NCBI RefSeq assembly: GCF_001641125.1
Contig: NZ_LWLP01000001.1
Coordinates: forward strand, 2,962,079 to 3,026,078
From: Arthrobacter sp. OY3WO11
GTDB taxonomy: Bacteria; Actinomycetota; Actinomycetes; Actinomycetales; Micrococcaceae
Reading direction: 5' to 3'
Length of the DNA stretch: 64,000 nt
Each line of letters opens with the position of its first letter. Position 1 is the first letter of the stretch. The translations under genes were made by a program, and so were the position numbers. The notes below the pieces were generated by a model, which did no database searches, had not been told where the DNA came from, and saw only the letters and a program-made list of their open reading frames with translations. Of the stretch, positions 1 to 64,000 are shown piece after piece.

Positions 1-209
1 ACTACAGTCCTTTGCTGATCCAGCGCGTTCCCCTGGCCATGGACGCGCGCGCCGACGGGAATGGACTCCTGCTGTCCCCGCAATCAACGTCGGAGGGCGA
101 CCTTTATGGAGTCCGCTTCGAGATAGAACCCAATCCGCCCGCAGGCAGGGCTGTACTGATTGCCCGCGGGAAGTCCTCGGCGGTGCAGGTGGCGTGGGCA
201 GGTACGTAG
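1..209 (+). CDS. 3' end of an unrecognised gene (partial)
   Basis: An open reading frame enters the window from the left, with codons in frame from base 3, and ends at a TAG at 207-209. The visible 68 residues contain a stretch resembling a beta-strand-rich C-terminus (RFEIEPNPPAGRAVLIARG) but no motif I can name. It is convergent with the next gene, whose stop lies only 20 bases away, the packing expected of a real gene end here. The body lies outside the window, so no function is proposed. It could be a chance frame, but the codon usage is compatible with its neighbours. Confidence 0.4.
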   Translation, partial: YSPLLIQRVPLAMDARADGNGLLLSPQSTSEGDLYGVRFEIEPNPPAGRAVLIARGKSSAVQVAWAGT

Positions 210-229
210 TGACCCTAGGGTGCAGCCGG

Positions 230-718
230 TCACAGCGCCGGGGTGGCGCCTCCTGTACGGGAGGCGTAGCTGATCACTTTGTTGTGAAACAGGAGCACGA
301 TCGCGGTGACCGCAGGAAGCAGCATTGCAAGGCCGGCGAGCACGAGCCCACCGCCAAGGGCGGGGAACCCTATGGTCAAAACGAACAGCTGCGCCACGAG
401 GGCAGCGGCACGGGTCCAGCGGTAGCCCCGGTAAAGATAGACGGCGACCGCGTACAGCCACGCCGAAAAGGCCAACAGTAACCCCAGGGTGAAAACCGCG
501 CCCCAAAAGGACAAGACCGGGCTCCCGACGGCCAACTGGTACCCGTACCAGCAAGCAGCGAGCAGAAGAGCCGTGGCTTCCGCAGCAACCACCAGAGTCA
601 CGACGATCACCGCCGGCGGCCGGAGACCCTGGTCACCCCCATCAGCAGGTTGCGGCCCCTGACCGGGTTCTTCGGAGGAGGACTGGGGGTTCGTGGGGTT
701 TATCGGGGGTCTTGACAC
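230..718 (-). CDS. small integral membrane protein, unknown function
   Basis: This 162-residue protein has a Pro/Gln/Ser-rich hydrophilic N-terminus (about 1-33) and then about four predicted membrane helices (roughly 34-60, 68-97, 104-122 and 125-146) with a short C-terminal tail. No catalytic motif is visible. The start codon is GTG at 716-718 with no obvious Shine-Dalgarno sequence, so the exact start is uncertain. It diverges from the whiB1-like gene with 212 bases between them. Membrane location is supported by hydrophobicity only, and the role is unknown. Confidence 0.7.
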   Translation of the reverse strand: MSRPPINPTNPQSSSEEPGQGPQPADGGDQGLRPPAVIVVTLVVAAEATALLLAACWYGYQLAVGSPVLSFWGAVFTLGLLLAFSAWLYAVAVYLYRGYRWTRAAALVAQLFVLTIGFPALGGGLVLAGLAMLLPAVTAIVLLFHNKVISYASRTGGATPAL

Positions 719-860
719 ACTGGCACCATACCGGACATAGTCGGACAGTGGTTGGGGCCATCAGCGCCAGTGTGATGTATCGCTCAGCGTTCCGCGGATA
801 TCAAGCGTTATTACCTCTTGTTTACACGTCGTTAACATGACAGGCTTGATTCAGATGACC

Positions 861-884
861 AAGGGGGCCCTGCCGGGCCCTTTT
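861..884 (+). promoter_or_regulatory. terminator-like hairpin in the whiB1 leader
   Basis: Ten pairs (two G-U) join 861-870 to 875-884 around a TGCC loop; the core GGGCCC/GGGCCC is perfect. The 3' side runs into TTTTCCTTT. It lies 46 bases before the first whiB1 ATG candidate, so it would be in the mRNA leader if transcription starts upstream of 860. It looks like an intrinsic terminator or attenuator, but function is inferred. Confidence 0.45.
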
Positions 885-930
885 CCTTTGTAGCTACTAG
901 TGAATAATTTCACAAGGGCTCTTCCCAGAA

Positions 931-1197
931 ATGGAGCAACTGATCAGCATGGATTGGCGTAACCGCGCAGCGTGCCTCGAAAAGGACCCTGAACTCTTCT
1001 TCCCCGTTGGGAACACCGGGCCCGCCCTTCTGCAGATCGAAGAAGCAAAAAGCGTCTGCCGCCGCTGCCCCGTTGTGGATACTTGCCTGCAGTGGGCTTT
1101 GGAGTCTGGCCAGGACGCAGGCGTCTGGGGCGGCATGAGCGAAGATGAGCGCCGGGCGCTGAAGCGCCGCGCTGCCCGCGCCCGCCGCGCCTCCTAG
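931..1197 (+). CDS. whiB1: WhiB-family Fe-S transcription factor (WhiB1 type)
   Basis: This is an 88-residue Wbl protein. It has the four conserved cysteines that hold a [4Fe-4S] cluster: one in RAACLEKDPELFFP and three in the run SVCRRCPVVDTC. The GVWGG turn is followed by a basic C-terminal DNA-binding tail (RRALKRRAARARRAS). Sequence and the convergent pdtaS-like neighbour match mycobacterial WhiB1 (Rv3219, next to Rv3220c), an NO-sensing essential regulator that binds the primary sigma factor. Two starts are possible: ATG at 931, or ATG at 949, which gives MDWRN and matches the mycobacterial N-terminus better. Neither has a strong ribosome site. A terminator-like hairpin lies in the leader and a very strong one follows the gene. 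Confidence 0.93.
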   Translation: MEQLISMDWRNRAACLEKDPELFFPVGNTGPALLQIEEAKSVCRRCPVVDTCLQWALESGQDAGVWGGMSEDERRALKRRAARARRAS

Positions 1198-1213
1198 GCA
1201 CACTTCAACCCAC

Positions 1214-1266
1214 ACAACAACAGCCCCGGCCGCAACCTCAATGGTTGCCGCCGGGGCTGTTGTTGT
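1214..1266. terminator. long hairpin terminator between whiB1 and pdtaS
   Basis: A perfect 17-bp inverted repeat (1214-1230 with 1250-1266) is extended, after one C-C mismatch, by six more pairs (1232-1237 with 1243-1248) around a five-base loop. It sits between two convergent genes and its outer arms are A/T-containing (ACAACAACA / TGTTGTTGT). It could therefore act in both directions. Confidence 0.85.
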
Positions 1267-1317
1267 TCCACATACCACCGTGGTGGCCGGGCTGACCAAC
1301 TGCTCCTGCGCCGGAAC

Positions 1318-2784
1318 CTACTTGCCTGCCAGGCTGATCCGGATCTCCACTGCGGTGCCGCCACCTTCCCGGGGGCGCCACCGGATAGTCCCGCCCAGCT
1401 CGCTTGTCACCAGGGTCCGTACGATCTGAAGCCCAAGTCCCTCAACGTGGGGCGTATCCGGAAGCCCCACGCCGTCGTCGGCAATGGTGACGGTGAGTTC
1501 CTCACCGTCGTCCCCCTCGGACCGGTCGGCGATCAGCCAAACCGTCCCGGCCCTGCCCTCAAGCCCATGCTCCACCGCGTTGGTCACGAGCTCGTTGATG
1601 ACCAGGGCCAGCGGGGTGGCAAGATCACTCGGCAGCTCCCCGAAGGTGCCGGACCGTTCCGTTCTGACCTGCTGCGAGGGGGATGCGACTTCGGCCGACA
1701 GGCGGAACTGGCGCCCGATCAGCTCGTCGAAATCAACGCTCTGGGTGAGGCCCTGGGACAGAGTCTCGTGGACGAGCGCGATGGTAGCCACCCGGCGCAT
1801 GGCCTGCTCCAGCCCCTGCTTTGCTTCGTCGCTGACCATGCGGCGGGACTGCATGCGCAGCAAGGCCGCGACAGTCTGCAGATTGTTCTTGACCCGGTGG
1901 TGGATCTCGCGGATAGTGGCGTCCTTGGTCACCAGCTCCATTTCACGCCGGCGAAGCTCCGACACATCACGGCAAAGGACCAGCGCACCGAACCGTTGCT
2001 GCTCATCCCGCAGCGGAATGGCGCGCAGGGACAGGCTCACGCCACGGGATTCAATCTCACTGCGCCAGGGCATTCGCCCGGTAACCACCAGAGGCAACGT
2101 CTCGTCCACCATCCGGCGGTCCTTCAGCAAGCTGGCAGTCACCTCGGCCAGTGAGCGGCCTTCCAACGACTCCCCGTCACCGAGCCGCCTGAACGCAGAG
2201 ACACCGTTAGGGCTCGCGTACTGCACAATTCCCTCTGCATCCAGCCTGATGAGCCCGTCCCCCACCCGTGGTGCACCGCGGCGGGAACCGGTGGGCGAAG
2301 CGAAGTCCGGCCACAGCCCCAGCGTCCCCATCCGGAGGAGGTCGTATGCACACTGGCGGTACGTCAGTTCAAGGCGCGACGGCATCCGCGAACTGGAAAG
2401 GTCCATGTGGGTGGTGACCACAGCCAGCGTGCGCCCGTTGCGGACCATGGGAACGGCCTCCACGCGGAGGGCCATATCACTGCTCCAGTTGGTTTCGCTG
2501 GATCGCTCGATGGAACGGCTGTTCCAGGCCTTGTCCACAAGGGGCTGCAGGTCCGAGCGGATGCCCTCCCCCACGAAATCCCCGTGGAACACGGTGTGCG
2601 TGGTGGAGGGCCGCACGTGGGCGAGCGCCACGTAGCCAAGATCAGGGTGGGGAAACCACAGCGCCAGATCGGCGAACGCAAGGTCCGCAACCATCTGCCA
2701 GTCCCCCACCAGGAGGTGCAGCCATTCGGCATCGCCCGGCCCAAAATCAGCATGTTCCCTGATAGGGTCCGTAAAGATTGCCAC
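1318..2784 (-). CDS. pdtaS: PdtaS-like sensor histidine kinase (HisKA_2 family)
   Basis: The 488-residue protein has no membrane segment. It has an N-terminal GAF-like sensor region (about 1-155), a PAS domain (about 175-285), a HisKA_2 dimerisation/phosphoacceptor segment with IREIHHRVKNN at 291-301 (H295/H296), and an HATPase with N-box NELVTNAVEHG (397-407), DDGVG (436-440) and GLGLQIV (449-455). This architecture and the location beside whiB1 match mycobacterial PdtaS, which phosphorylates the ANTAR antiterminator PdtaR. No PdtaR partner is in this window. The start is a GTG at 2782-2784 preceded closely by GGAGGT. It is a soluble cytosolic kinase. Confidence 0.9.
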   Translation of the reverse strand: MAIFTDPIREHADFGPGDAEWLHLLVGDWQMVADLAFADLALWFPHPDLGYVALAHVRPSTTHTVFHGDFVGEGIRSDLQPLVDKAWNSRSIERSSETNWSSDMALRVEAVPMVRNGRTLAVVTTHMDLSSSRMPSRLELTYRQCAYDLLRMGTLGLWPDFASPTGSRRGAPRVGDGLIRLDAEGIVQYASPNGVSAFRRLGDGESLEGRSLAEVTASLLKDRRMVDETLPLVVTGRMPWRSEIESRGVSLSLRAIPLRDEQQRFGALVLCRDVSELRRREMELVTKDATIREIHHRVKNNLQTVAALLRMQSRRMVSDEAKQGLEQAMRRVATIALVHETLSQGLTQSVDFDELIGRQFRLSAEVASPSQQVRTERSGTFGELPSDLATPLALVINELVTNAVEHGLEGRAGTVWLIADRSEGDDGEELTVTIADDGVGLPDTPHVEGLGLQIVRTLVTSELGGTIRWRPREGGGTAVEIRISLAGK

Positions 2785-2812
2785 TGCACCTCCATTTTCG
2801 ACGCCGGACTTG

Positions 2813-5800
2813 CTAGCGTCGGACGATTGACCTCAAGAGCCTCAATGCTACCGACAGTGACGCCATATCGTCGGCCTCGAGCGAATTCACCTCGTCGAAC
2901 ATGCTCTTCGCCCGGGTGAGCTGCTCGGCATTCCGGGCCTCCCAGTCCTTCAGCCGCGCCTCCGGCGAGTCAGCGGCAGCAGTGGCTTCCAGCACCGCCG
3001 TCGTCATATCCGAGATGGTGGAATACAGGTCATCCCGCAAGGCCGCCCTGGCCAGCGCCTGCCACCTGTCCTGCCGGGGCAGGCTGCTGATCCGCTCCAA
3101 CAGTGAATCTGCATGGAACCGGTTGAAGACTGTGTAATAAACGGCGGCAATCTCCTCGACGGGGTCCTTGCGCACGTGGGCAATCTTGGCGATGTCCAGC
3201 AGCACGAAGCTTTCGAAAAGCTCTGCCCAGCGCAATGCCAGACCTTCCGGCAGCTCCCACTCGCGTGCGTTCTCCAGCCAGCTGGCCACCCGGTCCCGGT
3301 CATCACCGCGCAGGTATTCCAGGAGGCGCCCCCGCATTGGCTCCATCACGGGTTTGAACTCGGAGACCACATCCGCGATGGGCCGCGACATTGTTCCCTG
3401 TCCCAGGAGCCAGCGGACGGCCCGGTCCAGCAGCCGCCTGATGTCCAGGTGGACGGTACTCCAGTGCTCCGTGGGGAAGGACGCCGGGAGGCTGTTCAGT
3501 TCCCCCACCATGGTGTCAAGATCGTAGACCTCCCTCAACGCAACAAACGCCTTGGCCACGGCGACCTCGCTGGCGGACGTTTCCTCCATCACCCGGAAGG
3601 CGAACGTAATGCCGCCGAGGTTGATGATGTCATTGGCAACCACCGTGGCGATGATTTCGCGGCGGAGCGGGTGGGTATCCAGTTCGGCGTCAAAGCGCTC
3701 GCGCAGCTGTGCCGGGAAATAGGCGCGCAACGTCTGCCTGAACCAGGGGTCATCGGCCAGGTCGCTTTCCCGCAACGCCGTTGCCAGCTCGATCTTTGCG
3801 TAAGCGGCCAGCACCGAAAGTTCCGGTGACGTCAGTCCCTGCCCCTGCTGCAGCCTCTCGTGCAGGGCTTCCGTGGTGGGAAGCGCCTCAAGATCCCTCT
3901 TCAGGTCTGCTGTCTTCTCCAGCCAGTCCATCAGCCGCTCGTAGCTGGGGCTCCACTCGGCAACCCTGGTCCGGTCATTCAGCAGCAGGATGTTCTGGTC
4001 GATGTTGTCTTCGAGCACCAGCTGGCCCACTTCGTCAGTCATCGACGCCAGGAAACCTGCACGTTCTTCGGGCGACAGCTTTCCGGCCGCCACCATCCGG
4101 TCCACGAAAATCTTGATGTTCACTTCATGGTCGGAGCAATCAACGCCGGCGGAGTTGTCGATGGCGTCGGTGTTGAGGATGACGCCCTGCAGCGCCGCTT
4201 CAATGCGCCCGCGCTGCGTCATGCCGAGGTTTCCGCCTTCTCCCACCACCTTGACGCGCAGGTCCCGGCCGTCGACGCGGATCGAGTCGTTGGCCTTGTC
4301 CCCGACCATCGCGTTCGTTTCGGTGCTCGCCTTGACGTACGTACCAATGCCGCCGTTGTAGAGCAGGTCCGCAGGGGCCAGGAGGATCGCGCGGAGGAGT
4401 TCAGGCGGGCTGAGTTCGGTTGTTTCAGCCGGCAGGCCCAGCGCGGCACGAACCTGGGGTGATACCGGAATGGACTTTGCCTGCCGGGCAAAAACGCCGC
4501 CGCCCTCACTGATCAGGGACTTGTTGTAGTCATCCCACGAGGACCTCGGCAGCTCGAACAGCCGCTGCCGTTCCACGAACGAGGTCTCCTCGTCGGGGTT
4601 GGGATCGAGGAAGATGTGCCGGTGGTCGAAGGCGGCGAGGAGGCGGATGTGGCGCGAGAGCAGCATGCCGTTGCCAAACACGTCGCCCGACATGTCACCC
4701 ACGCCGACCACGGTGAACGGCTGGGTCTGCGTATCAAGGTCGAGCTCGCTGAAGTGGCGCTTCACCGACTCCCAGGCGCCGCGGGCGGTGATGCCCATGG
4801 CCTTGTGGTCGTAGCCCACGGAGCCGCCTGACGCGAACGCGTCCCCCAGCCAGAATCCGTACTCCGCAGCCAGTCCGTTGGCGATGTCCGAGAAGGTCGC
4901 AGTGCCCTTGTCGGCAGCTACCACGAGGTAGGAATCGGCGTCGTCATGCCTGACAACGTCCGACGGCGGCACAAGCCTTTCGCTGTCACCCTCGGTAATG
5001 AGGTTGTCGGTGATGTCCAGCAGGCCCCTGATAAAGGTCTTGTAGCTTTCGATTCCTTCCGCCATCCAGGCGGCACGGTCTGCCGTCGGGTCCGGCAGCT
5101 GCTTGGCAAAGAACCCGCCCTTGGCCCCCGTGGGCACGATGACCGCATTCTTTACTGTCTGCGCCTTCACCAGCCCGAGGATCTCTGTGCGGAAATCCTC
5201 GCGGCGGTCGGACCAGCGAAGCCCGCCGCGGGCCACCTTGCCGAAGCGGAGGTGGACGCCCTCAACGCGCGGCGAGTAGACCCAGATCTCGAACATGGGG
5301 CGCGGGAACGGCAGGCCCTCGATCTGTGATGGATCGAGTTTGAAGCTCAGGTGCGTCCTGTTCTGGTAGTAATTCGTCCGGAGCGTCGACTCGATCAGGT
5401 TGACGAACGTGCGCAGGACCCTGTCGGCGTCGAGCGTTGCCACCTTCTCGATGGACACGTCCAGATCCTTACGGACGGAGGCCTGGGCTTCTGCCCGCTC
5501 GTCGTCGCTAAGGGAGGGGTCGAAGCGCGCCGCGAAGAGCGCGTTGAGCCCCTTGGTCACCCGCGGGTTGGCCAGCAGGGTGTCTGCCATGAACCCAAAC
5601 GAGTTGGTATTCCCCATCTGGCGCATGTAGCGCGCATAGGCCCGCAGCACGGTTACCTGCCGCCAGTGCAGGCCCTCCCTCAGGACCAGCCGGTCGAAGC
5701 TGTCCGATTCGGCTGCGCCGGTGACTGCCGCGCCGAAGGAATCGGCCAGCAGTTGCCCGGTTGAGAGCGGATTCACCTTGGCCGGGTACTTCAGGCCGAG

Positions 5801-7672
5801 GTCGTACAGGAAGAAATCGCGGCTGTCCGCGGTCTCAATTTCAAAGGGCCGCTCATCCAGGACTTCCAGGCCAAGGTTGTGGAAGTACGGGAGGATCTGG
5901 CTGAGGCTCTTGGGTTCAAGCATGTAGAGCTTGACGCGTGCGTCTTCCTCCAGCGTTGCGCCCGCCCCTTCCGGGAGGTAGACGTGGACGCCGGGCCGCT
6001 CCTGAACAGCACCTTCGGACCGTTCCGCGGCGGCGCCGTACTTTTCAAAGCGCGCAATGTCTTCGAGGGCGTCCTCCACTTCGTAGTCCACGCGGTAACT
6101 GGCCGGGAATGCCTCGGACCAGATGGCCGCAAGCTCCTTCGCCTCGGGAACGTCCCGGCTCTCACGCAGCACCTCTGCGATGCCTTCGCTCCAGGAACGG
6201 GCGGCACGGACAAGGCGCGTCTCGAGTTCCACGGTATTTACGCCGCTGAAGTCCGCATTCTTGGGCAGCCGGATGCGGAAGAACAGCCGCGCCAGCGCCG
6301 ACTCCGTCATCCGGGCTTCGTAGTCGATGGAAACAGCCTGGAACGTTTCGCGTAGTTCCTGCTCTATGCGGAGCCTGACGTTGGTGGTGTACCTGTCCCT
6401 GGGGAGATACACCACGGCGGACATGAACCTGCCATAGATGTCCGGCCGGAGGAAGAGCCTGGTGCGGCGGCGCTCCTGCAGCTTCTGAATCCCAAGCGCC
6501 GTTGCGGCCAGGTCCTGGATCTCGATTTGGAACAGCTCATCCCGGGGGTAGGTTTCCAGGATCCCGAGCAGGTCCTTCCCGGAGTGGGAGTCTGGCGGGA
6601 AGCCGGCGCTCTGAAGCACCGCATCGACCTTTTCCCGCACGATGGGGATGTCCCGGACGGAGCCGGTGTAGGCACTGGTGGCAAAGAGTCCAATGAAGCG
6701 GCGCTCTCCATTGACGTTGCCCTCGGCGTCAAAGCTCTTGACCCCGACATAGTCCAGGTACGCCGAGCGGTGGACGGTTGACCTGGAGTTGGCCTTGGTG
6801 ATGACCAGGGCACGCTTTTCCCGGGCCTTTTTCCGGCCTGTATCCGTCAGGTGCTGGATGTGCGGCGAGTCCTCGGAGTCCCGCAGCAGTCCCAGGCCGC
6901 TGTTGTCACGCAGTTCCAGGACGTCTTCGCCGTCGACGTTGACCAGGTCATACTCCCGGTAGCCTAGGAACGTGAAGTTCCCGTCGTCGAGCCAGCGCAG
7001 CAGGTCCTTCGCTTGCCGCAGCTCCGCAATCTGCGCAGGATTTGCGATCTGGTCCAGGCTTTCCGCGATCTGGATGGCCCTCTGACGCATCTTCGGCCAG
7101 TCCTCGACGGCAGCGCGAACATCCTTGAGGACACGTTCGAGGCCCTCGAGGAGGGCTGCCTTTGCTTCCGTGGAGACTCGGTTAATTTCGACGGCGATCC
7201 AGGACTCCATGTGGGAGGCATCCCCGCCCTGGGCAATCAGGTGCGAAAGGTTGGGCATGGCAGCCGTGTCGCCGCTGGATATCCCGAGGTGCGCGGGGAC
7301 CCTGTTTACCTTGGTGAGTCCGCCGCTCTCCCGGTTACGTGTCGCCACGAATAGTGGGTGAATTACCAGCTTGATGGCGGCATGCTGCCGGACAAGCTCG
7401 GCATTCACGGAATCGACCAGGAACGGCATGTCATCGGTAACAACGAAGACGACGCTGCTGTCTTCCTCGTCCATGATGGCGATTTTCGCCTGACCCCGCT
7501 GCCGGACCGAGGCAACGTCCCGGTGGTGGTTCGCCCGTGCCACCAGCACGTTCCGCGGGTAGGCCCGGGCGTCCTCTTCGGCTAGGTGCTGGTAGTAGTC
7601 CCCGATGAAACTCTCATCGCCTTCAATGGAAAGGGGCTGATCCTCCACGCTGGATCCAGACGACATCGACAA
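2813..7672 (-). CDS. gdh: NAD-specific glutamate dehydrogenase, large (180-kDa) class
   Basis: This 1619-residue protein matches the very large NAD-GDH class of actinobacteria and proteobacteria (mycobacterial Rv2476c type). It would oxidatively deaminate glutamate to 2-oxoglutarate and ammonium in the cytosol. A long N-terminal regulatory half with ACT-like modules precedes the catalytic core. The core carries GGLRWSDRREDFRTE near residue 810, QTVKNAVIVPTGAKGGF near 840-850, and a Rossmann-like NAD region (VVGVGDMSGDVFGNGM near 990). The length is normal for the class and there is no frameshift. The gene stands alone, followed 28 bases later by pdtaS. In mycobacteria this enzyme is controlled by GarA; no GarA is present here. 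Confidence 0.95.
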   Translation of the reverse strand: MSMSSGSSVEDQPLSIEGDESFIGDYYQHLAEEDARAYPRNVLVARANHHRDVASVRQRGQAKIAIMDEEDSSVVFVVTDDMPFLVDSVNAELVRQHAAIKLVIHPLFVATRNRESGGLTKVNRVPAHLGISSGDTAAMPNLSHLIAQGGDASHMESWIAVEINRVSTEAKAALLEGLERVLKDVRAAVEDWPKMRQRAIQIAESLDQIANPAQIAELRQAKDLLRWLDDGNFTFLGYREYDLVNVDGEDVLELRDNSGLGLLRDSEDSPHIQHLTDTGRKKAREKRALVITKANSRSTVHRSAYLDYVGVKSFDAEGNVNGERRFIGLFATSAYTGSVRDIPIVREKVDAVLQSAGFPPDSHSGKDLLGILETYPRDELFQIEIQDLAATALGIQKLQERRRTRLFLRPDIYGRFMSAVVYLPRDRYTTNVRLRIEQELRETFQAVSIDYEARMTESALARLFFRIRLPKNADFSGVNTVELETRLVRAARSWSEGIAEVLRESRDVPEAKELAAIWSEAFPASYRVDYEVEDALEDIARFEKYGAAAERSEGAVQERPGVHVYLPEGAGATLEEDARVKLYMLEPKSLSQILPYFHNLGLEVLDERPFEIETADSRDFFLYDLGLKYPAKVNPLSTGQLLADSFGAAVTGAAESDSFDRLVLREGLHWRQVTVLRAYARYMRQMGNTNSFGFMADTLLANPRVTKGLNALFAARFDPSLSDDERAEAQASVRKDLDVSIEKVATLDADRVLRTFVNLIESTLRTNYYQNRTHLSFKLDPSQIEGLPFPRPMFEIWVYSPRVEGVHLRFGKVARGGLRWSDRREDFRTEILGLVKAQTVKNAVIVPTGAKGGFFAKQLPDPTADRAAWMAEGIESYKTFIRGLLDITDNLITEGDSERLVPPSDVVRHDDADSYLVVAADKGTATFSDIANGLAAEYGFWLGDAFASGGSVGYDHKAMGITARGAWESVKRHFSELDLDTQTQPFTVVGVGDMSGDVFGNGMLLSRHIRLLAAFDHRHIFLDPNPDEETSFVERQRLFELPRSSWDDYNKSLISEGGGVFARQAKSIPVSPQVRAALGLPAETTELSPPELLRAILLAPADLLYNGGIGTYVKASTETNAMVGDKANDSIRVDGRDLRVKVVGEGGNLGMTQRGRIEAALQGVILNTDAIDNSAGVDCSDHEVNIKIFVDRMVAAGKLSPEERAGFLASMTDEVGQLVLEDNIDQNILLLNDRTRVAEWSPSYERLMDWLEKTADLKRDLEALPTTEALHERLQQGQGLTSPELSVLAAYAKIELATALRESDLADDPWFRQTLRAYFPAQLRERFDAELDTHPLRREIIATVVANDIINLGGITFAFRVMEETSASEVAVAKAFVALREVYDLDTMVGELNSLPASFPTEHWSTVHLDIRRLLDRAVRWLLGQGTMSRPIADVVSEFKPVMEPMRGRLLEYLRGDDRDRVASWLENAREWELPEGLALRWAELFESFVLLDIAKIAHVRKDPVEEIAAVYYTVFNRFHADSLLERISSLPRQDRWQALARAALRDDLYSTISDMTTAVLEATAAADSPEARLKDWEARNAEQLTRAKSMFDEVNSLEADDMASLSVALRLLRSIVRR

Positions 7673-7723
7673 ACGCCTCCATCACGAAATATTTGCTGCA
7701 CCATTGCAGCTCTTATGGCGAGC

Positions 7724-9031
7724 CTAGTCCTTCACCCGACGCCTTGCTGTGGAAGAAAAGACAGAGGATTTTCGTTTTTGCTGGGCAGGTGCACAAACGA
7801 GTTCGCGGATGGCGTGTCGGAGCGCCGAATCCGGGGCAGCTTCAAGCAGCAGTGAGCCTCCCAGGAGAGCGGCGTCTGCCGCGGCAGCGTCGTGGGGCAG
7901 GAACCCTTTCAGTTCGGATGCCGGGCCGTACCGTTCCCACGCGTCCCTCAACTGCCGTTCCGGCCCCCTGCCCACGGATGAAGCACGCACCCTGTTCATG
8001 ACAACAATGGGCGAAACACCGGGAACAGCCTCTTCCAGTTCGGTGAGACCGCGCACCAGCCTGGGGACCCCGACCGGATCGGCGGCGCCGACCGCGTACA
8101 CCGTATCGGCCAGTTCCAGGGACCGCAGCGTTGCCGCATTCCGGCGCGGCGCCATCGTGTCGAAGCTGAGTTCCTCATCCGCTTCAAGGCAAAACCCGGC
8201 ATCCACCACCACCACTTCAGCTATTTCCCGCGCGCGGTTGAGGACGAGCGCGAGGGCTGAGGCGCGAAGTTCCGTCCAGCGGTCCGCGCGGGTGATGCCC
8301 GTGAGCACCCTGAAAGTACCGGACTTTGTTGCCACCGGAGCTGCAATCTTTTCAAGGGCCTCCCTGTCCAACAGGCCCTGGTCTGCGAGCCGGCACGCCT
8401 GCGCCAGCCCGGCGGACTCGTCGAGGAGCCCTAGCACGGCTGCGATGCTGGCGCCGTAGCTGTCAGCGTCAACAAGGACCACTCCTTTTCCATCCACCGC
8501 CAGCTCGCCTGCCATGTTCGCAGCCAGGGTGGTCCGGCCGGGCGCGCCAGCCGGACCCCACACGGCAATGATCCTCCCCGGCCCAGGTTCCCCCGGGCCT
8601 GGAGGCGGCTCCACCGGGACCGGCTTCAGCGCATCGCCGGGATCAGCCGGACTACTCCTTGGGGCAGTGCGCAGTCCCGATCCCGACAGTTGGGACACGG
8701 CCTCGGCAATCCGGTCCGACAACGCAGCGGACTCCACGCCGGTCAGCGCCGAAGCTACCCCTATCGCCCGCAGCCTGGCCGCTTCATCGGCGTTGTCCGT
8801 CAATGCAACAATGGCCACCCCAACGGCTGAGAGCCGGTCCACCAGGGAGGACGTCAGGCCTTCGGAACCTTCCGCTACGACGGCCGCCCTCGCCAGCCCG
8901 CTTTGGCATGCGGCAAGAAGTTCGGGAAGTTCCGTACACCTCCGGACCACAGTGACCGGCCCGTGCAGCCGTTCCAGCCCACCGACCAGGTCTTCCCGGC
9001 TCTGGCCAACGGTGACCACCGGTATGCTCAC
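7724..9031 (-). CDS. CpaE/MinD-like ATPase with altered P-loop
   Basis: The 435-residue protein has an N-terminal receiver-like region (1-115), a Pro-rich linker and a C-terminal SIMIBI-type domain. It has GPAGAPGRTT at 159-168 where the deviant Walker A motif would read GKGGxGKT, so the invariant lysine is replaced by Arg166. VVLVDAD at 184-190 fits the next strand of the ParA/MinD fold. This resembles CpaE of Flp/Tad pilus systems and the mycobacterial Ssd septum-site protein. It overlaps the upstream SAF-domain gene by four bases, so the two are translationally coupled. ATPase activity is uncertain because of the altered P-loop. No other Tad genes are in the window. Confidence 0.8.
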   Translation of the reverse strand: MSIPVVTVGQSREDLVGGLERLHGPVTVVRRCTELPELLAACQSGLARAAVVAEGSEGLTSSLVDRLSAVGVAIVALTDNADEAARLRAIGVASALTGVESAALSDRIAEAVSQLSGSGLRTAPRSSPADPGDALKPVPVEPPPGPGEPGPGRIIAVWGPAGAPGRTTLAANMAGELAVDGKGVVLVDADSYGASIAAVLGLLDESAGLAQACRLADQGLLDREALEKIAAPVATKSGTFRVLTGITRADRWTELRASALALVLNRAREIAEVVVVDAGFCLEADEELSFDTMAPRRNAATLRSLELADTVYAVGAADPVGVPRLVRGLTELEEAVPGVSPIVVMNRVRASSVGRGPERQLRDAWERYGPASELKGFLPHDAAAADAALLGGSLLLEAAPDSALRHAIRELVCAPAQQKRKSSVFSSTARRRVKD

Positions 9032-9672
9032 TTGGCGCCGCCGCCCGGGTTCCAGACCACCGAGATCTTCGCCCCGTTGGCTTGGGCTCCCAGCAGCGCA
9101 GGCATGTGGCTGTCCTCCACCAGCACCATCAGGACGGCTTTCTTTGACGATCCCAATGCCGTGGAGCCGGTCGTTACCTCGGCGATCTCTGCACCGGACA
9201 GGAGAAGCTTCGGCTCGCTGAAGCCGTTGCGGGCGTCCGGCTGGGCAACCCAGACGTCCACCCTGGCTCCGGCCACTGCCTGCGCCGGGAGCGTTTCATC
9301 GATGGAGAGCGCCACCGGCTTTCGGTCGAGTTCGTCCACCGCGCCAAGACTGGCACGGGGAACCAGCTGGTTCTTTCCGATACGCTGAACCGCCACGACC
9401 CCCTCAGGGAGCCCCGACTCTGCTGTGACGTACTGGCTCTCGGTGTCCCCCAGGCGCACTTTCGCACGCACCACATTTTCCTGAGTTAGCCGCTCCCCTA
9501 CAGCGATACCGTCCCGTGCCGCGAAAACTTCGGTTGTCCGGTCCGCGCTGCCGACGAGGAAAACGACACCTGCCACAGAAACCAGGACCAGGAGGATACC
9601 CGCCAGCAGCCGGGGATCCTTCCAGGACGGACGCTTCAGCCGTGCCGCTGTGGCAGATACTTCAGGCACCAT
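9028..9672 (-). CDS. SAF-domain membrane-anchored protein (CpaB/FlgA-like)
   Basis: This 214-residue protein has a short basic cytoplasmic N-terminus, one membrane helix at about 22-42, and an extracytoplasmic SAF domain from about residue 48 (VFAARDGIAVGERLTQENV). A second beta-rich part resembles the RcpC/CpaB region. SAF proteins of this type accompany Tad/Flp pilus assembly, where CpaB is periplasmic. It is the first gene of a two-gene unit with the CpaE-like ATPase. Membrane topology is clear, but pilus function is inferred from family resemblance only. Confidence 0.8.
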   Translation of the reverse strand: MVPEVSATAARLKRPSWKDPRLLAGILLVLVSVAGVVFLVGSADRTTEVFAARDGIAVGERLTQENVVRAKVRLGDTESQYVTAESGLPEGVVAVQRIGKNQLVPRASLGAVDELDRKPVALSIDETLPAQAVAGARVDVWVAQPDARNGFSEPKLLLSGAEIAEVTTGSTALGSSKKAVLMVLVEDSHMPALLGAQANGAKISVVWNPGGGAK

Positions 9673-9820
9673 CTAGTCATCTCCCCATGTAAGCCGGCCC
9701 TGCTCGCCGTGTCACCCTCATTGTTACCGCCGGGACGCCGGAACAAAAGTCATAACTGCAAACAACGCCAATCTGTGGATAACGGCAGCACTTGCGGCCA
9801 TTCGATGGCAAAATGGAGGC

Positions 9821-10036
9821 ATGCCCAGGTTCCTTACGCTCGCAGATGTTGCCGAGCAGCTCCAGATCAATTCTCCGGCCGCGTACGCACTGGTCCGCAG
9901 CGGAGAACTGAAAGCCATTCAGGTTGGCGGCAGGGGTCAGTGGCGCGTAGAAGAGAAGATGCTGGAGCAATACATCGAGGAGCGCTACGCAGAGGCAAGC
10001 CGGATGATCCAGGAGTCGAAGTCCAAGTCCGTCTGA
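9821..10036 (+). CDS. small MerR/excisionase-type HTH protein (BldC-like)
   Basis: The 71-residue protein is essentially one winged helix-turn-helix of the MerR/excisionase group: FLTLADVAEQLQINSPAAYALVRSGELKAIQVGG followed by GQWRVEEKMLEQYIEERY. It resembles the developmental regulator BldC of Streptomyces and many small actinobacterial homologues, which bind DNA cooperatively. It diverges from the SAF/CpaE pair with 148 bases between. A GGAGG sits only one base before this ATG, which is unusually close, so the true start could be slightly different. No effector domain is present. Confidence 0.85.
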   Translation: MPRFLTLADVAEQLQINSPAAYALVRSGELKAIQVGGRGQWRVEEKMLEQYIEERYAEASRMIQESKSKSV

Positions 10037-10076
10037 AGCCCGCGTCGATCAATGGCCGTCCCGGTGGACGAGGCCT

Positions 10077-10649
10077 TTAGAGTTCGCCGGACCGCCGGGA
10101 CCTGATGGCTGCCAGGGACGCGAAGGGGATGACCGATACCTGGTTGACCTGACCACTGCGGCGCGATTCCCCGGGAGCGTAGACGGCGAGGTCCAGGTAG
10201 TCCTTCCCCACCCTGTCGATCACTCCCGTGAGCCTGACAGGTCCGGAATCCGGCGCCCTCAATGTGACTGACAGTTCCGCGCGGTCCCTGGCAAGAGCGC
10301 GCAGGGCATGTGCAAGTCCAATACCCCTGCGCACCTGTGACGGCTCCGCCACCGCCATCCGGCCTAGTCCTGCGTACCACATAACCGACGCGTACGGAAT
10401 AAGAACCTGGTGCTGATCCTCGTCCAGTACCAAGGCATCCGCGCCTGCATGGCTCAGTGTGCCCCGGACAACTTCCCCACAATCGAGATGCGCCGCGAGC
10501 CGGCAGCCAAGCGCTCCCCGCAGCCGATCCGCGAGTTCCGTAGCCACCATCTCAGCCCTGGTGCGTTCATTGACTTCAGCGTCAAGCGCCAACCGCTCTG
10601 ACTCGGCAAATTGGCTTTCCATGTCGTTGAAAAGGGAATCCCAGCGCAT
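10077..10649 (-). CDS. conserved actinobacterial protein, unknown function
   Basis: I choose the ATG at 10647-10649 (MRWDSLFNDMESQF), giving 190 residues. An upstream start at 10766 would overlap the divergent LysM gene. The N-terminal third is helical and acidic (ESERLALDAEVNERTRAEM). The remainder is beta-rich with repeated strand patterns (GEVVRGTLSHAGADALVLDE; GVIDRVGKDYLDLAVY) suggestive of small barrel folds. No signal peptide or catalytic motif is seen. It is convergent with the BldC-like gene. Function is unknown. Confidence 0.75.
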   Translation of the reverse strand: MRWDSLFNDMESQFAESERLALDAEVNERTRAEMVATELADRLRGALGCRLAAHLDCGEVVRGTLSHAGADALVLDEDQHQVLIPYASVMWYAGLGRMAVAEPSQVRRGIGLAHALRALARDRAELSVTLRAPDSGPVRLTGVIDRVGKDYLDLAVYAPGESRRSGQVNQVSVIPFASLAAIRSRRSGEL

Positions 10650-10745
10650 TGCGACAGCGTAGGACCCAGCGGGAGACCGGTCAACCCAAAGAAACTTCTC
10701 TCCAGCGTATGGACAAATCTCGACCACCGGCCGCAAACTGAGTTT

Positions 10746-11708
10746 ATGAGAACCAAACTGCATCAAACTGCATCAAGCGGGGTAATTGCCGCCCGGGCCG
10801 CGACTCCCGGACAATCCGCTGACCTCCTGACAGCACTCGGCGTGCTGTTCCTGGGACTTCTTCTTTGCTTTACCGGGTCAGGCATCCTTGGGCAGCTCAG
10901 GGACGCCTCCGCCCGGCAGCAGGAGATGGGCCTCGAGGAACTCCTCGGTGTGGGGGCAGCTGCCGCCGGCGCCGGCATTGTGGTGTGGTGGATCCTGTCG
11001 CTGGCATGTGCTGCCGTCACGGCCGTCCTGGAGCGCAAGGGCCGTCCCCGCGCGGCGGCAGCCACCCGAAGACTTTCACCCGCGTTCATGCAGAGACTGG
11101 TACTGGGCGCACTGTCCGTCAACCTTCTGGCGGGACCGGCAGCCCATGCCGCAGTCACCGGCCCGGGGCCTGAGTGGGCTCCGACGCAAGAACAATCCTC
11201 TTCGGCTCCTGCCATCCCTGCCACCGAAGGAGCCACAGGAGGGGAATCGGGCGCACCCGGCGCAGTCCCGACGCAGAGCCAAACCCCGCGGGCCAGCGGC
11301 GAGACGCTGACCACAGCACCGGACAACGCCACTGCGCCGGAGCCGTCTACCGCACCAAAGCAGGCCGCTGTACCGGACCCGGCTGGAGCGATAGAAGCAA
11401 CTCCCCCGTCATCCTTCCACCCCGGCTGGCAGCCTGCCACACCTGTTATAGACCCGGGAATACTCGCCTCTCCGGCCCACCGTGCAGCTGAAGGGGAACA
11501 CGGTCAGCAGGACGAGGGTGTCACCGTCCAGGCAGGAAACACCCTGTGGGACATAGCGGCCCGACATTTGGGACCCGGCGTGTCCGACCTGGACATCGCA
11601 CTTCAGTGGCCCCGCTGGTACGAGGCCAACCGGGGAGTCATCGGACAGAATCCCGATGTGTTGCTCCCGGGGCAAATTCTTCAGCCACCGCAGGCTGGAC
11701 GGAAATAG
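10746..11708 (+). CDS. LysM-domain membrane protein
   Basis: From the ATG at 10746 (MRTKLHQT) the product has 320 residues. Two long hydrophobic helices (LLTALGVLFLGLLLCFTGSG and AGAGIVVWWILSLACAAV) and a third hydrophobic stretch ending in AHA come first. A roughly 130-residue Pro/Ala/Thr-rich low-complexity linker follows. A C-terminal LysM module starts VTVQAGNTLWDIAARHLGPG and ends LLPGQILQPP. LysM binds peptidoglycan, so the protein probably tethers membrane and wall. It is followed 42 bases later by the DUF6459-like gene, likely co-transcribed. A longer upstream start would run into the divergent gene. Confidence 0.85.
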   Translation: MRTKLHQTASSGVIAARAATPGQSADLLTALGVLFLGLLLCFTGSGILGQLRDASARQQEMGLEELLGVGAAAAGAGIVVWWILSLACAAVTAVLERKGRPRAAAATRRLSPAFMQRLVLGALSVNLLAGPAAHAAVTGPGPEWAPTQEQSSSAPAIPATEGATGGESGAPGAVPTQSQTPRASGETLTTAPDNATAPEPSTAPKQAAVPDPAGAIEATPPSSFHPGWQPATPVIDPGILASPAHRAAEGEHGQQDEGVTVQAGNTLWDIAARHLGPGVSDLDIALQWPRWYEANRGVIGQNPDVLLPGQILQPPQAGRK

Positions 11709-11750
11709 CCCAGCCCGGACCCGTCGCCAAACAAAGTAAGGGGAAGACCC

Positions 11751-12248
11751 ATGACTGCAGCAACACCACTACACGCCGTTCGGGACAGGACTGCTCCCGG
11801 AGCAGCAGAGCCGGACCAACCACCCCACGCGCAGTATGTAACTGCGCCCGTGGTGCCTTTCCGTGACGGAGGTCCGGCGCCTTTACGCCCGGTGGACCCC
11901 ATGGCGGAAGTCCGCGCAATCACCCGCAGCACAGTACAGGCGGCAATGGAAGTCCTTGCCGGTATCAGGCCCATCCATCAGCTCGCACGACGTCTTGACC
12001 CCCGCTGCCTTGCCGCACTGCAGCACCGCGCCGCGTTAATCAGGCGGGAAATCACCCGGACCGGCAATCCGGCGCTCGTCCGGCTCCACCGCAACTCCGC
12101 GGTCCGCTCGGTCCGCATCTGCGAGGTGGGCGACGGCGTCTACGAAGCCAGCGCGGTGGTTGTCGACGACGTGCGCGCACGAGCAGTCGCCGTCCGGCTT
12201 GAACGGAGCAAACAGGTGTGGAGGGTGACTGAACTTGTCATCGGCTGA
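11751..12248 (+). CDS. Rv3231c-like / DUF6459-type conserved protein
   Basis: This 165-residue actinobacterial protein has a disordered N-terminal 45 residues. A compact alpha/beta domain follows (MAEVRAITRSTVQAAMEVLAGIRPIHQLARRL, split by helices, then VRSVRICEVGDGVYEASAVVV and WRVTELVIG). Its pattern and position beside secA fit the small proteins classed as DUF6459. No enzymatic motif is seen. The ATG has a good AAGGGGAAG ribosome site. It is convergent with secA across a strong hairpin. The family assignment is from memory and the role is unknown. Confidence 0.65.
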   Translation: MTAATPLHAVRDRTAPGAAEPDQPPHAQYVTAPVVPFRDGGPAPLRPVDPMAEVRAITRSTVQAAMEVLAGIRPIHQLARRLDPRCLAALQHRAALIRREITRTGNPALVRLHRNSAVRSVRICEVGDGVYEASAVVVDDVRARAVAVRLERSKQVWRVTELVIG

Positions 12249-12263
12249 AAAGGCACCAGTACG

Positions 12264-12298
12264 GGGCAGAGCCGGGAACACTGTTCCCGGCTCTGCCC
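12264..12298. terminator. bidirectional hairpin terminator between the DUF6459-like gene and secA
   Basis: The inverted repeat 12264-12280 / 12282-12298 is perfect (17-bp arms, effectively a 15-bp stem with a five-base loop) and is GC-rich. It lies between convergent gene ends and is followed by a T-containing run (TCCCTAATCTTT). Confidence 0.85.
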
Positions 12299-12344
12299 TC
12301 CCTAATCTTTATCCCCAAGCCGCGACTGGCAGCTCAGAACATCG

Positions 12345-15083
12345 TCAGCGGCGCTTCTTTTTCGCGGGACGTTTGGCCGCGTCCTGTGCGGCGGCCTTGG
12401 CCGGGTTGCCTGACCTGCCCGATGAGCGCGTCTCCACCCGGGTCTGCGTTTCACCGCTTTCGCTGGGGGCGGTGTACTGCAGCTGGGCCGGCTTCTCCGG
12501 CGCCTCGAGCCCGGCAGCGTGAACCTGCGGCTGCACATGCTCGGTGTGTTCGCCGGCGTCGTCCGCAACTACAACGTCCTGGGCTGGTGTGACCTCAACC
12601 TCGAGATTGAAAAGGAATCCGACGCTTTCTTCCCGGATGGCTTCCATCATGCCCTGGAAGAGGATGAAGCCTTCACGCTGGTATTCCACCAGCGGATCAC
12701 GCTGGGCCATGGCGCGCAGGCCGATTCCTTCCTTGAGATAGTCCATCTCATACAAGTGTTCCTGCCACTTCCGGCCAATGACGGAGAGGACCACGCGGCG
12801 CTCAAGTTCACGCATGCTTTCGGAGCCAAGGGCCCCCTCCCGTGCCTGGTAGACCAGCCGGGCGTCGGAGAGCAGTTCCTCCTTCAGGAATTCCACCGTA
12901 AGCCTGGACTTGCCGCCGGCCTCCTCGATGATCTCTTCCGGTGTGACGCTCACCGGATACAGGGTTTTGAGGTTGGTCCAGAGTTGGTTGAAGTCCCAGT
13001 CGTCGCCGTTGCCCTCTGCCGTTGCCGCGTCGATGAGCGCAGTGACGGTGTCTTCGACGAAAAACTGAACTTTTTCGTGCAGGTCGTCGCCTTCGAGGAT
13101 CCGCCGCCGGTCACTGTAGATTGCCTCACGCTGGCGGTTGAGGACGTCGTCGTACTTGAGGACGTTCTTGCGTTGTTCGGCGTTGCGGCCCTCAACCTGG
13201 CCCTGCGCTGACGCGATCGCCCGTGACACGAGCTTCGATTCCAGTGCGACGTCGTCAGGCACCGAACTGTTCATGAGCCGTTCCGCGGCGCCCGAATTGA
13301 AGAGCCGCATGAGGTCATCGGTCAGCGACAGGTAGAAGCGCGATTCGCCAGGGTCACCCTGGCGGCCGGAACGGCCCCGAAGCTGGTTGTCGATGCGGCG
13401 TGATTCGTGGCGCTCGGTCCCAAGGACGTAGAGTCCGCCGAGGTTCAGGACTTCCTCGTGCTCGTCCTTGACTGACTGCTTGGCAGCTTCGAGTGCTGCC
13501 GGCCAGGCGGACTCGTACTCCTCGGAGTTCTCCTCAGGATCCAGCCCGCGCTTGGCCAGCTCGGCCACGGCCGTGAATTCAGCGTTGCCGCCGAGCATAA
13601 TGTCCGTACCGCGGCCGGCCATGTTGGTTGCCACCGTGACAGCACCCTTGCGGCCGGCCTGGGCGACAATGGCAGCTTCGCGTGCGTGGTTTTTCGCGTT
13701 GAGGACCTCGTGCCGGATGCCTTCCTTGGCAAGGAGGCGGGACAGATATTCGCTCTTCTCAACGCTGGTGGTGCCCACCAGGACCGGCTGGCCCTTTTCA
13801 TGACGCCCGGCGATGTCCCGCACAACGGCGTCGAACTTTACCGTTTCGTTCTTGAAGACCAGGTCCGCCTGGTCGATGCGCTGCATGTCGCGGTTGGTGG
13901 GAATGGCCACCACGCCCAGTTTGTAGGTGCTTATGAATTCCGCTGCCTCTGTTTCGGCAGTACCGGTCATGCCTGAAAGCTTCTGGTACATACGGAAGTA
14001 GTTCTGCAGCGTCACAGTGGCCAGGGTCTGGTTCTCGGCCTTGATTTCGACGCCTTCCTTGGCCTCGATCGCCTGGTGCATGCCCTCGTTGTAGCGGCGG
14101 CCGGCGAGGATGCGGCCGGTGTGCTCGTCGACGATCAGGACTTCCCCGTCCAGGATGACGTAGTCCTTGTCCCGCTTGAAAAGTTCCTTGGCCTTGATGG
14201 CGTTGTTGAGGAACCCGATGAGGGGTGTGTTGGCGGACTCGTACAGGTTTTGGATACCGAGGTAGTCTTCCACCTTCTCGATGCCGCTCTCCAGTACGCC
14301 GACGGTGCGCTTCTTTTCGTCGACCTCGTAGTCCTTGTCAGGCTGGAGCCGGAGGACCACCTTGGTGAATTCGCTGTACCAGCGATTGGTGTCCCCCTGC
14401 GCCGGCCCGGAGATGATGAGCGGTGTGCGGGCTTCGTCAATGAGGATGGAGTCCACTTCGTCAACAATGGCGAAGTGGTGTCCGCGCTGGACAAGCTCGT
14501 TCTTGTCCCAGGCCATGTTGTCGCGGAGGTAGTCGAACCCGAATTCGTTATTGGTGCCGTAGGTAATGTCAGCGGCGTACTGCTGGCGACGGACCGCGGG
14601 ATCCTGGTTCGAGAGGATGCACCCGCTGCTCAGGCCAAGGAAGCGGTAGACACGTCCCATCAGGTCCGACTGGTACTCGGCGAGGTAGTCGTTCACGGTG
14701 ATCACGTGGACGCCCTTGCCGGTAAGCGCGTTCAGGTAGGCGGGAGCGGTCGCCACCAGGGTCTTGCCTTCACCGGTCTTCATTTCCGCGATATTGCCCA
14801 GGTGCAAGGCGGCGCCGCCCATCATCTGGACATCAAAGTGGCGCATCCCCAGGGTCCTGGAGGAGGCTTCCCTGACGGCGGCAAACGCTTCCGGAAGCAG
14901 GTCATCCAGCTTCTCGCCGTCCTGGTGCCGTTCCCGCAACCGGTCGGTTTCCTCCCGGAGTTCGGCGTCCGTGAACGTCTTGAACGAATCTTCCAGGGCA
15001 TTGATGGAGTCGGCATAGTTCCGCAGTTGCCGGAGGGTTTTTTTATCACCGGTGCGGAGAAGTTTTTCGATAAGTGATGCCAC
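12345..15083 (-). CDS. secA: preprotein translocase ATPase SecA
   Basis: The 912-residue motor drives Sec-dependent export through SecYEG at the cytoplasmic membrane. Visible are the SecA Walker A ([19 protein letters not shown], about residue 95-115), the [19 protein letters not shown] block (about 208-226), the DEAD motor II residues [14 protein letters not shown], and the helical scaffold and wing domains. The C-terminus is a Glu/Pro/Lys-rich tail ending in PAKKKRR with no cysteines, so the zinc-binding CxCxxC tail of E. coli SecA is absent. It starts with GTG at 15081-15083. The gene is flanked by terminators and appears monocistronic. It corresponds to the housekeeping SecA1 of actinobacteria. 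Confidence 0.97.
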
Positions 15084-15167
15084 GTGAAGATGCTCCCAGT
15101 CTTTGCCGCCGAATTCTGGCGTTTTTAGTCTACGGGAGAGACACCGCCGAGGTGCCCGCTTGTTCCC

Positions 15168-16397
15168 TCAGAGCGGATAGTCCGATTCGGTGCCTACGGC
15201 ACGGGCGAGGCCGCCAGCCAGGTCGCCAACGGGGAAAACTTCCACGTCGGGCAGGCCCAGCCAGTCGGCCATGAGGCGGAGCTCTGCAGCAAGTTCGACG
15301 GCGGTGTCCGGCGGCGCACCAGCTTCGGAAAACGACGACCTCACCAGCAGTTTCCCTTCTTTTCGGTCAGCCTTGAGGTCCACCCGCGCCACGATTCTGT
15401 CCCGGAGGAGGAAGGGCAGGACGTAGTAGCCGTACCGCCTTTTGTGCTCAGGAGTATAGATTTCGATGCGGTAGTGAAACCCGAACAGTTCCTCGAGCCG
15501 CCGGCGTTCGAAGACCAGTGAATCGAAAGGGCTCACCAGCGCACGGCCCGTGGCCCGCCGCGGCAAAGATGCGTCGACGTGGCGGAAAACGGCACGGTCC
15601 CAGCCCGGCACAGTCACCGGTTCCAGCCTTCCCCGCTGGACAAGATGCGCGACGGCGCCCGCTGCCGCTTTGACAGGCGTGCGGAAGTAGTCCGCGAAGC
15701 ACCGTACGGTTCCGATGCCGTGGGCCTGGGCGGCGGCGTCGATCAGGCGGTGCATCGCCTCGGCGGGAGCATCGGCGCCTGTCTGCTCGACGGGAAGAAC
15801 CGGCAGCACTTTGGCAGCCAGCGTGTACTTGCGCTCGAACTGTTCCGTCCGCGATGCAGCGCAGACCATGCCCTCCTCAAACAGGTGTTCCAGGACCCGC
15901 TTCACGGCATTCCAGTTCCAGCCCCAGTTCGCCGTCTGCGTTTCCTCGACGTGGCCTATCCGGGCGGTCAACTCAGCAGCGGTGAGGGGGCGGGACCGGG
16001 CGAGCGTGTCGAGGATACGCCGGGAGATGTCCGCACGAAGCGCGGGCTCCATGCGGGACGCACCCACCCAGGTCCGTTTCTGCCACAAAAGGAGGTCCGC
16101 ATAGTGTTCCGGCCGGATGTAGCTGGCCTCGTGTGCCCAGTACTCCACCATGCGCCGCGGATGAACGGCGGACATCCGCTGGAGGATGGTGCGGTCGTAG
16201 TTGCCGAGCCGGGAAAAGAACGGAAGGAAGTGGCTCCGGGATACAACATTGACGGAATCGATCTGGACGAGCTGGATCCGGGCAAAGGTGCGGCCCACCG
16301 TCCGTGATGTCACGGGGCCGGCGGGCCGTCCTTTGTCGAGTCCCTGCGCTGCCAAAGCGATCCGCCGTGCCTGGTCCAGGCTCAGCGTCGCCGGCAC
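15168..16397 (-). CDS. YcaQ/AlkX-family winged-helix protein, putative DNA crosslink glycosylase
   Basis: The 409-residue protein belongs to the HTH_42 winged-helix family (E. coli YcaQ/AlkX, which unhooks DNA interstrand crosslinks). The N-terminal segment has the QxD motif of that family: Q45-I46-D47 in RIQLVQIDSVNVVSR. Further on are YWAHEASYIRP and a conserved central segment WNAVKRVLEHLFEEGMV. The C-terminal part contains the typical FDSLVFERRRLEELFGFHY. The start is GTG at 16395-16397 with AGAGGA six bases upstream. No lesion-repair neighbour is adjacent; hpf lies upstream. Glycosylase activity is inferred from family and motif. Confidence 0.85.
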   Translation of the reverse strand: MPATLSLDQARRIALAAQGLDKGRPAGPVTSRTVGRTFARIQLVQIDSVNVVSRSHFLPFFSRLGNYDRTILQRMSAVHPRRMVEYWAHEASYIRPEHYADLLLWQKRTWVGASRMEPALRADISRRILDTLARSRPLTAAELTARIGHVEETQTANWGWNWNAVKRVLEHLFEEGMVCAASRTEQFERKYTLAAKVLPVLPVEQTGADAPAEAMHRLIDAAAQAHGIGTVRCFADYFRTPVKAAAGAVAHLVQRGRLEPVTVPGWDRAVFRHVDASLPRRATGRALVSPFDSLVFERRRLEELFGFHYRIEIYTPEHKRRYGYYVLPFLLRDRIVARVDLKADRKEGKLLVRSSFSEAGAPPDTAVELAAELRLMADWLGLPDVEVFPVGDLAGGLARAVGTESDYPL

Positions 16398-16429
16398 ATC
16401 AGTCCTCTCTGTCGATGGTTTTCACCAGC

Positions 16430-17155
16430 CTAAGCGTTGGCCGGGGTGTCGTCCGAGCGGTAGGCAAGGACTTTTTCCTCCACCACGGTGTCTCCGGGCT
16501 CGCACTCGTGGTCCAGGGTAATGACCCCATAGGTCCAGCCCCGGCGGCGGTACACGACGGACGGCGTATTGGTGGCCTTATCCACGAAAAGGTAGAAATC
16601 GTGGCCCACGAGTTCCATGTTGTCCACGGCGTCGTCGAGGGAGAGTGAAGCGGCGGGGAAGACCTTGCGCCGGATCAGCACCGGGGAATTGCCGGCCGGA
16701 ATGTCGTTGTCGACATCGTAGGGAGACTTGTCTTCGGGGGCGGCCAGGGCCTCGTTCCGGTGGCTTGCCTCGACGTAGAGGGGCTCGTTCGGGCTGGCGG
16801 GTTCGAGTGAGGCGGTAGCTTCGCGGACAGCTTTGGGTGTGTGCCGTCCATGGTGGACCTTCTTGCGGTCCTTGGCGCGCCGGAGCCGTTCCAGCAGTTT
16901 GTTGTAGGCGAGGTCGAATGCTGCGAACTTGTCAGCGGCGCTGGCCTCTGCGCGGATCACGGGCCCCCTGCCCAGGACTGTCACCTCAACGGTCAGCTGA
17001 TCGCCGGTCTGCCGGGCATTGGTCTCCTTGGAGACTTTCGCATCGACCCGCTGGACCTTGTCCCCCAGCGATTCGATCTTCGAGATCTTTTCCCCGGCGT
17101 ATTCGCGGAACCGGTCTGAGACTGTCAGGTTTCGTCCGCTGATCATAAACTCCAT
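16430..17155 (-). CDS. hpf: long-form hibernation promoting factor (HPF/RaiA)
   Basis: The N-terminal RaiA domain binds the 30S subunit (MISGRNLTVSDRFREYAGEKI). A variable linker (about 120-180) and the C-terminal dimerisation domain typical of long HPF follow (KVFPAASLSLDDAVDNMEL, then SVVYRRRGWTYGVI). It promotes 100S ribosome dimers in stationary phase. I place the start at ATG 17153-17155 because TTGGAGGGCACC upstream supplies a well-spaced GGAGG. A TTG further upstream would use that same site as coding. The product has 241 residues. It lies between comF and the YcaQ-like gene, as in many actinobacteria. Confidence 0.93.
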   Translation of the reverse strand: MEFMISGRNLTVSDRFREYAGEKISKIESLGDKVQRVDAKVSKETNARQTGDQLTVEVTVLGRGPVIRAEASAADKFAAFDLAYNKLLERLRRAKDRKKVHHGRHTPKAVREATASLEPASPNEPLYVEASHRNEALAAPEDKSPYDVDNDIPAGNSPVLIRRKVFPAASLSLDDAVDNMELVGHDFYLFVDKATNTPSVVYRRRGWTYGVITLDHECEPGDTVVEEKVLAYRSDDTPANA

Positions 17156-17299
17156 GGTGCCCTCCAAATGACTTCGGTGACACGACGGCGGCGCTTCCCT
17201 GGGCCGATCTGCCTGACAGTCGAGCCCCTCTCCGAGCCGCCATCGAAAGGTACATTCTGTTCTTGGTACCCACCACCGACGTTAGTTCATAGGCACCCG

Positions 17300-18238
17300 T
17301 TATTCATCCTTTCCCGGTTTATTTTTTTCTAAGTCATGGTGGGTTCCGCGGGTGTGCGCGGCTGCGGCGGCGCAGCCATCGGCGTCCGGCGGGCGTGTCG
17401 CCGCGAGCACGACGGCGCCAGCCACCTGCGCCCCGGCCGCATGGAGGGCACGGGCTGCTTCAGCCAGCGTGGCTCCGGTGGTCAGCACGTCGTCGACGAT
17501 GATGCAGGGGTATCCGGCGACCTTGCTCCGGACCCGCCGGCGGACCCTCATGGAACCGCGCACGCGCTGTGCCCGGGCACCACGGCCGAGGCCTTTTTGC
17601 CCGCCGGGCAGCTGCAGTCCTGGCCCGCTTGCCTTGGAGAGGACGTCTGCAACATCCAGCCCGGGCAGCCGTCCTGCCGCGCCGCGCAGGAGCAAATGGA
17701 CGGGGCTGAAGCCACGGTTCAGGTACGCACTTGTACTGGTGGGGACAGGGACCAGGAGGAATTCTCCTGAGCCTTCCGTAGCCGCACGGACCGCTCCGCC
17801 CAGAGCTCGTCCCAGGCTTCCCTTGAGCTGGTGCTGCCCATGCCTTTTGAAGGAGAGCAGCGCCTGGGCCAGCTCTTCGCGGTACACGCCGGCGGCGACC
17901 ACCGGAAGCAGCACCGTCCCCGCCACGTCCATCAGCGCGGGAGCTCCGCTTTCCGCACGGAACGGGGCCGCGGTGAGCCGCCGGATGTGGCGGTCGCACC
18001 GGCTGCAGAGCGCCCGGTCTTCGGCGCCGCAGCACACACAGTCCACAGGAACTGCCAGGGAAAGCAGGTCCGCCGCCGCTCCCGCGAGCTGATCCAGGAC
18101 ACGAAAGACTGTGCTGCCGTGGTCTGCGCGGTGCCGGGCGCTGAATCCGGGAGGCGGGGTGAGGTCGGGGTCCAGCCGGACAGAAGCCGATGCGCTGTCA
18201 CGCCATCCGGTTCTGGTGGTCACTCCCCGACTTTCCAC
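17300..18238 (-). CDS. comF: ComF-family phosphoribosyltransferase-like protein
   Basis: The protein has about 312 residues. An N-terminal zinc-ribbon-like cluster (cysteines at 67, 69, 70, 78 and 81: CVCCGAEDRALCSRC) precedes a type I phosphoribosyltransferase domain with the PRPP-binding loop IIVDDVLTTGAT at about 243-256. Members of this family were named for competence but often function in DNA uptake or are uncharacterised. It follows lpqB in the order mtrA-mtrB-lpqB-comF known from mycobacteria. The annotated GTG start at 18236-18238 has a weak ribosome site and a shorter start is possible. The Ala/His-rich C-terminus looks disordered. Confidence 0.88.
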   Translation of the reverse strand: MESRGVTTRTGWRDSASASVRLDPDLTPPPGFSARHRADHGSTVFRVLDQLAGAAADLLSLAVPVDCVCCGAEDRALCSRCDRHIRRLTAAPFRAESGAPALMDVAGTVLLPVVAAGVYREELAQALLSFKRHGQHQLKGSLGRALGGAVRAATEGSGEFLLVPVPTSTSAYLNRGFSPVHLLLRGAAGRLPGLDVADVLSKASGPGLQLPGGQKGLGRGARAQRVRGSMRVRRRVRSKVAGYPCIIVDDVLTTGATLAEAARALHAAGAQVAGAVVLAATRPPDADGCAAAAAHTRGTHHDLEKNKPGKDE

Positions 18239-18325
18239 CCTGCGGCGGTGACATCACAGCCCCCAGCTGCCATATGTGGACAACGCCCGACTGCCGGACC
18301 CGGCCCAGCTTCCGGGAGAGGGTTT

Positions 18326-20044
18326 TCAGCCGGGAAATGAGGGATCGGTAGGGCCCTTGATCTGCGGAGACCATCCGTTGCCGAGGCGTTGGAAGATGCC
18401 CTCTGCTGACTGGGCATAAATGTCCTCCGGCCCGTTCCCGGCGCTCAAGGCGACGAGGCCAGGCCAGGGCGCCAGCTGTTGCGGCTGCCCGGAGGCAAGT
18501 GACAGCAGCTCCGGCGTGACGTTCGACGCCGCTGACCCTTTCATGACCGCGATGGTCGTATCGGTGACCCACGCGCCCTGGTCGGGGTCACTGCCGGTTG
18601 CCAGAGTGATCGGCGGTGTCAGCTCACGGGGCGTCCCGTCGCCGCCGCGGATAATGCCCGTCACCTGAACCCGGGTCTTGCCGTTCTGTTCCGAAATCAC
18701 CAGCGCACGGACGCCTTCCCTCGAAATGCGGAACTCTTTGACTGTCCGGCCGGCCAGCCATGCCGGCGTCAGAGTGACCGAGGGGACGGTGGCGCCCTCG
18801 GCGATACTGGCCGGGCGGTACGCCACCACTTCGGTGTCCCCCGAAGCTCCCGGCCCGGCTGACCATACCCACTCGTTGAGGCCGAACGATGGCCGGCTCA
18901 GGGTGCTCCTGGTGGTGAGCGCCCTGGCCGGTTGGCCGGGACTGATGCTGTACAGCGTGGTGCGGCTGTCATTGAGGAAGGCAGCCGTCTGCGACACGGG
19001 AGATTCTGCAGGAAGCCTGGGGTTGAGGGAGGACACGGGCTGCATATCGGGCAGCGGTGAAACCCTGTTGTTTTCGTAGCGCGCCAGGTCGTTGCCGCTG
19101 ATGGCGATCTGGCGGGACGGCACGTTCTTGTCCTGCACCGGCGGAAGCACGGACCCGTCATCTTCCACCCGCACCAGGTCCTGGTTGGCGCGCAGCTCGA
19201 CGTTGACGACGTCGGGCTGGCTGCGGAACGTTAACGTCAGCTGCATCTGCATCCGCAGCCGGTCCTCCGGCGACGTCTCCATGAGTTCCTTGGCCGTCAG
19301 GTCCACCTGCGCGGCTCCTGAAACTACCGGGACCGACTCGCGGGCCAGCTTGATGCCGGACGGGAAGGCGCTTGCGACGGCGCCGCGCAGGTAGGGCGCC
19401 GGTCCGGCCAGCAATGCACTGGTCATCGCTTTGACCGTCTTGTTCTTGATGAACCAGCGGACATCCGGGACGGCGAACGTAAAGGAGGGGTCGTAGAAGT
19501 AGATTGGGAACGCGCCGTAGATGACCTTGAAGGTTTCCTCTGCGATGGCGGTGCCGTCCGGAATGGCGGAGATCCTCCATTCGCCGTCCACCTGGGTGAC
19601 GGTCACGGGAATGTTTTCGATCGTTCCCTCCGGCGATTGCGTGGCAATGCCGTCAGCATCCACCGTGTAGGCGACGTCCAGCTGGTAGTTGTACACGTTC
19701 TCGGTGCCGGTTGCCACCACCCGCGCCTCCCGGTAGACGAGGGCACGCTGGTCCGGTTTCCAGGACACGGAGGAGGCCTGCGTCAGGTACTGGCGCGCCA
19801 CGGCGTAGTCGTCTTCGTAACCGCTGCCGGCCCGGTAGAAGTAATCGATGATGGTCTCGGGTGAGGCGCCCGGCTGTGGCGCGGCCGGCAGGAACACCGG
19901 CGCACTGAGGTTCCCTGCGCTGCCCTCGCTGCTTTTGCCCACCGGCCCGGACGTGGGAATCCTGGCGCAGCCGGCCAGCAGGAGGAGCAGGAGAACCAGC
20001 AGGGAAGCAGACAGTTTCGCCTGTCGGCCGGCACACTCCGTCAT
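18326..20044 (-). CDS. lpqB: lipoprotein LpqB, MtrAB accessory protein
   Basis: The start is set at ATG 20042-20044, which overlaps the mtrB stop by four bases (ATGA) and yields a clean lipoprotein signal: [10 protein letters not shown], a poly-Leu core, and lipobox LAGC with Cys25. The mature part has the GerMN-like domain and a C-terminal beta-propeller-like region (repeated W/Y-containing strands). The product is 572 residues. LpqB of mycobacteria interacts with the MtrB sensor and modulates the MtrAB response. It would sit on the outer face of the membrane. It is the third gene of the operon. Confidence 0.95.
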
Positions 20045-21954
20045 GTTCTCTCCTCCTGGGCAGGTCCCGTTCCGGCCGGGGCGCCTGATCCCAGGACCAG
20101 CATGTTGCTGTTCCCCGGTTCTCCCGGCATAACGATGTCCTCCGGCTCGAGCTGGACCGGCGATTTGTCGATTTCTTCCCCCTGGCGCAGGGGCAGCGTC
20201 AACCGGAAGTTGGCCCCGCTGCCTTTCTTGCCCCATGCCTGGAGCCAGCCGTTGTGCAGCTTGGTGTCCTCCATGGCGATGGACAGGCCAAGGCCGCTGC
20301 CGCCGGTAGTGCGGGCGCGGGCGGGGTCGGCCCGCCAGAAGCGGTCGAAGACGCGCGCTGCCTCTGCCGGCGCCATTCCGATTCCGTGGTCCCGGACGGC
20401 AATCCCGACGGCGGTCTGGCTGGCTGCGACGGTGACGGTGACCGGCTTTCCTTCGCCGTGCTCCACTGCGTTGAGGATCAGGTTCCGCAGGATCCTGTCG
20501 ATGCGCCGTGCGTCCATCTCCACGATGATGGCACCTTCCCGCGCCCTGAGGACAATCTCCGAACCATATTCCGCAGCTACCGGGGCAGCGCCCTCGATGG
20601 CATGGGCGACCACCTGCAGGATGTCTTCCGCTTCGGCGTCGAGCACTGCCACACCGGCATCGAAGCGGGAGATTTCAAGCAGGTCCGACAGTAGTGACTG
20701 GAAGCGCTCAACCTGGTTGTAGAGCAGCTCGGCGGAGCGCTTGTTGATGGGGTCGAAGTCGTGGCGCGCGTCGTACAGGACTTCCGCCGCCATTCGGACT
20801 GTGGTCAGCGGGGTGCGCAGTTCATGGGAGACGTCGGAGACGAACCGCTGCTGCATCTGCGACAGGGTTGCCAGCTGGGTGATCTGCTCCTGGAGGCTGG
20901 CTGCCATGTGGTTGAAGGATGCACCCAGGCGCGCAACTTCGTCTTCACCCCGGACCACCATCCGCTCCTGCAGCTGGCCGGCAGCCAGTTTCTCCGACAC
21001 CATGGCGGCATGGCTGACCGGACTGACCACGTTGCGGGTGACGTACCAGGCGATGGCGCCGATAAGCAGGACGAGCACGGCGCCGCCGGCCCAGAGGACG
21101 CTCTGGATCTCATCCAGGGTCTGCTGCGCGGTGTTCAGGTCGTAGATCAGGTACAGCTCATAGACAGTGCCGTTGAACGTCACCTTGTTGCCCACCGCAA
21201 TGCCGGGCCGGTCTTCGGTGCCTACCGGAATGACGGTGGAGGCCCAATACTGGTCCTTCCCCGACTCCTGCACGGCCTTGCGAAGTTCGGGCGGGATGAC
21301 GCTCACTGTCAGCTGGTCCGAGGCCCGGGATTCGACCCAGCGGTTCCTGGGCTTGGTTTGTTCCGGCATGGCCTCAAAGACGTACCTGCGCTGGATGACC
21401 GAACCCCGGCCTTCCACCGCGTTGAGGGTGTCGTACACCAGGGTGATGACGCTGGCCTGGTCGGTGACCTGCGCGCCGTCGAACGTGTCCTGAACCTGCT
21501 TAACGTGGTAGCTGGTTTCGGACTCGGCCTGCGCCAGGCGCTCCTGGAAAAGGTTGTTGGCGATCTGGTTGGACAGGTAGGCGCCCACAACCGCGAACGA
21601 GGTGACGGCCAGGAGGAGGGTGGTGAGGACTGTGCGGAACTGCAGCGACCGGCGCCACCGGCGGTGAAGGGACCGGCCGATGAAGCGCAGCGCCGGCAGG
21701 AACCGCCGGATTCCGGTCCTGACCAGCCGTGCGACGCGCAGGCTCACGATAAGGGCGCGCCGCTGCCACAGATGGGCGCGGAACATCAGGTCCCGGAAAC
21801 GGGCACTGATGGCGTCGGTGTGTTCGGGGCCAGGGGGCAGGCCGGCCCCGCCGCGATGTCCGGAGGCGGAATTGCCTGCGGGAGCGGGCGCGCCCGTACC
21901 GGGTGCACCGTCTTGTGCAGCGGGTTCAGGCCCCTGCTTTGTAGCCGACACCAC
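20041..21954 (-). CDS. mtrB: MtrB sensor histidine kinase
   Basis: The 637-residue kinase has a disordered N-terminus, TM1 near 108-128, an extracellular sensor domain of about 160 residues, and TM2 near 290-312. A HAMP region, a HisKA with [15 protein letters not shown] (phosphoacceptor His near 377) and an HATPase with [16 protein letters not shown] and GGSGLGLSI follow. It pairs with MtrA and controls cell-wall hydrolase and division genes in actinobacteria. The annotated GTG start lies inside the 3' end of mtrA (29-bp overlap), with no better in-frame start until residue 57. The reading frame is otherwise intact. Confidence 0.95.
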
Positions 21955-22600
21955 GCACCGTCAATACGACTTCCGGAGCTTCCGGGTCCTGCTCGATCTT
22001 GGACCGGAGGCGCTGGACATGGACGTTCACCAGGCGCGTATCAGCAGCATGGCGGTAGCCCCAGACCTGCTCGAGCAGCAGTTCCCGGGTGAACACCTGC
22101 CATGGTTTACGTGCCAGGGCCACCAGGAGGTCGAATTCCAGGGGAGTCAGCGAAATCCGGTCGCTGCCCCGGCTGACCGTGTGTCCGGCCACGTCGATGG
22201 TGATGTCGGCAATGCGGAGGGTTTCCGGAGCCTTCTGGTCGCCGGGGCGGAGCCGGGCGCGAACGCGTGCCACCAGTTCAGCGGGCTTGAAGGGCTTGGG
22301 CACGTAGTCGTCGGCGCCAGACTCAAGTCCGCGGACGACGTCGGACGTGTCCGACTTGGCGGTGAGCATGACGATGGGCACATCCGACTCTCCCCGGATC
22401 TGCCGGCAGACCTCGATGCCGTCCACGCCCGGAAGCATGAGGTCCAGCAAAACAAGGTCCGGTCGCGATGACCGGAAAACGTCGAGCGCCTGGGCGCCGT
22501 CCGCGCAAAAGACCGGCTCGAAGCCGTCGTTGCGGAGGACAATTCCAATCATTTCGGCCAGCGCTTCATCATCGTCTACCACCAGAATGCGTGCCTTCAT
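21926..22600 (-). CDS. mtrA: MtrA response regulator (OmpR family)
   Basis: The start is the ATG at 22598-22600 (MKARILVVDDDEALAEM), with AAGGGA upstream. The product is 224 residues. The receiver has the acidic pair D9/D10/D11, phosphoacceptor D53 in LLDLMLPGVD, and a conserved Lys in DYVPKPF. The C-terminal winged helix is of the OmpR/PhoB type (TPLEFDLLVALARKP; DTRLVNVHVQRLRSKIE; VRGVGYK). MtrA is an essential or major regulator of cell-wall and replication genes in actinobacteria. The promoter region is shared with the divergent operon starting at 22781; a TATAGT on the minus strand at 22684-22689 resembles a -10 box. Confidence 0.96.
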   Translation of the reverse strand: MKARILVVDDDEALAEMIGIVLRNDGFEPVFCADGAQALDVFRSSRPDLVLLDLMLPGVDGIEVCRQIRGESDVPIVMLTAKSDTSDVVRGLESGADDYVPKPFKPAELVARVRARLRPGDQKAPETLRIADITIDVAGHTVSRGSDRISLTPLEFDLLVALARKPWQVFTRELLLEQVWGYRHAADTRLVNVHVQRLRSKIEQDPEAPEVVLTVRGVGYKAGA

Positions 22601-22780
22601 AGTTATATATTCCCTTATCAGGATGGCTTTGTCCTGTTCAACGCCCTCCGGCATGGCGGGGCGCTAGGATGCCCGACGCCGGAACTATAGGCTGGTGCCA
22701 CGCCGGACGTTTCCAGCGCCATGCCGGAAATGCGGAGCCGGCGCCAGGCCGACGGCGGACTGGATGGGGGAAGGATCATC

Positions 22781-24187
22781 GTGTCACCAAAGGATTCCGA
22801 CGCGGAGGAGCCAGGGGGCCCGGGCATGCCTGCATGGGAGCAAACTCCGGAGCAGCACCAGCCCTCGGGAGGGCGCCACCCGGCGCAGCAGCCGCCAAGC
22901 GGGCCTCCCCCGCCCGATCAGCAGCGCCCATGGGGTGCGCCGGCCGGGCAGCAGCCGCCGAGCTGGCCGCCACCGGCAAATCAGCAGAACTCCTTGGGGC
23001 CACCGGCGTGGCAGCAGCCGTGGGGCCAGCCGGGTCCGTCATATCCGGGCTCCCAGAGCCCGCAATCTCCCAGCCCTGGGTATCCCCACCAGGGCCACCC
23101 GTACGGCCAGCCACGGTATGTTGCTCCGCCCAAACCGGGTATCGTCCCGCTGCGCCCCCTGATGTTCGGCGAGATCATGGACGGTTCATTCCAGACGATC
23201 AGGCGGAATGCCAAGGCCATGCTGGGCGCTTCCCTGCTGGCGCAGTCCCTCGCCGCCATCCTGACGGCTGTCCTTACAGCAGCCACAGCCACGTCGATGG
23301 GCTCCATCGAAGCCTGGGCGGAGAGCGCCAGCCCCGCCGACCTCACATCGCTCGGCCTGGGCTTCGTTGCCGCCATTGTGCTGGTTGCCGTCCTGACCAT
23401 CTTCCTCGCCTCCGTCCTGCAGGGAGCCATGGTGGTGCCGGTGGCGCGGTCCATCCTGAACCGCCCCACCGGTTTCAGGCAGATGTGGGTCCTGGCAAAG
23501 CCACGGGTCGGAGCACTGATGCGGTTGGCGGCGCTGCTGATGGTTGCCGGACTGATTGCCATCCTCGTCCCGGTGGCGGCCGCCGTCGCACTGATAGCCA
23601 GCATGGAACGGATAGGCGTACTGTTGCTCATCCCCATGTTCCTCGGCTTCGTTGCCTTGTTCGTGTGGATCTACATCAAACTGCTGGTGGCCCCGGCCGC
23701 CGTCGTGGTTGAGGAACTGGGCGCACTGGACGCCCTGCGCCGGTCGTGGGAACTGACCCGGGCCAACTGGTGGCGGATCCTTGGAATCACCGTGGTGGTG
23801 GGGATCATGGTCGGCGTCATCAGCCAGGTGGTCATGATCCCGGTGAGCCTTGTACCGCCGCTGATGGCAGGCTTTCTTTCGCCCCACGGGGGTGCCGGGC
23901 AGGACGTGGCCATCGCCGTCGCCGTTGGCATCATCACCGCCGTCCTCGGTGCACTGGCAGGAGCGCTGGGCTATGCCTTCCAGACGTCTGTCATGGCGCT
24001 GATCTACATGGACCTGCGGATGCGCAAGGACGGGCTGGATATCTCGCTGCTCCGGATGATGGAGTCCGGCGCGGATCCGGACGGCATCCCGGGCCGCGGC
24101 CAGGCGGCGGCCCGGCCCGGACGTTACCCCGGTGGCTGGAACCCCGGCACCGGGCCTGCCGCGGGGGCATGGCCGGATGGCCGCTGA
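22781..24187 (+). CDS. six-TM protein with glycerophosphodiester phosphodiesterase membrane-domain fold
   Basis: I use the GTG at 22781, preceded by GGGGGAAGGATCATC. The product has 468 residues. Residues 1 to about 125 are Pro/Gln/Gly-rich and low-complexity. From PLRPLMFGEIMDGSFQTIRRN onward there are about six membrane helices, the pattern of the GPDPase_memb family (PF10110-like), which usually has no attached phosphodiesterase domain. The signature EELGALDALRRSWELTRANWWRI is typical of that family. It is the first gene of an overlapping operon with DUF4129, DUF4350, MoxR and DUF58, and it diverges from mtrA. The role is unknown. Confidence 0.8.
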   Translation: MSPKDSDAEEPGGPGMPAWEQTPEQHQPSGGRHPAQQPPSGPPPPDQQRPWGAPAGQQPPSWPPPANQQNSLGPPAWQQPWGQPGPSYPGSQSPQSPSPGYPHQGHPYGQPRYVAPPKPGIVPLRPLMFGEIMDGSFQTIRRNAKAMLGASLLAQSLAAILTAVLTAATATSMGSIEAWAESASPADLTSLGLGFVAAIVLVAVLTIFLASVLQGAMVVPVARSILNRPTGFRQMWVLAKPRVGALMRLAALLMVAGLIAILVPVAAAVALIASMERIGVLLLIPMFLGFVALFVWIYIKLLVAPAAVVVEELGALDALRRSWELTRANWWRILGITVVVGIMVGVISQVVMIPVSLVPPLMAGFLSPHGGAGQDVAIAVAVGIITAVLGALAGALGYAFQTSVMALIYMDLRMRKDGLDISLLRMMESGADPDGIPGRGQAAARPGRYPGGWNPGTGPAAGAWPDGR

Positions 24188-24854
24188 ACCCCCGGTGCTG
24201 CCCGGGGCGGAGGAAGCCCGCCGCTGGGCAGCAGAGGAACTTTCCCAACCTGAATACCGCGACGCTGCCCCGGGATGGTTCGAGACGCTGTGGGAGAACT
24301 TCCTGGACTGGCTTTCGACCCTGGACGGGTCCGCGGATGCGGGCAGCACCGTGCCAAGCCCCGTCATTGGGCTCGTCATCGCCGTGATCATCGCTGCCGC
24401 GGTGATCATCGCCAAACCCCGGCTGAACCCCAAGGCGCGGCAGGTCAGGGAGGTGTTCGAGCCCGAGGGCGAGCTGGCGGCCGGCGACTACCGGCAGCGC
24501 GCGGAAACTTCCGCGGCGGCTGGAAGGTGGGGGGACGCCGTCGTGGACCGTTTCCGGGCACTGGTCCGCTCTGCCGAGGACCGCACCATCCTGGACCCCC
24601 AGCCCGGGCGGACGGCCGATGAGGTGGCCCGGGACCTGGCGCTCCCCTTCGGCACCGAAGCGCAGCGCCTGGACAGTGCGGCAGGCACATTCGATGCCAT
24701 CCGCTACGGGAACAGGACGGCGGACGCGGGCGACTACCGGGCGATGGCCAGCCTGGATGACACGCTCGAAGCCCTCAAGCCCGTCCGCCAACCGGGCAAT
24801 CGGGACGAAGGCCACCAGGACCATGAGGCACCGCGCCCGGCGGTACTGCCATGA
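24177..24854 (+). CDS. DUF4129 single-span membrane protein
   Basis: The ATG at 24177 overlaps the previous stop by 11 bases; 225 residues. Residues 1-50 contain a conserved ELSQPEYRDAAPGWFETLWENF block, then one membrane helix (VIGLVIAVIIAAAVIIA, about 63-80). A cytoplasmic helical domain follows (RQRAETSAAAGRWGDAVVDRF and the GRTADEVARDL signature). This is the DUF4129 pattern commonly found next to MoxR/DUF58 genes, related in places to the C-terminal tail of transglutaminase-like proteins. The function is unknown, but the context suggests a membrane complex. Confidence 0.8.
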   Translation: MAAEPPVLPGAEEARRWAAEELSQPEYRDAAPGWFETLWENFLDWLSTLDGSADAGSTVPSPVIGLVIAVIIAAAVIIAKPRLNPKARQVREVFEPEGELAAGDYRQRAETSAAAGRWGDAVVDRFRALVRSAEDRTILDPQPGRTADEVARDLALPFGTEAQRLDSAAGTFDAIRYGNRTADAGDYRAMASLDDTLEALKPVRQPGNRDEGHQDHEAPRPAVLP

Positions 24855-26044
24855 CCGGGGCGGTTCCGGCTTCCGCGGTGCAGGGAGGCATTGATGCGGA
24901 CCAGGCATCCGTCCGCGGGACAGGGTGGCTCCGGCGGCACCGTGCCATTGTGGCTTGCGCCGCCGTGGTGGCTGCCGCGCTGGTCCTGGTTCTTTGGGCG
25001 CAGCTCAGCCCCAAAGGGGACGCCGTTCCGTTGTCGGTCCACAACGCCGGCCCCGATGGCGCACGCGCGGTCGCGCAGATCCTGGGCAGCCACGGAGTGG
25101 CCGTTAACGATGCAGGAAACTACGGGGAAGCCATGGCAGCACTGGAGGCCGGTTCTTCGCCCACGCTGCTGCTGTACGACAGGAACGGTTTCCTGGACGG
25201 GCCCCGGCTCCGCAACCTGGCGGGTTCCGCCAAGCGGGTGGTGGTGGTATCGCCCCGGCTGCAGACCCTGGACGCACTCGACGCCGGCATCCGGCAGGCA
25301 GGGGTCGTGCCGGACGCCTATCCGGTGCTGGAGCCCGGCTGCAGCCTGCCTGACCCGCAGGCCGCAGGTACCGTTTCCGGGGAGTCCGGCTTCCTGTACG
25401 ACGGCGGGACGTCCTGCTACCGGCCGGACGGCTCCGGCGCAGGGCTCGTAGCCGTCAGCAGCGATGGACAGCTCACCGTCGTGGGCAGCACCGCCATCTT
25501 CAGTAACGGACAGCTGGACAGCCTGGGGCATGCCGCGCTGGCCATCCGGACACTTGGCCCGTCCCCGGACCTTGTGTGGTACATCCCTACCCTTGAGGAT
25601 TTGGACACCGGGGGCAGCCCCGCAAGCCTCGACGAGTTGGCCCCTGACTGGGTGCGCTTCCTGGGCCCGTGGCTCGCCCTGGTTGCCCTGGCGGCAATAG
25701 CCTGGCGCGGCAGGCGCCTGGGCCCGCTGGTGTTTGAGCCCTTGCCGGTTGTGGTGAAGGCCGCGGAGACGGCCGAGGGCCGGGCGCGGCTCTATCAGGA
25801 CTCCCGCGCCGTGGACCAGGCGAGGGACAACCTGCGTGCCGGGACGCTGGTACGGCTTTCCGTGCATCTGCGGACCGGGCCAGGGGCCACCGCCGGCCAG
25901 GTCATCGAAGCAGCTGCCGAATTCCTCGGCAGGCCCGCCCGGGAGCTCCGCGAACTTATCAACGAACGTCCCGGTACCGAGGCGAGGCTTGTGGCCTGGT
26001 CCCGGGAACTGGACACCCTAGAGAAAGAAGTCAAGAGCCGATGA
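24851..26044 (+). CDS. DUF4350-containing membrane protein
   Basis: The 397-residue protein starts at an ATG overlapping the preceding stop by four bases. A first membrane helix (about 35-57) leads into an extracytoplasmic DUF4350 domain (SVHNAGPDGARAVAQILGSHGV, TLLLYDRNGFLDGPRL), a class related to class I glutamine-amidotransferase/ThuA-like folds without obvious catalytic residues. A second helix (LGPWLALVALAAIAWRG, about 270-288) and a cytoplasmic helical C-terminus follow. Translational coupling to MoxR and DUF4129 argues for a shared complex. Biochemical role unknown. Confidence 0.82.
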   Translation: MTGAVPASAVQGGIDADQASVRGTGWLRRHRAIVACAAVVAAALVLVLWAQLSPKGDAVPLSVHNAGPDGARAVAQILGSHGVAVNDAGNYGEAMAALEAGSSPTLLLYDRNGFLDGPRLRNLAGSAKRVVVVSPRLQTLDALDAGIRQAGVVPDAYPVLEPGCSLPDPQAAGTVSGESGFLYDGGTSCYRPDGSGAGLVAVSSDGQLTVVGSTAIFSNGQLDSLGHAALAIRTLGPSPDLVWYIPTLEDLDTGGSPASLDELAPDWVRFLGPWLALVALAAIAWRGRRLGPLVFEPLPVVVKAAETAEGRARLYQDSRAVDQARDNLRAGTLVRLSVHLRTGPGATAGQVIEAAAEFLGRPARELRELINERPGTEARLVAWSRELDTLEKEVKSR

Positions 26045-27036
26045 GCGAGCAAGGCAGCAGCCCCCGGGTCCTGGACCACATGGATCATGATTCCGCCCGG
26101 CAGGCCCTTTTGGACGTGCGGCACGAGGTGGCCAAGGCCGTGGTGGGGCAGGACGCCACCGTCACGGGCCTGCTGATTGCGCTCCTTTCCCAGGGCCACG
26201 TACTTCTGGAGGGGGTTCCGGGCGTTGCCAAAACGCTGCTGGTGCGTGCCTTGTCTGCGGCCCTGAGCCTGGACACGAAGCGCGTGCAGTTCACCCCGGA
26301 CCTCATGCCCGGAGACGTCACGGGATCCCTGGTCTATGACTCGCACACCTCCGAATTCACGTTCCGTGAAGGGCCGGTGTTCACCAACATTCTGCTGGCA
26401 GACGAAATTAACCGGACGCCGCCCAAGACACAGGCATCCCTGCTCGAGGCCATGGAGGAACGGCAGGTTTCGGTGGACGGAGTGTCCCGGCCGCTGCCCG
26501 CACCGTTCCTCGTTGCTGCCACCCAGAACCCCGTCGAGTATGAAGGCACCTATCCCCTGCCCGAAGCGCAGCTGGACCGGTTCCTGCTCAAGCTGACCAT
26601 GCCGTTGCCCGGGCGCCAGGACGAAATGGAGGTCATCCGGCGCCATGCTGCGGGCTTTGACCCGCGGGACCTCACAGCTGCGGGGGTCCGGGCAGTGGCA
26701 GGTGCGGCAGACCTGACGAAAGCCCGGCAGGCCGTGGCGTCGGTGGCGGTGGACCCTGAAATTATCGGCTACATCGTGGATCTGGTGCGCGCCACCCGCT
26801 CAGCCCCGTCGTTCCTGCTGGGAGTCTCACCCCGCGGGGCCACGGCCCTTCTGAACACGTCCAGGTCCTGGGCCTGGCTGTCAGGCCGGAGCTTTGTGAC
26901 CCCGGACGACGTCAAGGCCCTCGCCCTCCCCTGCCTGCGGCACCGTGTGGCGCTCCAGCCGGAAGCCCAGATGGACGGGGTCCGGGTGGATGACGTGCTG
27001 GGCAGCATCCTGGCTTCCGTTCCCGTTCCCCGCTGA
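26041..27036 (+). CDS. MoxR-family AAA+ ATPase
   Basis: The 331-residue ATPase has Walker A GVPGVAKT at 58-65, Walker B LLADEINR at 118-125, the conserved LLEAMEERQVSVDG, sensor 1 in VAATQNPVEYEGTYPLPEAQ and an arginine-finger region DRFLLKL. MoxR proteins act as chaperone-like ATPases for partners with von Willebrand A-like domains. The partner is probably the DUF58 protein encoded one base downstream. It overlaps the DUF4350 gene by four bases. It is cytosolic, probably membrane-associated through its partners. Confidence 0.93.
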   Translation: MSEQGSSPRVLDHMDHDSARQALLDVRHEVAKAVVGQDATVTGLLIALLSQGHVLLEGVPGVAKTLLVRALSAALSLDTKRVQFTPDLMPGDVTGSLVYDSHTSEFTFREGPVFTNILLADEINRTPPKTQASLLEAMEERQVSVDGVSRPLPAPFLVAATQNPVEYEGTYPLPEAQLDRFLLKLTMPLPGRQDEMEVIRRHAAGFDPRDLTAAGVRAVAGAADLTKARQAVASVAVDPEIIGYIVDLVRATRSAPSFLLGVSPRGATALLNTSRSWAWLSGRSFVTPDDVKALALPCLRHRVALQPEAQMDGVRVDDVLGSILASVPVPR

Positions 27037-28328
27037 TGGCCATCTCCGGGCGTTTCGTGCTGCTCGTGCTGCTGGGGGTGGTGCCGGTCCTCCTGCTGCC
27101 CGGATGGGGAACGGTGCTGCTGGTGTCCGGGGTGCTGGCAGCCCTTGCCGCCGTCGACCTTCTGGCATCGGCACCGCTGCGGACGGTCAGCCTGCTGCGC
27201 ACACAGCCTGGAAACGTCACCCTGCACGCGGCGGTGGATGCTGTGCTTACGGTCCGGAACGATGGCGGCCGGCGGCTCCGCGGCGTCCTGCGCGACGCCT
27301 GGCAGCCCTCGGCGGGAGCGCAGAATGCGGTACAGGACATTGATGTTCCGGCCGGTGAGAGCAGGCGCGTCACCGTCCGGCTGCGCCCCGTCCGGCGGGG
27401 AGACCTCCGGGCCCCGCACGCCACCCTCCGCTCGTTTGGCCCCCTGCTGCTCGCGGCGCGCCAGAGGACAGTGCAGTGCCCCGGCTCGCTGCGGGTCCTG
27501 CCCCCTTTCCACTCCCGCCGGCACCTGCCGTCCAAGCTGCGGAAACTGCGCGAGCTCGACGGCAAGGCCGCGGTCCAGATCCGCGGCGCGGGCACCGAGT
27601 TCGATTCCCTGCGGGACTATGTCCGGGGCGACGACGTCCGGTCGATTGACTGGCGGGCCACGGCACGCCGGTCCGCGGTGGTAGTCCGCACCTGGCGGCC
27701 GGAACGCGACCGCCGCGTGGTGATGGTCCTCGATACCTCCAGGACGTCGGCGGCGAGGATCGACGACGAAACGCGCCTGGACACGGGCATGGAAGCGGCG
27801 CTCCTGCTGGGTGTCCTCGCGGAGCGGGGCGGGGACCGGGTGGACTTCCTCGCTTTTGACCGCCGGACGCGCGCCAGGGCAGGGTCCGCCGGGCAGGGGA
27901 ACCTCCTGGGCCAACTGGTCCAGGCCATGGCACCCCTTGAGGCTGAACTCATCGAGATGGACTGGCCGGCCGTCCCGGCGCAGGTCCGCGCCGTTTCCGC
28001 GCACCGGTCCCTCGTTGTGCTGCTCACCTCGCTGGACGGCGGCGCGCCCGAGGAAGGCCTGCTTCCCGTCGCGGCCCAGCTGGCCCGGCAGCACGTGGTG
28101 GTGGTTGCGGCGGTCCGGGACCCGCAGCTGGGAACCATGCTGGGAGAACGCGACGACGCCACCGGTGTCTTCCGGGCCGCCGCGGCCGAGCGTGCGCTCC
28201 TGCAGCGTGCGGCGATCAGCGCAGAGCTCCGGCAGCACGGCGTGTCAGTGGTGGACGCCGAACCCCACCAGCTGCCGCCGCGGCTGGCTGACATGTACAT
28301 CAGGCTCAAGGCTGCCGGTACATTGTGA
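27036..28328 (+). CDS. DUF58 protein with vWA-like domain
   Basis: The 430-residue protein starts at an ATG sharing one base with the moxR stop. Two N-terminal membrane helices (about 5-45) precede a beta-rich part. The DUF58 signature is clear: GAGTEFDSLRDYVRGDDVR, SIDWRATARR, then a vWA-like segment VVMVLDTSRTS with the metal-binding DxS pattern. MoxR-DUF58 pairs are widespread and poorly understood. The gene order MoxR-DUF58 with DUF4350/DUF4129 upstream is maintained here with overlapping ends, indicating one complex. A small DUF4166 gene follows 46 bases later. Confidence 0.92.
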   Translation: MAISGRFVLLVLLGVVPVLLLPGWGTVLLVSGVLAALAAVDLLASAPLRTVSLLRTQPGNVTLHAAVDAVLTVRNDGGRRLRGVLRDAWQPSAGAQNAVQDIDVPAGESRRVTVRLRPVRRGDLRAPHATLRSFGPLLLAARQRTVQCPGSLRVLPPFHSRRHLPSKLRKLRELDGKAAVQIRGAGTEFDSLRDYVRGDDVRSIDWRATARRSAVVVRTWRPERDRRVVMVLDTSRTSAARIDDETRLDTGMEAALLLGVLAERGGDRVDFLAFDRRTRARAGSAGQGNLLGQLVQAMAPLEAELIEMDWPAVPAQVRAVSAHRSLVVLLTSLDGGAPEEGLLPVAAQLARQHVVVVAAVRDPQLGTMLGERDDATGVFRAAAAERALLQRAAISAELRQHGVSVVDAEPHQLPPRLADMYIRLKAAGTL

Positions 28329-28374
28329 GGTCACAGCACTTTGTTCCAGCCGCTTTCCCAGCAGGAGGTTCCCC

Positions 28375-29088
28375 ATGAACGTTCCCATCTACCAGCAGGC
28401 CCTCGGCGCGGACTTTTCGCGCCTGCAGCCCGAGCTGCAGGACTACTTCTCCCTGGTGCCGGGCTCGGGCCGCTACGGCGTGGGGGAAGGAACGTTCGAC
28501 GTCGTGGGCTGCCGGCAGGAATGGCTCCGGCCTTTGCTGCGGCTCACCAGCGGGGAGGAAGCCTTCTTTCCCGAGTACGGCGAGAACATTCCGTTCCGCA
28601 TCGAGAACCACGCCCACCAGGACCCCTTCGGCCGTTCCAGCCTCACGGCCCGCCGCGAGATCCGGTTCCCCGGGCGCACCCGCATCTTCCAGGACACCAC
28701 AAGCAATACCCTCCGGAACGGTGCGCCCCAGCTGGTGGATTACGTAGGGCGGTACCGGCGGCTGGTCACCGACCTGAACCTGAGTGTCACGGCAGAGGGC
28801 CGGCTCCGGGGCGTATCGGAAGCATCGCGGCTCCTTCTGGGCCCCCTCCGTATTCCCCTTCCTGCTGCCCTGGACGCCAAAGCATACGCAGAACAGTGGT
28901 GGGACCCGGCAGAAGGGCCCGCCGGAAAGCACCGGATCCAGGTGAAGGTCATCCAGCCACAGATCGGCCTGGTCCTGGTCTACGCCGGCAGCTTCGACTA
29001 CCGGCTGCGCCCCTACACGGGCGGCAGCTCAGCCCACAGCTTCCTGCCGCGCTACGCGCAGCCCGAACGCTGGGAAAACAGGGTCTGA
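28375..29088 (+). CDS. DUF4166 protein
   Basis: The ATG at 28375 is well supported by GCAGGAGG eight bases upstream; 237 residues. The sequence has the DUF4166 look: a beta-rich single domain with GRYGVGEGTFDVVG, ENIPFRIENHAHQDPFGRSS, LSVTAEGRLRGVSEASR and PQIGLVLVYAGSFDYRL. No signal peptide or membrane helix is seen. It may be the last gene of the MoxR operon but lies 46 bases away, and it converges on the MetE-like gene with only 24 bases between. Function unknown. Confidence 0.75.
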   Translation: MNVPIYQQALGADFSRLQPELQDYFSLVPGSGRYGVGEGTFDVVGCRQEWLRPLLRLTSGEEAFFPEYGENIPFRIENHAHQDPFGRSSLTARREIRFPGRTRIFQDTTSNTLRNGAPQLVDYVGRYRRLVTDLNLSVTAEGRLRGVSEASRLLLGPLRIPLPAALDAKAYAEQWWDPAEGPAGKHRIQVKVIQPQIGLVLVYAGSFDYRLRPYTGGSSAHSFLPRYAQPERWENRV

Positions 29089-29112
29089 TGCCGCTGGCGA
29101 AAGCTGCGCCGG

Positions 29113-30186
29113 CTAGCCCTGGGCGAGCTGGTTCAGCCCGTCCGCAAGCTGGGTAAGCCTGCCCAACACCGCTGTGGCCTGCGACGGCGAGCCGCCGGCA
29201 AGCCCGGCCGAGGGTGTTACCCGGATGGAAGCCAGGGTGTGTGCCGGAAGGCCCAGCTGCCGCCAGGGCCGCCCCACGGCCTCCACCGATTCAGCGACCT
29301 TGGGCAGCGGCCCGCCGGCCGCCTCCAAGGCGCCGAGCCACAGGCTTGAGCCTGATTCCACCGCTCCAGCCAGCTGCTCCCACTGCCGGGACGTCAAGGC
29401 CTTCAGGGGAACAGCTATGCCGTCCGCTCCGGCAGCCAGGATCTGCTCGAAGGGCGCTTCCACCTCCGGAACAGAGATCACTGCTTCGGCGGCGCCCGCG
29501 GCCCGCAGGGCGTCAAGGACCAGACGCCATGATTCGCGTGCTTCAGATGCCGGCACCGCCCGGAGGGTGCGGTAGCCGCTGGAGGTGGGAATGGTGCCGG
29601 CCAGCACCGCGGCGATATCCGGCTCGTCCACCTGGACCACCATGCGCGCACCCGGTACGGCTGCCGCCACCCGGGAGAGGTATCCGCCCACGCCGGCGGC
29701 AAGCGAGGCTGCAAGGTCCCGCCGGGCGCCGTAGTCGAGGAGGGCCCGCTCGCCGTTGTGCAGGTGGAGCCCCGCCGCCAGGCTCAGGGGCCCTACCAGC
29801 TGGACCTTGATCTCGGCGGAAGGATTTTCCTCGGCTCCGGCTACATCGGCAAGGACGTTGATGTCCGTGGCCAGGGCTGAGGCGGCGCGGCGGACGTCCT
29901 TGCCGGGACGGTCAACCAGCCGCCACCCGTAGGGCTGGACGTCAACGGCCAGCTCGGCAAGGAGGCTGGCCGTACGCCCCAGGGCATCGGAACCAACTCC
30001 GCGGTCCGGCAATTCGGCGAGGAAGGGCAAGTGCGGGCTGCCGAGTTCGCCGCGGATGATCCTGGCGGCCTCCACGGGGTCTTCGCCCGGCCACGGTCCC
30101 AGTGCGGTGGCCGTTACTTCCCGCGGCGGAGCGGGTGCCGGTGAGGAGGCACTGCCGCGGTGTTCGTGCCTTTCGACCATGCTCAC
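29113..30186 (-). CDS. cysteine-free MetE/UROD-fold protein, probably not a classical methionine synthase
   Basis: The 357-residue protein resembles the C-terminal catalytic barrel of cobalamin-independent methionine synthase in its overall strand-helix order and the segment VVQVDEPDIAAVL. It contains no cysteine at all, although MetE requires a zinc-binding Cys pair. Where the family has TPSCGLA this protein has TPSAGLA. The HxCxGN zinc segment is also missing. It is therefore likely a repurposed or non-catalytic relative; annotation as methionine synthase would be misleading. It overlaps the upstream chorismate mutase gene by four bases. Confidence 0.75.
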   Translation of the reverse strand: MSMVERHEHRGSASSPAPAPPREVTATALGPWPGEDPVEAARIIRGELGSPHLPFLAELPDRGVGSDALGRTASLLAELAVDVQPYGWRLVDRPGKDVRRAASALATDINVLADVAGAEENPSAEIKVQLVGPLSLAAGLHLHNGERALLDYGARRDLAASLAAGVGGYLSRVAAAVPGARMVVQVDEPDIAAVLAGTIPTSSGYRTLRAVPASEARESWRLVLDALRAAGAAEAVISVPEVEAPFEQILAAGADGIAVPLKALTSRQWEQLAGAVESGSSLWLGALEAAGGPLPKVAESVEAVGRPWRQLGLPAHTLASIRVTPSAGLAGGSPSQATAVLGRLTQLADGLNQLAQG

Positions 30187-30590
30187 GCGAGGGCTGATGC
30201 CTGCGGGTGCTGGCCCGAGGCAGCCTCGTGGTCTTCGGCAATGGCCTCGTGGTGCCTTATGACTTCCCCGATGATGAAGTTGAGGAACTTCTCGGCAAAG
30301 GCGGGGTCCAGGTGTGCGTCCTCGGCGAGGCGGCGAAGCCTGGCGATCTGCGCGGCCTCGCGGCCGGGGTCCCCGGCGGGCAGCCGGTGGGCCGCCTTGA
30401 GGAAGCCCACCTTCTGGGTGGCCTTGAAGCGCTCCGCCAGCAGATAGACCAGGGTGGCATCAATGTTGTCGATGCTTGAACGGATGGAGAGCAGTTCAGC
30501 CATCACCGACTGGTCCACCTGGTCCGCCAGCGAACTGGCTGAGGGGTCGTAGTCATCGGCATCAGGAGTGTGAAGGTTGTGCTGCGTCAT
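30183..30590 (-). CDS. chorismate mutase, AroQ class
   Basis: The 135-residue all-helical protein carries the AroQ pattern: SIRSSIDNIDATLVYLLAER, then KVGFLKAAHRLPAGDPGREA and a C-terminal helix with IIGEVIRHHEAI. It would convert chorismate to prephenate for phenylalanine and tyrosine synthesis in the cytosol. An acidic 25-residue N-terminal extension precedes the catalytic part. It is the upstream gene of a translationally coupled pair with the MetE-like protein, a combination I cannot explain biochemically. Confidence 0.93.
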   Translation of the reverse strand: MTQHNLHTPDADDYDPSASSLADQVDQSVMAELLSIRSSIDNIDATLVYLLAERFKATQKVGFLKAAHRLPAGDPGREAAQIARLRRLAEDAHLDPAFAEKFLNFIIGEVIRHHEAIAEDHEAASGQHPQASALA

Positions 30591-30629
30591 GGTCCAAGTC
30601 TATGGGCAGGCACCGGAATCATCCGGGTG

Positions 30630-30666
30630 TTAAGCGCCGGTGCCGGTATCCGGCACCGGCGCTTAA
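30630..30666. terminator. hairpin terminator downstream of the oligopeptide ABC operon
   Basis: A perfect 17-bp inverted repeat (30630-30646 with 30650-30666) has a TAT loop and TTAA at its ends. It lies 29 bases past the stop of the ABC ATPase gene and before the chorismate mutase start on the same strand, so it separates the two transcripts. Confidence 0.85.
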
Positions 30667-30695
30667 GGCTTCAACACTGGCCTGCGGCTCAACGC

Positions 30696-32420
30696 TCAGA
30701 TGCCAAGCAGCGCACGGTGCGCTTCCCTCCGCTTCGCCTGTTCCTCCGGATCGGGCACGGGCAGGGAGGCGATGAGCCGCCGCGTGTAATCGTGCTGCGG
30801 GTTTCCCATCACCTGGCTGCCGATCCCCTGCTCCACCAGCCGGCCCTTGTAGAGGACGCCCACCCACGAGGACAGCGTGTCCACCACCGCGAGGTCGTGG
30901 CTGATGAACAGGCAGGCGAAGCCAAACTCCTGCTGGATGTCCCTGAACAGCTCCAGGACCTTGGCCTGCACCGAAACATCCAGTGCGGACGTCGGCTCAT
31001 CGGCAATCAGCAGCCGGGGATTCAGGCTGAGGGCCCGCGCCAGCGACGCCCGCTGGCGCTGGCCGCCGGACAGTTCGTGCGGGTACCGTCCCGCGTACGA
31101 CGCCGGCAGCTGGACTGATTCGAGGAGCTCGCCTACGCGTTTGCGCGCCTGAGCCGGGCTTGGCTTCGTGTGGATGACCATGGGTTCGGCGATGCAGTCC
31201 CCAATGGTCAGTTGCGGGTTGAAGGACGCCGCCGGGTCCTGGAACACAAAACCGATGTCCTTACGGAGCGGTTTAAAGGTACGTTCCTTGAGGTTCAGCA
31301 TCTCGTACCCCAGCACCTTCAGGCTGCCGCCGGTGGTCCTGTTGAGGCCGGCGATGGCACGCCCGATGGTGGTTTTCCCGGAGCCGGACTCCCCCACCAG
31401 GCCGAACACTTCTCCCCTGGACAACGTGAAGCTGACCCTGTCCACGGCCTTGAAAGCGGGGGTTCCCAGCCTGCCCGGGTACTCGATGGTGAGGTTGCTG
31501 GCTTCCACCAGGACCTCCTCCTCCTGGTGGGCCCGGCCGGTCAGTCCCTCGGAGGCCGAGTTCCGCCCGAGGTGGGGAACCGCGGCGAGGAGCCTGCGGG
31601 TGTAGTCCTGCCGCGGTTCTGCGAACAGGGTGCGGGCTGAAGCCTCCTCCACCACATCCCCCTGGTACATCACCACCACCCGGTCGGCGAGGTCCGCCAC
31701 CACCCCCATGTTGTGGGTGATGAGCACAATGGATGTGCCGTACTTGTCCCGCAGGTCCCGGAGCAGTTCCAGGATTTCTGCCTGAACTGTGACGTCCAGG
31801 GCCGTAGTGGGCTCGTCGGCCACAATCAGGCCGGGATTCAGCGCCAGCGCCGCGGCGATGACCACCCGCTGCTTTTGCCCGCCCGAGAACTGGTGCGGGT
31901 AATAGTTGACCCGGTGTTCCGGATCGGGGATGCCCACCTTGCGCAGCGCTTCAATGGCCCGGGTTTTGGCCTCCTTGGCTGAAACCCGCTTCCCGTCGCT
32001 TCCGGTGTGCGCCCGGATGCCTTCGGCAATCTGCCAGCCCACGGTGAACACCGGGTTCAGTGCGGTGGACGGTTCCTGGAACACCATGGCAACGTCCCGG
32101 CCGCGGATCTGTCGGAGCCGGGCGGCGCTGACACTGATCACATCGGCCCCGTTGATCACCACCGCACCGGAGCTGCTGGCCGTTTCGGGGAGCAACCCCA
32201 GGATGGTCTTGGCGGTGACAGTCTTGCCGGATCCGGACTCCCCCACGATTGCCAGCACCTCCCCCTTCCCGACCTCCAGGCTGACGTCCTTGACTGCCTG
32301 GACCGGACCGCCGTCAGTGGCGAACGTGACCTGGAGGTGGTCGATGTCGAGAACCGGACGACCGTCGTCGGGCTCCCCGTTGGGGTTCCGCCCGGACAAT
32401 GGATCGATGTTGACGGTCAT
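30696..32420 (-). CDS. oligopeptide/dipeptide ABC transporter, fused dual ATPase (DppD-DppF type)
   Basis: The 574-residue protein is two nucleotide-binding domains in one chain. The first has GESGSGKTVTAK and SGGQKQRV with the VADEPTTALDV Walker B. The second has GESGSGKTTIGRAI and SGGQRQRASLARALSL with IADEPTSALDV. The oligopeptide-family C-terminal extensions follow each (RLLAAVPHLGR; RLIASLPVPDPEE). It powers the two permeases encoded upstream. It overlaps the dppC-like gene by four bases. It would be cytosolic at the membrane. The substrate is probably short peptides, though nickel or glutathione cannot be excluded. Confidence 0.93.
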   Translation of the reverse strand: MTVNIDPLSGRNPNGEPDDGRPVLDIDHLQVTFATDGGPVQAVKDVSLEVGKGEVLAIVGESGSGKTVTAKTILGLLPETASSSGAVVINGADVISVSAARLRQIRGRDVAMVFQEPSTALNPVFTVGWQIAEGIRAHTGSDGKRVSAKEAKTRAIEALRKVGIPDPEHRVNYYPHQFSGGQKQRVVIAAALALNPGLIVADEPTTALDVTVQAEILELLRDLRDKYGTSIVLITHNMGVVADLADRVVVMYQGDVVEEASARTLFAEPRQDYTRRLLAAVPHLGRNSASEGLTGRAHQEEEVLVEASNLTIEYPGRLGTPAFKAVDRVSFTLSRGEVFGLVGESGSGKTTIGRAIAGLNRTTGGSLKVLGYEMLNLKERTFKPLRKDIGFVFQDPAASFNPQLTIGDCIAEPMVIHTKPSPAQARKRVGELLESVQLPASYAGRYPHELSGGQRQRASLARALSLNPRLLIADEPTSALDVSVQAKVLELFRDIQQEFGFACLFISHDLAVVDTLSSWVGVLYKGRLVEQGIGSQVMGNPQHDYTRRLIASLPVPDPEEQAKRREAHRALLGI

Positions 32421-33430
32421 GATGCCCTCACTTCGGTTGCGATGGCGGCGTTGTCCACCGGCGCCGGGGAACTGCCGCCCGTGCTCTTGCGGCCGCGGAG
32501 GCGTGGATCGTTGAGGTCGTTGATGCTCTCACCCACCAGGGTCAGGCCCACCACGGTCAGCACGATGGCCAGGCCGGGGAACAGGCCTGTCCACCAGATG
32601 CCGGACGTGGTGTCGGCGAGCGCCTTGTTGAGGTCGAAGCCCCACTCCGCGGCCGAGCTGGGCTCGATGCCGAAGCCGAGAAACCCAAGGCCGGCAAGGG
32701 TGAGGATGGCTTCGGAGGCGTTCAGGGTAAAGATCAGCGGCAGGGTCCGGGTGGCGTTGCGGTAGATGTGGCGGGTCATGATGCGGATGTTGGACGCTCC
32801 CACCACCTTGGCGGACTCCACGAAGGGCTCAGCCTTCAGCCTGACGGTTTCGGCCCTGATGACCCGGAAATACTGCGGAATGAAGACCAGCGTGATGGCC
32901 GTGCCGGCCGCGAAGATGCCGCCGATGAGGCTGGACTGTCCGCCGCTGATGACGATGGCCATGACAATGGCCACCAGCAGTGAGGGAAAGGCGTACACGG
33001 CATCGGCGATGACCACCAGGATCCGGTCGAGCCACCCGCCGAGGTAGCCGCTGACCAGGCCAAGGACAACGCCGATAACGATGGACATGGATACGGCGAC
33101 AACGATCACCAGGATCGCCGTCTGCGCGCCCCAAATGACCCGCGACAGGACGTCGTAACCGCCCACTGTCGTCCCCAAAAGGTGTTTGCCGCCTGGGGCC
33201 TGCTGCGTGGGGAAGTTGCCGTCGGCGTCGGAAAGCTGGGAGAAACCGTAGGGTGCCAACAGGGGTGCGAAAAGCGCCGTCAGGACGAACAGGCCGGTGA
33301 GGACCAGCCCCGCGACCAGCATGCCGCGCTGGAGGCCGACGCTTTTGTTGAAGTGTGAGACCACCGGCAGGCGGCGGTACCAGGGAGCCCGTGGACTTTC
33401 CATCGGGACGGGAACGGCCTGGATGCTCAT
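32417..33430 (-). CDS. oligopeptide ABC transporter permease (DppC type)
   Basis: The 337-residue protein has a cytoplasmic N-terminal OppC-like segment, a first helix at about 35-58, and five further membrane helices. A BPD transport inner-membrane loop has ESAKVVGASNIRIMTRHIYRNATRT, close to the EAA motif. It pairs with the DppB-like permease two bases upstream. The C-terminal tail is longer than usual and hydrophilic. It is part of a four-gene uptake operon. Confidence 0.92.
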   Translation of the reverse strand: MSIQAVPVPMESPRAPWYRRLPVVSHFNKSVGLQRGMLVAGLVLTGLFVLTALFAPLLAPYGFSQLSDADGNFPTQQAPGGKHLLGTTVGGYDVLSRVIWGAQTAILVIVVAVSMSIVIGVVLGLVSGYLGGWLDRILVVIADAVYAFPSLLVAIVMAIVISGGQSSLIGGIFAAGTAITLVFIPQYFRVIRAETVRLKAEPFVESAKVVGASNIRIMTRHIYRNATRTLPLIFTLNASEAILTLAGLGFLGFGIEPSSAAEWGFDLNKALADTTSGIWWTGLFPGLAIVLTVVGLTLVGESINDLNDPRLRGRKSTGGSSPAPVDNAAIATEVRAS

Positions 33431-33432
33431 GG

Positions 33433-34524
33433 TCAGTACCTCACGCGGGGATCGATCAGCGCGGCGATGATATCCACGATGAAGTTGGTCATGGCCACGA
33501 TGATGGCGAGCAGCACCACGATGCCTTGAACGGCAACGAAGTCACGGGCCGTGAGGTAGTTGGCGAGCTGGAATCCCAGGCCCTTCCATTCGAATGTTTT
33601 CTCGGTCAGCACCGCCCCGCCGAGCATCACTGCTATCTGGAGGCCCATCACCGTGATGATGGGTATCAGTGCGGGCTTGTAGGCATGCTTGGTGACCAGG
33701 CGGTATTCGCTGACGCCCCTGGACCGGCCGGCCTCAATGTAGTCCCTGCCGAGGGTGCCGATGACGTTGGTCCTGACAAGGCGGAGGAAGATGCCGGCTG
33801 TCAGCAGCCCCAGCGCCACCGCGGGCAGGACGGCGTGGGCCGTGACGTCTCCCAGGGCAGCCATGTTGCCGCTTCGAAGCGCGTCGAGCCAGTAGATTCC
33901 GGTGGGTGCCTCCAGTGACGTCAAGGCAAGTTCGCTGGACGTCCTGGCCCGCCCTGCCACCGGCAGCCAGCCGAGCCAGACCGAGAAGGTCAGCTTCAGC
34001 AGCATGCCGGCGAAGAACACGGGGGTTGCGTAGCAAAGAATGGCGAAGACCCGCAGGACGGCGTCCGGCGCCTTATCCCGGCGGTGGGCCGCCACCATGC
34101 CCAGCGGAATGCCTACCACGAGGGCGACGAGCAGTGCGTTGATGCTCAGCTCAAGGGTGGCCGAGCCGTACGTTGTCAGCATTTCGACGACGGCGCGGTT
34201 GTCCGTGAGCGTCCGGCCGAAGTTGCCGGTAGCCAGCTGGCCGAGGTATTCGAAGTATTGGACCAGGATGGGCCGGTCGTAGCCGGCTGCCAGGATCCGC
34301 TCCTGGAGCTGGTCCGCCGGCAGGCGCCCTCCCATGGCTGCGGTGATGGGATCGCCGGTGATCCTCATCAGGAAGAAGACCATGGTGACCAGGATGAAGA
34401 TGGTGGGGAAGATCAGCAGGAACCGGACCAGGATGTACTGGCCCAATCCGCCGCCGGATGATTTCTTGGCGGCCGGCAGCAGGCCGTCCGCGTCAGTTGG
34501 TGGCGCCTCGATCAATGTAGTCAT
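33433..34524 (-). CDS. oligopeptide ABC transporter permease (DppB type)
   Basis: The 363-residue protein has an N-terminal hydrophilic tail, a helix at about 30-52 and five more helices. The EAA-like loop reads EAGRSRGVSEYRLVTKHAYKPALIP. The ATG is preceded by GAGGTACCC. It is separated from the binding-protein gene by 142 bases that hold an inverted repeat. It forms the channel with the DppC-like protein. Confidence 0.92.
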   Translation of the reverse strand: MTTLIEAPPTDADGLLPAAKKSSGGGLGQYILVRFLLIFPTIFILVTMVFFLMRITGDPITAAMGGRLPADQLQERILAAGYDRPILVQYFEYLGQLATGNFGRTLTDNRAVVEMLTTYGSATLELSINALLVALVVGIPLGMVAAHRRDKAPDAVLRVFAILCYATPVFFAGMLLKLTFSVWLGWLPVAGRARTSSELALTSLEAPTGIYWLDALRSGNMAALGDVTAHAVLPAVALGLLTAGIFLRLVRTNVIGTLGRDYIEAGRSRGVSEYRLVTKHAYKPALIPIITVMGLQIAVMLGGAVLTEKTFEWKGLGFQLANYLTARDFVAVQGIVVLLAIIVAMTNFIVDIIAALIDPRVRY

Positions 34525-34586
34525 GGGTACCTCAGGTTTGTTTTACGGTGCCCGCGGCGGGCCGGCACCGCATCCCGGCCAGCACG

Positions 34587-34635
34587 CGGGGCGGGACACG
34601 TGCACCTGGCTGCAGGCGCGCCGTGTCCCGCCCCG
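34587..34635. terminator. intercistronic hairpin after the binding-protein gene
   Basis: A perfect 14-bp GC-rich repeat (34587-34600 with 34622-34635) with a 21-base loop lies between the peptide-binding-protein stop and dppB. No T-run follows. It may be a partial terminator or an mRNA 3'-end stabiliser raising binding protein over permease. That role is inferred. Confidence 0.55.
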
Positions 34636-34666
34636 TGAGCGGTCAGGTTCGGATGGTTCGGAGGAC

Positions 34667-36301
34667 CTACTTGGACATCACGCCAAGACGGGTCTTGAAC
34701 GAGGCATCGAGGGTCTTTTCGACTCCCTGGACATCCGTTCCGGCCACCATGACCTGGGCGCCCTGCAGCAGAGGCAGCGTGGAGAGGTCCTTGGCGATGG
34801 CTTCCTGGGCCTGGCCCAGGAGATCACTCCGCTCAGCCTTGTCCGTGGTGACCAGCTGCTTCTTCACGATGTCCGTCACGGCAGGGTTCTCGTAGTGGTT
34901 GCCGAGGAAGTTGCCCGGGATGAAGAACGGCGTCAGGTAGTTGTCCGCGTCGGAATAGTCCGGGAACCAGCCCAGCTGGTACACGGGGTAGGCGTCGGCC
35001 CGGCGTTCCTTGGTGTAGGTGGTCCACTCGGTCGACTTGAGGTCGACGGTGAAGAGCCCTGACTTTTCGAGCTGTTCCTTCACCAGCGCGTACTCGTCGG
35101 CCGCGGAGGTGCCGTAGCGGTCCGTGTACTGCAGCTTCACGTCAACCACCGAGGTGATGCCGGCATCGGCAAGGACCTGCTTTGCCTTGTCCAGGCTCGG
35201 CTTGCCACTGCCGTCGCCGTAGAGGCTCTTCAGCGGCTCGCTTGCGCCTTCGAATTCCTTGGGCACGTAGGAGTAGACCGGAGTGTAGGTGTCCTTGAAG
35301 ACCTGCGAGGCAATGACATCGCGGTCAACGAGGTGGGCGATGGCCTGGCGGACGGCGAGGGCCTTGGCAGGGTCGGCGTCCGGGGTCTTCGCGCCGAACG
35401 GCATGGTGTCGAAGTTGAAGACCATGTAGCGCAGTTCCCCGCCCGGGCCCTTGTGGACCTTCACCTTGTCGTCGCCCTCAAGGTCTGCGACGTCGGTGGC
35501 GGTGAGGATGCGCCCGGCGACGTCGATGTTGCCCTGCTGGACGTCAAGCTTCAGGTTGTTCGGGTCCGCGTAGTGCTTGAGGGTGGCGCCGTCGTTGGCA
35601 GCAGCACCCAGCAGCCCCTGGTAATCCGGGTTGGGCTTGAAGCTGACCAGTTCGTTCTTTTTGTAGCTTTCAATCGTGTACTGGCCGGCAAACGGCTTGG
35701 CGGCAACGATGGCGTCGTCGTCCATGATCTTGTCTGCCGGGAAGACTTCCTCGTCCACGATCGGACCGGGGTTTGAGGCCAGGACGCCCGGGAACACCTG
35801 GTCGTTTCCGGCGGCCAGGGTGAACACCACGGTGTTGGCGTCCGTCGCCTCGATCTTTTCCATGTTGGAGAGCAGCGAAGCGGGCCCGTTGGGGTCGTCG
35901 ATCGACTTGACACGGTTGAAGGAGAACACGACGTCGGAGGAATCCAGCGTGTTGCCGTTGGCGAACTTCAGGCCCGGCTTGAGCTTCACGGTGTACTCGG
36001 TGGGGCTGGTAAAGGAGGCGGACTCCGCGATGTCCGGAGTGGCCTCGGCAGTGCCGGGTTTGTAGTTGAGCAGGAACGGGTAGATCTGGTTCATGACCAT
36101 GAACGACCCGCCGTCATAGGACCCGGCGGGATCCAGGGTGACCACTTTGTCCGTGGTGCCGTACGTGATGGCACCACCCCCTGCATCGCCGGTCGAGGTC
36201 CCGCCGCCTCCGCCTGAGGGGCCCGTGCAGGCAGTCAGTGCGAGGGCGGAAATGCCTGCCAGCGCGATTGCGCCGTGCAGTGCTTTGTTGCTCTTCGTCA
36301 T
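34667..36301 (-). CDS. oligopeptide-binding lipoprotein (SBP_bac_5 family)
   Basis: The 544-residue extracellular binding protein has a lipoprotein signal ending in ALTAC (Cys25), then a Gly/Ser-rich spacer. The SBP family 5 body includes VKLKPGLKFANGNTLDSSDV and LAVRQAIAHLVDRDVIASQVF. It would deliver peptides to the DppBC permease. The ATG at 36299-36301 has only AGAAAG upstream. The gene is first in the operon, followed by a hairpin and then dppB, dppC and the fused ATPase. Upstream, 36302-36491 holds no gene I can see. Confidence 0.94.
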   Translation of the reverse strand: MTKSNKALHGAIALAGISALALTACTGPSGGGGGTSTGDAGGGAITYGTTDKVVTLDPAGSYDGGSFMVMNQIYPFLLNYKPGTAEATPDIAESASFTSPTEYTVKLKPGLKFANGNTLDSSDVVFSFNRVKSIDDPNGPASLLSNMEKIEATDANTVVFTLAAGNDQVFPGVLASNPGPIVDEEVFPADKIMDDDAIVAAKPFAGQYTIESYKKNELVSFKPNPDYQGLLGAAANDGATLKHYADPNNLKLDVQQGNIDVAGRILTATDVADLEGDDKVKVHKGPGGELRYMVFNFDTMPFGAKTPDADPAKALAVRQAIAHLVDRDVIASQVFKDTYTPVYSYVPKEFEGASEPLKSLYGDGSGKPSLDKAKQVLADAGITSVVDVKLQYTDRYGTSAADEYALVKEQLEKSGLFTVDLKSTEWTTYTKERRADAYPVYQLGWFPDYSDADNYLTPFFIPGNFLGNHYENPAVTDIVKKQLVTTDKAERSDLLGQAQEAIAKDLSTLPLLQGAQVMVAGTDVQGVEKTLDASFKTRLGVMSK

Positions 36302-36491
36302 CTAAGAACTTTCTGTTCGATGAGTGCGCGCCCGCCGACCGCTGATGGGTGCATGTGCTCAGGCGGGAAGCGCGCGGTGCTGATGCCTAGATTCAATCAG
36401 AGAGTCCACACTCAGACCGGACCATTTTGTGAGTTGAGACACAAAATTTACCTGATTGCTCCACAGCGCACGGCAACCGGGGCACAACCAG

Positions 36492-36524
36492 CAACGCCGC
36501 CCCGGTGAAACCGGGGCGGCGTTG
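36492..36524. terminator. terminator hairpin after mnmA
   Basis: A perfect 15-bp GC-rich repeat (36492-36506 with 36510-36524) with a GAA loop lies 13 bases past the mnmA stop on the minus strand. T-runs are weak. Confidence 0.8.
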
Positions 36525-36537
36525 GGGACATGCTGGT

Positions 36538-37674
36538 TTAGAGCTCGGCGCGCTGAAGCGAGCGGGCGGCGTCAATGGTCGCCTGGCCCAGCACCCGGCT
36601 GCCCTGGTATAGGACAATCGTCTGTCCCGGAGCCACTCCACGCAGCGGGGTGGTGAGCCGGACTACCAGCTGGCCGGCGGCGTCCGCCTGGTCGCCACCC
36701 ACTTCCATGCGGGCGGTCGCGGGTACGGGGTCGCCGTGGGCACGGACCTGGGCGTGGCAGTCGAACTCCCCGCCCGTCTCCACCTCGGCGATAGGCAGTC
36801 CTGCCCAGGAGACCTTGATGCCGCGGATCTCGTCGATGGCCAGCAGGGCCTCCGGGCCCACCACTACCTTGTTTTCCTTGGGCCGGATCTCCAGGACGAA
36901 GCGGGGCTTGCCATCGGCGGCGGGCGTGCCCAGTTTCAGGCCGCGGCGCTGGCCCACGGTGAAGGCGTTGGCACCCGGGTGCTCGCCCACCTTTGTCCCG
37001 GTTTCGTCCACGATGTCCCCGGTGGACATGTCGATCTTTTCGGCAAGCCATCCCGCGGTGTCACCGTCAGGGATGAAGCAGATGTCATGGCTGTCCGGCT
37101 TGTTGGCCACCGAGAGTCCGCGGCGTTCAGCCTCAGCACGGACTTCAGCTTTGGAAGGTGTCTCGGCCAGCGGGAACATGGAGTGTTTGAGCTGCTCGTG
37201 CGTCAGGACGCCCAGGACGTAGCTCTGGTCCTTGGCCCAGTCAGCGGCGCGGTGGAGCTCGCGGTTACCGTCAGCATCCTCAATGACCTTGGCGTAGTGT
37301 CCGGTGCACACGGCGTCGAACCCCAGGGCGATGGCCTTTTCCAGGAGCGCGGCGAACTTGATCCGCTCGTTGCACCGCATGCAGGGGTTGGGGGTGCGGC
37401 CGGCGGCATATTCATCGATGAAGTCCTGGACAACGTCTTCCTTGAACCGCTCGGAGAAATCCCAGACGTAGTACGGGATGCCCAGGACGTCACAGGCCCG
37501 CCACGCATCGCGGGAGTCCTCGATGGTGCAGCAGCCGCGGCTTCCGGTGCGTAGCGTGCCGGGCATGCGTGAGAGCGCCAGGTGGACGCCGACGACGTCA
37601 TGTCCCGCCTCGACGGCGCGGGCGGCGGCGACGGCGGAGTCGACTCCGCCGCTCATGGCTGCTAGAACTCGCAT
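36538..37674 (-). CDS. mnmA: tRNA-specific 2-thiouridylase MnmA
   Basis: From the ATG at 37672-37674, supported by GAGGGAAAGCAACC, the product is 378 residues. The ATP-binding PP-loop SGGVDSA is at 8-14. The sulfur-relay cysteines are Cys98 in NPCMRC and Cys199 in SHDICFI. It thiolates U34 of tRNA for Lys, Glu and Gln, using sulfur from a cysteine desulfurase. The desulfurase gene is immediately upstream on the same strand. The C-terminal beta-barrel domains are complete, and the length is normal. Confidence 0.96.
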
Positions 37675-37904
37675 GGTTGCTTTCCCTCGGGGTTTTACCG
37701 GCTCCTGGCCGGTGCTGGCGAACGTGCGCGGCTGGTCGCGCCGGTTGATGGCGCTGGACAAGGACGCTGGCTCCCGGCGCTGATTCCCGGTGCCGATTCT
37801 TGGGCTGATTCTTAGGGCGGGCAGGCTCCCGGAAACGATCCTTGCCTATCTATTCTACGGCCTCCGCCCAAGGCTCCGTCAGGCACCTTCGAGGCAGGGC
37901 GCTG

Positions 37905-39134
37905 TCAGCCGCCGTTGAGGGCCCGGCGCGCAAGCGTCCCTGCGGTCTGGATGCTGGACTCGTGCCCGGCCATCCCCGCCTGCCGGGCCCGTGCATAGGC
38001 ATCTGGCAGCGCGGCCAACAGGGCGTCAACGTCGCCCTCCACGGAGGCGTGGCCCAGGGTGAACCGCTGCGCGCCGCGCGCCGTTTCCTCGTCCAGGCCC
38101 ATGGCCAGCAGAACGTGGGAAGGCCTGGGCACGCCGGCCGTGCAGGCCGAACCGGTGGACGACTCCACGCCGGCCAGGTCCAGGAGGAACAGCAGGGAAT
38201 CCCCCTCGCAGCCGGGAAAAGTGAAGTGCGCGTTGCCGGGGAGCCGGCCGTTTCCGGCAGCACCGCGCAGGACGGCTTCCGGAACCCGTTCCAGGACACC
38301 GTCAATCAGCCGGTCACGGAGGCCCGCAATGCGTGCGGACTCGGCGCCCAGGGTGGCCGCGGCCTTCTCAGCGGCAGCGGCGAAGGCTGCGATCGAGGCC
38401 GTGTCCAGCGTGCCCGAGCGGACGTCCCGTTCCTGGCCTCCGCCGTGCTGGACGGGAGTGAGCTTCACTGCCCGTCCCAGCAGGAGCGCACCTACCCCTA
38501 CCGGTCCGCCGATCTTGTGGCCGGAAATGGACATGGCGTCCAGCCCTGAGGCCTTGAAATCCACGGGGAGGGAGCCAAACGCCTGGACAGCGTCCGAGTG
38601 CACGGGAACGCCGGCGGCATGCGCCAGCTCCACGATCCTGCTGACGGGCTGGATGGTGCCCACCTCGTTGTTGGCCCATATCACGGTGACCAGGGCGATG
38701 GTGTCCGGGTCACGGGATAGTTCAGCGTCAAGGACGGCAAGGTCCACCGCTCCGTCGCTGTCCACCGGCAGCCAGACCACCTCGGCGCCTTCGTGCCGTT
38801 CCAGCCACTCCACCGTGTCCAGGACCGCATGGTGTTCGACGGCGGAGCAGAGGATGCGGCGCCGCGCGGGCATGTCAGCAACGCGGGACCAGTACAGCCC
38901 CTTCACGGCAAGGTTGTCAGATTCCGTACCGCCTGACGTGAAGATGACTTCCGACGGGTGGGCTCCGGCGGCAGCAGCAACAGCCTCCCGGGCGTCCTCC
39001 ACGGCACGGCGGGCCCGCCGGCCGGAACCGTGCAGCGAAGACGGGTTTCCAGTGCGGGCCAGTTCACGGGTCAGCGCGGCCAGCGCCTCAGGGGCAAGGG
39101 GGGTGGTTGCTGCATGATCGAGGTAGACGGGCAC
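37905..39134 (-). CDS. iscS: cysteine desulfurase (NifS/IscS class)
   Basis: The 409-residue PLP enzyme has the start motif [18 protein letters not shown], a PLP-binding lysine at 207 in SISGHKIGG, and an active-site Cys at 331 in [10 protein letters not shown]. It removes sulfur from cysteine and passes persulfide to acceptors such as MnmA. It begins with GTG at 39132-39134. The gene lies 230 bases before mnmA; that gap holds no gene I can see. This pairing is also found in mycobacteria (Rv3025c-Rv3024c). Confidence 0.94.
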
Positions 39135-39180
39135 CCCACAATTCTACCGGCCCGCCCTGCCGGGCTGGCGCCCTCCTGTG

Positions 39181-39873
39181 CTAGGCGGACGGCGGAACCA
39201 GGGGCAGGAAACGGGCGACGTCGGCCCTCGCCCCTGCGAGCGCGGCGGCGTCCGGGCACGAGAGGGAGATATAGACGGATGAGCCGGCCGTGCCGAACAG
39301 CCTGGCCAGCACCGCAGTTGCCCTTCCGGCAGGCTGGGCTGCCTGTTCCAGGGCCAGGACCTCGACGGTCCTGGCCGGCCCTTCAGTGTCCGCGCCCCAC
39401 CGCAGCGTCTCCGTCTTCAGGTAGCCGGGCAGGATGGACGGGTCCAGATACTCAAAAAGTGCAACGGTGGATTCCCGGTCGTCGCCCCGGACCAGGGCAG
39501 CCTGGTTGGTGCGCACCCTGGCTGCCACCAGGCAGCCGTCTTCCTTCACATACCGTGCTTCGCCCGCCACGCTGCCGGCAACGGGTTTCCATCCCGGCAC
39601 TTCCTTCAGTCCGTCCGCGATGCCTACGGGCATGCCTGGGGCCAGGCTGCCGCCGGCGGCAAAGGGCAGGTCCTGGGCAGCCACTGCGGCAGCGTCGTGG
39701 CCAGGCGTAATGGTGGGGGTGGCCAGCGCAGGCGTGCTGGCGACAGGTTGCGGAGCCGCAGGGTCGCGCACATCCACGCTGCAGCCGCCAACCAGCAGAG
39801 CTCCAAGGACGGCTGCCAGCACCGGCACTACCTGCCGCCTGGCCCCTCCGGCCATTCCCGCCGTCGTCGGCAT
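39181..39873 (-). CDS. hypothetical lipoprotein
   Basis: I take the ATG at 39871-39873 (preceded by AGGA six bases away), giving 230 residues; two other starts lie up to 30 bases upstream. The signal is followed by a lipobox LVGGC. The mature part has a Pro/Ala-rich spacer and then a compact domain with conserved-looking tryptophans and two cysteines (EDGCLVAARV; YISLSCPDA) that could pair extracellularly. No enzymatic motif. It is encoded 46 bases upstream of the desulfurase, possibly in the same transcript. Confidence 0.7.
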   Translation of the reverse strand: MPTTAGMAGGARRQVVPVLAAVLGALLVGGCSVDVRDPAAPQPVASTPALATPTITPGHDAAAVAAQDLPFAAGGSLAPGMPVGIADGLKEVPGWKPVAGSVAGEARYVKEDGCLVAARVRTNQAALVRGDDRESTVALFEYLDPSILPGYLKTETLRWGADTEGPARTVEVLALEQAAQPAGRATAVLARLFGTAGSSVYISLSCPDAAALAGARADVARFLPLVPPSA

Positions 39874-40080
39874 ATCCATTCCTGCCCCAATACTTTCCGC
39901 CACAGCCGGGACGGCCGCGCATGCACGAGTCTAAATGCACTTGCCTGCGGCGCCCGCACCCGGTCCGCGGCCCACGGGGGAACCTTGGGTGGCCGGAGCG
40001 TCGTTGTTCAGGACAGGCCGTTAAACTGTGCGGACCGGGCTACCTGCGAAGACTGGCCATACCAAGAGAAGGATGAGGGC

Positions 40081-41031
40081 TTGACCGAGAGCAGCAGCTC
40101 CTATTACCAGGTACTTCGCGTGGCGGTAACGGCCACGGAGAAGGAGATCAAGGTGGCCTACCGCCGGGCTGCCCGGACGGCCCATCCAGATCACGGCGGA
40201 GACGCCGCCGCGTTCCGGCAGGTGACGCGTGCCTACGAAACCCTTATCGACCCCACGCGCAGGAAAGCATACGACCGCTCCTACGCCGCCGGCACGCTGC
40301 GCAACGAGGACTCGGACAGAGAGGCGCATTTCGACGCGCCGCCGGCGGGCAGCCGCGCTTCGGCCACAGTGCACAGGCAAGGCAACGCCCGCAACACCGC
40401 CGGCGACCCCCCTGTGTACGTCCCGCCGTATGAGGACGCCCCTGCCGGCCAGGTTCCGCTGATTCCCCTGGCAGCCGCCCGCCAGCAGGTGCACGGCATG
40501 CCACGCAAACGCGGAATTTTCGGGGCCGAGGCACGCATCCAGCGGGAGATGCGCACGGTCCAGCTCCTGACCCGTCAGGTCCTGCCGGCCATCCCGGCCG
40601 CACGGCTGATCAACGGCCTCCAATCCCCTGCGGACAACAGCCACATCGACCACGCCGTCCTGTCCGGTTACCGGCTGGCGCTGATCGGCTCCATGCTGCT
40701 GCCCAAGGGCGCCTATGCCTGGGACGGGCGCACCTTGAACCACGGGGGCCGCGCCATTGCCCCGCCACAGCTCGCGCACGTTGTCCGGGCCATGCAGGAC
40801 ATCTTCCCGGAACTGAACGTCACGGGCTGGACCGTGGTGCTCAACCCTGGCGGCAACCTCCACGAGCCGGTGATAGACAACCACCGCCGTTCAGCCGGAG
40901 CCCTCGAGGCCGTGCAGGTGGTTAACGCGGCAGGGATGGTGCGCAGCCTAAAGGAATTCCTTGCTGCCGGGCCTGCTCCCAATACGGTGAATGTTCCGGT
41001 GCTGGCCAGGCTGCTGCGCGGCATGCACTGA
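40081..41031 (+). CDS. J-domain protein with NERD-like C-terminal region
   Basis: The start is the TTG at 40081, with GAAGGATGAGGGC just upstream; the sequence before it is not protein-like. The product is 316 residues. Residues 8-70 are a J domain with HPD at 35-37, which would stimulate DnaK. A disordered basic linker (about 75-145) follows. A C-terminal domain of about 165 residues begins near RLINGLQSPADNSHIDHAVLSG, reminiscent of NERD nuclease-related folds. The following E-x-K catalytic positions are not present (LIGSMLLPKG). The function is inferred as a co-chaperone of unknown client. Confidence 0.75.
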   Translation: MTESSSSYYQVLRVAVTATEKEIKVAYRRAARTAHPDHGGDAAAFRQVTRAYETLIDPTRRKAYDRSYAAGTLRNEDSDREAHFDAPPAGSRASATVHRQGNARNTAGDPPVYVPPYEDAPAGQVPLIPLAAARQQVHGMPRKRGIFGAEARIQREMRTVQLLTRQVLPAIPAARLINGLQSPADNSHIDHAVLSGYRLALIGSMLLPKGAYAWDGRTLNHGGRAIAPPQLAHVVRAMQDIFPELNVTGWTVVLNPGGNLHEPVIDNHRRSAGALEAVQVVNAAGMVRSLKEFLAAGPAPNTVNVPVLARLLRGMH

Positions 41032-41053
41032 CAACGGTGGCTAGGATGGAACG

Positions 41054-41521
41054 GTGTTCCGCATCCTTTTCCACGCCCCCGAAATCCCCGGCAATACCGG
41101 CAATGCCATCCGGCTCGCAGCCATCACCGGCGCCGAACTGCACCTCGTGGAACCTCTGGGCTTCGACTTCTCGGACGCGAAGCTCCGCCGCGCCGGGCTG
41201 GATTACCACGATCTTGCCGTCGTCACCGTGCACCCCAGCATCGAGGATGCGTGGAAGCACCTGCAACCGCAGCGTGTCTACGCCTTCACCTCTGACGGAA
41301 CCGCCAGCTACACCGACATCGCCTACCAGCCCGGCGACGTCCTGATGTTCGGCAGGGAGTCCGTGGGGCTGCCTCCGGAACTGAAGGACGATCCCCATGT
41401 GACGGCCACGGTGCGGCTGCCCATGCTGCCGGCCCTGCGCTCCCTGAACCTGGCCAACGCCGCCTCCATCGCCGTGTACGAGGCCTGGCGCCAGCAGGGC
41501 TTTGCCGGCGCCAAAATCTGA
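41054..41521 (+). CDS. trmL: tRNA (cytidine(34)-2'-O)-methyltransferase TrmL
   Basis: The 155-residue SPOUT methyltransferase starts with GTG at 41054 preceded by AGGATGG. It shows the three SPOUT motifs: PEIPGNTGNAIRLAA, VLMFGRESVGLPPEL and MLPALRSLNLANAASIAVYE, which form the knot and SAM pocket. The product methylates the wobble C/U of certain Leu tRNAs. It lies 22 bases after the J-domain gene, likely co-transcribed. Confidence 0.95.
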   Translation: MFRILFHAPEIPGNTGNAIRLAAITGAELHLVEPLGFDFSDAKLRRAGLDYHDLAVVTVHPSIEDAWKHLQPQRVYAFTSDGTASYTDIAYQPGDVLMFGRESVGLPPELKDDPHVTATVRLPMLPALRSLNLANAASIAVYEAWRQQGFAGAKI

Positions 41522-41716
41522 CCCCGCAGAAGCCGGCAACTTCTTTGCACACCCGGCCAATCCATCCGGGCAGCTGTTCCGAATCACTTCCGACAACATT
41601 CCCAGGCGTTGGAGGAGCTGCAGGTGACATTGCTGGAGTCAAGATCCAGGACCTCCCGCAGCAGCCACGGCGGTACTGCTGAGGATTCACGGCCGGGAGA
41701 CTTATGCTTGGTAGTG

Positions 41717-42325
41717 ATGGAAACCCCCAACGCGCCACACTCCGAGGCCCAGGCCGCGGTGTCAGACCCTCCGGCCGACCTCAGCCACCGGCTTTCAGTC
41801 CTGCTGGAAAGCATAGGGCGGGGTGACCAGGCGGCCTTTGCCGAGTTTTACCAGCTGACGTCCCGCCGCGTTTTCGGCATGGCCCGCAGGGTCCTGATCG
41901 ATCCCGAACTCAGCGAGGACACCACGCAGGAGGTGTTCCTGCAGGTGTGGCAGAACGCGTCCAAGTTCGATCCCAAAGCAGGGAGTCCGCTTTCCTGGCT
42001 GATGACAATTTCGCACCGGCGGGCCGTGGACAGGGTCCGGTCCTCGCAGTCCTCCACGGACCGCGAGGCCAAATACGGCGCCAGCACCCAGGACATCGAC
42101 CACGACTCCGTGGCGGACCAGGTGGGAAGCAGGCTGGAGGCGGAGGCCGTGGTGCGGTGTTTGGAGACACTGACCGAAACGCAACAGGAGTCTGTGCGCC
42201 TGGCGTACTACGGGGGCCTCACCTACCGGGAAGTTGCCGAACGCCTGAACGCCGCAGTTCCCACCATAAAATCCCGTATCCGCGATGGATTGATCCGACT
42301 GAAGACCTGTCTGGGGGTGAGTTGA
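41717..42325 (+). CDS. sigK: ECF sigma factor (SigK-like)
   Basis: The 202-residue sigma has region 2 with VFGMARRVLIDPELSEDTTQEVFLQ and SWLMTISHRRAVDRVR, and region 4 with YYGGLTYREVAERLN and IKSRIRDGLIRLK. It lacks a visible extension. It precedes a RskA-type anti-sigma gene, the sigK-rskA arrangement, though redox-type cysteines are not evident here. The start could be ATG 41717, or TTG 41708, which is seven bases from GGGAGA. Transcription of stress genes is the expected role. The targets are unknown. Confidence 0.88.
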   Translation: METPNAPHSEAQAAVSDPPADLSHRLSVLLESIGRGDQAAFAEFYQLTSRRVFGMARRVLIDPELSEDTTQEVFLQVWQNASKFDPKAGSPLSWLMTISHRRAVDRVRSSQSSTDREAKYGASTQDIDHDSVADQVGSRLEAEAVVRCLETLTETQQESVRLAYYGGLTYREVAERLNAAVPTIKSRIRDGLIRLKTCLGVS

Positions 42326-42326
42326 G

Positions 42327-43232
42327 ATGACTGAAACCAACAGCGGCCGCAATGGCCGTTCCGGTTCGTTTGGCGACACCGTTGCCGTGGACCTGGCTTC
42401 CGGCCGGGCTGTGGACCTGGCTGAGCTCTATGCACTGGATGCGTTGACGGATGAGGAACGCCAGGCAATCGAACAGTACATGTCTGCCGCCCCGGCAGCG
42501 GAACGGACCGAATTCTTCGACCGCGTGCGCCAGGCGAGGGAGACCCTCGCAAGGACCTTCCGCATCGAGGAGCAGCCTCCGGCTGATCTTTTCGACCGTA
42601 TCGTTGCCCAACTGCCTGTCCAGGGCAGCGGGCCGGACGCAGGGACCCCGGCCCCACCTGCCTCAGGACACATTGCAGGAGGACAGTTCGCGCCGCGGCA
42701 GCCGGCATCCGGGCAGCCAGCCGGTGCGCAGCCTGCCGGCGGAGACGAGCTCGCCCAGGCCCGGCAGCGCCGCGAGGAACGACGCCGGCCTGGCGGCACC
42801 CGCCGCTGGCTCGCCGGAGTCGCGGCTGCTGCAGCCATAGCTTTGGGCGGTGTAGGCGTGGGGTCCTACGTGGCTGACCAGAATGACCCAATGAACCAGG
42901 TGGTGCGTGCCGGAGACCTGCGGGAAGCTTCGGTGGACGTGGCAGGCGGAGGTACCGCGACCCTCCTGATCTCCTCATCGGAGGATGCCGCCGTCGTCAA
43001 AATGAACGGCGTTCCCGCCCCGCCGGCGGGAAAGGTCTACCAGATGTGGCTGATCCCCAAGGACGGTTCGGCGCCGGTATCCCAAGGCCTGATGGACGAG
43101 GAAGCGCTGTCCAAGCCCGCCGTGGTGGAGGGGATTTCCTCCGCCGCAGCGCTCGGGATAACAGTGGAGCCGGCAGGCGGATCCCAGTCCCCCACCCTGC
43201 CCACGGTTGCCGCCGCCCCGCTGGGGGCGTGA
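42327..43232 (+). CDS. rskA: anti-sigma K factor RskA-like membrane protein
   Basis: The 301-residue protein has an N-terminal anti-sigma domain (VDLAELYALDALTDEERQ; the segment before about residue 100). A Pro/Ala/Gly-rich linker and one membrane helix (about 155-178, VAAAAAIALGGVGVGSYV) follow. An extracytoplasmic RskA domain contains GKVYQMWLIPKDGSAPVSQG. It would hold the sigma at the membrane and be degraded by site-1/site-2 proteases on stress. It starts one base after the sigma stop, so the two are tightly coupled. Confidence 0.9.
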   Translation: MTETNSGRNGRSGSFGDTVAVDLASGRAVDLAELYALDALTDEERQAIEQYMSAAPAAERTEFFDRVRQARETLARTFRIEEQPPADLFDRIVAQLPVQGSGPDAGTPAPPASGHIAGGQFAPRQPASGQPAGAQPAGGDELAQARQRREERRRPGGTRRWLAGVAAAAAIALGGVGVGSYVADQNDPMNQVVRAGDLREASVDVAGGGTATLLISSSEDAAVVKMNGVPAPPAGKVYQMWLIPKDGSAPVSQGLMDEEALSKPAVVEGISSAAALGITVEPAGGSQSPTLPTVAAAPLGA

Positions 43233-43248
43233 GGCACCAGCCAGGACG

Positions 43249-43297
43249 CCAAAAGCGCCCCGTTCCATTCCGTCAAGGAAAGGAGCGGGGCGCTTTT
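43249..43297. terminator. bidirectional terminator between rskA and the PIG-L gene
   Basis: A perfect 13-bp repeat (43249-43261 with 43285-43297; AAAAGCGCCCCG / CGGGGCGCTTTT) has a 23-base loop and lies between convergent gene ends. The terminal T4/A4 gives U-runs in both directions. Confidence 0.8.
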
Positions 43298-43308
43298 GCC
43301 TGTACTCG

Positions 43309-44088
43309 TCAGAAGCCGGCGATGGTTCCGGGCCCGTTGACCGCCACCACGTGGAAGGCCTCAGCACTGCGCCCGCCTGCAAGTCCCGCCCGGGCAGCGT
43401 TTACCCGCATGCCCTGCCGGACTGTTGCCTCCATGGCATCCACGTCAGGGTGCTGGCTGACGTGGACGTGGATCGCCCCGAGCTTGGACTCCACGTGGTC
43501 GGTGACATCCACAAAGTGGTTTTCCCGCTCCTCCGGCCCGGCGTAGAGCCACAGCCACGGGAGCTTGTAGGCCTTCAGTCCGGCCTCTGCGAGTTCCGGG
43601 TAGGCGAAGGGGTTTTCCACGGCCGGGTATACCGCGCGGGTTACGGCCTCCCCCACCGCGAGATGGTCCGGGTGGCTCTTCTGGATTCGTTTCCAGTTCC
43701 GTTCCGGGTGCATGGACAGCACGACGTCGGGACGGATTTCCCGGATCAGCTTCACCACGCCCTTAATCACCTCGTGCGAGGGTTCAAGGAAGCCGTCCCG
43801 CTGGTGGAGGTAGTGGATGTCCGTGACCCCCACCAGCTCCGCGGCGCGGCGCTGCTCAGCGTCGCGGAGGGCGATGATGTCGGCCCGGTGCGCCGGATCG
43901 AAGCCGCCTGCATCGCCGTCGGTCATGATGCAGTAGCTCACCTGGACGCCGGCGGCCGTCCAGGCAGCGATGGTGCCGGCAGCACCAAAATCGATGTCAT
44001 CCGGGTGCGCCGCAAAACAGAGCACCCGCCCAACCCGGTGTTCGTCCGGGTTGAACGGGCTCTGCGCCTGCTGGGGAAGGGCAGTCAA
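43309..44088 (-). CDS. PIG-L family deacetylase (mycothiol-type)
   Basis: I choose the TTG at 44086-44088, preceded by AAAAGG. An earlier start would lie deep inside etfA. The product is 259 residues. The zinc motif AAHPDD (H28, D30, D31) and the third zinc ligand segment SHPDHLAVGEA (near 138-148) are present. The family includes MshB and Mca, which act on mycothiol precursors or conjugates, so a thiol-conjugate amidase role is plausible. The N-terminal part is short. The start codon is four bases past the etfA stop (TGA, 44093-44095). The substrate is not shown by sequence. Confidence 0.83.
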   Translation of the reverse strand: MTALPQQAQSPFNPDEHRVGRVLCFAAHPDDIDFGAAGTIAAWTAAGVQVSYCIMTDGDAGGFDPAHRADIIALRDAEQRRAAELVGVTDIHYLHQRDGFLEPSHEVIKGVVKLIREIRPDVVLSMHPERNWKRIQKSHPDHLAVGEAVTRAVYPAVENPFAYPELAEAGLKAYKLPWLWLYAGPEERENHFVDVTDHVESKLGAIHVHVSQHPDVDAMEATVRQGMRVNAARAGLAGGRSAEAFHVVAVNGPGTIAGF

Positions 44089-44092
44089 AGGG

Positions 44093-45040
44093 TCAGCCTT
44101 TTCGTTTCTTGATCTCCGCGGTGGCCTGCGGAAGGACGTCGAAGAGGTCGCCCACGATGCCGAAGTCCGCGATCTCGAACACCGGGGATTCGGCATCCTT
44201 GTTCACGGCAACAATGACCTTTGCCGTCTGCATGCCGGCCTTCTGCTGGATGGCGCCGGAGATGCCCGCCGAAATGTAAAGCTGCGGGGACACGGTCTTT
44301 CCGGTCTGCCCCACCTGCGCGTCGTGGCTGATCCAGCCGGCGTCGGTGGCCGCGCGGGAGGCACCCACTGCTGCTCCGAGGGCATCGGCCAGTTCCTCCA
44401 CCGGTCCGAAGTCACCGTCCAGGCCGCGTCCGCCGGCTACAACGATCCGTGCGTCCGTGAGGTCCGGCCGGCCGCTGGCGACCTTCTGCTCCCGGGCCGT
44501 AATCCGGGCCGCGGCGCTGACGGCGGGCACCTCGACCGTGACGGTCTCCAGCGCAGCCGGGGCCGCAGCGGGTTCGGGGAGCACATTGTTAGCCTTTACG
44601 GTCAACACGCTCACCGCAGTGCCGGCCTTGCAGGCGGTGTTGTAGGAGCCGGCTAGGACTGACTTGTGCGCAGTGCCGTCCGCATCCACGGCGACGACGT
44701 CCGTGATGACGCCCGCGTTGAGGCGGATTCCTGCCCGTGCAGCGATTTCCTTGCCCTCGGGCGAGTTGTCGAGCAGGACGATATCGGCACCGGCCTGCCC
44801 GGCGGCAGCGGCCAGGTAGGCCGCTTTGGGTGCCACCAGGAAATCATCAAGGTCCTCGGCGGAGGGAAGCAGCACCGTGCCGACACCGTACTCCGCAAAG
44901 GCGGCGGCGACGTCGTCGTGCAGCTTTCCGTTGAGGGCAACCGCGGTTTCCCCGATTGACCGGCCCAGGGTGAGCAGCTCAAGGCTGCTCTTCTTGAGCG
45001 ATGTGCCGGGGTTGTCAATGAATACAAGTACTTTTGCCAT
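44093..45040 (-). CDS. etfA: electron transfer flavoprotein alpha subunit
   Basis: The 315-residue protein has the ETF-alpha N-terminal domain and the C-terminal FAD-binding segment with LYISAGISGAIQQKAGM and VAVNKDAESPVFEIADFGIVGD. It pairs with the beta subunit encoded just upstream. The dimer carries electrons from acyl-CoA and other dehydrogenases to the ETF-quinone oxidoreductase, which is not in this window. The ATG has GAGGGACCACAGAC upstream. Confidence 0.95.
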   Translation of the reverse strand: MAKVLVFIDNPGTSLKKSSLELLTLGRSIGETAVALNGKLHDDVAAAFAEYGVGTVLLPSAEDLDDFLVAPKAAYLAAAAGQAGADIVLLDNSPEGKEIAARAGIRLNAGVITDVVAVDADGTAHKSVLAGSYNTACKAGTAVSVLTVKANNVLPEPAAAPAALETVTVEVPAVSAAARITAREQKVASGRPDLTDARIVVAGGRGLDGDFGPVEELADALGAAVGASRAATDAGWISHDAQVGQTGKTVSPQLYISAGISGAIQQKAGMQTAKVIVAVNKDAESPVFEIADFGIVGDLFDVLPQATAEIKKRKG

Positions 45041-45054
45041 GTCTGTGGTCCCTC

Positions 45055-45855
45055 TTAGAGCAGCTTCTGGGCGGCCAGGAAGTCAACGAGCTTGATGCCG
45101 GCGTCGCCTTCGTCGGTGATGATGGTGCCGGCGGTCCGGGGCGGACGTTCCTCGGCGCTGAGCACGCTGGTCCAGGACCCTGCGTGTCCAACCTGCGCCG
45201 GGTCCACCCCGATGTCAGCCAGGGAGAGGGTGGTGATGCTCTTGCGCTTGGCAGCGATGATGCCCTTGAAGTTGGGGTAGCGCGGCTCGTTGATCTGGTC
45301 TGTCACCGAGACGACAGCCGGCAGCGGGGCCTCGACTGTCTCGGAGGACGTGTCGGCGTCGCGGCGTGCGGTGAGCCGGCCGCCGTCGACCTCCAGCGAC
45401 GACGCGAAGGTGACCTGCGGCAGATCCAGGCGCTCCGCAAGCTGCGCGGGGACCAGCGAGGTTTCCCCGTCGGTTGATGCCATGCCGGTGAGGACGAGGT
45501 CCACGGGCGCGCCGCTGCCCAGGTGCCGGATGGCGGCAGCCAGCGCCAGCGACGTGGCCGCGGCATCCGAACCCGCCAGGGCGTCATCGGTGAGGTGCAC
45601 ACCTTCGGTTGCGCCGATCTGCAGCGCCTTCTTGATGGCATTGACGGCACCCGAGGGACCCATGCTGAGCGCGATGACCTGGTTTCCCGCCTTGGCTCCG
45701 CCACGGGCTTCGGCCAGCTGCAGCGCCGCCTCCAGGGCGTATTCGTCAAGCTCGGACAGGATGCTCTCGTCCCGGTCAGTCGTGTAGCCCTCACCGGTGA
45801 GGTGGCGGTCGAACTGGGCGTCCGGTACATGCTTGACCAGGACGATGATCTTCAA
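45055..45855 (-). CDS. etfB: electron transfer flavoprotein beta subunit
   Basis: I take the TTG at 45853-45855 (KIIVLVKHVPDAQFD), which has GGAAG just upstream; a GTG four codons earlier is possible. The product is 266 residues. The ETF-beta domain includes AKRKSITTLSLADIG. It binds AMP in the beta subunit family. The gene precedes etfA by 14 bases. The upstream region to 46114 holds no gene, apart from the hairpin of the next unit. Confidence 0.95.
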   Translation of the reverse strand: MKIIVLVKHVPDAQFDRHLTGEGYTTDRDESILSELDEYALEAALQLAEARGGAKAGNQVIALSMGPSGAVNAIKKALQIGATEGVHLTDDALAGSDAAATSLALAAAIRHLGSGAPVDLVLTGMASTDGETSLVPAQLAERLDLPQVTFASSLEVDGGRLTARRDADTSSETVEAPLPAVVSVTDQINEPRYPNFKGIIAAKRKSITTLSLADIGVDPAQVGHAGSWTSVLSAEERPPRTAGTIITDEGDAGIKLVDFLAAQKLL

Positions 45856-46041
45856 TGAATCTTCCACTGTATTTACAGCAGCCTTCCATGCTTGTGGACA
45901 GCCAGCCGGGTGAGGTCATGGCCGCGGAATGCCCCGGCATTCGGGTAGCTCCTAGCTAACCATATAGGCGCGCCCCGGCGCCCTCTTCCGTTAACGCCTG
46001 TGTCAGCGCTCCCTCCGGCAACTGTCCGCTGCGGATGCATC

Positions 46042-46082
46042 ACGACGGCGGCGCCCGCCACGTGGGGGGACGCCGCCGTCGT
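46042..46082 (-). terminator. hairpin after the HtrA-type protease gene
   Basis: A perfect 12-bp repeat (46042-46053 with 46071-46082; ACGACGGCGGCG / CGCCGCCGTCGT) lies 32 bases past the protease stop on the minus strand, upstream of etfB. No strong T-run follows. Confidence 0.6.
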
Positions 46083-46114
46083 CTGTTCCTGCCTGTTCAC
46101 CTTGCCGGGCCGTG

Positions 46115-47773
46115 CTAACTGGCGGCGGCGCCCAGGGTGACGTCGAACGTCTGTTCCTTGCCGTTCCGCAGGACAGTGATCTTGACGCTGGACCCGGCGG
46201 GTTGTTCCCGGACCGCCGCGGTCAGCTGTTCCGGTTCCCCGATGGTGAGGTCGTTGAACTTAGTGATCACGTCGCCCACCTTGATCCCTGCCTTGCCGGC
46301 TGCGGAATCGGCCTCCACGGTGGCGACGTCCGCACCAACCGAGAACCCGGAAGAAGCAGTCGACGCAGTCTTCTTCTTGACGCTGACACCCAACTGGCCG
46401 TGCGAGGCCTTGCCGGTGTCAATGATTTCCTGCGCCACCCTCTTGGCATGGTTGATGGGAATGCTGAAACCGACGCCGATGTTTCCGCTGGTTGAGGAGG
46501 CGCTCGATCCCGCCGACGCAATGGCCACGTTGACGCCGATAATCTCGCCGCTGCTGTTCACCAGGGCACCGCCGGAGTTTCCGGGGTTGATGGCGGCGTC
46601 GGTCTGGATGACGTTGATGGAGATCTCCCCCTGGTCCGCCGTCTGCTGGCTCTGTCCGCCACCCGGGGGCGCGAACTGGAACCCGCCCTCGTCGTCGCCC
46701 TCGGCGTTGTCCCCCTCCTCTGGGGCGGCCGCGGAGGCAACACTGATGGTCCGGTTGAGCGTTGAAACGATGCCATCGGTCACGGTGCCGGTCAGGCCCA
46801 GCGGCGAGCCGATGGCGATGGCGGTGTCCCCCACGTTCAATTTCCCGGAATCGCCAAGGGTGGCGGGCGTCAGGCCGTTGGCGTTGTCCACCTTGATCAC
46901 TGCGAGATCAGACAACGGGTCTGTGCCAACCAGTTTGGCGGTAAGCACCTTGCCGTCACTGGTCCGCACTTCAAGGGCAGCGTCGGCCGTCTGGCCATCC
47001 AGGGTAACGACGTGGGTGTTGGTGAGGATATGCCCCTGGTCGTCCAGGATGATTCCGGAGCCCGTCCCGCCGGAACCGCCACTTGAGGCACTGATGGTCA
47101 CCACGCTGGGCGACGCCTTCTGGGCAGCTGCCGTAATGGCGTTGACGTTGTCCTTGTTGTTGACGATGACCGTCCCGGGTTGGCTGTTGCTGCTTACTGC
47201 GGCACCCGAACCGGCGTTGCCGAACAGTTCCGCGGAACCGACGGTGGCCACTCCCCCTCCCACCAGTCCGGCCGCGAGGATGCTCGCCACCAGGGTACCG
47301 ACGCCGAATGTCGCTTTCCGCCTTGGCGCGTCCTTGGGGCTGGGGGCGAAGGAAGCCCCGCTGTGGACGCCGTTGCCACCTTGCAGGGTGTTGGCGCCGT
47401 GGTCCTGGCCCGCGTACTGGTTTTCCTGCCGGCCCTGGCCGGCGTAGCCGTAACCCGTGTAGGACGCCTGATTCCCGGGCGCCTGAGGGGCGGACGGGTC
47501 CTGCCCGGCCGTGTGCTGCCCGCCGTAGAAGGGCTGCCGCTGGGGATAGACGGGACGCTGGGCTCCGGGGAGTTCCTGGGTGGGGTTGCTGCCCTGCTGC
47601 TCAATCCGCTCGGTGGGGTACTGGCGGCGACCGGACCCATTCGCTCCGGGATCACCTGCCGGTTGCTCGCCCACAGCCGGCTCCTCCGCCTGTCCGGCGT
47701 GCTGCCCCCAGGGATCCTGCCGGTCCTGGCCGCTGTTCCGCGAAGCCGGACCCGGCGTCTGGTTCTCAGTCAT
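46115..47773 (-). CDS. HtrA/DegP-type serine protease with PDZ domain
   Basis: The ATG at 47771-47773 is preceded by AAAGGAAG. The product is 552 residues. A Gln/Gly/Pro-rich cytoplasmic part of about 155 residues is followed by a membrane helix (about 157-180) and then a trypsin-like domain. The catalytic triad is visible: His in LTNTHVV (near 253), Asp in DLAVIKVD (near 289), and Ser in NPGNSGGALVNS (near 398). One C-terminal PDZ domain follows (VGVSVKKKTASTASSGF, VGDVITKFNDLTIGEPEQL). It is a surface quality-control protease. It diverges from the TPM gene. An Asp/Glu insert (EEGDNAEGDDEGG) interrupts the trypsin domain. Confidence 0.94.
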   Translation of the reverse strand: MTENQTPGPASRNSGQDRQDPWGQHAGQAEEPAVGEQPAGDPGANGSGRRQYPTERIEQQGSNPTQELPGAQRPVYPQRQPFYGGQHTAGQDPSAPQAPGNQASYTGYGYAGQGRQENQYAGQDHGANTLQGGNGVHSGASFAPSPKDAPRRKATFGVGTLVASILAAGLVGGGVATVGSAELFGNAGSGAAVSSNSQPGTVIVNNKDNVNAITAAAQKASPSVVTISASSGGSGGTGSGIILDDQGHILTNTHVVTLDGQTADAALEVRTSDGKVLTAKLVGTDPLSDLAVIKVDNANGLTPATLGDSGKLNVGDTAIAIGSPLGLTGTVTDGIVSTLNRTISVASAAAPEEGDNAEGDDEGGFQFAPPGGGQSQQTADQGEISINVIQTDAAINPGNSGGALVNSSGEIIGVNVAIASAGSSASSTSGNIGVGFSIPINHAKRVAQEIIDTGKASHGQLGVSVKKKTASTASSGFSVGADVATVEADSAAGKAGIKVGDVITKFNDLTIGEPEQLTAAVREQPAGSSVKITVLRNGKEQTFDVTLGAAAS

Positions 47774-48058
47774 GGGACTTCCTTTCATCCTCGTCTGCAT
47801 TAACTATGGACTCCCTGGCTGGAACAAGCTCGGATGTTTGCTGAGAGCTTCCTGAGGACCGCTGCTGCCCGGCTGACTTGCCGCCCGGCGTTTCGCTGCT
47901 GGCATATTCGCGCCGATGGACGGGCTGTGGGGTGCACCATAGAATCAAGATGAAATGCCACAGCGACCTGCGGCTTCACACCAAGCGTGGGGGCGCTGCT
48001 GGATTCTGAGACGACTGATTCGTCCCGAATCGGTGTCAGGCGTGCTGAAGGGTTGCAC

Positions 48059-50098
48059 ATGCGGTCAAAGTTCAAACGTATATTCGCCGTGATCGGCCTT
48101 ACCGCCTTCCTGGCGATGCCCGCCGGCGCGGCCTGGGCCGAGGATCCGGTCGATCTGGACCCCGCAACCAAAATTGTGGATGATGCCGGAGTCCTTGGCT
48201 CGCAGAAGGGCGAGGTCCAGGATGCCATTAAGAAGCTCGGCGCGGACCACGCCACTGTGCTGCACGTGGTCACCGTCAAGAGGTTTGAAAACCCGGCAGA
48301 CCGGGAAGCCTGGTCGGACGCTGTGGCCGAAAAGGCCAACCTTGGTTCCAACGCTTTGATCTTTGCGGTAGCTACTGAGACAAGGCAGTACGTCCTGAAC
48401 AAGGGCGGCAGCAAGATCACGGCTGCCCAAATCGAGAACATTAAGAGCAAGGCCATCGGTCCGCAGCTCGCGAACGACAACTATGCGCAGGCAGCAATCA
48501 ACGCAGCAGCAGCAATCGGTGATGCTGCCGGTGGTGGCAGCGGCAATGTTCCCGGTGACGGTGCCGGGGCTGCAGTTCTCGTGGGAACGGGTGTTGTAGC
48601 TGCAGGTGGCGCCGGCGCGTACCTCTACTTCCGCAACAAGCGCAAGAAGGCAGCCGGGCAGGCAGCCAACGCCAGCTACGGCCCGCAGGGCGCTGAGCTC
48701 GATCCGCTGGCGTCGCTGAGCATCGAGGAACTTCGCCGCAAGGGAGGCTCCCTTCTGATTGAGGCGGACGATGCCATCAAGTCCAGCGAGCAGGAACTCA
48801 TGTTCGCCCAGGCACAGTACGGCGATTCCGCCGTCGGCAATTTCACCAAGGCGCTGAACGAAGCCAAAGCCCACCTGAGCGAATCCTTCAAGCTGCAGCA
48901 GCAGCTGGACGATCACATCCCGGACACTGAAGAGCAGCAGCGGACATGGCTCGGCGAGATCATCCGCCGGTCAGAGGCCGCACTGTCATCCCTCCAGGAG
49001 CAGAAGGCGGACTTCGACTCCCTGCGTGAACTTGAGAAGAACGCACCGCAGGCCCTGGCAGCTGTCAACGCAGGAGCCCGCGAGGCAGACTCGAAGATCT
49101 CCAGCGCCGAAGAGTCCCTCACCTCCCTCCGCGCCAAATATGCCGAGAGTGCCCTGACCCAGGTTTCTGACAACATCCTGCAGGCCAAAGAACGCCTGGC
49201 GTTCGTCCAGAACGCAACCGCCACCGCCCAGCAGAAGCTGGCTGAGGGCGAGGCCAGCCTTTCCGCTGTAGCAGTCCGCGCAGCCGAAGAGAGCCTGCAC
49301 CAGACCAACGTCCTCCTGGACGCCATCGCCAAGGTTTCCTCCAACCTGGATGAAGCCCGGAGCAGCCTCGAGAGTGCAGTAGTGGACACCTCCCAGGATC
49401 TCGCGCAGGCACGGGCCATGATCCAGTCGGGCGCCCACCCCGAACTGGCTGGTCCGGTAGCCGGAGTTGAAAACGCCCTCGCGCAGGTCAAGGCGGAGAT
49501 CCAGGGCGGGAAGATCGACCCCATAGCCACCCTGCAGCGCGTTGAGACTGCCCACCAGTCGCTGGACCAGGCCCTCACCGGCATCAGGGATCAGCAGGAA
49601 CAATCCCGCCGGGCGCAGGCCTCCCTCCAGCAGACCATCATGTCGGCCCAGGCCCAGATCAGCGCAACCTCGGACTACATCACCGCCCGCCGCGGCGGTG
49701 TAGGAACAGAGGCACGCACACGCCTGGCCGAGTCGCAGCGGAACCTTGACTATGCCCTGTCCATTTCACGCACCGACCCCGTGACGGCCCTGACCTACGC
49801 ACAGCAGGCCCACGCCCTGGCCGCGCAGGCAGCCCAGCTGGCACAGACCGATGTTGACCACTTTGGCGGCTACGCCAACCAGGGCTACGGCCGCGGCGGG
49901 ATGTTTGGCGGAGGCGGCGGAGGCCTCGGCGGCGCCATCCTGGGCGGCATCCTGATCAACTCCATCCTCAATGGAGGCGGCGGCGCTGGCTGGGGCGGTG
50001 GCCACAGCGACGGCGGCGGCTGGGGCGGCGGCGATTTCGGCGGCGGAGACATGGGCGGCGGCTGGGGCGGCGACTCCGGCGGCGGCGGAGACTTCTAG
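48059..50098 (+). CDS. TPM-domain protein with coiled coil and Gly/Trp-rich tail
   Basis: The ATG at 48059 has GAAGGG upstream; 679 residues. A signal peptide ends near AWA (27). A TPM/YgcG-like domain (about 35-155, VDDAGVLGSQKGEVQDAIKKL) precedes one membrane helix at 169-191 and a basic stop-transfer. About 400 cytoplasmic residues then have repeated helical coiled-coil character (LDEARSSLESAVVDTSQDLAQA). The C-terminus is very rich in Gly with Trp/Asp (GGGWGGGDFGGGDMGGG). TPM proteins are linked to photosystem repair or membrane biogenesis in other bacteria. A PspA gene follows 107 bases later. The function is unknown. Confidence 0.85.
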   Translation: MRSKFKRIFAVIGLTAFLAMPAGAAWAEDPVDLDPATKIVDDAGVLGSQKGEVQDAIKKLGADHATVLHVVTVKRFENPADREAWSDAVAEKANLGSNALIFAVATETRQYVLNKGGSKITAAQIENIKSKAIGPQLANDNYAQAAINAAAAIGDAAGGGSGNVPGDGAGAAVLVGTGVVAAGGAGAYLYFRNKRKKAAGQAANASYGPQGAELDPLASLSIEELRRKGGSLLIEADDAIKSSEQELMFAQAQYGDSAVGNFTKALNEAKAHLSESFKLQQQLDDHIPDTEEQQRTWLGEIIRRSEAALSSLQEQKADFDSLRELEKNAPQALAAVNAGAREADSKISSAEESLTSLRAKYAESALTQVSDNILQAKERLAFVQNATATAQQKLAEGEASLSAVAVRAAEESLHQTNVLLDAIAKVSSNLDEARSSLESAVVDTSQDLAQARAMIQSGAHPELAGPVAGVENALAQVKAEIQGGKIDPIATLQRVETAHQSLDQALTGIRDQQEQSRRAQASLQQTIMSAQAQISATSDYITARRGGVGTEARTRLAESQRNLDYALSISRTDPVTALTYAQQAHALAAQAAQLAQTDVDHFGGYANQGYGRGGMFGGGGGGLGGAILGGILINSILNGGGGAGWGGGHSDGGGWGGGDFGGGDMGGGWGGDSGGGGDF

Positions 50099-50205
50099 GC
50101 CACGGCCAAGTACAAGGCCGCACAGGCCGGCGCCCCCTCACAAGCCACAACACAACTGTTCACTGATTTCAGTGGTCACCACAGAGCAGGACGAAAGGTA
50201 GCAAC

Positions 50206-50997
50206 ATGGTTAAGCAGTCCATCTTTGGCCGTATCGCGCAGCTGGCTAAGGCAAACATCAACACTTTGCTGGACAACGCTGAGGATCCCCAGAAGATGCT
50301 GGACCAGATGGTCCGGGACTACACGAACAACATCGCTGAGGCCGAGTCCGCCGTGGCGCAGACCATCGGCAACCTGCGGATGCTCGAGGACGACTACCGC
50401 GAGGACGTCAAGAACGCGCAGGACTGGGGCAACAAGGCCCTTGCGGCCTCGCGGAAGGCGGACGAATACCGGGCCAGCGGTGACACTGTTGATGCCGAGA
50501 AGTTCGACAACCTTGCCAAGGTGGCCCTGCAGCGCCAGATGTCCGCCGAGAATGAGGCCAAGGGGGCAGAGCCCAGCATTGCCTCCCAGCGCGAAGTGGT
50601 GGACAAGCTCAAGTCCGGCCTGGACCAGATGAAGGGCAAACTCAACGAGCTGACCAGCAAGCGGAACGAGCTGGTGGCCCGGTCCAAGACCGCTGCAGCC
50701 CAGTCCCAGGTCCACGACGCGATCAAGAGCATCGACTTCATGGATCCCACCAGCGAAGTGGGCCGCTTCGAGGAAAAGATCCGCCGCGAGGAGGCCAAGG
50801 TCCTTGGCCAGCAGGAACTCGCAGCTTCCAGCCTGGACGCGCAGTTCAACCAGCTGGAGGACCTCGGTGAGCAGGTTGAGATCGAGGCCCGCCTGGCGGC
50901 GCTGAAGTCCGGCAACTCGTCAAAGCCGGCCCTCGGCGCCGCAGGTTCGGCAGCAACAGCCTCAACGGTGGACGAGGCAGACTTCGACAAACTCTGA
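50206..50997 (+). CDS. pspA: PspA/IM30-family membrane-stress protein
   Basis: The 263-residue protein is largely helical: SIFGRIAQLAKANINTLLDN, DPQKMLDQMVRDYTNNIAEAE, then long charged coiled coils. It is the classical ESCRT-III-like PspA/Vipp1 fold that supports damaged membrane. The ATG has AAAGG upstream. It lies after the TPM gene on the same strand, and the whole unit diverges from an HtrA-like protease. The C-terminal 30 residues are disordered. No PspB/C or mycobacterial PspM/N partner is visible here. Confidence 0.93.
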   Translation: MVKQSIFGRIAQLAKANINTLLDNAEDPQKMLDQMVRDYTNNIAEAESAVAQTIGNLRMLEDDYREDVKNAQDWGNKALAASRKADEYRASGDTVDAEKFDNLAKVALQRQMSAENEAKGAEPSIASQREVVDKLKSGLDQMKGKLNELTSKRNELVARSKTAAAQSQVHDAIKSIDFMDPTSEVGRFEEKIRREEAKVLGQQELAASSLDAQFNQLEDLGEQVEIEARLAALKSGNSSKPALGAAGSAATASTVDEADFDKL

Positions 50998-51030
50998 ACG
51001 GCAGGCGGGACGTACCCCCTGCACCAGGGA

Positions 51031-51074
51031 AACGGGTAGGGCCGGGGCCATCGATGGCCCCGGCCCTACCCGTT
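51031..51074. terminator. perfect 44-bp palindrome after pspA
   Basis: Positions 51031-51052 and 51053-51074 are perfect inverted copies (22-bp arms, no spacer; centre ATCGAT). It lies 33 bases after the pspA stop and 24 bases before the photolyase start. Its likely role is termination of pspA. Confidence 0.75.
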
Positions 51075-51098
51075 CCTCCCAGTGTGTAGCGTGGATGT

Positions 51099-52532
51099 AT
51101 GGCTTCCCCCACAGAGACTTCCATCGTCTGGCTCCGCGACGACCTTCGGCTTGATGACAACCCCGCCCTTTCCGAAGCTGCCGCGCTCGGACTGCCCCTG
51201 ACGATCGTCTACATTTTGGACGAGGAGTCCGACGGCGTCCGGCCGCTTGGAGGAGCCACGAAGTGGTGGCTGCACCATTCCCTCGCCTCACTCTCGGGTG
51301 CACTGGAAGCCAAAGGCTCCAGCCTGCTCCTCCGCCGCGGGCCGGCCGAGGAGATCATCAGGGAACTCGCAGCCGAAACCAACGCCCGCCACCTGTTCTG
51401 GAACCGCCGCTACGGCAGGCCGGAGCGTACGGTGGACGCCGCCGTCAAAACGTGGGCCACTGAGAACGGTATTCAGGCCTCCAGCTACCAGGCGAACCTC
51501 CTGTTTGAGCCCTGGACTGTCCAGACAGGCGCCGGCGGGCCGTATAAGGTGTTCACGCCGTTTTGGCGGGCCTGCCTTGCCGGCGCTGATATCCGCGATC
51601 CGCTCCAGGTTCCGGGAACGCTGCCGGCGCCTCCGGACCGAACCGGCAACGCACAGGCGGGCGACACGATTGATGCCTGGGACCTCCTGCCCTCCGCCCC
51701 CGACTGGAGCGGCGGACTCGCCGCTGTCTGGGAACCCGGCGAGGACGGGGCAAGGCACCGGCTCGAAGACTTCCTGGACGGGCCGGCAGAGGAATACGGG
51801 ACGGGCCGGAATATCCCGGGCGTGGAAGGTACCAGCCGGCTTTCACCCCACCTTCGGTTCGGCGAAGTCAGTCCCTTCCGTGTGTGGCGGCAGATCCGCC
51901 GCCGCTATCCAAGCAAAGTGCCTGCCGACGTCGGCATCTTCCGTTCGGAACTTGGCTGGCGGGAATTCTGCTGGCACCTTCTGTACATCAACCCGGATCT
52001 TGCCACCCGCAACTACCGTCCGGACTTTGACCGGTTCGAATGGGAGAAGCCGGGCAAGGATGAGCTGGAAGCCTGGCAACAAGGCCGGACCGGGTATCCG
52101 TTCGTCGATGCAGGCATGCGCCAACTGTGGCAGACCGGCTGGATGCATAACCGGGTGGGGATGGCCGCGGCGTCTTTCCTGGTCAAGAACCTCCTGACGG
52201 ACTGGCGCGTCGGGGAAGCCTGGTTCTGGGACACCCTCGTGGACGCGGACGCAGCCAGCAATCCCGCCAACTGGCAGTGGGTTGCCGGCTCAGGAGCGGA
52301 CGCCTCACCGTACTACCGGATCTTCAACCCCGTTACCCAAAGCAAGAAATTCGACGCCGCGGGCAACTACCTGCGCCACTACATCCCCGAGCTGGCGGAC
52401 CTTGACGGGAAGGCCATCCACGAGCCCTGGAAGGCGGGCGTGGAACTGGACGGATATCCAGGGCCCCTGGTGGACCTGCCCGAGTCCAGGGAGCGGGCCC
52501 TCGAGGCCTACCAGAAGCTCAGGGACAGCTGA
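51099..52532 (+). CDS. phrB: deoxyribodipyrimidine photolyase
   Basis: The 477-residue flavoprotein has an N-terminal photolyase domain (WLRDDLRLDDNPALSEA), a linker, and a C-terminal FAD-binding helical domain with TSRLSPHLRFGEVSPF, SELGWREFCWHLL, PFVDAGMRQLWQTGWMHNR and FWDTLVDADAASNPANWQW. The length is normal for class I CPD photolyases. It would repair UV cyclobutane dimers with blue light. The ATG is preceded by GTGGATGT. The gene converges with the cytochrome-b gene. No second-chromophore synthesis gene is adjacent. Confidence 0.94.
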   Translation: MASPTETSIVWLRDDLRLDDNPALSEAAALGLPLTIVYILDEESDGVRPLGGATKWWLHHSLASLSGALEAKGSSLLLRRGPAEEIIRELAAETNARHLFWNRRYGRPERTVDAAVKTWATENGIQASSYQANLLFEPWTVQTGAGGPYKVFTPFWRACLAGADIRDPLQVPGTLPAPPDRTGNAQAGDTIDAWDLLPSAPDWSGGLAAVWEPGEDGARHRLEDFLDGPAEEYGTGRNIPGVEGTSRLSPHLRFGEVSPFRVWRQIRRRYPSKVPADVGIFRSELGWREFCWHLLYINPDLATRNYRPDFDRFEWEKPGKDELEAWQQGRTGYPFVDAGMRQLWQTGWMHNRVGMAAASFLVKNLLTDWRVGEAWFWDTLVDADAASNPANWQWVAGSGADASPYYRIFNPVTQSKKFDAAGNYLRHYIPELADLDGKAIHEPWKAGVELDGYPGPLVDLPESRERALEAYQKLRDS

Positions 52533-52562
52533 CCCGACCAGGGCACAGGCGGCCGGCTCCCG

Positions 52563-53495
52563 TCAGCGGCTGACCTTACCCATCAGGAAAGCGATGGGCC
52601 GCAGGAAGAGCGGGCGGGCCAGGAACCATGCGGCCACCATGACCACAACCGAGGCGAGGAAAACCCAGAACCCAAACCACCCGTCGTCGTCGCGCACGCC
52701 GTACATGTGGTTGAGGTTCCGCAGGGCCCCCGTGGCGAGCACCAGGAAGACGTGCACCGCGATGAAGGCCACGAAGTAAATCATCACAGGGTAGTGGACG
52801 GCGCGCGCCCATTCGATGGGGAATGCCTTGTTGAGGCCGGCGGCTTTCTTGGGCCAGGCACCAGACATGCGCAGGCCCGTGACAAACGCCAGTGGAGCGG
52901 CAATGAAGACAGTAACGAAGTATGAGAGCAACTGCAGGGCGTTGTAGTTGACCCAGCCGTTCTCGGTGGGCCAGTCCAGGGATGCGTACTGCAGGGCCGC
53001 CGAAAGGGCGTTAGGAATGACGTCCCAGCTGGTGGGGACAATCCGCATCCACTGGCCGGTGGCGAAAAGCAGGACCGCGAACACCAGGCCGTTCAGGATC
53101 CACAAGACATCCAGCGTCAGGTGGAACCACAGCTCAAGGCTGATTTTGGTGGGCGGGTTCTTCGTCTTGATCAGGCCCTTGTTGTTCCGGGTCCAGTGTC
53201 CGCTGGGGCGGGTGGTAGTCCGCACCTGCCACCCCGTGCGGATGATCAGCAGCAGGAAGAACGCGTTCAGGAAGTGCTGCCATGCAAGCCAGGCAGGAAA
53301 GCCCACAGGAGCGTTGTCCGGAAGCTCTGAGTGTCCCGGATAGTCCGCTACGAAGGAAGCCACGGCAGGCAGCCCCATCAGCCACTTGGCGACCAGCACC
53401 ACCAGGACCAGCCCCCCGAGGACGGCAGGCACCGCCCAGTAGAGTCGCGACCGCTTACCCGCCGCGGTACGGGGCTTCTTCGTGGGTGTGGACAT
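52563..53495 (-). CDS. cytochrome b/b6-domain membrane protein
   Basis: From the ATG at 53493-53495 the product is 310 residues, with a basic N-terminal tail and about five membrane helices. Histidines lie in or near helices in positions that could bind heme b: AWQHFLNAFFLL, ELWFHLTLDVLWILNG, ARAVHYPVMIY and AVHVFLVLATG. The pattern fits the family of b-type cytochrome subunits (formate dehydrogenase gamma, thiosulfate reductase, Ni-Fe hydrogenase). No oxidoreductase partner is adjacent, so the redox role is unknown. It follows the initiator tRNA genes in transcription order but is separated by a terminator. Confidence 0.78.
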   Translation of the reverse strand: MSTPTKKPRTAAGKRSRLYWAVPAVLGGLVLVVLVAKWLMGLPAVASFVADYPGHSELPDNAPVGFPAWLAWQHFLNAFFLLLIIRTGWQVRTTTRPSGHWTRNNKGLIKTKNPPTKISLELWFHLTLDVLWILNGLVFAVLLFATGQWMRIVPTSWDVIPNALSAALQYASLDWPTENGWVNYNALQLLSYFVTVFIAAPLAFVTGLRMSGAWPKKAAGLNKAFPIEWARAVHYPVMIYFVAFIAVHVFLVLATGALRNLNHMYGVRDDDGWFGFWVFLASVVVMVAAWFLARPLFLRPIAFLMGKVSR

Positions 53496-53593
53496 CGAAC
53501 AACATTCCTCTCGAGAATGACTGGCCAAGTGCTCACTACGTGTGAGGCTCTGCGAAAGAGAATACTAGGAACTGCACGTATCCACGGAAAAAA

Positions 53594-53630
53594 GAAGACC
53601 CCGGCCGGCTGTAGGCCGGTCGGGGTCTTC
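53594..53630 (-). terminator. intrinsic terminator after tRNA-fMet copy 1
   Basis: A ten-pair stem (53594-53603 with 53621-53630) continues, after one mismatch, as five more pairs (53605-53609 with 53615-53619) with a five-base loop. On the minus strand it is followed by CTTCTTTTTTCC, a strong U-run. It lies seven bases past the tRNA 3' end. Confidence 0.9.
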
Positions 53631-53636
53631 ACATAG

Positions 53637-53710
53637 TTGCGGGGACAGGATTTGAACCTGTGACCTCTGGGTTATGAGCCCAGCGAGCTACCGAACTGCT
53701 CCACCCCGCG
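53637..53710 (-). tRNA. initiator tRNA-fMet (CAT), copy 1
   Basis: The 74-nt gene (no encoded CCA) has anticodon CAT at 53674-53676. The acceptor stem begins C1 opposite A72, the unpaired first position that marks bacterial initiator tRNA. The anticodon stem has three consecutive G-C pairs (GGG/CCC). The T-loop is GTTCAAATC. It is identical to the copy at 53845-53918. Its own terminator follows. Confidence 0.95.
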
Positions 53711-53801
53711 TCGCTGAAACAACACTACCCTAGTTTTCCGGCTTCATTTTCCACTCCGGGATTTTCCCGTCGGATATCCGGGAAGCCCCGGGCTTAAACG
53801 A

Positions 53802-53837
53802 AAACATCCGGACACTCTTTCCAGTATCCGGATGTTT
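53802..53837 (-). terminator. terminator after tRNA-fMet copy 2
   Basis: An 11-bp repeat (53802-53812 with 53827-53837; AAACATCCGGA / TCCGGATGTTT) lies seven bases past the tRNA 3' end, with a short T-run (TTTT) on the minus strand. It separates the two tRNA genes. Confidence 0.8.
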
Positions 53838-53844
53838 CCTTCAG

Positions 53845-53918
53845 TTGCGGGGACAGGATTTGAACCTGTGACCTCTGGGTTATGAGCCCAGCGAGCTACC
53901 GAACTGCTCCACCCCGCG
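53845..53918 (-). tRNA. initiator tRNA-fMet (CAT), copy 2
   Basis: This 74-nt gene has the same sequence as copy 1, with anticodon CAT at 53882-53884, C1-A72 mismatch and three G-C pairs in the anticodon stem. CCA is not encoded. The repeat distance is 208 bases. Each copy has its own terminator, so they are probably separate transcripts. A promoter-like sequence lies upstream at 53930-53958. Confidence 0.95.
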
Positions 53919-53929
53919 TCGCAAGAACT

Positions 53930-53958
53930 ACTTTACCGGCACGTGAACACCAGGCCAA
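53930..53958 (-). promoter_or_regulatory. candidate promoter of tRNA-fMet copy 2
   Basis: On the minus strand, TTGGCC (53953-53958) and TAAAGT (53930-53935) are separated by exactly 17 bases, and the -10 ends 11 bases before the tRNA. Each matches four of six consensus positions. No experimental support exists. Confidence 0.55.
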
Positions 53959-53991
53959 ATCGCGAAGGCGTGATCTCCGTCTCGCCAACGG

Positions 53992-54026
53992 AAACGGCAC
54001 CTGCCCCAAAGGAGCAGGTGCCGTTT
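53992..54026 (-). terminator. hairpin terminator downstream of the UPF0182 gene
   Basis: A perfect 13-bp repeat (53992-54004 with 54014-54026; AAACGGCACCTGC / GCAGGTGCCGTTT) with a nine-base loop lies 13 bases past the stop on the minus strand. It separates the UPF0182 gene from the tRNA promoter. Confidence 0.8.
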
Positions 54027-54039
54027 ACCGCCGTCGTAA

Positions 54040-57000
54040 CTAGCTGGTGGCTGAGGGTGACGGGCTCGCTTCAGGTGCACCGGTGGCTGCCGGCGCCGGC
54101 GTGGCCTCGGGTGCGGCGACCGGGATCTTGGCTTCCGCAGCCACGGCCTTCTGGAGGGCAGCCGTGATCCTCTTCTGCGCTTCTCCATAGGCTGCGAAGT
54201 CCCCTGCGGCAAGAGCCGACTGTCCAGCCTGGATCGCCGCATTCGCTTCATCCAGCGCGGCCTTCAGCTCAGCCTTGGCGTCGGCTCCCGCAGGCGTTCC
54301 TGGCGCAGCCGGATCTGCCGGGGTCTGGCCGTTGTTGTCCGAATCGCCCGCGGCAGCTCCGGAGTCTCCTCCGAAGAGTTGCTTCAGTGCCTCATCCAGG
54401 GTGGGAGCGAAGCCCACCTTGTCGCCGAAGGCCACCAGGACTCGCTGCAGTGTGGGGTACGACGTCTCGCCGGTCGACTTGAGGTAGACGGGCTGGACAT
54501 ACAGGATGCCGCCGCCTACCGGAAGCGTCAGCAGGTTGCCGTTGAGCACTTCGGACGCTCCCTGGCGCAGCAAGTTAAGGGCCTGCGACACCGTGGGATC
54601 CGAGTTGAACTTGTTTTGCGCCTGGCCAGGACCTGGCACCTGGATCTCCGGCGGGATCTGGAGCAGCCGCAACTTGCCGTAGCTCTCAGCCTTCACACCC
54701 GCTTCGTTGCCGGCATCCGAGTCAGCGGCCAGGAAGCCATAGAGCACGTTGCGTGCGTTCCCGTTGACAATCTGCGGAATGAACGACGACGTCAGCTGGA
54801 AGGCGGGCTTGTCCTGGTCCGGCATTTGGAGGGACATGTAGAACGGCGGCTGCTTAACGCCGCTGTTCGATTCAACGGTGGGATCTGCCGGCACGCTCCA
54901 GACATCCTTGGTCTGGTAGAAAGTGGACGGATCGGTCACGTGGTACTCCCCCAGGAGCTGGCGCTGGACCTTGAACAGGTCCTCCGGGTACCGGACGTGG
55001 CTCATGACATCGCCGGACATCTCCGAGAACGGTTTGAGCGAGGTGGGGAACACCTTCTGCCAGGACTTCAGCAGCGGGTCCTGGTCGTCCCAGGCGTACA
55101 GGGTGACCGAACCGTCGTAGGCATCAACGGTGGCTTTCACGGAGTTCCGGATGTAGTTGACGGTGCTGTTGGGCAAGGCAACGGCGCGGCCAGACGTGGT
55201 CTGGGTGTCCGCCGTGGCGTCGGAGAGCCGCTCCTGCTGGGAGTACGGGTAGTACTGGCTGGTGGTGTAGCCGTCCACGATCCACTTGACGCGGCCGTCC
55301 ACCACTGCCGGATAGGCATTGCCATCGACGGTCAGGTACGGGGCAACCTTCTCCACGCGTTCACGCGGACTGCGGTCGTAGAGGATCTGCGACTCCGGGT
55401 TGACGCCGTCCGAAAGCAGCAGGTCCGAGGACTGGAACTTAATGGAGTACAGCACGCGGTTGAAGAACGTACCCACGTTGGGGCCGCCATTGCCTTCAAA
55501 GGTGTACTGGTTGTCCCCCTCGCCTTCCCTGCCCGACGGCCGGTCCTGCTCACGCGCAGGGGCACCGTCCGGCGCGCCAACGATCGAGTAGTCCGGCGAG
55601 GATTCCCCGAAGTAGATCCGGGGCTCGTAGGTTGAATCGTCGCCCAGGACACCTGTTGACGGAATACCCGACTGCAGGAACTCCGGCTTGCCGTCCACGG
55701 TGAACTTGTTGCCCTTTGCAGCCACGACACCGTAGCCGTGGGTGTACACAACGTGCTGGTTGAGCCAGCCCTGCTGGTTGGTTGCCACGTTGGCGGGGTT
55801 GAGTTCACGGACTGCGATCACGGTGTCCTGGATCTTGCCGTCCACCTCGTACCGGTCCACGTTGAGGGCTTCCGGGAACTGGTAGTACGGGCGGTACTGC
55901 TCAAGCTGGGAGAACGCATCCGAAATCAGGTTCGGATCCAGCAACCGGATGTTTGCCGTGGTCTGCGCATCCGGGGCCAAGGCCCCGGTGCTGGCTGTGT
56001 TGGTGGCGTCATACCGGTCCACCTGGATCTTATCCAGGCCGTAGGCCGCACGCGTGTTGTCAATATTGCGCTGGATGTATTCCTTTTCCAGCGTCTCCTC
56101 CGAGGGACGAACCTGGAACTGTTGGATCACCCAGGGGTAGACACCGCCGGCCAGGATGGACGTGATGACCAGCATCGCGGTTCCGATGACAGGCAGCCGC
56201 CATTTGCCGATGATGGCAGCGACCACGAACAGGATGGCAACGAGCACCGCCGCCACGGCAAGGATGGCCTTCGTGGGGATGACGGCGTTGACATCCGTGT
56301 AAAGCGCACCTGCCCAGCGTCCGCTGTTGCTCTGCACTGCAGTGAACCGATCCAGCCAGAAGTTGATTCCGAGGAGCACCAGGAAGGAAGCGCCGGCAAC
56401 TGCGATATGGATTTGCGCAGCCCGGCTGGTGAAGACGCCGCGTTCCATCAGGCGGATGCTGCCGTAGAGGTAGTGCGTCAGGATGCCCGCAATCCCGGCA
56501 ATCACCACAACACTGATCAGGAAGCCGGTTACAAAGCCGAGGAACGGGAGCGTCATCAGGTAAAAACTGATGTCCATACCAAATTCAGGGTCTTCGTTTC
56601 CGAAGGGCTCCTGGTTGAAGAACAGAAGGACCTTCTGCCACTGGCTGGCGGCGGCACTGCCGGCGAAGAGCCCGAAGAGGACGGGAAGGCCGATCATCAC
56701 CACGCGGCGGACGGGTTCCAGCTGCGCCTGGTAGCGGTTCAGGTTGTCCCTGATTTCCGAGTCAGGGGCGTATACCGGCCGGGCGTTGTACGCGATGCGG
56801 ATCGCGAAGAACACCGCCAGGAACATGATGGCGAAACCTGCGGCGAAGATACCGATCCGGACCAGGTTCTCGGTGACGAAGACCTCGATAAAGCCCAACT
56901 GCCGGTACCAGAGGACGTCGGTCCAGACGTTGGCAAAGAAGATGAAGCCCACTACCACCAGGGCAACAACGATCAAGGTGGGCGTCAACGCCCCGCGTCG

Positions 57001-57045
57001 TGAAGGGGGTCTGCCTGTGGACATGGTGCTGGCGGGACGGGACAA
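54040..57045 (-). CDS. UPF0182-family large membrane protein
   Basis: The start is the TTG at 57043-57045, supported by GAGG eight bases upstream; an ATG at 57024 lacks a ribosome site. The product is 1001 residues. Roughly seven membrane helices occupy the N-terminal 310 residues. A long extracytoplasmic part follows (conserved blocks such as [20 protein letters not shown] and the [19 protein letters not shown] segment). The last 90 residues are Ala/Pro-rich and disordered. It matches actinobacterial Rv3193c. The role is unknown. It stands beside the PDZ-Lon protease in conserved order. Confidence 0.93.
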
Positions 57046-57191
57046 ACTGGGTACCTCATAGCTGGTCGTCAGATAAATCAGAGCGTGAGTGCGGGCGACG
57101 TCCGGGACCGATCAAACGGCCGGTTTCGTCCGTCATATTTGCCACGAGTGGCGGTGGAGCTTAGTTCCTGTCGAGTCTAGTTGCGCCCAGT

Positions 57192-58409
57192 CTAGTTGCC
57201 CGGGCACGCCGGAAGGCCGGACGTGTCCTGACCGTTACCCGCACGTTCGACGGCGTCGCGCGCCTCCGCCAGGGTCTCTACCCGGACTACCTGCAGCCCA
57301 TCGGGGATGTGCCCTGCTACTTCCGCGCAGTTGGCGGCGGGCGCGAGGAACAACGTTGCTCCCCCGGCCCGGGCCCCCTGCAGTTTTTGTTCGATGCCGC
57401 CGATGGGGCCCACGAGGCCGTCCGGGGAGATGGTGCCGGTCCCCGCGATGTGCTTGCCACCCGTCAGGTCTCCCGGTGTAACCGTGTCGATGATCCCCAG
57501 GGAGAACATCAGCCCCGCGCTGGGGCCGCCGACTTTCTCGAGCGAGATCTCGACGTCGAAGGGGAAGGTGAACAGGTATTTGAGCATTACTCCGAGGATG
57601 AAGCGGCCCTCGCCATTGTCCTTGGGGGTGATGGTCTCGGTGACGGACTGCCCGCCACGCTCCACCACCACAGAGACCGGCGAGCCGTTTCCCGCAGCCA
57701 GTTCTTCCTGGACGACGGCCAGCGAGGTGATGTCCTTGCCGTTGATGGTTTTCAGGATGTCGCCGGGCTGGATCTTCCCGTCCGAGGCTGAATTCTCGGA
57801 GAGGCCGGCTGCCTGAAGCTGCTGCCCAAAGGGAATATCCAGCTCTCTGAGGGCAGAGGCTACGGCGTTCTCCTGCGAAGTGGTCATGGCCACGGAACTC
57901 TGTTCCTCGGCCTCTTCCCTGGTGGTTCCCGTTGGATAGAGCAGTTCCACAGGGTGTACGGCTTTGGCAGGGTCAACCCACGCGGAAAATGCATCGAGGA
58001 TGCTGACCGGGCCGTTGGGGCCGCCGTCCACGTAGACCGTGGTCAGGTCCAGGTTTCCCTTGGCCGGGTAAGTTTCCCGGCCGCTGATGGTGATGACCGG
58101 GCTCCCCTGGCTTTCACCCAGGGTGTTGTACGTCGGGCCGGGCGACTCCACGACATAAGGAACGGGAAGGGTGCCCACTGCGATTCCCAGGCCCAGCGCC
58201 GACATTCCCGCGAGCAGCATCGCCGACACTTTCCTGTCCCGGGGAGCGCGTTCCGGGGCGGGCGCACCGCCCGCCGTGCCGTCGTCGGCCCTCTCTCCAT
58301 GGGCGGACGTGCCCGGCACGCGTGATTCACCTGTTTGTGCGGGCAGGCCGCGGGTGAAGAGCTCAGGAGCGTGGTCCTCTGAGGGGTGGCCGCCACGGGT
58401 TGTAGTCAC
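57192..58409 (-). CDS. PDZ-domain Lon-like protease (Rv3194c/YlbL-like)
   Basis: The 405-residue protein has a disordered N-terminal 60 residues and one membrane helix (MLLAGMSALGLGIAVGTL). An extracytoplasmic PDZ domain (KIQPGDILKTINGKDITSLA) and an S16 Lon-type proteolytic domain follow: Ser in GGPSAGLMFSLG (near 296) and Lys in GGIEQKLQGARA (near 340). Together these mark a membrane-anchored Lon-like protease. It starts with GTG 58407-58409. The gene lies between UPF0182 and the zinc metalloprotease in an order also known in mycobacteria. Confidence 0.92.
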   Translation of the reverse strand: MTTTRGGHPSEDHAPELFTRGLPAQTGESRVPGTSAHGERADDGTAGGAPAPERAPRDRKVSAMLLAGMSALGLGIAVGTLPVPYVVESPGPTYNTLGESQGSPVITISGRETYPAKGNLDLTTVYVDGGPNGPVSILDAFSAWVDPAKAVHPVELLYPTGTTREEAEEQSSVAMTTSQENAVASALRELDIPFGQQLQAAGLSENSASDGKIQPGDILKTINGKDITSLAVVQEELAAGNGSPVSVVVERGGQSVTETITPKDNGEGRFILGVMLKYLFTFPFDVEISLEKVGGPSAGLMFSLGIIDTVTPGDLTGGKHIAGTGTISPDGLVGPIGGIEQKLQGARAGGATLFLAPAANCAEVAGHIPDGLQVVRVETLAEARDAVERAGNGQDTSGLPACPGN

Positions 58410-58541
58410 CCAACTAAGACTACGCGGTGCCGGTGGATGCCAGCTCTTTGCCTAGAGCGAACGACGACGGCGTCCGGCAGACAGCCGACCATGGCCGGGG
58501 TACCGTGAAGGTTGACAGCCATACCGACGATCGGCGGGATC

Positions 58542-60020
58542 ATGACCTCCAATCCACTCAATCCGTCCAACGGCGACGACACCCCCAAGGATCCGTTGAC
58601 CGAAATGCTGCAGAACCTGATGGGCGGCAAGGGGATGGAGAATTTCGACCCCGCCGAACTGGCCAAGGCTGCGGGGCTTCCGAACGACCCCAACCTGCTG
58701 GCGCAGATGTTTTCCCAGGTGCAGGCAATGATGAGCGCCCCTTCGGAGGGGCCCGTCAACTGGCAGCTTGCCCACGACAACGCCCGCCGTGTTGCCGCCA
58801 GCGGCAGCGACCCGTCGGTGACGTCCCAGCAGTCGCGCGAGGTTGATGAGGCCCTGCGCCTGGCTGAACTGTGGCTGGACCCCGTCACGGACCTTCCCGC
58901 TACCGGGCTGATCGGCCGCGCCTGGTCCCGGGCGGAATGGGTTGAAGCCACGCTGGGCACCTGGAAACGGCTGACCGAGCCAGTGGCCAACAGCATCGCG
59001 AATGCCCTCTCCTCGGCCATGACGGAGCAGATGCCGGAGGAAATGAAGTCCATGATGGGCGGGGCGTCCTCGATGCTCCAGAACATGGGCGGCGCGATCT
59101 TCGGCATGCAGCTGGGTCAGGCCATTGGTGCCCTGTCTGCTGATGTGGTCAGCTCCACCGACATCGGGGTCCCCCTCGCGGACCTGGAGATGGCGCTCCT
59201 GCCGGCCAACGTCGCGGCGTTCGGGGAGGGCCTGTCCCTGCCCGAGAACGACATCCGGCTTTTCCTCGCAGTGCGGGAAGCCGCCCACGCACGGCTGTTT
59301 GTCCAGGTTCCGTGGCTCCGCGGGCACCTGCTGGGTGCCATTGAGGCATACGCCCGCGGCATCCACATCGACACCTCACGCATCGAAGAACTTGCACGGG
59401 ACCTTGACCCCAGCAACCCGGAAGGCATCCAGGAGGCCCTGTCGCAGGGCGTCTTCATGCCGCAACGGACGCCCGCACAGGACCAGGCCCTTGAGAAGCT
59501 TGAGACCGCTCTGGCCCTTGTGGAGGGCTGGGTGGACGAGCTCACGGCCGCGGCCACCGAGAAGCTGCTGCCGTCCGCGGGCGCACTGCGGGAGACCGTG
59601 CGCCGCCGCCGGGCAACCGGCGGTCCGGCGGAGCATGCCTTCGCCTCCCTGGTGGGCCTGGAGCTGCGGCCCCGCAGGCTGCGCGACGCCGCCACGTTGT
59701 GGGCCACCCTCAAGGAAGAGCGCGGCATCGAAGGCCGGGACGCCATCTGGCACCACCCGGACCTGCTGCCGACAGCCGAGGACCTGGACGATCCCAAGGG
59801 TTTCAGCGCGCGCCGCAAACTGGCGGAGGCCAGCGACAGCGAAGTGGACGACGCCCTGCAGAAGCTCCTCAGCGGCGGCTTCGATTCCGCACCGGAGGCG
59901 GAAGAAGGCACTGACGCCGGCGGACAGGACGGCACTGCCGACACTGCAAAGGACGACGGCGGGCGTCCGGACGAGGGCAAGGACAACAAAGACGGCCAGG
60001 ACGGCCAGCCGAAAGGCTAG
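58542..60020 (+). CDS. zinc-dependent metalloprotease, DUF2342/F420-associated class
   Basis: The ATG at 58542 gives 493 residues. It has a Pro/Gly/Asn-rich N-terminus, an amphipathic helical body with LMGGKGMENFDPAELAKAAG, and the REAAHARLF active-site-like segment near residue 245, with a conserved glutamate and histidine of a zincin. The C-terminal 60 residues are acidic, Gly/Asp-rich and disordered. It matches Rv3195-type proteins adjacent to Rv3194c. No signal peptide is seen. Protease activity is inferred from the family. Confidence 0.88.
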   Translation: MTSNPLNPSNGDDTPKDPLTEMLQNLMGGKGMENFDPAELAKAAGLPNDPNLLAQMFSQVQAMMSAPSEGPVNWQLAHDNARRVAASGSDPSVTSQQSREVDEALRLAELWLDPVTDLPATGLIGRAWSRAEWVEATLGTWKRLTEPVANSIANALSSAMTEQMPEEMKSMMGGASSMLQNMGGAIFGMQLGQAIGALSADVVSSTDIGVPLADLEMALLPANVAAFGEGLSLPENDIRLFLAVREAAHARLFVQVPWLRGHLLGAIEAYARGIHIDTSRIEELARDLDPSNPEGIQEALSQGVFMPQRTPAQDQALEKLETALALVEGWVDELTAAATEKLLPSAGALRETVRRRRATGGPAEHAFASLVGLELRPRRLRDAATLWATLKEERGIEGRDAIWHHPDLLPTAEDLDDPKGFSARRKLAEASDSEVDDALQKLLSGGFDSAPEAEEGTDAGGQDGTADTAKDDGGRPDEGKDNKDGQDGQPKG

Positions 60021-60056
60021 GACGCCGCCCCGGCGGTGGCTGTTTCCAGGACGGAT

Positions 60057-60656
60057 TCAGTCGGCGTCGGGGTCGGCCATGCCGCGTCCGGTGGCAAAGG
60101 AGACGCCCTCAAGGAACGCTTTGGCCCGCTGCGTCTCCGGATAAGCCTCGAGCAGCTGCCAGAAGGCAGAGTTGTGCGCAGCCACCAGCAGGTGGGCAAG
60201 CTCATGGAGCAGGACGTAGTCGATCACCCATTGGGGCATGGGACGCAGCTTGTCCGAGAGTCTGATGGTTCCCTCTGCCGGAGTGGCAGAACCCCATCGC
60301 GAGTTCTGGTTGCTGACCCAGCGCACCGACGTCGGTACGGCCCGTCCCCCCAGGTACTTGGCAGACAGTTGGGCCGCATGTTCGGCGAGGGCAGCGTCCG
60401 TGGCGGGGCGCCTCTTACCCGCTGCCGCCCGCCGCTCCCCCTGGCGCTGCAGTTTGGCCACCATCTTGTGTACCCATTCAGCCTCCTGGGCAGCAGTGAA
60501 CCGGTCGGGTATCGCAACCACCGCAGTTCCGTTCTCCCAAAATGCGGCTACGGTGCGGGTGCGCCGGGAGGAACGCCGAACCACGACAGGCGCACCGTCC
60601 TCCGTGGTGATGGAAGAAGCAGCCGCCACCGGATGCCTCGCGGAGTGGCCGGCCAT
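60057..60656 (-). CDS. YgjP/SprT-like metal-dependent protein
   Basis: The 199-residue protein has a zinc-metalloprotease motif: His151-Glu-Leu-Ala-His155 (HELAH), followed by H161, in a WLM/YgjP fold that also has the typical QNSRWGSATPAEGTIRLS. Its ATG overlaps the uvrD2 TAA by one base (TAATG), indicating coupling. It converges with the zinc-metalloprotease gene. Family members include E. coli YgjP; substrate unknown. Confidence 0.85.
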   Translation of the reverse strand: MAGHSARHPVAAASSITTEDGAPVVVRRSSRRTRTVAAFWENGTAVVAIPDRFTAAQEAEWVHKMVAKLQRQGERRAAAGKRRPATDAALAEHAAQLSAKYLGGRAVPTSVRWVSNQNSRWGSATPAEGTIRLSDKLRPMPQWVIDYVLLHELAHLLVAAHNSAFWQLLEAYPETQRAKAFLEGVSFATGRGMADPDAD

Positions 60657-62791
60657 TACAGGGATGTGCTTTCCGTCAGGACACGCAGGACGTCTTCCCC
60701 ATACCGTTCCAGCTTTGCAGGGCCCACCCCTGCCAGCCGGGCGAGCTCTTCGAGTGACGCGGGCCGTGCTTCGGCAATGGCTGTCAGGGTTGCGTCGGTA
60801 AACACCACGAATGCCGGCACCTCGGCAGAGAGGGCAACTTCACGGCGCCAGTTCCGGAGAGCGTCGAAAGTTTGTTCCTCGTAGCCCGGCGGACAGGAGT
60901 TACACCGGCCCACTTTGCGTTCCGCGCCGGTGCCGAGCATGCTTCCGCAGACCCTGCACATGGCGGGAGCGGCGGCTTTCCTGCGGGTCACCGTCACCTT
61001 CCCCCGGGTGCTTGAACTGGCCACGGAGTCGGGACGCAGCCCATCAAGGAACCTTGAGGGTTTGCGGTTGGCCCGGCCGCCCGGGGTCCGGGCGGTGGAC
61101 CATGACAGCGACAGGTGTTCACGGGCGCGGGTGATTCCCACGTACAGGAGCCGGCGCTCCTCGTCCACCGATTCCGGGGAGTCGGCAAAGGAAATGGGCA
61201 TCAGCCCTTCACTGAGGCCCACCAGGAACACGGCGTCCCATTCCAGGCCCTTGGCGGCGTGGAGCGAGGCAAGGGTTACCCCCTGGACGGTGGGGGCGTG
61301 CTGAGCCAGGGACCGTTCCTGGAGTTCGTTGACGAAGTCGGCGAGGCTGAATTGTGCGCCCCGCACCTGGACCAGTTCATCGGCAAGGGCAACGAGCGCG
61401 GCCAGAGATTCCCAGCGCTCCCGGAGGGCGCCGCCGCTGTGCGGGGCGGAATCCGTGTAGCCGAGCGAGGAGACGATGTCCCGGACCAGTTGCCCAAGCG
61501 GCTGCGGGGAGTCCGTTTCCGCGACAGCCCGGGTTGCTGCGCGCAGCTGCAGGATGGCGTCGCGCACCTCTTTGCGGGCGAAGAACCGTTCACCGCCGCG
61601 CAACTGGTAGCCAATGCCGGCAGCGGCCAGGGCCTGTTCGTAGGCCTCGGACTGGCCGTTGGTGCGGAACAGGACAGCCACCTCGCTGGCGGGTGTACCG
61701 TCGTCCAGCAATGCCTTGATCTTTTGGGCAACAGTGGCGGCCTCAGCCTCGTCATCCGCACATTCCGTAAACTGCGGCGCCGGGCCTGCGGGCCGCTGGG
61801 CCACAAGCTGCAGGGGCGAAGCCCAGGCGGCGTCGGCCACGGGACCGCCGCTGCGCCTGCCCGCCAACAGGTCGTTCGCGAGCTTCACCACCTGAGGCGT
61901 GGAGCGGTAGTCCCGGATGAGTTTGACCACGTTGGCCTTCGGATAGCGGGCTTTGAACTCCAGCAGGTGTTTGGGGGACGCCCCCGTGAACGAATAGATG
62001 GTCTGGCTTGCGTCACCAACAACGCAGAGCTCGTCGCGGCCGCCCAGCCAGAGTTCCAGGAGCCGTTGCTGCAGCGGGGAAACGTCCTGGTACTCGTCCA
62101 CCACGAAGTGGCGGTACTGCTCCCGGACGGTGGCCGCGACTTTCTCGTCCTCCTGGAGAATTCCCACCGTGATCAGCAGGACGTCCTCGAAGTCAATGAC
62201 GTTGCGGTCGGTCTTGACGTCCTCGTAGGACTGGAAGACCCGGGCCACGGCGGTAAGGTCGAAGCCCCCCGGGGCACCCCTGTCCTGCGCGTTTTCCAAG
62301 TAGTTTGCCGGCGTAAGCATGGACACCTTGGCCCATTCGATCTCCGAGGCGAGGTCACGGATGGATGCCCTGTCGGTGCTGAGCCGGAGCCGCCGGGCGG
62401 CCTCGGCCAGCATCTGGGCTTTGTGGTCCAGGAGGTTGGGCAGGGTACCGCCAACAGCCTGCGGCCAGAAAAACTGCAGCTGGCGCAGCGCCGCGGCATG
62501 GAAGGTGCGCGCCTGAACGTTGCCTGCTCCAAGGTCACGCAGCCGGCTCCGCATCTCGGCAGCAGCGCGGGCCGTGAAGGTCACCGCCAGCAGCCGCTGC
62601 GGCGAGTAGACGCCGGAATGGACGCCGTAGGCGATGCGGTGGGTGATGGCGCGGGTCTTCCCAGTCCCTGCACCGGCCAGGACGCACAGCGGGCCGTTCA
62701 GGGTGCTGGCCACCTCCCGCTGCTCCGCGTCCAGGCCTCCCAGGATGCGGTCCTCAAGGGATGCTGCCCCGTCAAAATGTTCTGTAGTCAC
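60656..62791 (-). CDS. uvrD2: UvrD2-like superfamily 1 DNA helicase with HRDC domain
   Basis: The 711-residue helicase has Walker A AGAGTGKT at 39-46, YGVHSGVYSPQRLLAVTFTA, DEYQDVSPLQ as the Walker B, and the TLASLHAAKGLEWDAVF motif V. A tetracysteine module (CRVCGSMLGTGAERKVGRCNSC) precedes a C-terminal HRDC domain (AEARPASLEELARLAGVGPAKL). It matches mycobacterial UvrD2 (about 700 residues). It unwinds DNA in repair. It is coupled to the YgjP-like gene. Confidence 0.95.
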   Translation of the reverse strand: MTTEHFDGAASLEDRILGGLDAEQREVASTLNGPLCVLAGAGTGKTRAITHRIAYGVHSGVYSPQRLLAVTFTARAAAEMRSRLRDLGAGNVQARTFHAAALRQLQFFWPQAVGGTLPNLLDHKAQMLAEAARRLRLSTDRASIRDLASEIEWAKVSMLTPANYLENAQDRGAPGGFDLTAVARVFQSYEDVKTDRNVIDFEDVLLITVGILQEDEKVAATVREQYRHFVVDEYQDVSPLQQRLLELWLGGRDELCVVGDASQTIYSFTGASPKHLLEFKARYPKANVVKLIRDYRSTPQVVKLANDLLAGRRSGGPVADAAWASPLQLVAQRPAGPAPQFTECADDEAEAATVAQKIKALLDDGTPASEVAVLFRTNGQSEAYEQALAAAGIGYQLRGGERFFARKEVRDAILQLRAATRAVAETDSPQPLGQLVRDIVSSLGYTDSAPHSGGALRERWESLAALVALADELVQVRGAQFSLADFVNELQERSLAQHAPTVQGVTLASLHAAKGLEWDAVFLVGLSEGLMPISFADSPESVDEERRLLYVGITRAREHLSLSWSTARTPGGRANRKPSRFLDGLRPDSVASSSTRGKVTVTRRKAAAPAMCRVCGSMLGTGAERKVGRCNSCPPGYEEQTFDALRNWRREVALSAEVPAFVVFTDATLTAIAEARPASLEELARLAGVGPAKLERYGEDVLRVLTESTSL

Positions 62792-62848
62792 TTCTGCTGC
62801 TCTTTGTCTCGACTACCGCGTGCTGGAGTCTGGTGAATTCGTGGTGGG

Positions 62849-63871
62849 TCAGGCCTCGGCCCGGTCCTGGATGCGTCCGCCATACCAGTGCTCAATCAAC
62901 GAGCGGGCAATGGAAAGCCGGCTGGAAATGGTGATATCGCCGGCGAGCACAGCCTCCTGGAGTTCCTCCCGGCTGAACCAGCGCGCCCTGGTGACCTCAA
63001 CGCCGTCGGGCCTTGCCTCGGCGTCTTCGGTGACGGCGGTAAATCCAAGCATAAGGGAGGCCGGGAACGGCCACGACTGCGATCCGAGGTACTGGCATGC
63101 GGACACGCGGACTCCCACCTCCTCATAGATCTCGCGGACAACGGCCTGTTCGAGTGACTCCCCGGGCTCCACGAAGCCGGCCAGCGTGGAATAGTTCCTG
63201 GCGTCCCGCGGACCGCCGCCGCCCAGCAGCAGCCGCCCGTCAGGGCCCACCACGGTGACGATGATGGCCGGGTCTGTCCGCGGGTAGTGTTCAGAGGAGT
63301 CTGCAGGACACCGGCGGACCCAACCGCCGGCCTCGACGTCGGTGGGGGTCCCGCAACGCGGGCAGTGCGTATGCCCGGCGTGCCAGTTGGTGATGGCGCT
63401 GGCCTCAACAAAGAGGGCGGTGTGCGTTGCACTGAGCCCGCCAGCAACCTCGCGAAAGCCGGCCCAGCGGGCACCGGCCGGGATCCCGGCGGTGCCCGGG
63501 GCAACTTGCTCCGGCAGGACATACAGCAGGAGCCCGGTTCCAGCCGGCAGATCCGAGTCCGGAAGCGCGGAGCCCAGGTAAATGACGAGTTCCGGCGCCG
63601 ACCCGGCTGCAGTGAGCTCCTGGAGCAGCGGCTGCGCGGCAACCGCGCACAGGCCATCACCCTGCACGAGGCCCTGCCGCCCGGACAGCACAACTGCCAG
63701 CGTTCCGGGCCTGGCCAATTGTTCATCCACAATTCCGGGGGCCGTCCGGACGGCCGACCCGCGGTCGACCAGCGCCGGCCTTACGGGAAGGAGGGTGTCC
63801 ATGAGGTGGTTCGCAGGCAGCGTTGCCGGCTGCCCCTGGTAGACCGGTGTAACAGACTCCGCATGGCTCAT
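62849..63871 (-). CDS. nudC: NAD(+)/NADH pyrophosphatase NudC (Nudix)
   Basis: From the ATG at 63869-63871, preceded by GGTGGAT, the product is 340 residues. The Nudix box is GFVEPGESLEQAVVREIYEE, with VGV following. The NADH-specific signature SQSWPFPASL is present. A zinc-ribbon-like CPRCGTPTDVEAGGWVRRC has only three cysteines, since the usual fourth position reads as part of PADSSEHYPR. NudC hydrolyses NAD(H) and can decap NAD-RNA. It lies upstream of uvrD2 in the order known from mycobacteria. Confidence 0.93.
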   Translation of the reverse strand: MSHAESVTPVYQGQPATLPANHLMDTLLPVRPALVDRGSAVRTAPGIVDEQLARPGTLAVVLSGRQGLVQGDGLCAVAAQPLLQELTAAGSAPELVIYLGSALPDSDLPAGTGLLLYVLPEQVAPGTAGIPAGARWAGFREVAGGLSATHTALFVEASAITNWHAGHTHCPRCGTPTDVEAGGWVRRCPADSSEHYPRTDPAIIVTVVGPDGRLLLGGGGPRDARNYSTLAGFVEPGESLEQAVVREIYEEVGVRVSACQYLGSQSWPFPASLMLGFTAVTEDAEARPDGVEVTRARWFSREELQEAVLAGDITISSRLSIARSLIEHWYGGRIQDRAEA

Positions 63872-64000
63872 ACATCCACCGTACTGACTGGGGCTGACAA
63901 TTGACATTTCCAGCCTGGCTCACGGCAACACCAATCCCCCTATTTGCAGGTATCTCAAGACTCGCCGCCGCCGGACCGGCTTCCCGGCCCGCAGGCAATC

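Follow-up and report, generated by a model that had tools for sequence, protein, structure and literature searches.

The described proteins nearest to the one analysed here are the single-domain MetE-like proteins of actinomycetes, the core methionine synthases MesA-D and the catalytic barrel of MetE (cobalamin-independent methionine synthase). As set out in PMC7857596, core methionine synthases are defined by zinc ligand sets of HCEC or HCDC, the latter given by Price et al. for a MesB protein, and contact homocysteine through S433, E484 and D599 in E. coli numbering; the paper also covers the degenerate ligands reported by Price et al. in MesB-like proteins of Chloroflexales, and chorismate mutase does not occur in it. 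In the MetE structure, the zinc ligands are situated at the end of β5, in the following loop, at the end of β6 and in the loop after β8, and the same source suggests that uroporphyrinogen decarboxylase (UroD) may derive from a zinc barrel (PMC539065). The activity of the mycobacterial single-domain MetE-like protein Rv3015c is called 'unclear' (PMC4428469). Among open-licence papers, searched by title and abstract start, none was found on a zinc-less form or on a pairing with chorismate mutase.

Gene pair and predicted fold

We analysed a window of 64,000 nucleotides from Arthrobacter sp. OY3WO11, in which a MetE-like gene adjoins a chorismate mutase gene. The features of this region are:

29113..30186, minus strand: zinc-less single-domain MetE-like (beta-alpha)8 barrel protein, 357 aa from GTG, or 355 aa from ATG at 30180
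30183..30186, minus strand: GTGA stop/start overlap of the mutase and MetE-like genes, 4 bases
30183..30590, minus strand: chorismate mutase, monofunctional clade E (TIGR01795, 138.1 bits, cut-off 107.55)
30696..36301, minus strand: peptide-type ABC transporter genes between mnmA and the mutase, named by eye from ORF sequences
36538..37674, minus strand: mnmA, tRNA 2-thiouridine synthase, syntenic marker upstream (408.7 bits, cut-off 284)
37905..39134, minus strand: cysteine desulfurase (iscS/nifS type), syntenic marker upstream (best match TIGR03402, 397.3 bits, under the cut-off of 530.75)

The MetE-like gene thus lies downstream of iscS and mnmA (36538-39134). The overlap of four bases that the sequence-only reading had described is present: the mutase frame terminates in GTGA (30183-30186), and the same letters supply the GTG start of the MetE-like frame, with the alternative ATG two codons further inside. 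The TIGR01795 match of the mutase is at equivalog level and passes the curated cut-off. A second CM_2-domain gene of the genome (L226:1477-1836(-)) stays under all NCBIfam cut-offs and scores best to isochorismate lyase, and the window's mutase is therefore probably the housekeeping one. A promoter and terminator scan of 28300-31000 on both strands found none and was uninformative.

Sequence profiles place the protein only loosely. Its Pfam Meth_synt_2 score of 18.7 bits falls under the cut-off of 21 and is a weak match, the NCBIfam profile scan gave no match, and URO-D is not among its Pfam matches up to E = 1. No convincing relative came up among PDB sequences, whether the query was the window protein, family profile A1 or one zinc-type member. 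Its structure was modelled with AlphaFold2 from an alignment with 57 relatives (of 73 usable named loci), giving a single barrel of 357 aa at pLDDT 74 and pTM 0.79, with pLDDT below 50 in the pocket loops 47-65 and 80-93. In structure comparison (VIA), the model aligned with the core methionine synthase MesD (3rpd_B) over 277 residues with a Z score of 21.5 and an rmsd of 3.2, with MetE catalytic barrels at Z of about 18-20, and with UroD at Z of about 17.5. Together these scores support a MetE-type barrel as the predicted fold.

The genome encodes a methionine synthase elsewhere. A full metE (803-aa frame) is present, which answers for metE the question, raised earlier, of whether a complete metE/metH exists; there are also MetH-domain matches. 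Two partial matches to the MetH activation domain lie about 9 kb apart (G000:C1:3901115-3910993), and one of them contains a TGA.

Zinc ligands and homocysteine contacts across the family

The window's own family (coded f1) was read as Micrococcaceae from its named relatives, mostly Arthrobacter and Pseudarthrobacter. Of 149 genomes of this family, 147 contain the MetE-like protein, including all 144 good genomes, small ones among them, and so do 251 of 296 genomes sampled across the class; no match was seen in the 13 f4 genomes listed or in the f32 genomes listed. We extracted 221 loci (133 from the family and 88 others, numbers in which the genome of the window is counted, as are some genomes retrieved twice), and left out three sequences shorter than 300 aa (L068, L145, L163) and 30 near-duplicates; 112 of the resulting 188 non-redundant sequences remain below 80% identity. 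Flanks were only 1.5 kb in 57 of the 88 non-family loci, and the wider gene-order comparison was confined to loci longer than 9 kb (100 family, 31 others). Family genomes have essentially one MetE-like gene each, second matches being pieces of the same frame, and the gene lies behind mnmA wherever mnmA is in view; a hidden paralogue in place of an orthologue is thus not favoured.

Sequences were called zinc-type when the alignment showed H, C and C at the places of MetE His641, Cys643 and Cys726, with D at the third ligand counted afterwards. In the window protein, the codons at the four ligand places are:

29473..29475, minus strand: Ser238, place of the first zinc ligand (His641 of E. coli MetE), by alignment; last residue of a strand in the model
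29467..29469, minus strand: Pro240, place of the second ligand (Cys643), by alignment
29407..29409, minus strand: Pro260, place of the third ligand (Glu665 of MetE; Asp in MesB and in 53/53 zinc-type relatives), by alignment; last residue of the next strand in the model
29206..29208, minus strand: Ala327 in TPSAGLA, place of the fourth ligand (Cys726), by alignment

Neither the HCEC nor the HCDC set is present, and none of the H, C, E and C of MetE is kept, which agrees with the loss of the zinc site proposed in the sequence-only reading. The TPSAGLA motif named there is found as well (the ORF reads VTPSAGLAGG); its 'HxCxGN' element is not one seen here, the genome's own MetE reading HTHLCY and PDCGL. 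In the model, whose residue numbers run one lower than those of the gene, the four places correspond to the last residue of strand 233-237, two residues further on, the last residue of strand 255-259 and the loop after strand 320-324. These predicted positions fit those where MetE holds zinc. The third ligand was assigned because its place is invariant (53/53), closes the strand that follows and is Asp in MesB; it was not exactly placed by hhalign of the two groups' profiles against the genome's own MetE, which gave probabilities of 6 and 20% (P 0.006 and 0.001).

With the third-ligand Asp in all 53 zinc-type sequences, their H-x-C ... D ... C site is complete, and nearly all of the 53 keep the contacts to homocysteine as well (S in 52, E in 52 and D in 53). 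Orthologues of this type (for example L223:8615-9622(-) and L194:8755-9744(+)), usually between mnmA and ligA, carry HCDC with the S/E/D contacts and share 33-49% identity with the window protein in the best piece. Three of them were scanned and none reached an NCBIfam cut-off; judged by their residues, they apparently form an unnamed core-MetE-like family that would be catalytically competent.

In the window's family, the ligand letters H, C, D and C occur in 1, 1, 6 and 0 of 129 non-redundant sequences, and in 1, 0, 9 and 0% of the 68 rows below 80% identity. An alignment-free count found neither zinc motif in 132 of 133 family loci; among the 88 other loci, 72 have both motifs, 11 neither and five only one. 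Since the loss is family-wide, neither chance nor sequencing error explains it, and the error or frameshift that had been raised as an alternative is contradicted by the agreement among family loci. Breaks do occur in a few loci (short or split frames in L066 and L068, and a TAG reported for G123). No well conserved substitute has taken over the lost places, the best being P at 59% and 62% in two of them. The homocysteine contacts are unevenly kept, with S, E and D in 19, 65 and 75% of the 68 family rows below 80% identity. In the window protein the matched columns hold P31, E58 and D187, of which E58 lies inside a poorly predicted loop and D187 at the end of model strand 180-186.

The complete absence of cysteine, also claimed for this protein, is real (0 Cys in the ORF 29113-30186(-)). 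As a signal in itself we rejected it: at the window's cysteine frequency about 1.3 cysteines would be expected, with P(0) of about 0.26. Of 20 other ORFs picked by hand from the window, each 240 aa or longer, 5 are likewise cysteine-free. Over the core, 66 of 129 non-redundant family sequences lack cysteine (mean 0.7), and zinc-type sequences average 4.2 (n=53). On the question of whether the loss is general among actinobacterial relatives, the answer is divided: the whole of the window's family has lost the zinc cysteines, which most other actinobacteria sampled still have.

Residues other than the metal site are conserved in the family. The DEP motif is mostly kept in the family (E188 97%, D187 75%), and family-conserved residues present in fewer than 35% of zinc-type rows include A113, D114, R155, Y205-R206-T207, W269 and E270. 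Four of these (R155, Y205, W269 and E270) also occur in zinc-type relatives of the same order, so that the family-typical residues partly predate the loss of zinc.

Two further records were noted. One titled Sporosarcina beigongshangi (L077:7971-9089) holds an Arthrobacter-like copy of the locus in the same gene order and may stem from an assembly that was contaminated or given the wrong name. A zinc-less relative outside the family (L203:8586-9632) scores 23.2 bits against Pfam URO-D, just under the cut-off of 23.9, a hint that its sequence may have drifted toward the uroporphyrinogen decarboxylase profile.

Evolution of the locus and competing readings

On a tree of 112 rows, built by a quick method with the ligand columns removed and showing long branches, the zinc label needs five changes, at least three of them forced by starred branches; the count of five may be too high because L178, a member of the window's family, joins L164 in what was flagged as a possible artefact. 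The zinc site was probably lost rather than gained, a direction we infer because the zinc form is widespread and matches the MetE and Mes proteins. Possession of a full metE does not cleanly explain the loss: in hand-picked genomes, the MetE N-domain was found in 15 of 30 from the family, three of six other zinc-less ones and five of 23 zinc-type ones, numbers that are confounded by kinship.

The family diverges faster than its zinc-type relatives, by 4.66 vs 1.95 relative to mnmA (leave-one ranges 3.69-6.11 and 1.54-2.26) and by 2.40 vs 1.53 relative to iscS, where the leave-one ranges nearly touch (1.92-2.97 and 1.21-1.90). Such a difference suggests that the constraint on the protein has changed, although it could be plain relaxation. 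Among Arthrobacter and Pseudarthrobacter loci, the dN/dS of the MetE-like gene is 0.143, close to the 0.095 of the mutase and the 0.121 of oppB; zinc-type relatives from family f25 show a higher 0.248, and dN/dS therefore does not rank the constraint of the two groups. There are 84 invariant columns among 58 mostly close relatives (57 loci and the window protein). The low dN/dS and the presence of the gene in all good family genomes indicate that the barrel is kept under purifying selection.

We consider it likely that the window protein is a retained pseudoenzyme, a zinc-less descendant of a class-wide actinobacterial single-domain MetE-like family. The ancestral form would have resembled the class-wide protein of the sampled loci, usually located between mnmA and ligA and bearing the full zinc and homocysteine site. 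All four zinc ligands, and in most family members the serine that contacts the homocysteine carboxyl, are gone from present-day sequences, and both losses may be placed on or near the Micrococcaceae stem. Over the same interval a clade-E chorismate mutase gene, observed directly upstream today, would have arrived, and the two genes would since have been inherited as a tightly spaced pair, probably with translational coupling. What appears to have been kept is the barrel, most of the DEP motif and the loop and helix set R155, Y205-R206-T207 and W269-E270; thiol activation on zinc would be gone, and binding of a ligand or a partner protein would still be served. The conservation of these elements makes a pseudoenzyme most likely, and their maintenance under selection points most likely to a binding or regulatory protein. 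The repurposed fold suggested by the sequence-only reading is hence also our best reading, given four lost ligands in a fold under purifying selection.

Strict pairing of the two genes makes the mutase the foremost candidate partner of the barrel. Outside the family, the usual order is iscS, mnmA, MetE-like gene, ligA, gatC and gatA, and of the 31 non-family loci of about 12-18 kb, 29 have mnmA on the upstream side and 28 have ligA on the downstream side. Among the 100 family loci longer than 9 kb, mnmA is in view upstream in 87 (26 of 29 in a genus-spread set) and ligA in none. A chorismate mutase gene directly upstream of the MetE-like gene was found in all 133 family loci vs none of the 88 others; a start codon lies at most 30 bases from the mutase stop in 127 of the 133, and 59 have one that would allow the 4-base overlap seen in the window. 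Some Micrococcaceae genera (the window's own, and L018, L020, L165-L193) carry an operon for a peptide-type ABC transporter between mnmA and the mutase, and others lack it. The pair stays together whether or not these transporter genes intervene on the mnmA side.

Such persistence would be expected if the barrel were a partner or regulator of the mutase, binding the enzyme or an aromatic precursor and tuning its activity through coupled translation, and within our sampling both the arrival of the mutase and the loss of zinc precede the spread of the family. We nevertheless regard this as unlikely. The zinc site is also missing from six sampled genomes outside the family (f6, f7, f8, f39, f42, f44), none of which has a mutase beside the gene, and the pairing is thus not supported as a general cause of zinc loss. 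In hand-picked genomes, clade-E mutases over the cut-off occur in 16 of 37 from outside the family, never adjoining the MetE-like gene, and these include all four tested from f4, a group with no barrel match in the 13 genomes listed; within the family they were found in six of eight, the two without being about 82% complete. None of the 133 family loci has the mutase and MetE-like genes fused, and inertia can be enough to keep overlapping neighbours together. The earlier proposal of a link to aromatic amino acid flow is not borne out by these observations, as the pairing, although universal in the family, is missing in the six other zinc-less genomes sampled, and in other actinobacterial families the clade-E mutase is encoded away from the barrel gene or no barrel was seen. 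Judged by gene order, the link to aromatic metabolism appears positional only. That the mutase landed on the Micrococcaceae stem and the barrel then dropped its metal to become a dedicated, co-translated mutase partner or ligand sensor is, as a specific scenario, a little less probable again. If it were true, it would amount to allosteric control of the shikimate branch point by a methionine-synthase fold, and a functional pairing of any sort would add a novel type of control where the pathways to phenylalanine and tyrosine begin.

We give a similarly low standing to the possibility that the barrel is still an enzyme, carrying out metal-free chemistry in the same pocket by analogy with UroD. 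The latter shares the fold without a metal, aligns with the model at Z of about 17.5 and may itself have a zinc-barrel origin, and the family conserves the charged residues D151, R155, R156, E188, R206 and R209. Against this, the lost ligands have no well conserved substitute and the pocket loops are poorly predicted, so that no catalytic set can be named.

The faster divergence after zinc loss, the long branches of several zinc-less tree rows and the lack of a match among the f4 genomes listed would also suit a slowly decaying remnant that survives only through its coupling to a needed mutase gene. The low dN/dS, the invariant columns and the presence of the gene in every good family genome, however small, speak against such decay, which we think quite improbable.

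With all ligands gone and a real metE in the genome, the protein is very unlikely to be a zinc-dependent methionine synthase. An active core methionine synthase whose unusual site works without zinc is the least credible reading by far: although the fold of the protein is related and D187 and E58 align with the two amino-group contacts of homocysteine, all four ligands are missing, S31 is replaced by P, and the same genome has a complete metE as well as MetH-domain genes.

On the pseudoenzyme reading that we favour, an entire bacterial family would have preserved a protein from which the catalytic metal site has cleanly disappeared, and a zinc-bearing sister group can be compared with it at the same locus. 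We caution against annotating such family genes as methionine synthase.

Comparison with known systems

UroD has the same barrel without a metal, but the window protein belongs to a different sequence family and no heme function is implied. With MetE, it has the catalytic barrel fold in common; unlike MetE, it has neither the N-terminal folate barrel nor the zinc site, and a separate true metE is found in the genome. Among the core methionine synthases MesA-D it is most similar to MesD (3rpd), sharing the fold and, in the columns matched to them, putatively two of the three homocysteine contacts, but it differs from all of them in the absence of zinc ligands, in its score under the Pfam cut-off and in having no NCBIfam match. 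Earlier precedents for loss of the zinc site in a MetE-type fold concern other lineages, with replacements other than those of the window protein.

Rv3015c, with ligA, trmU and iscS nearby, presumably belongs to the same locus type. Likened by description, the window protein resembles actinomycete single-domain MetE-like proteins of the Rv3015c type in being a single domain and in its position behind iscS-mnmA. It is set apart from them by the loss of the four zinc ligands, by its pairing with a chorismate mutase and by a neighbourhood that has no ligA in 100 family loci.
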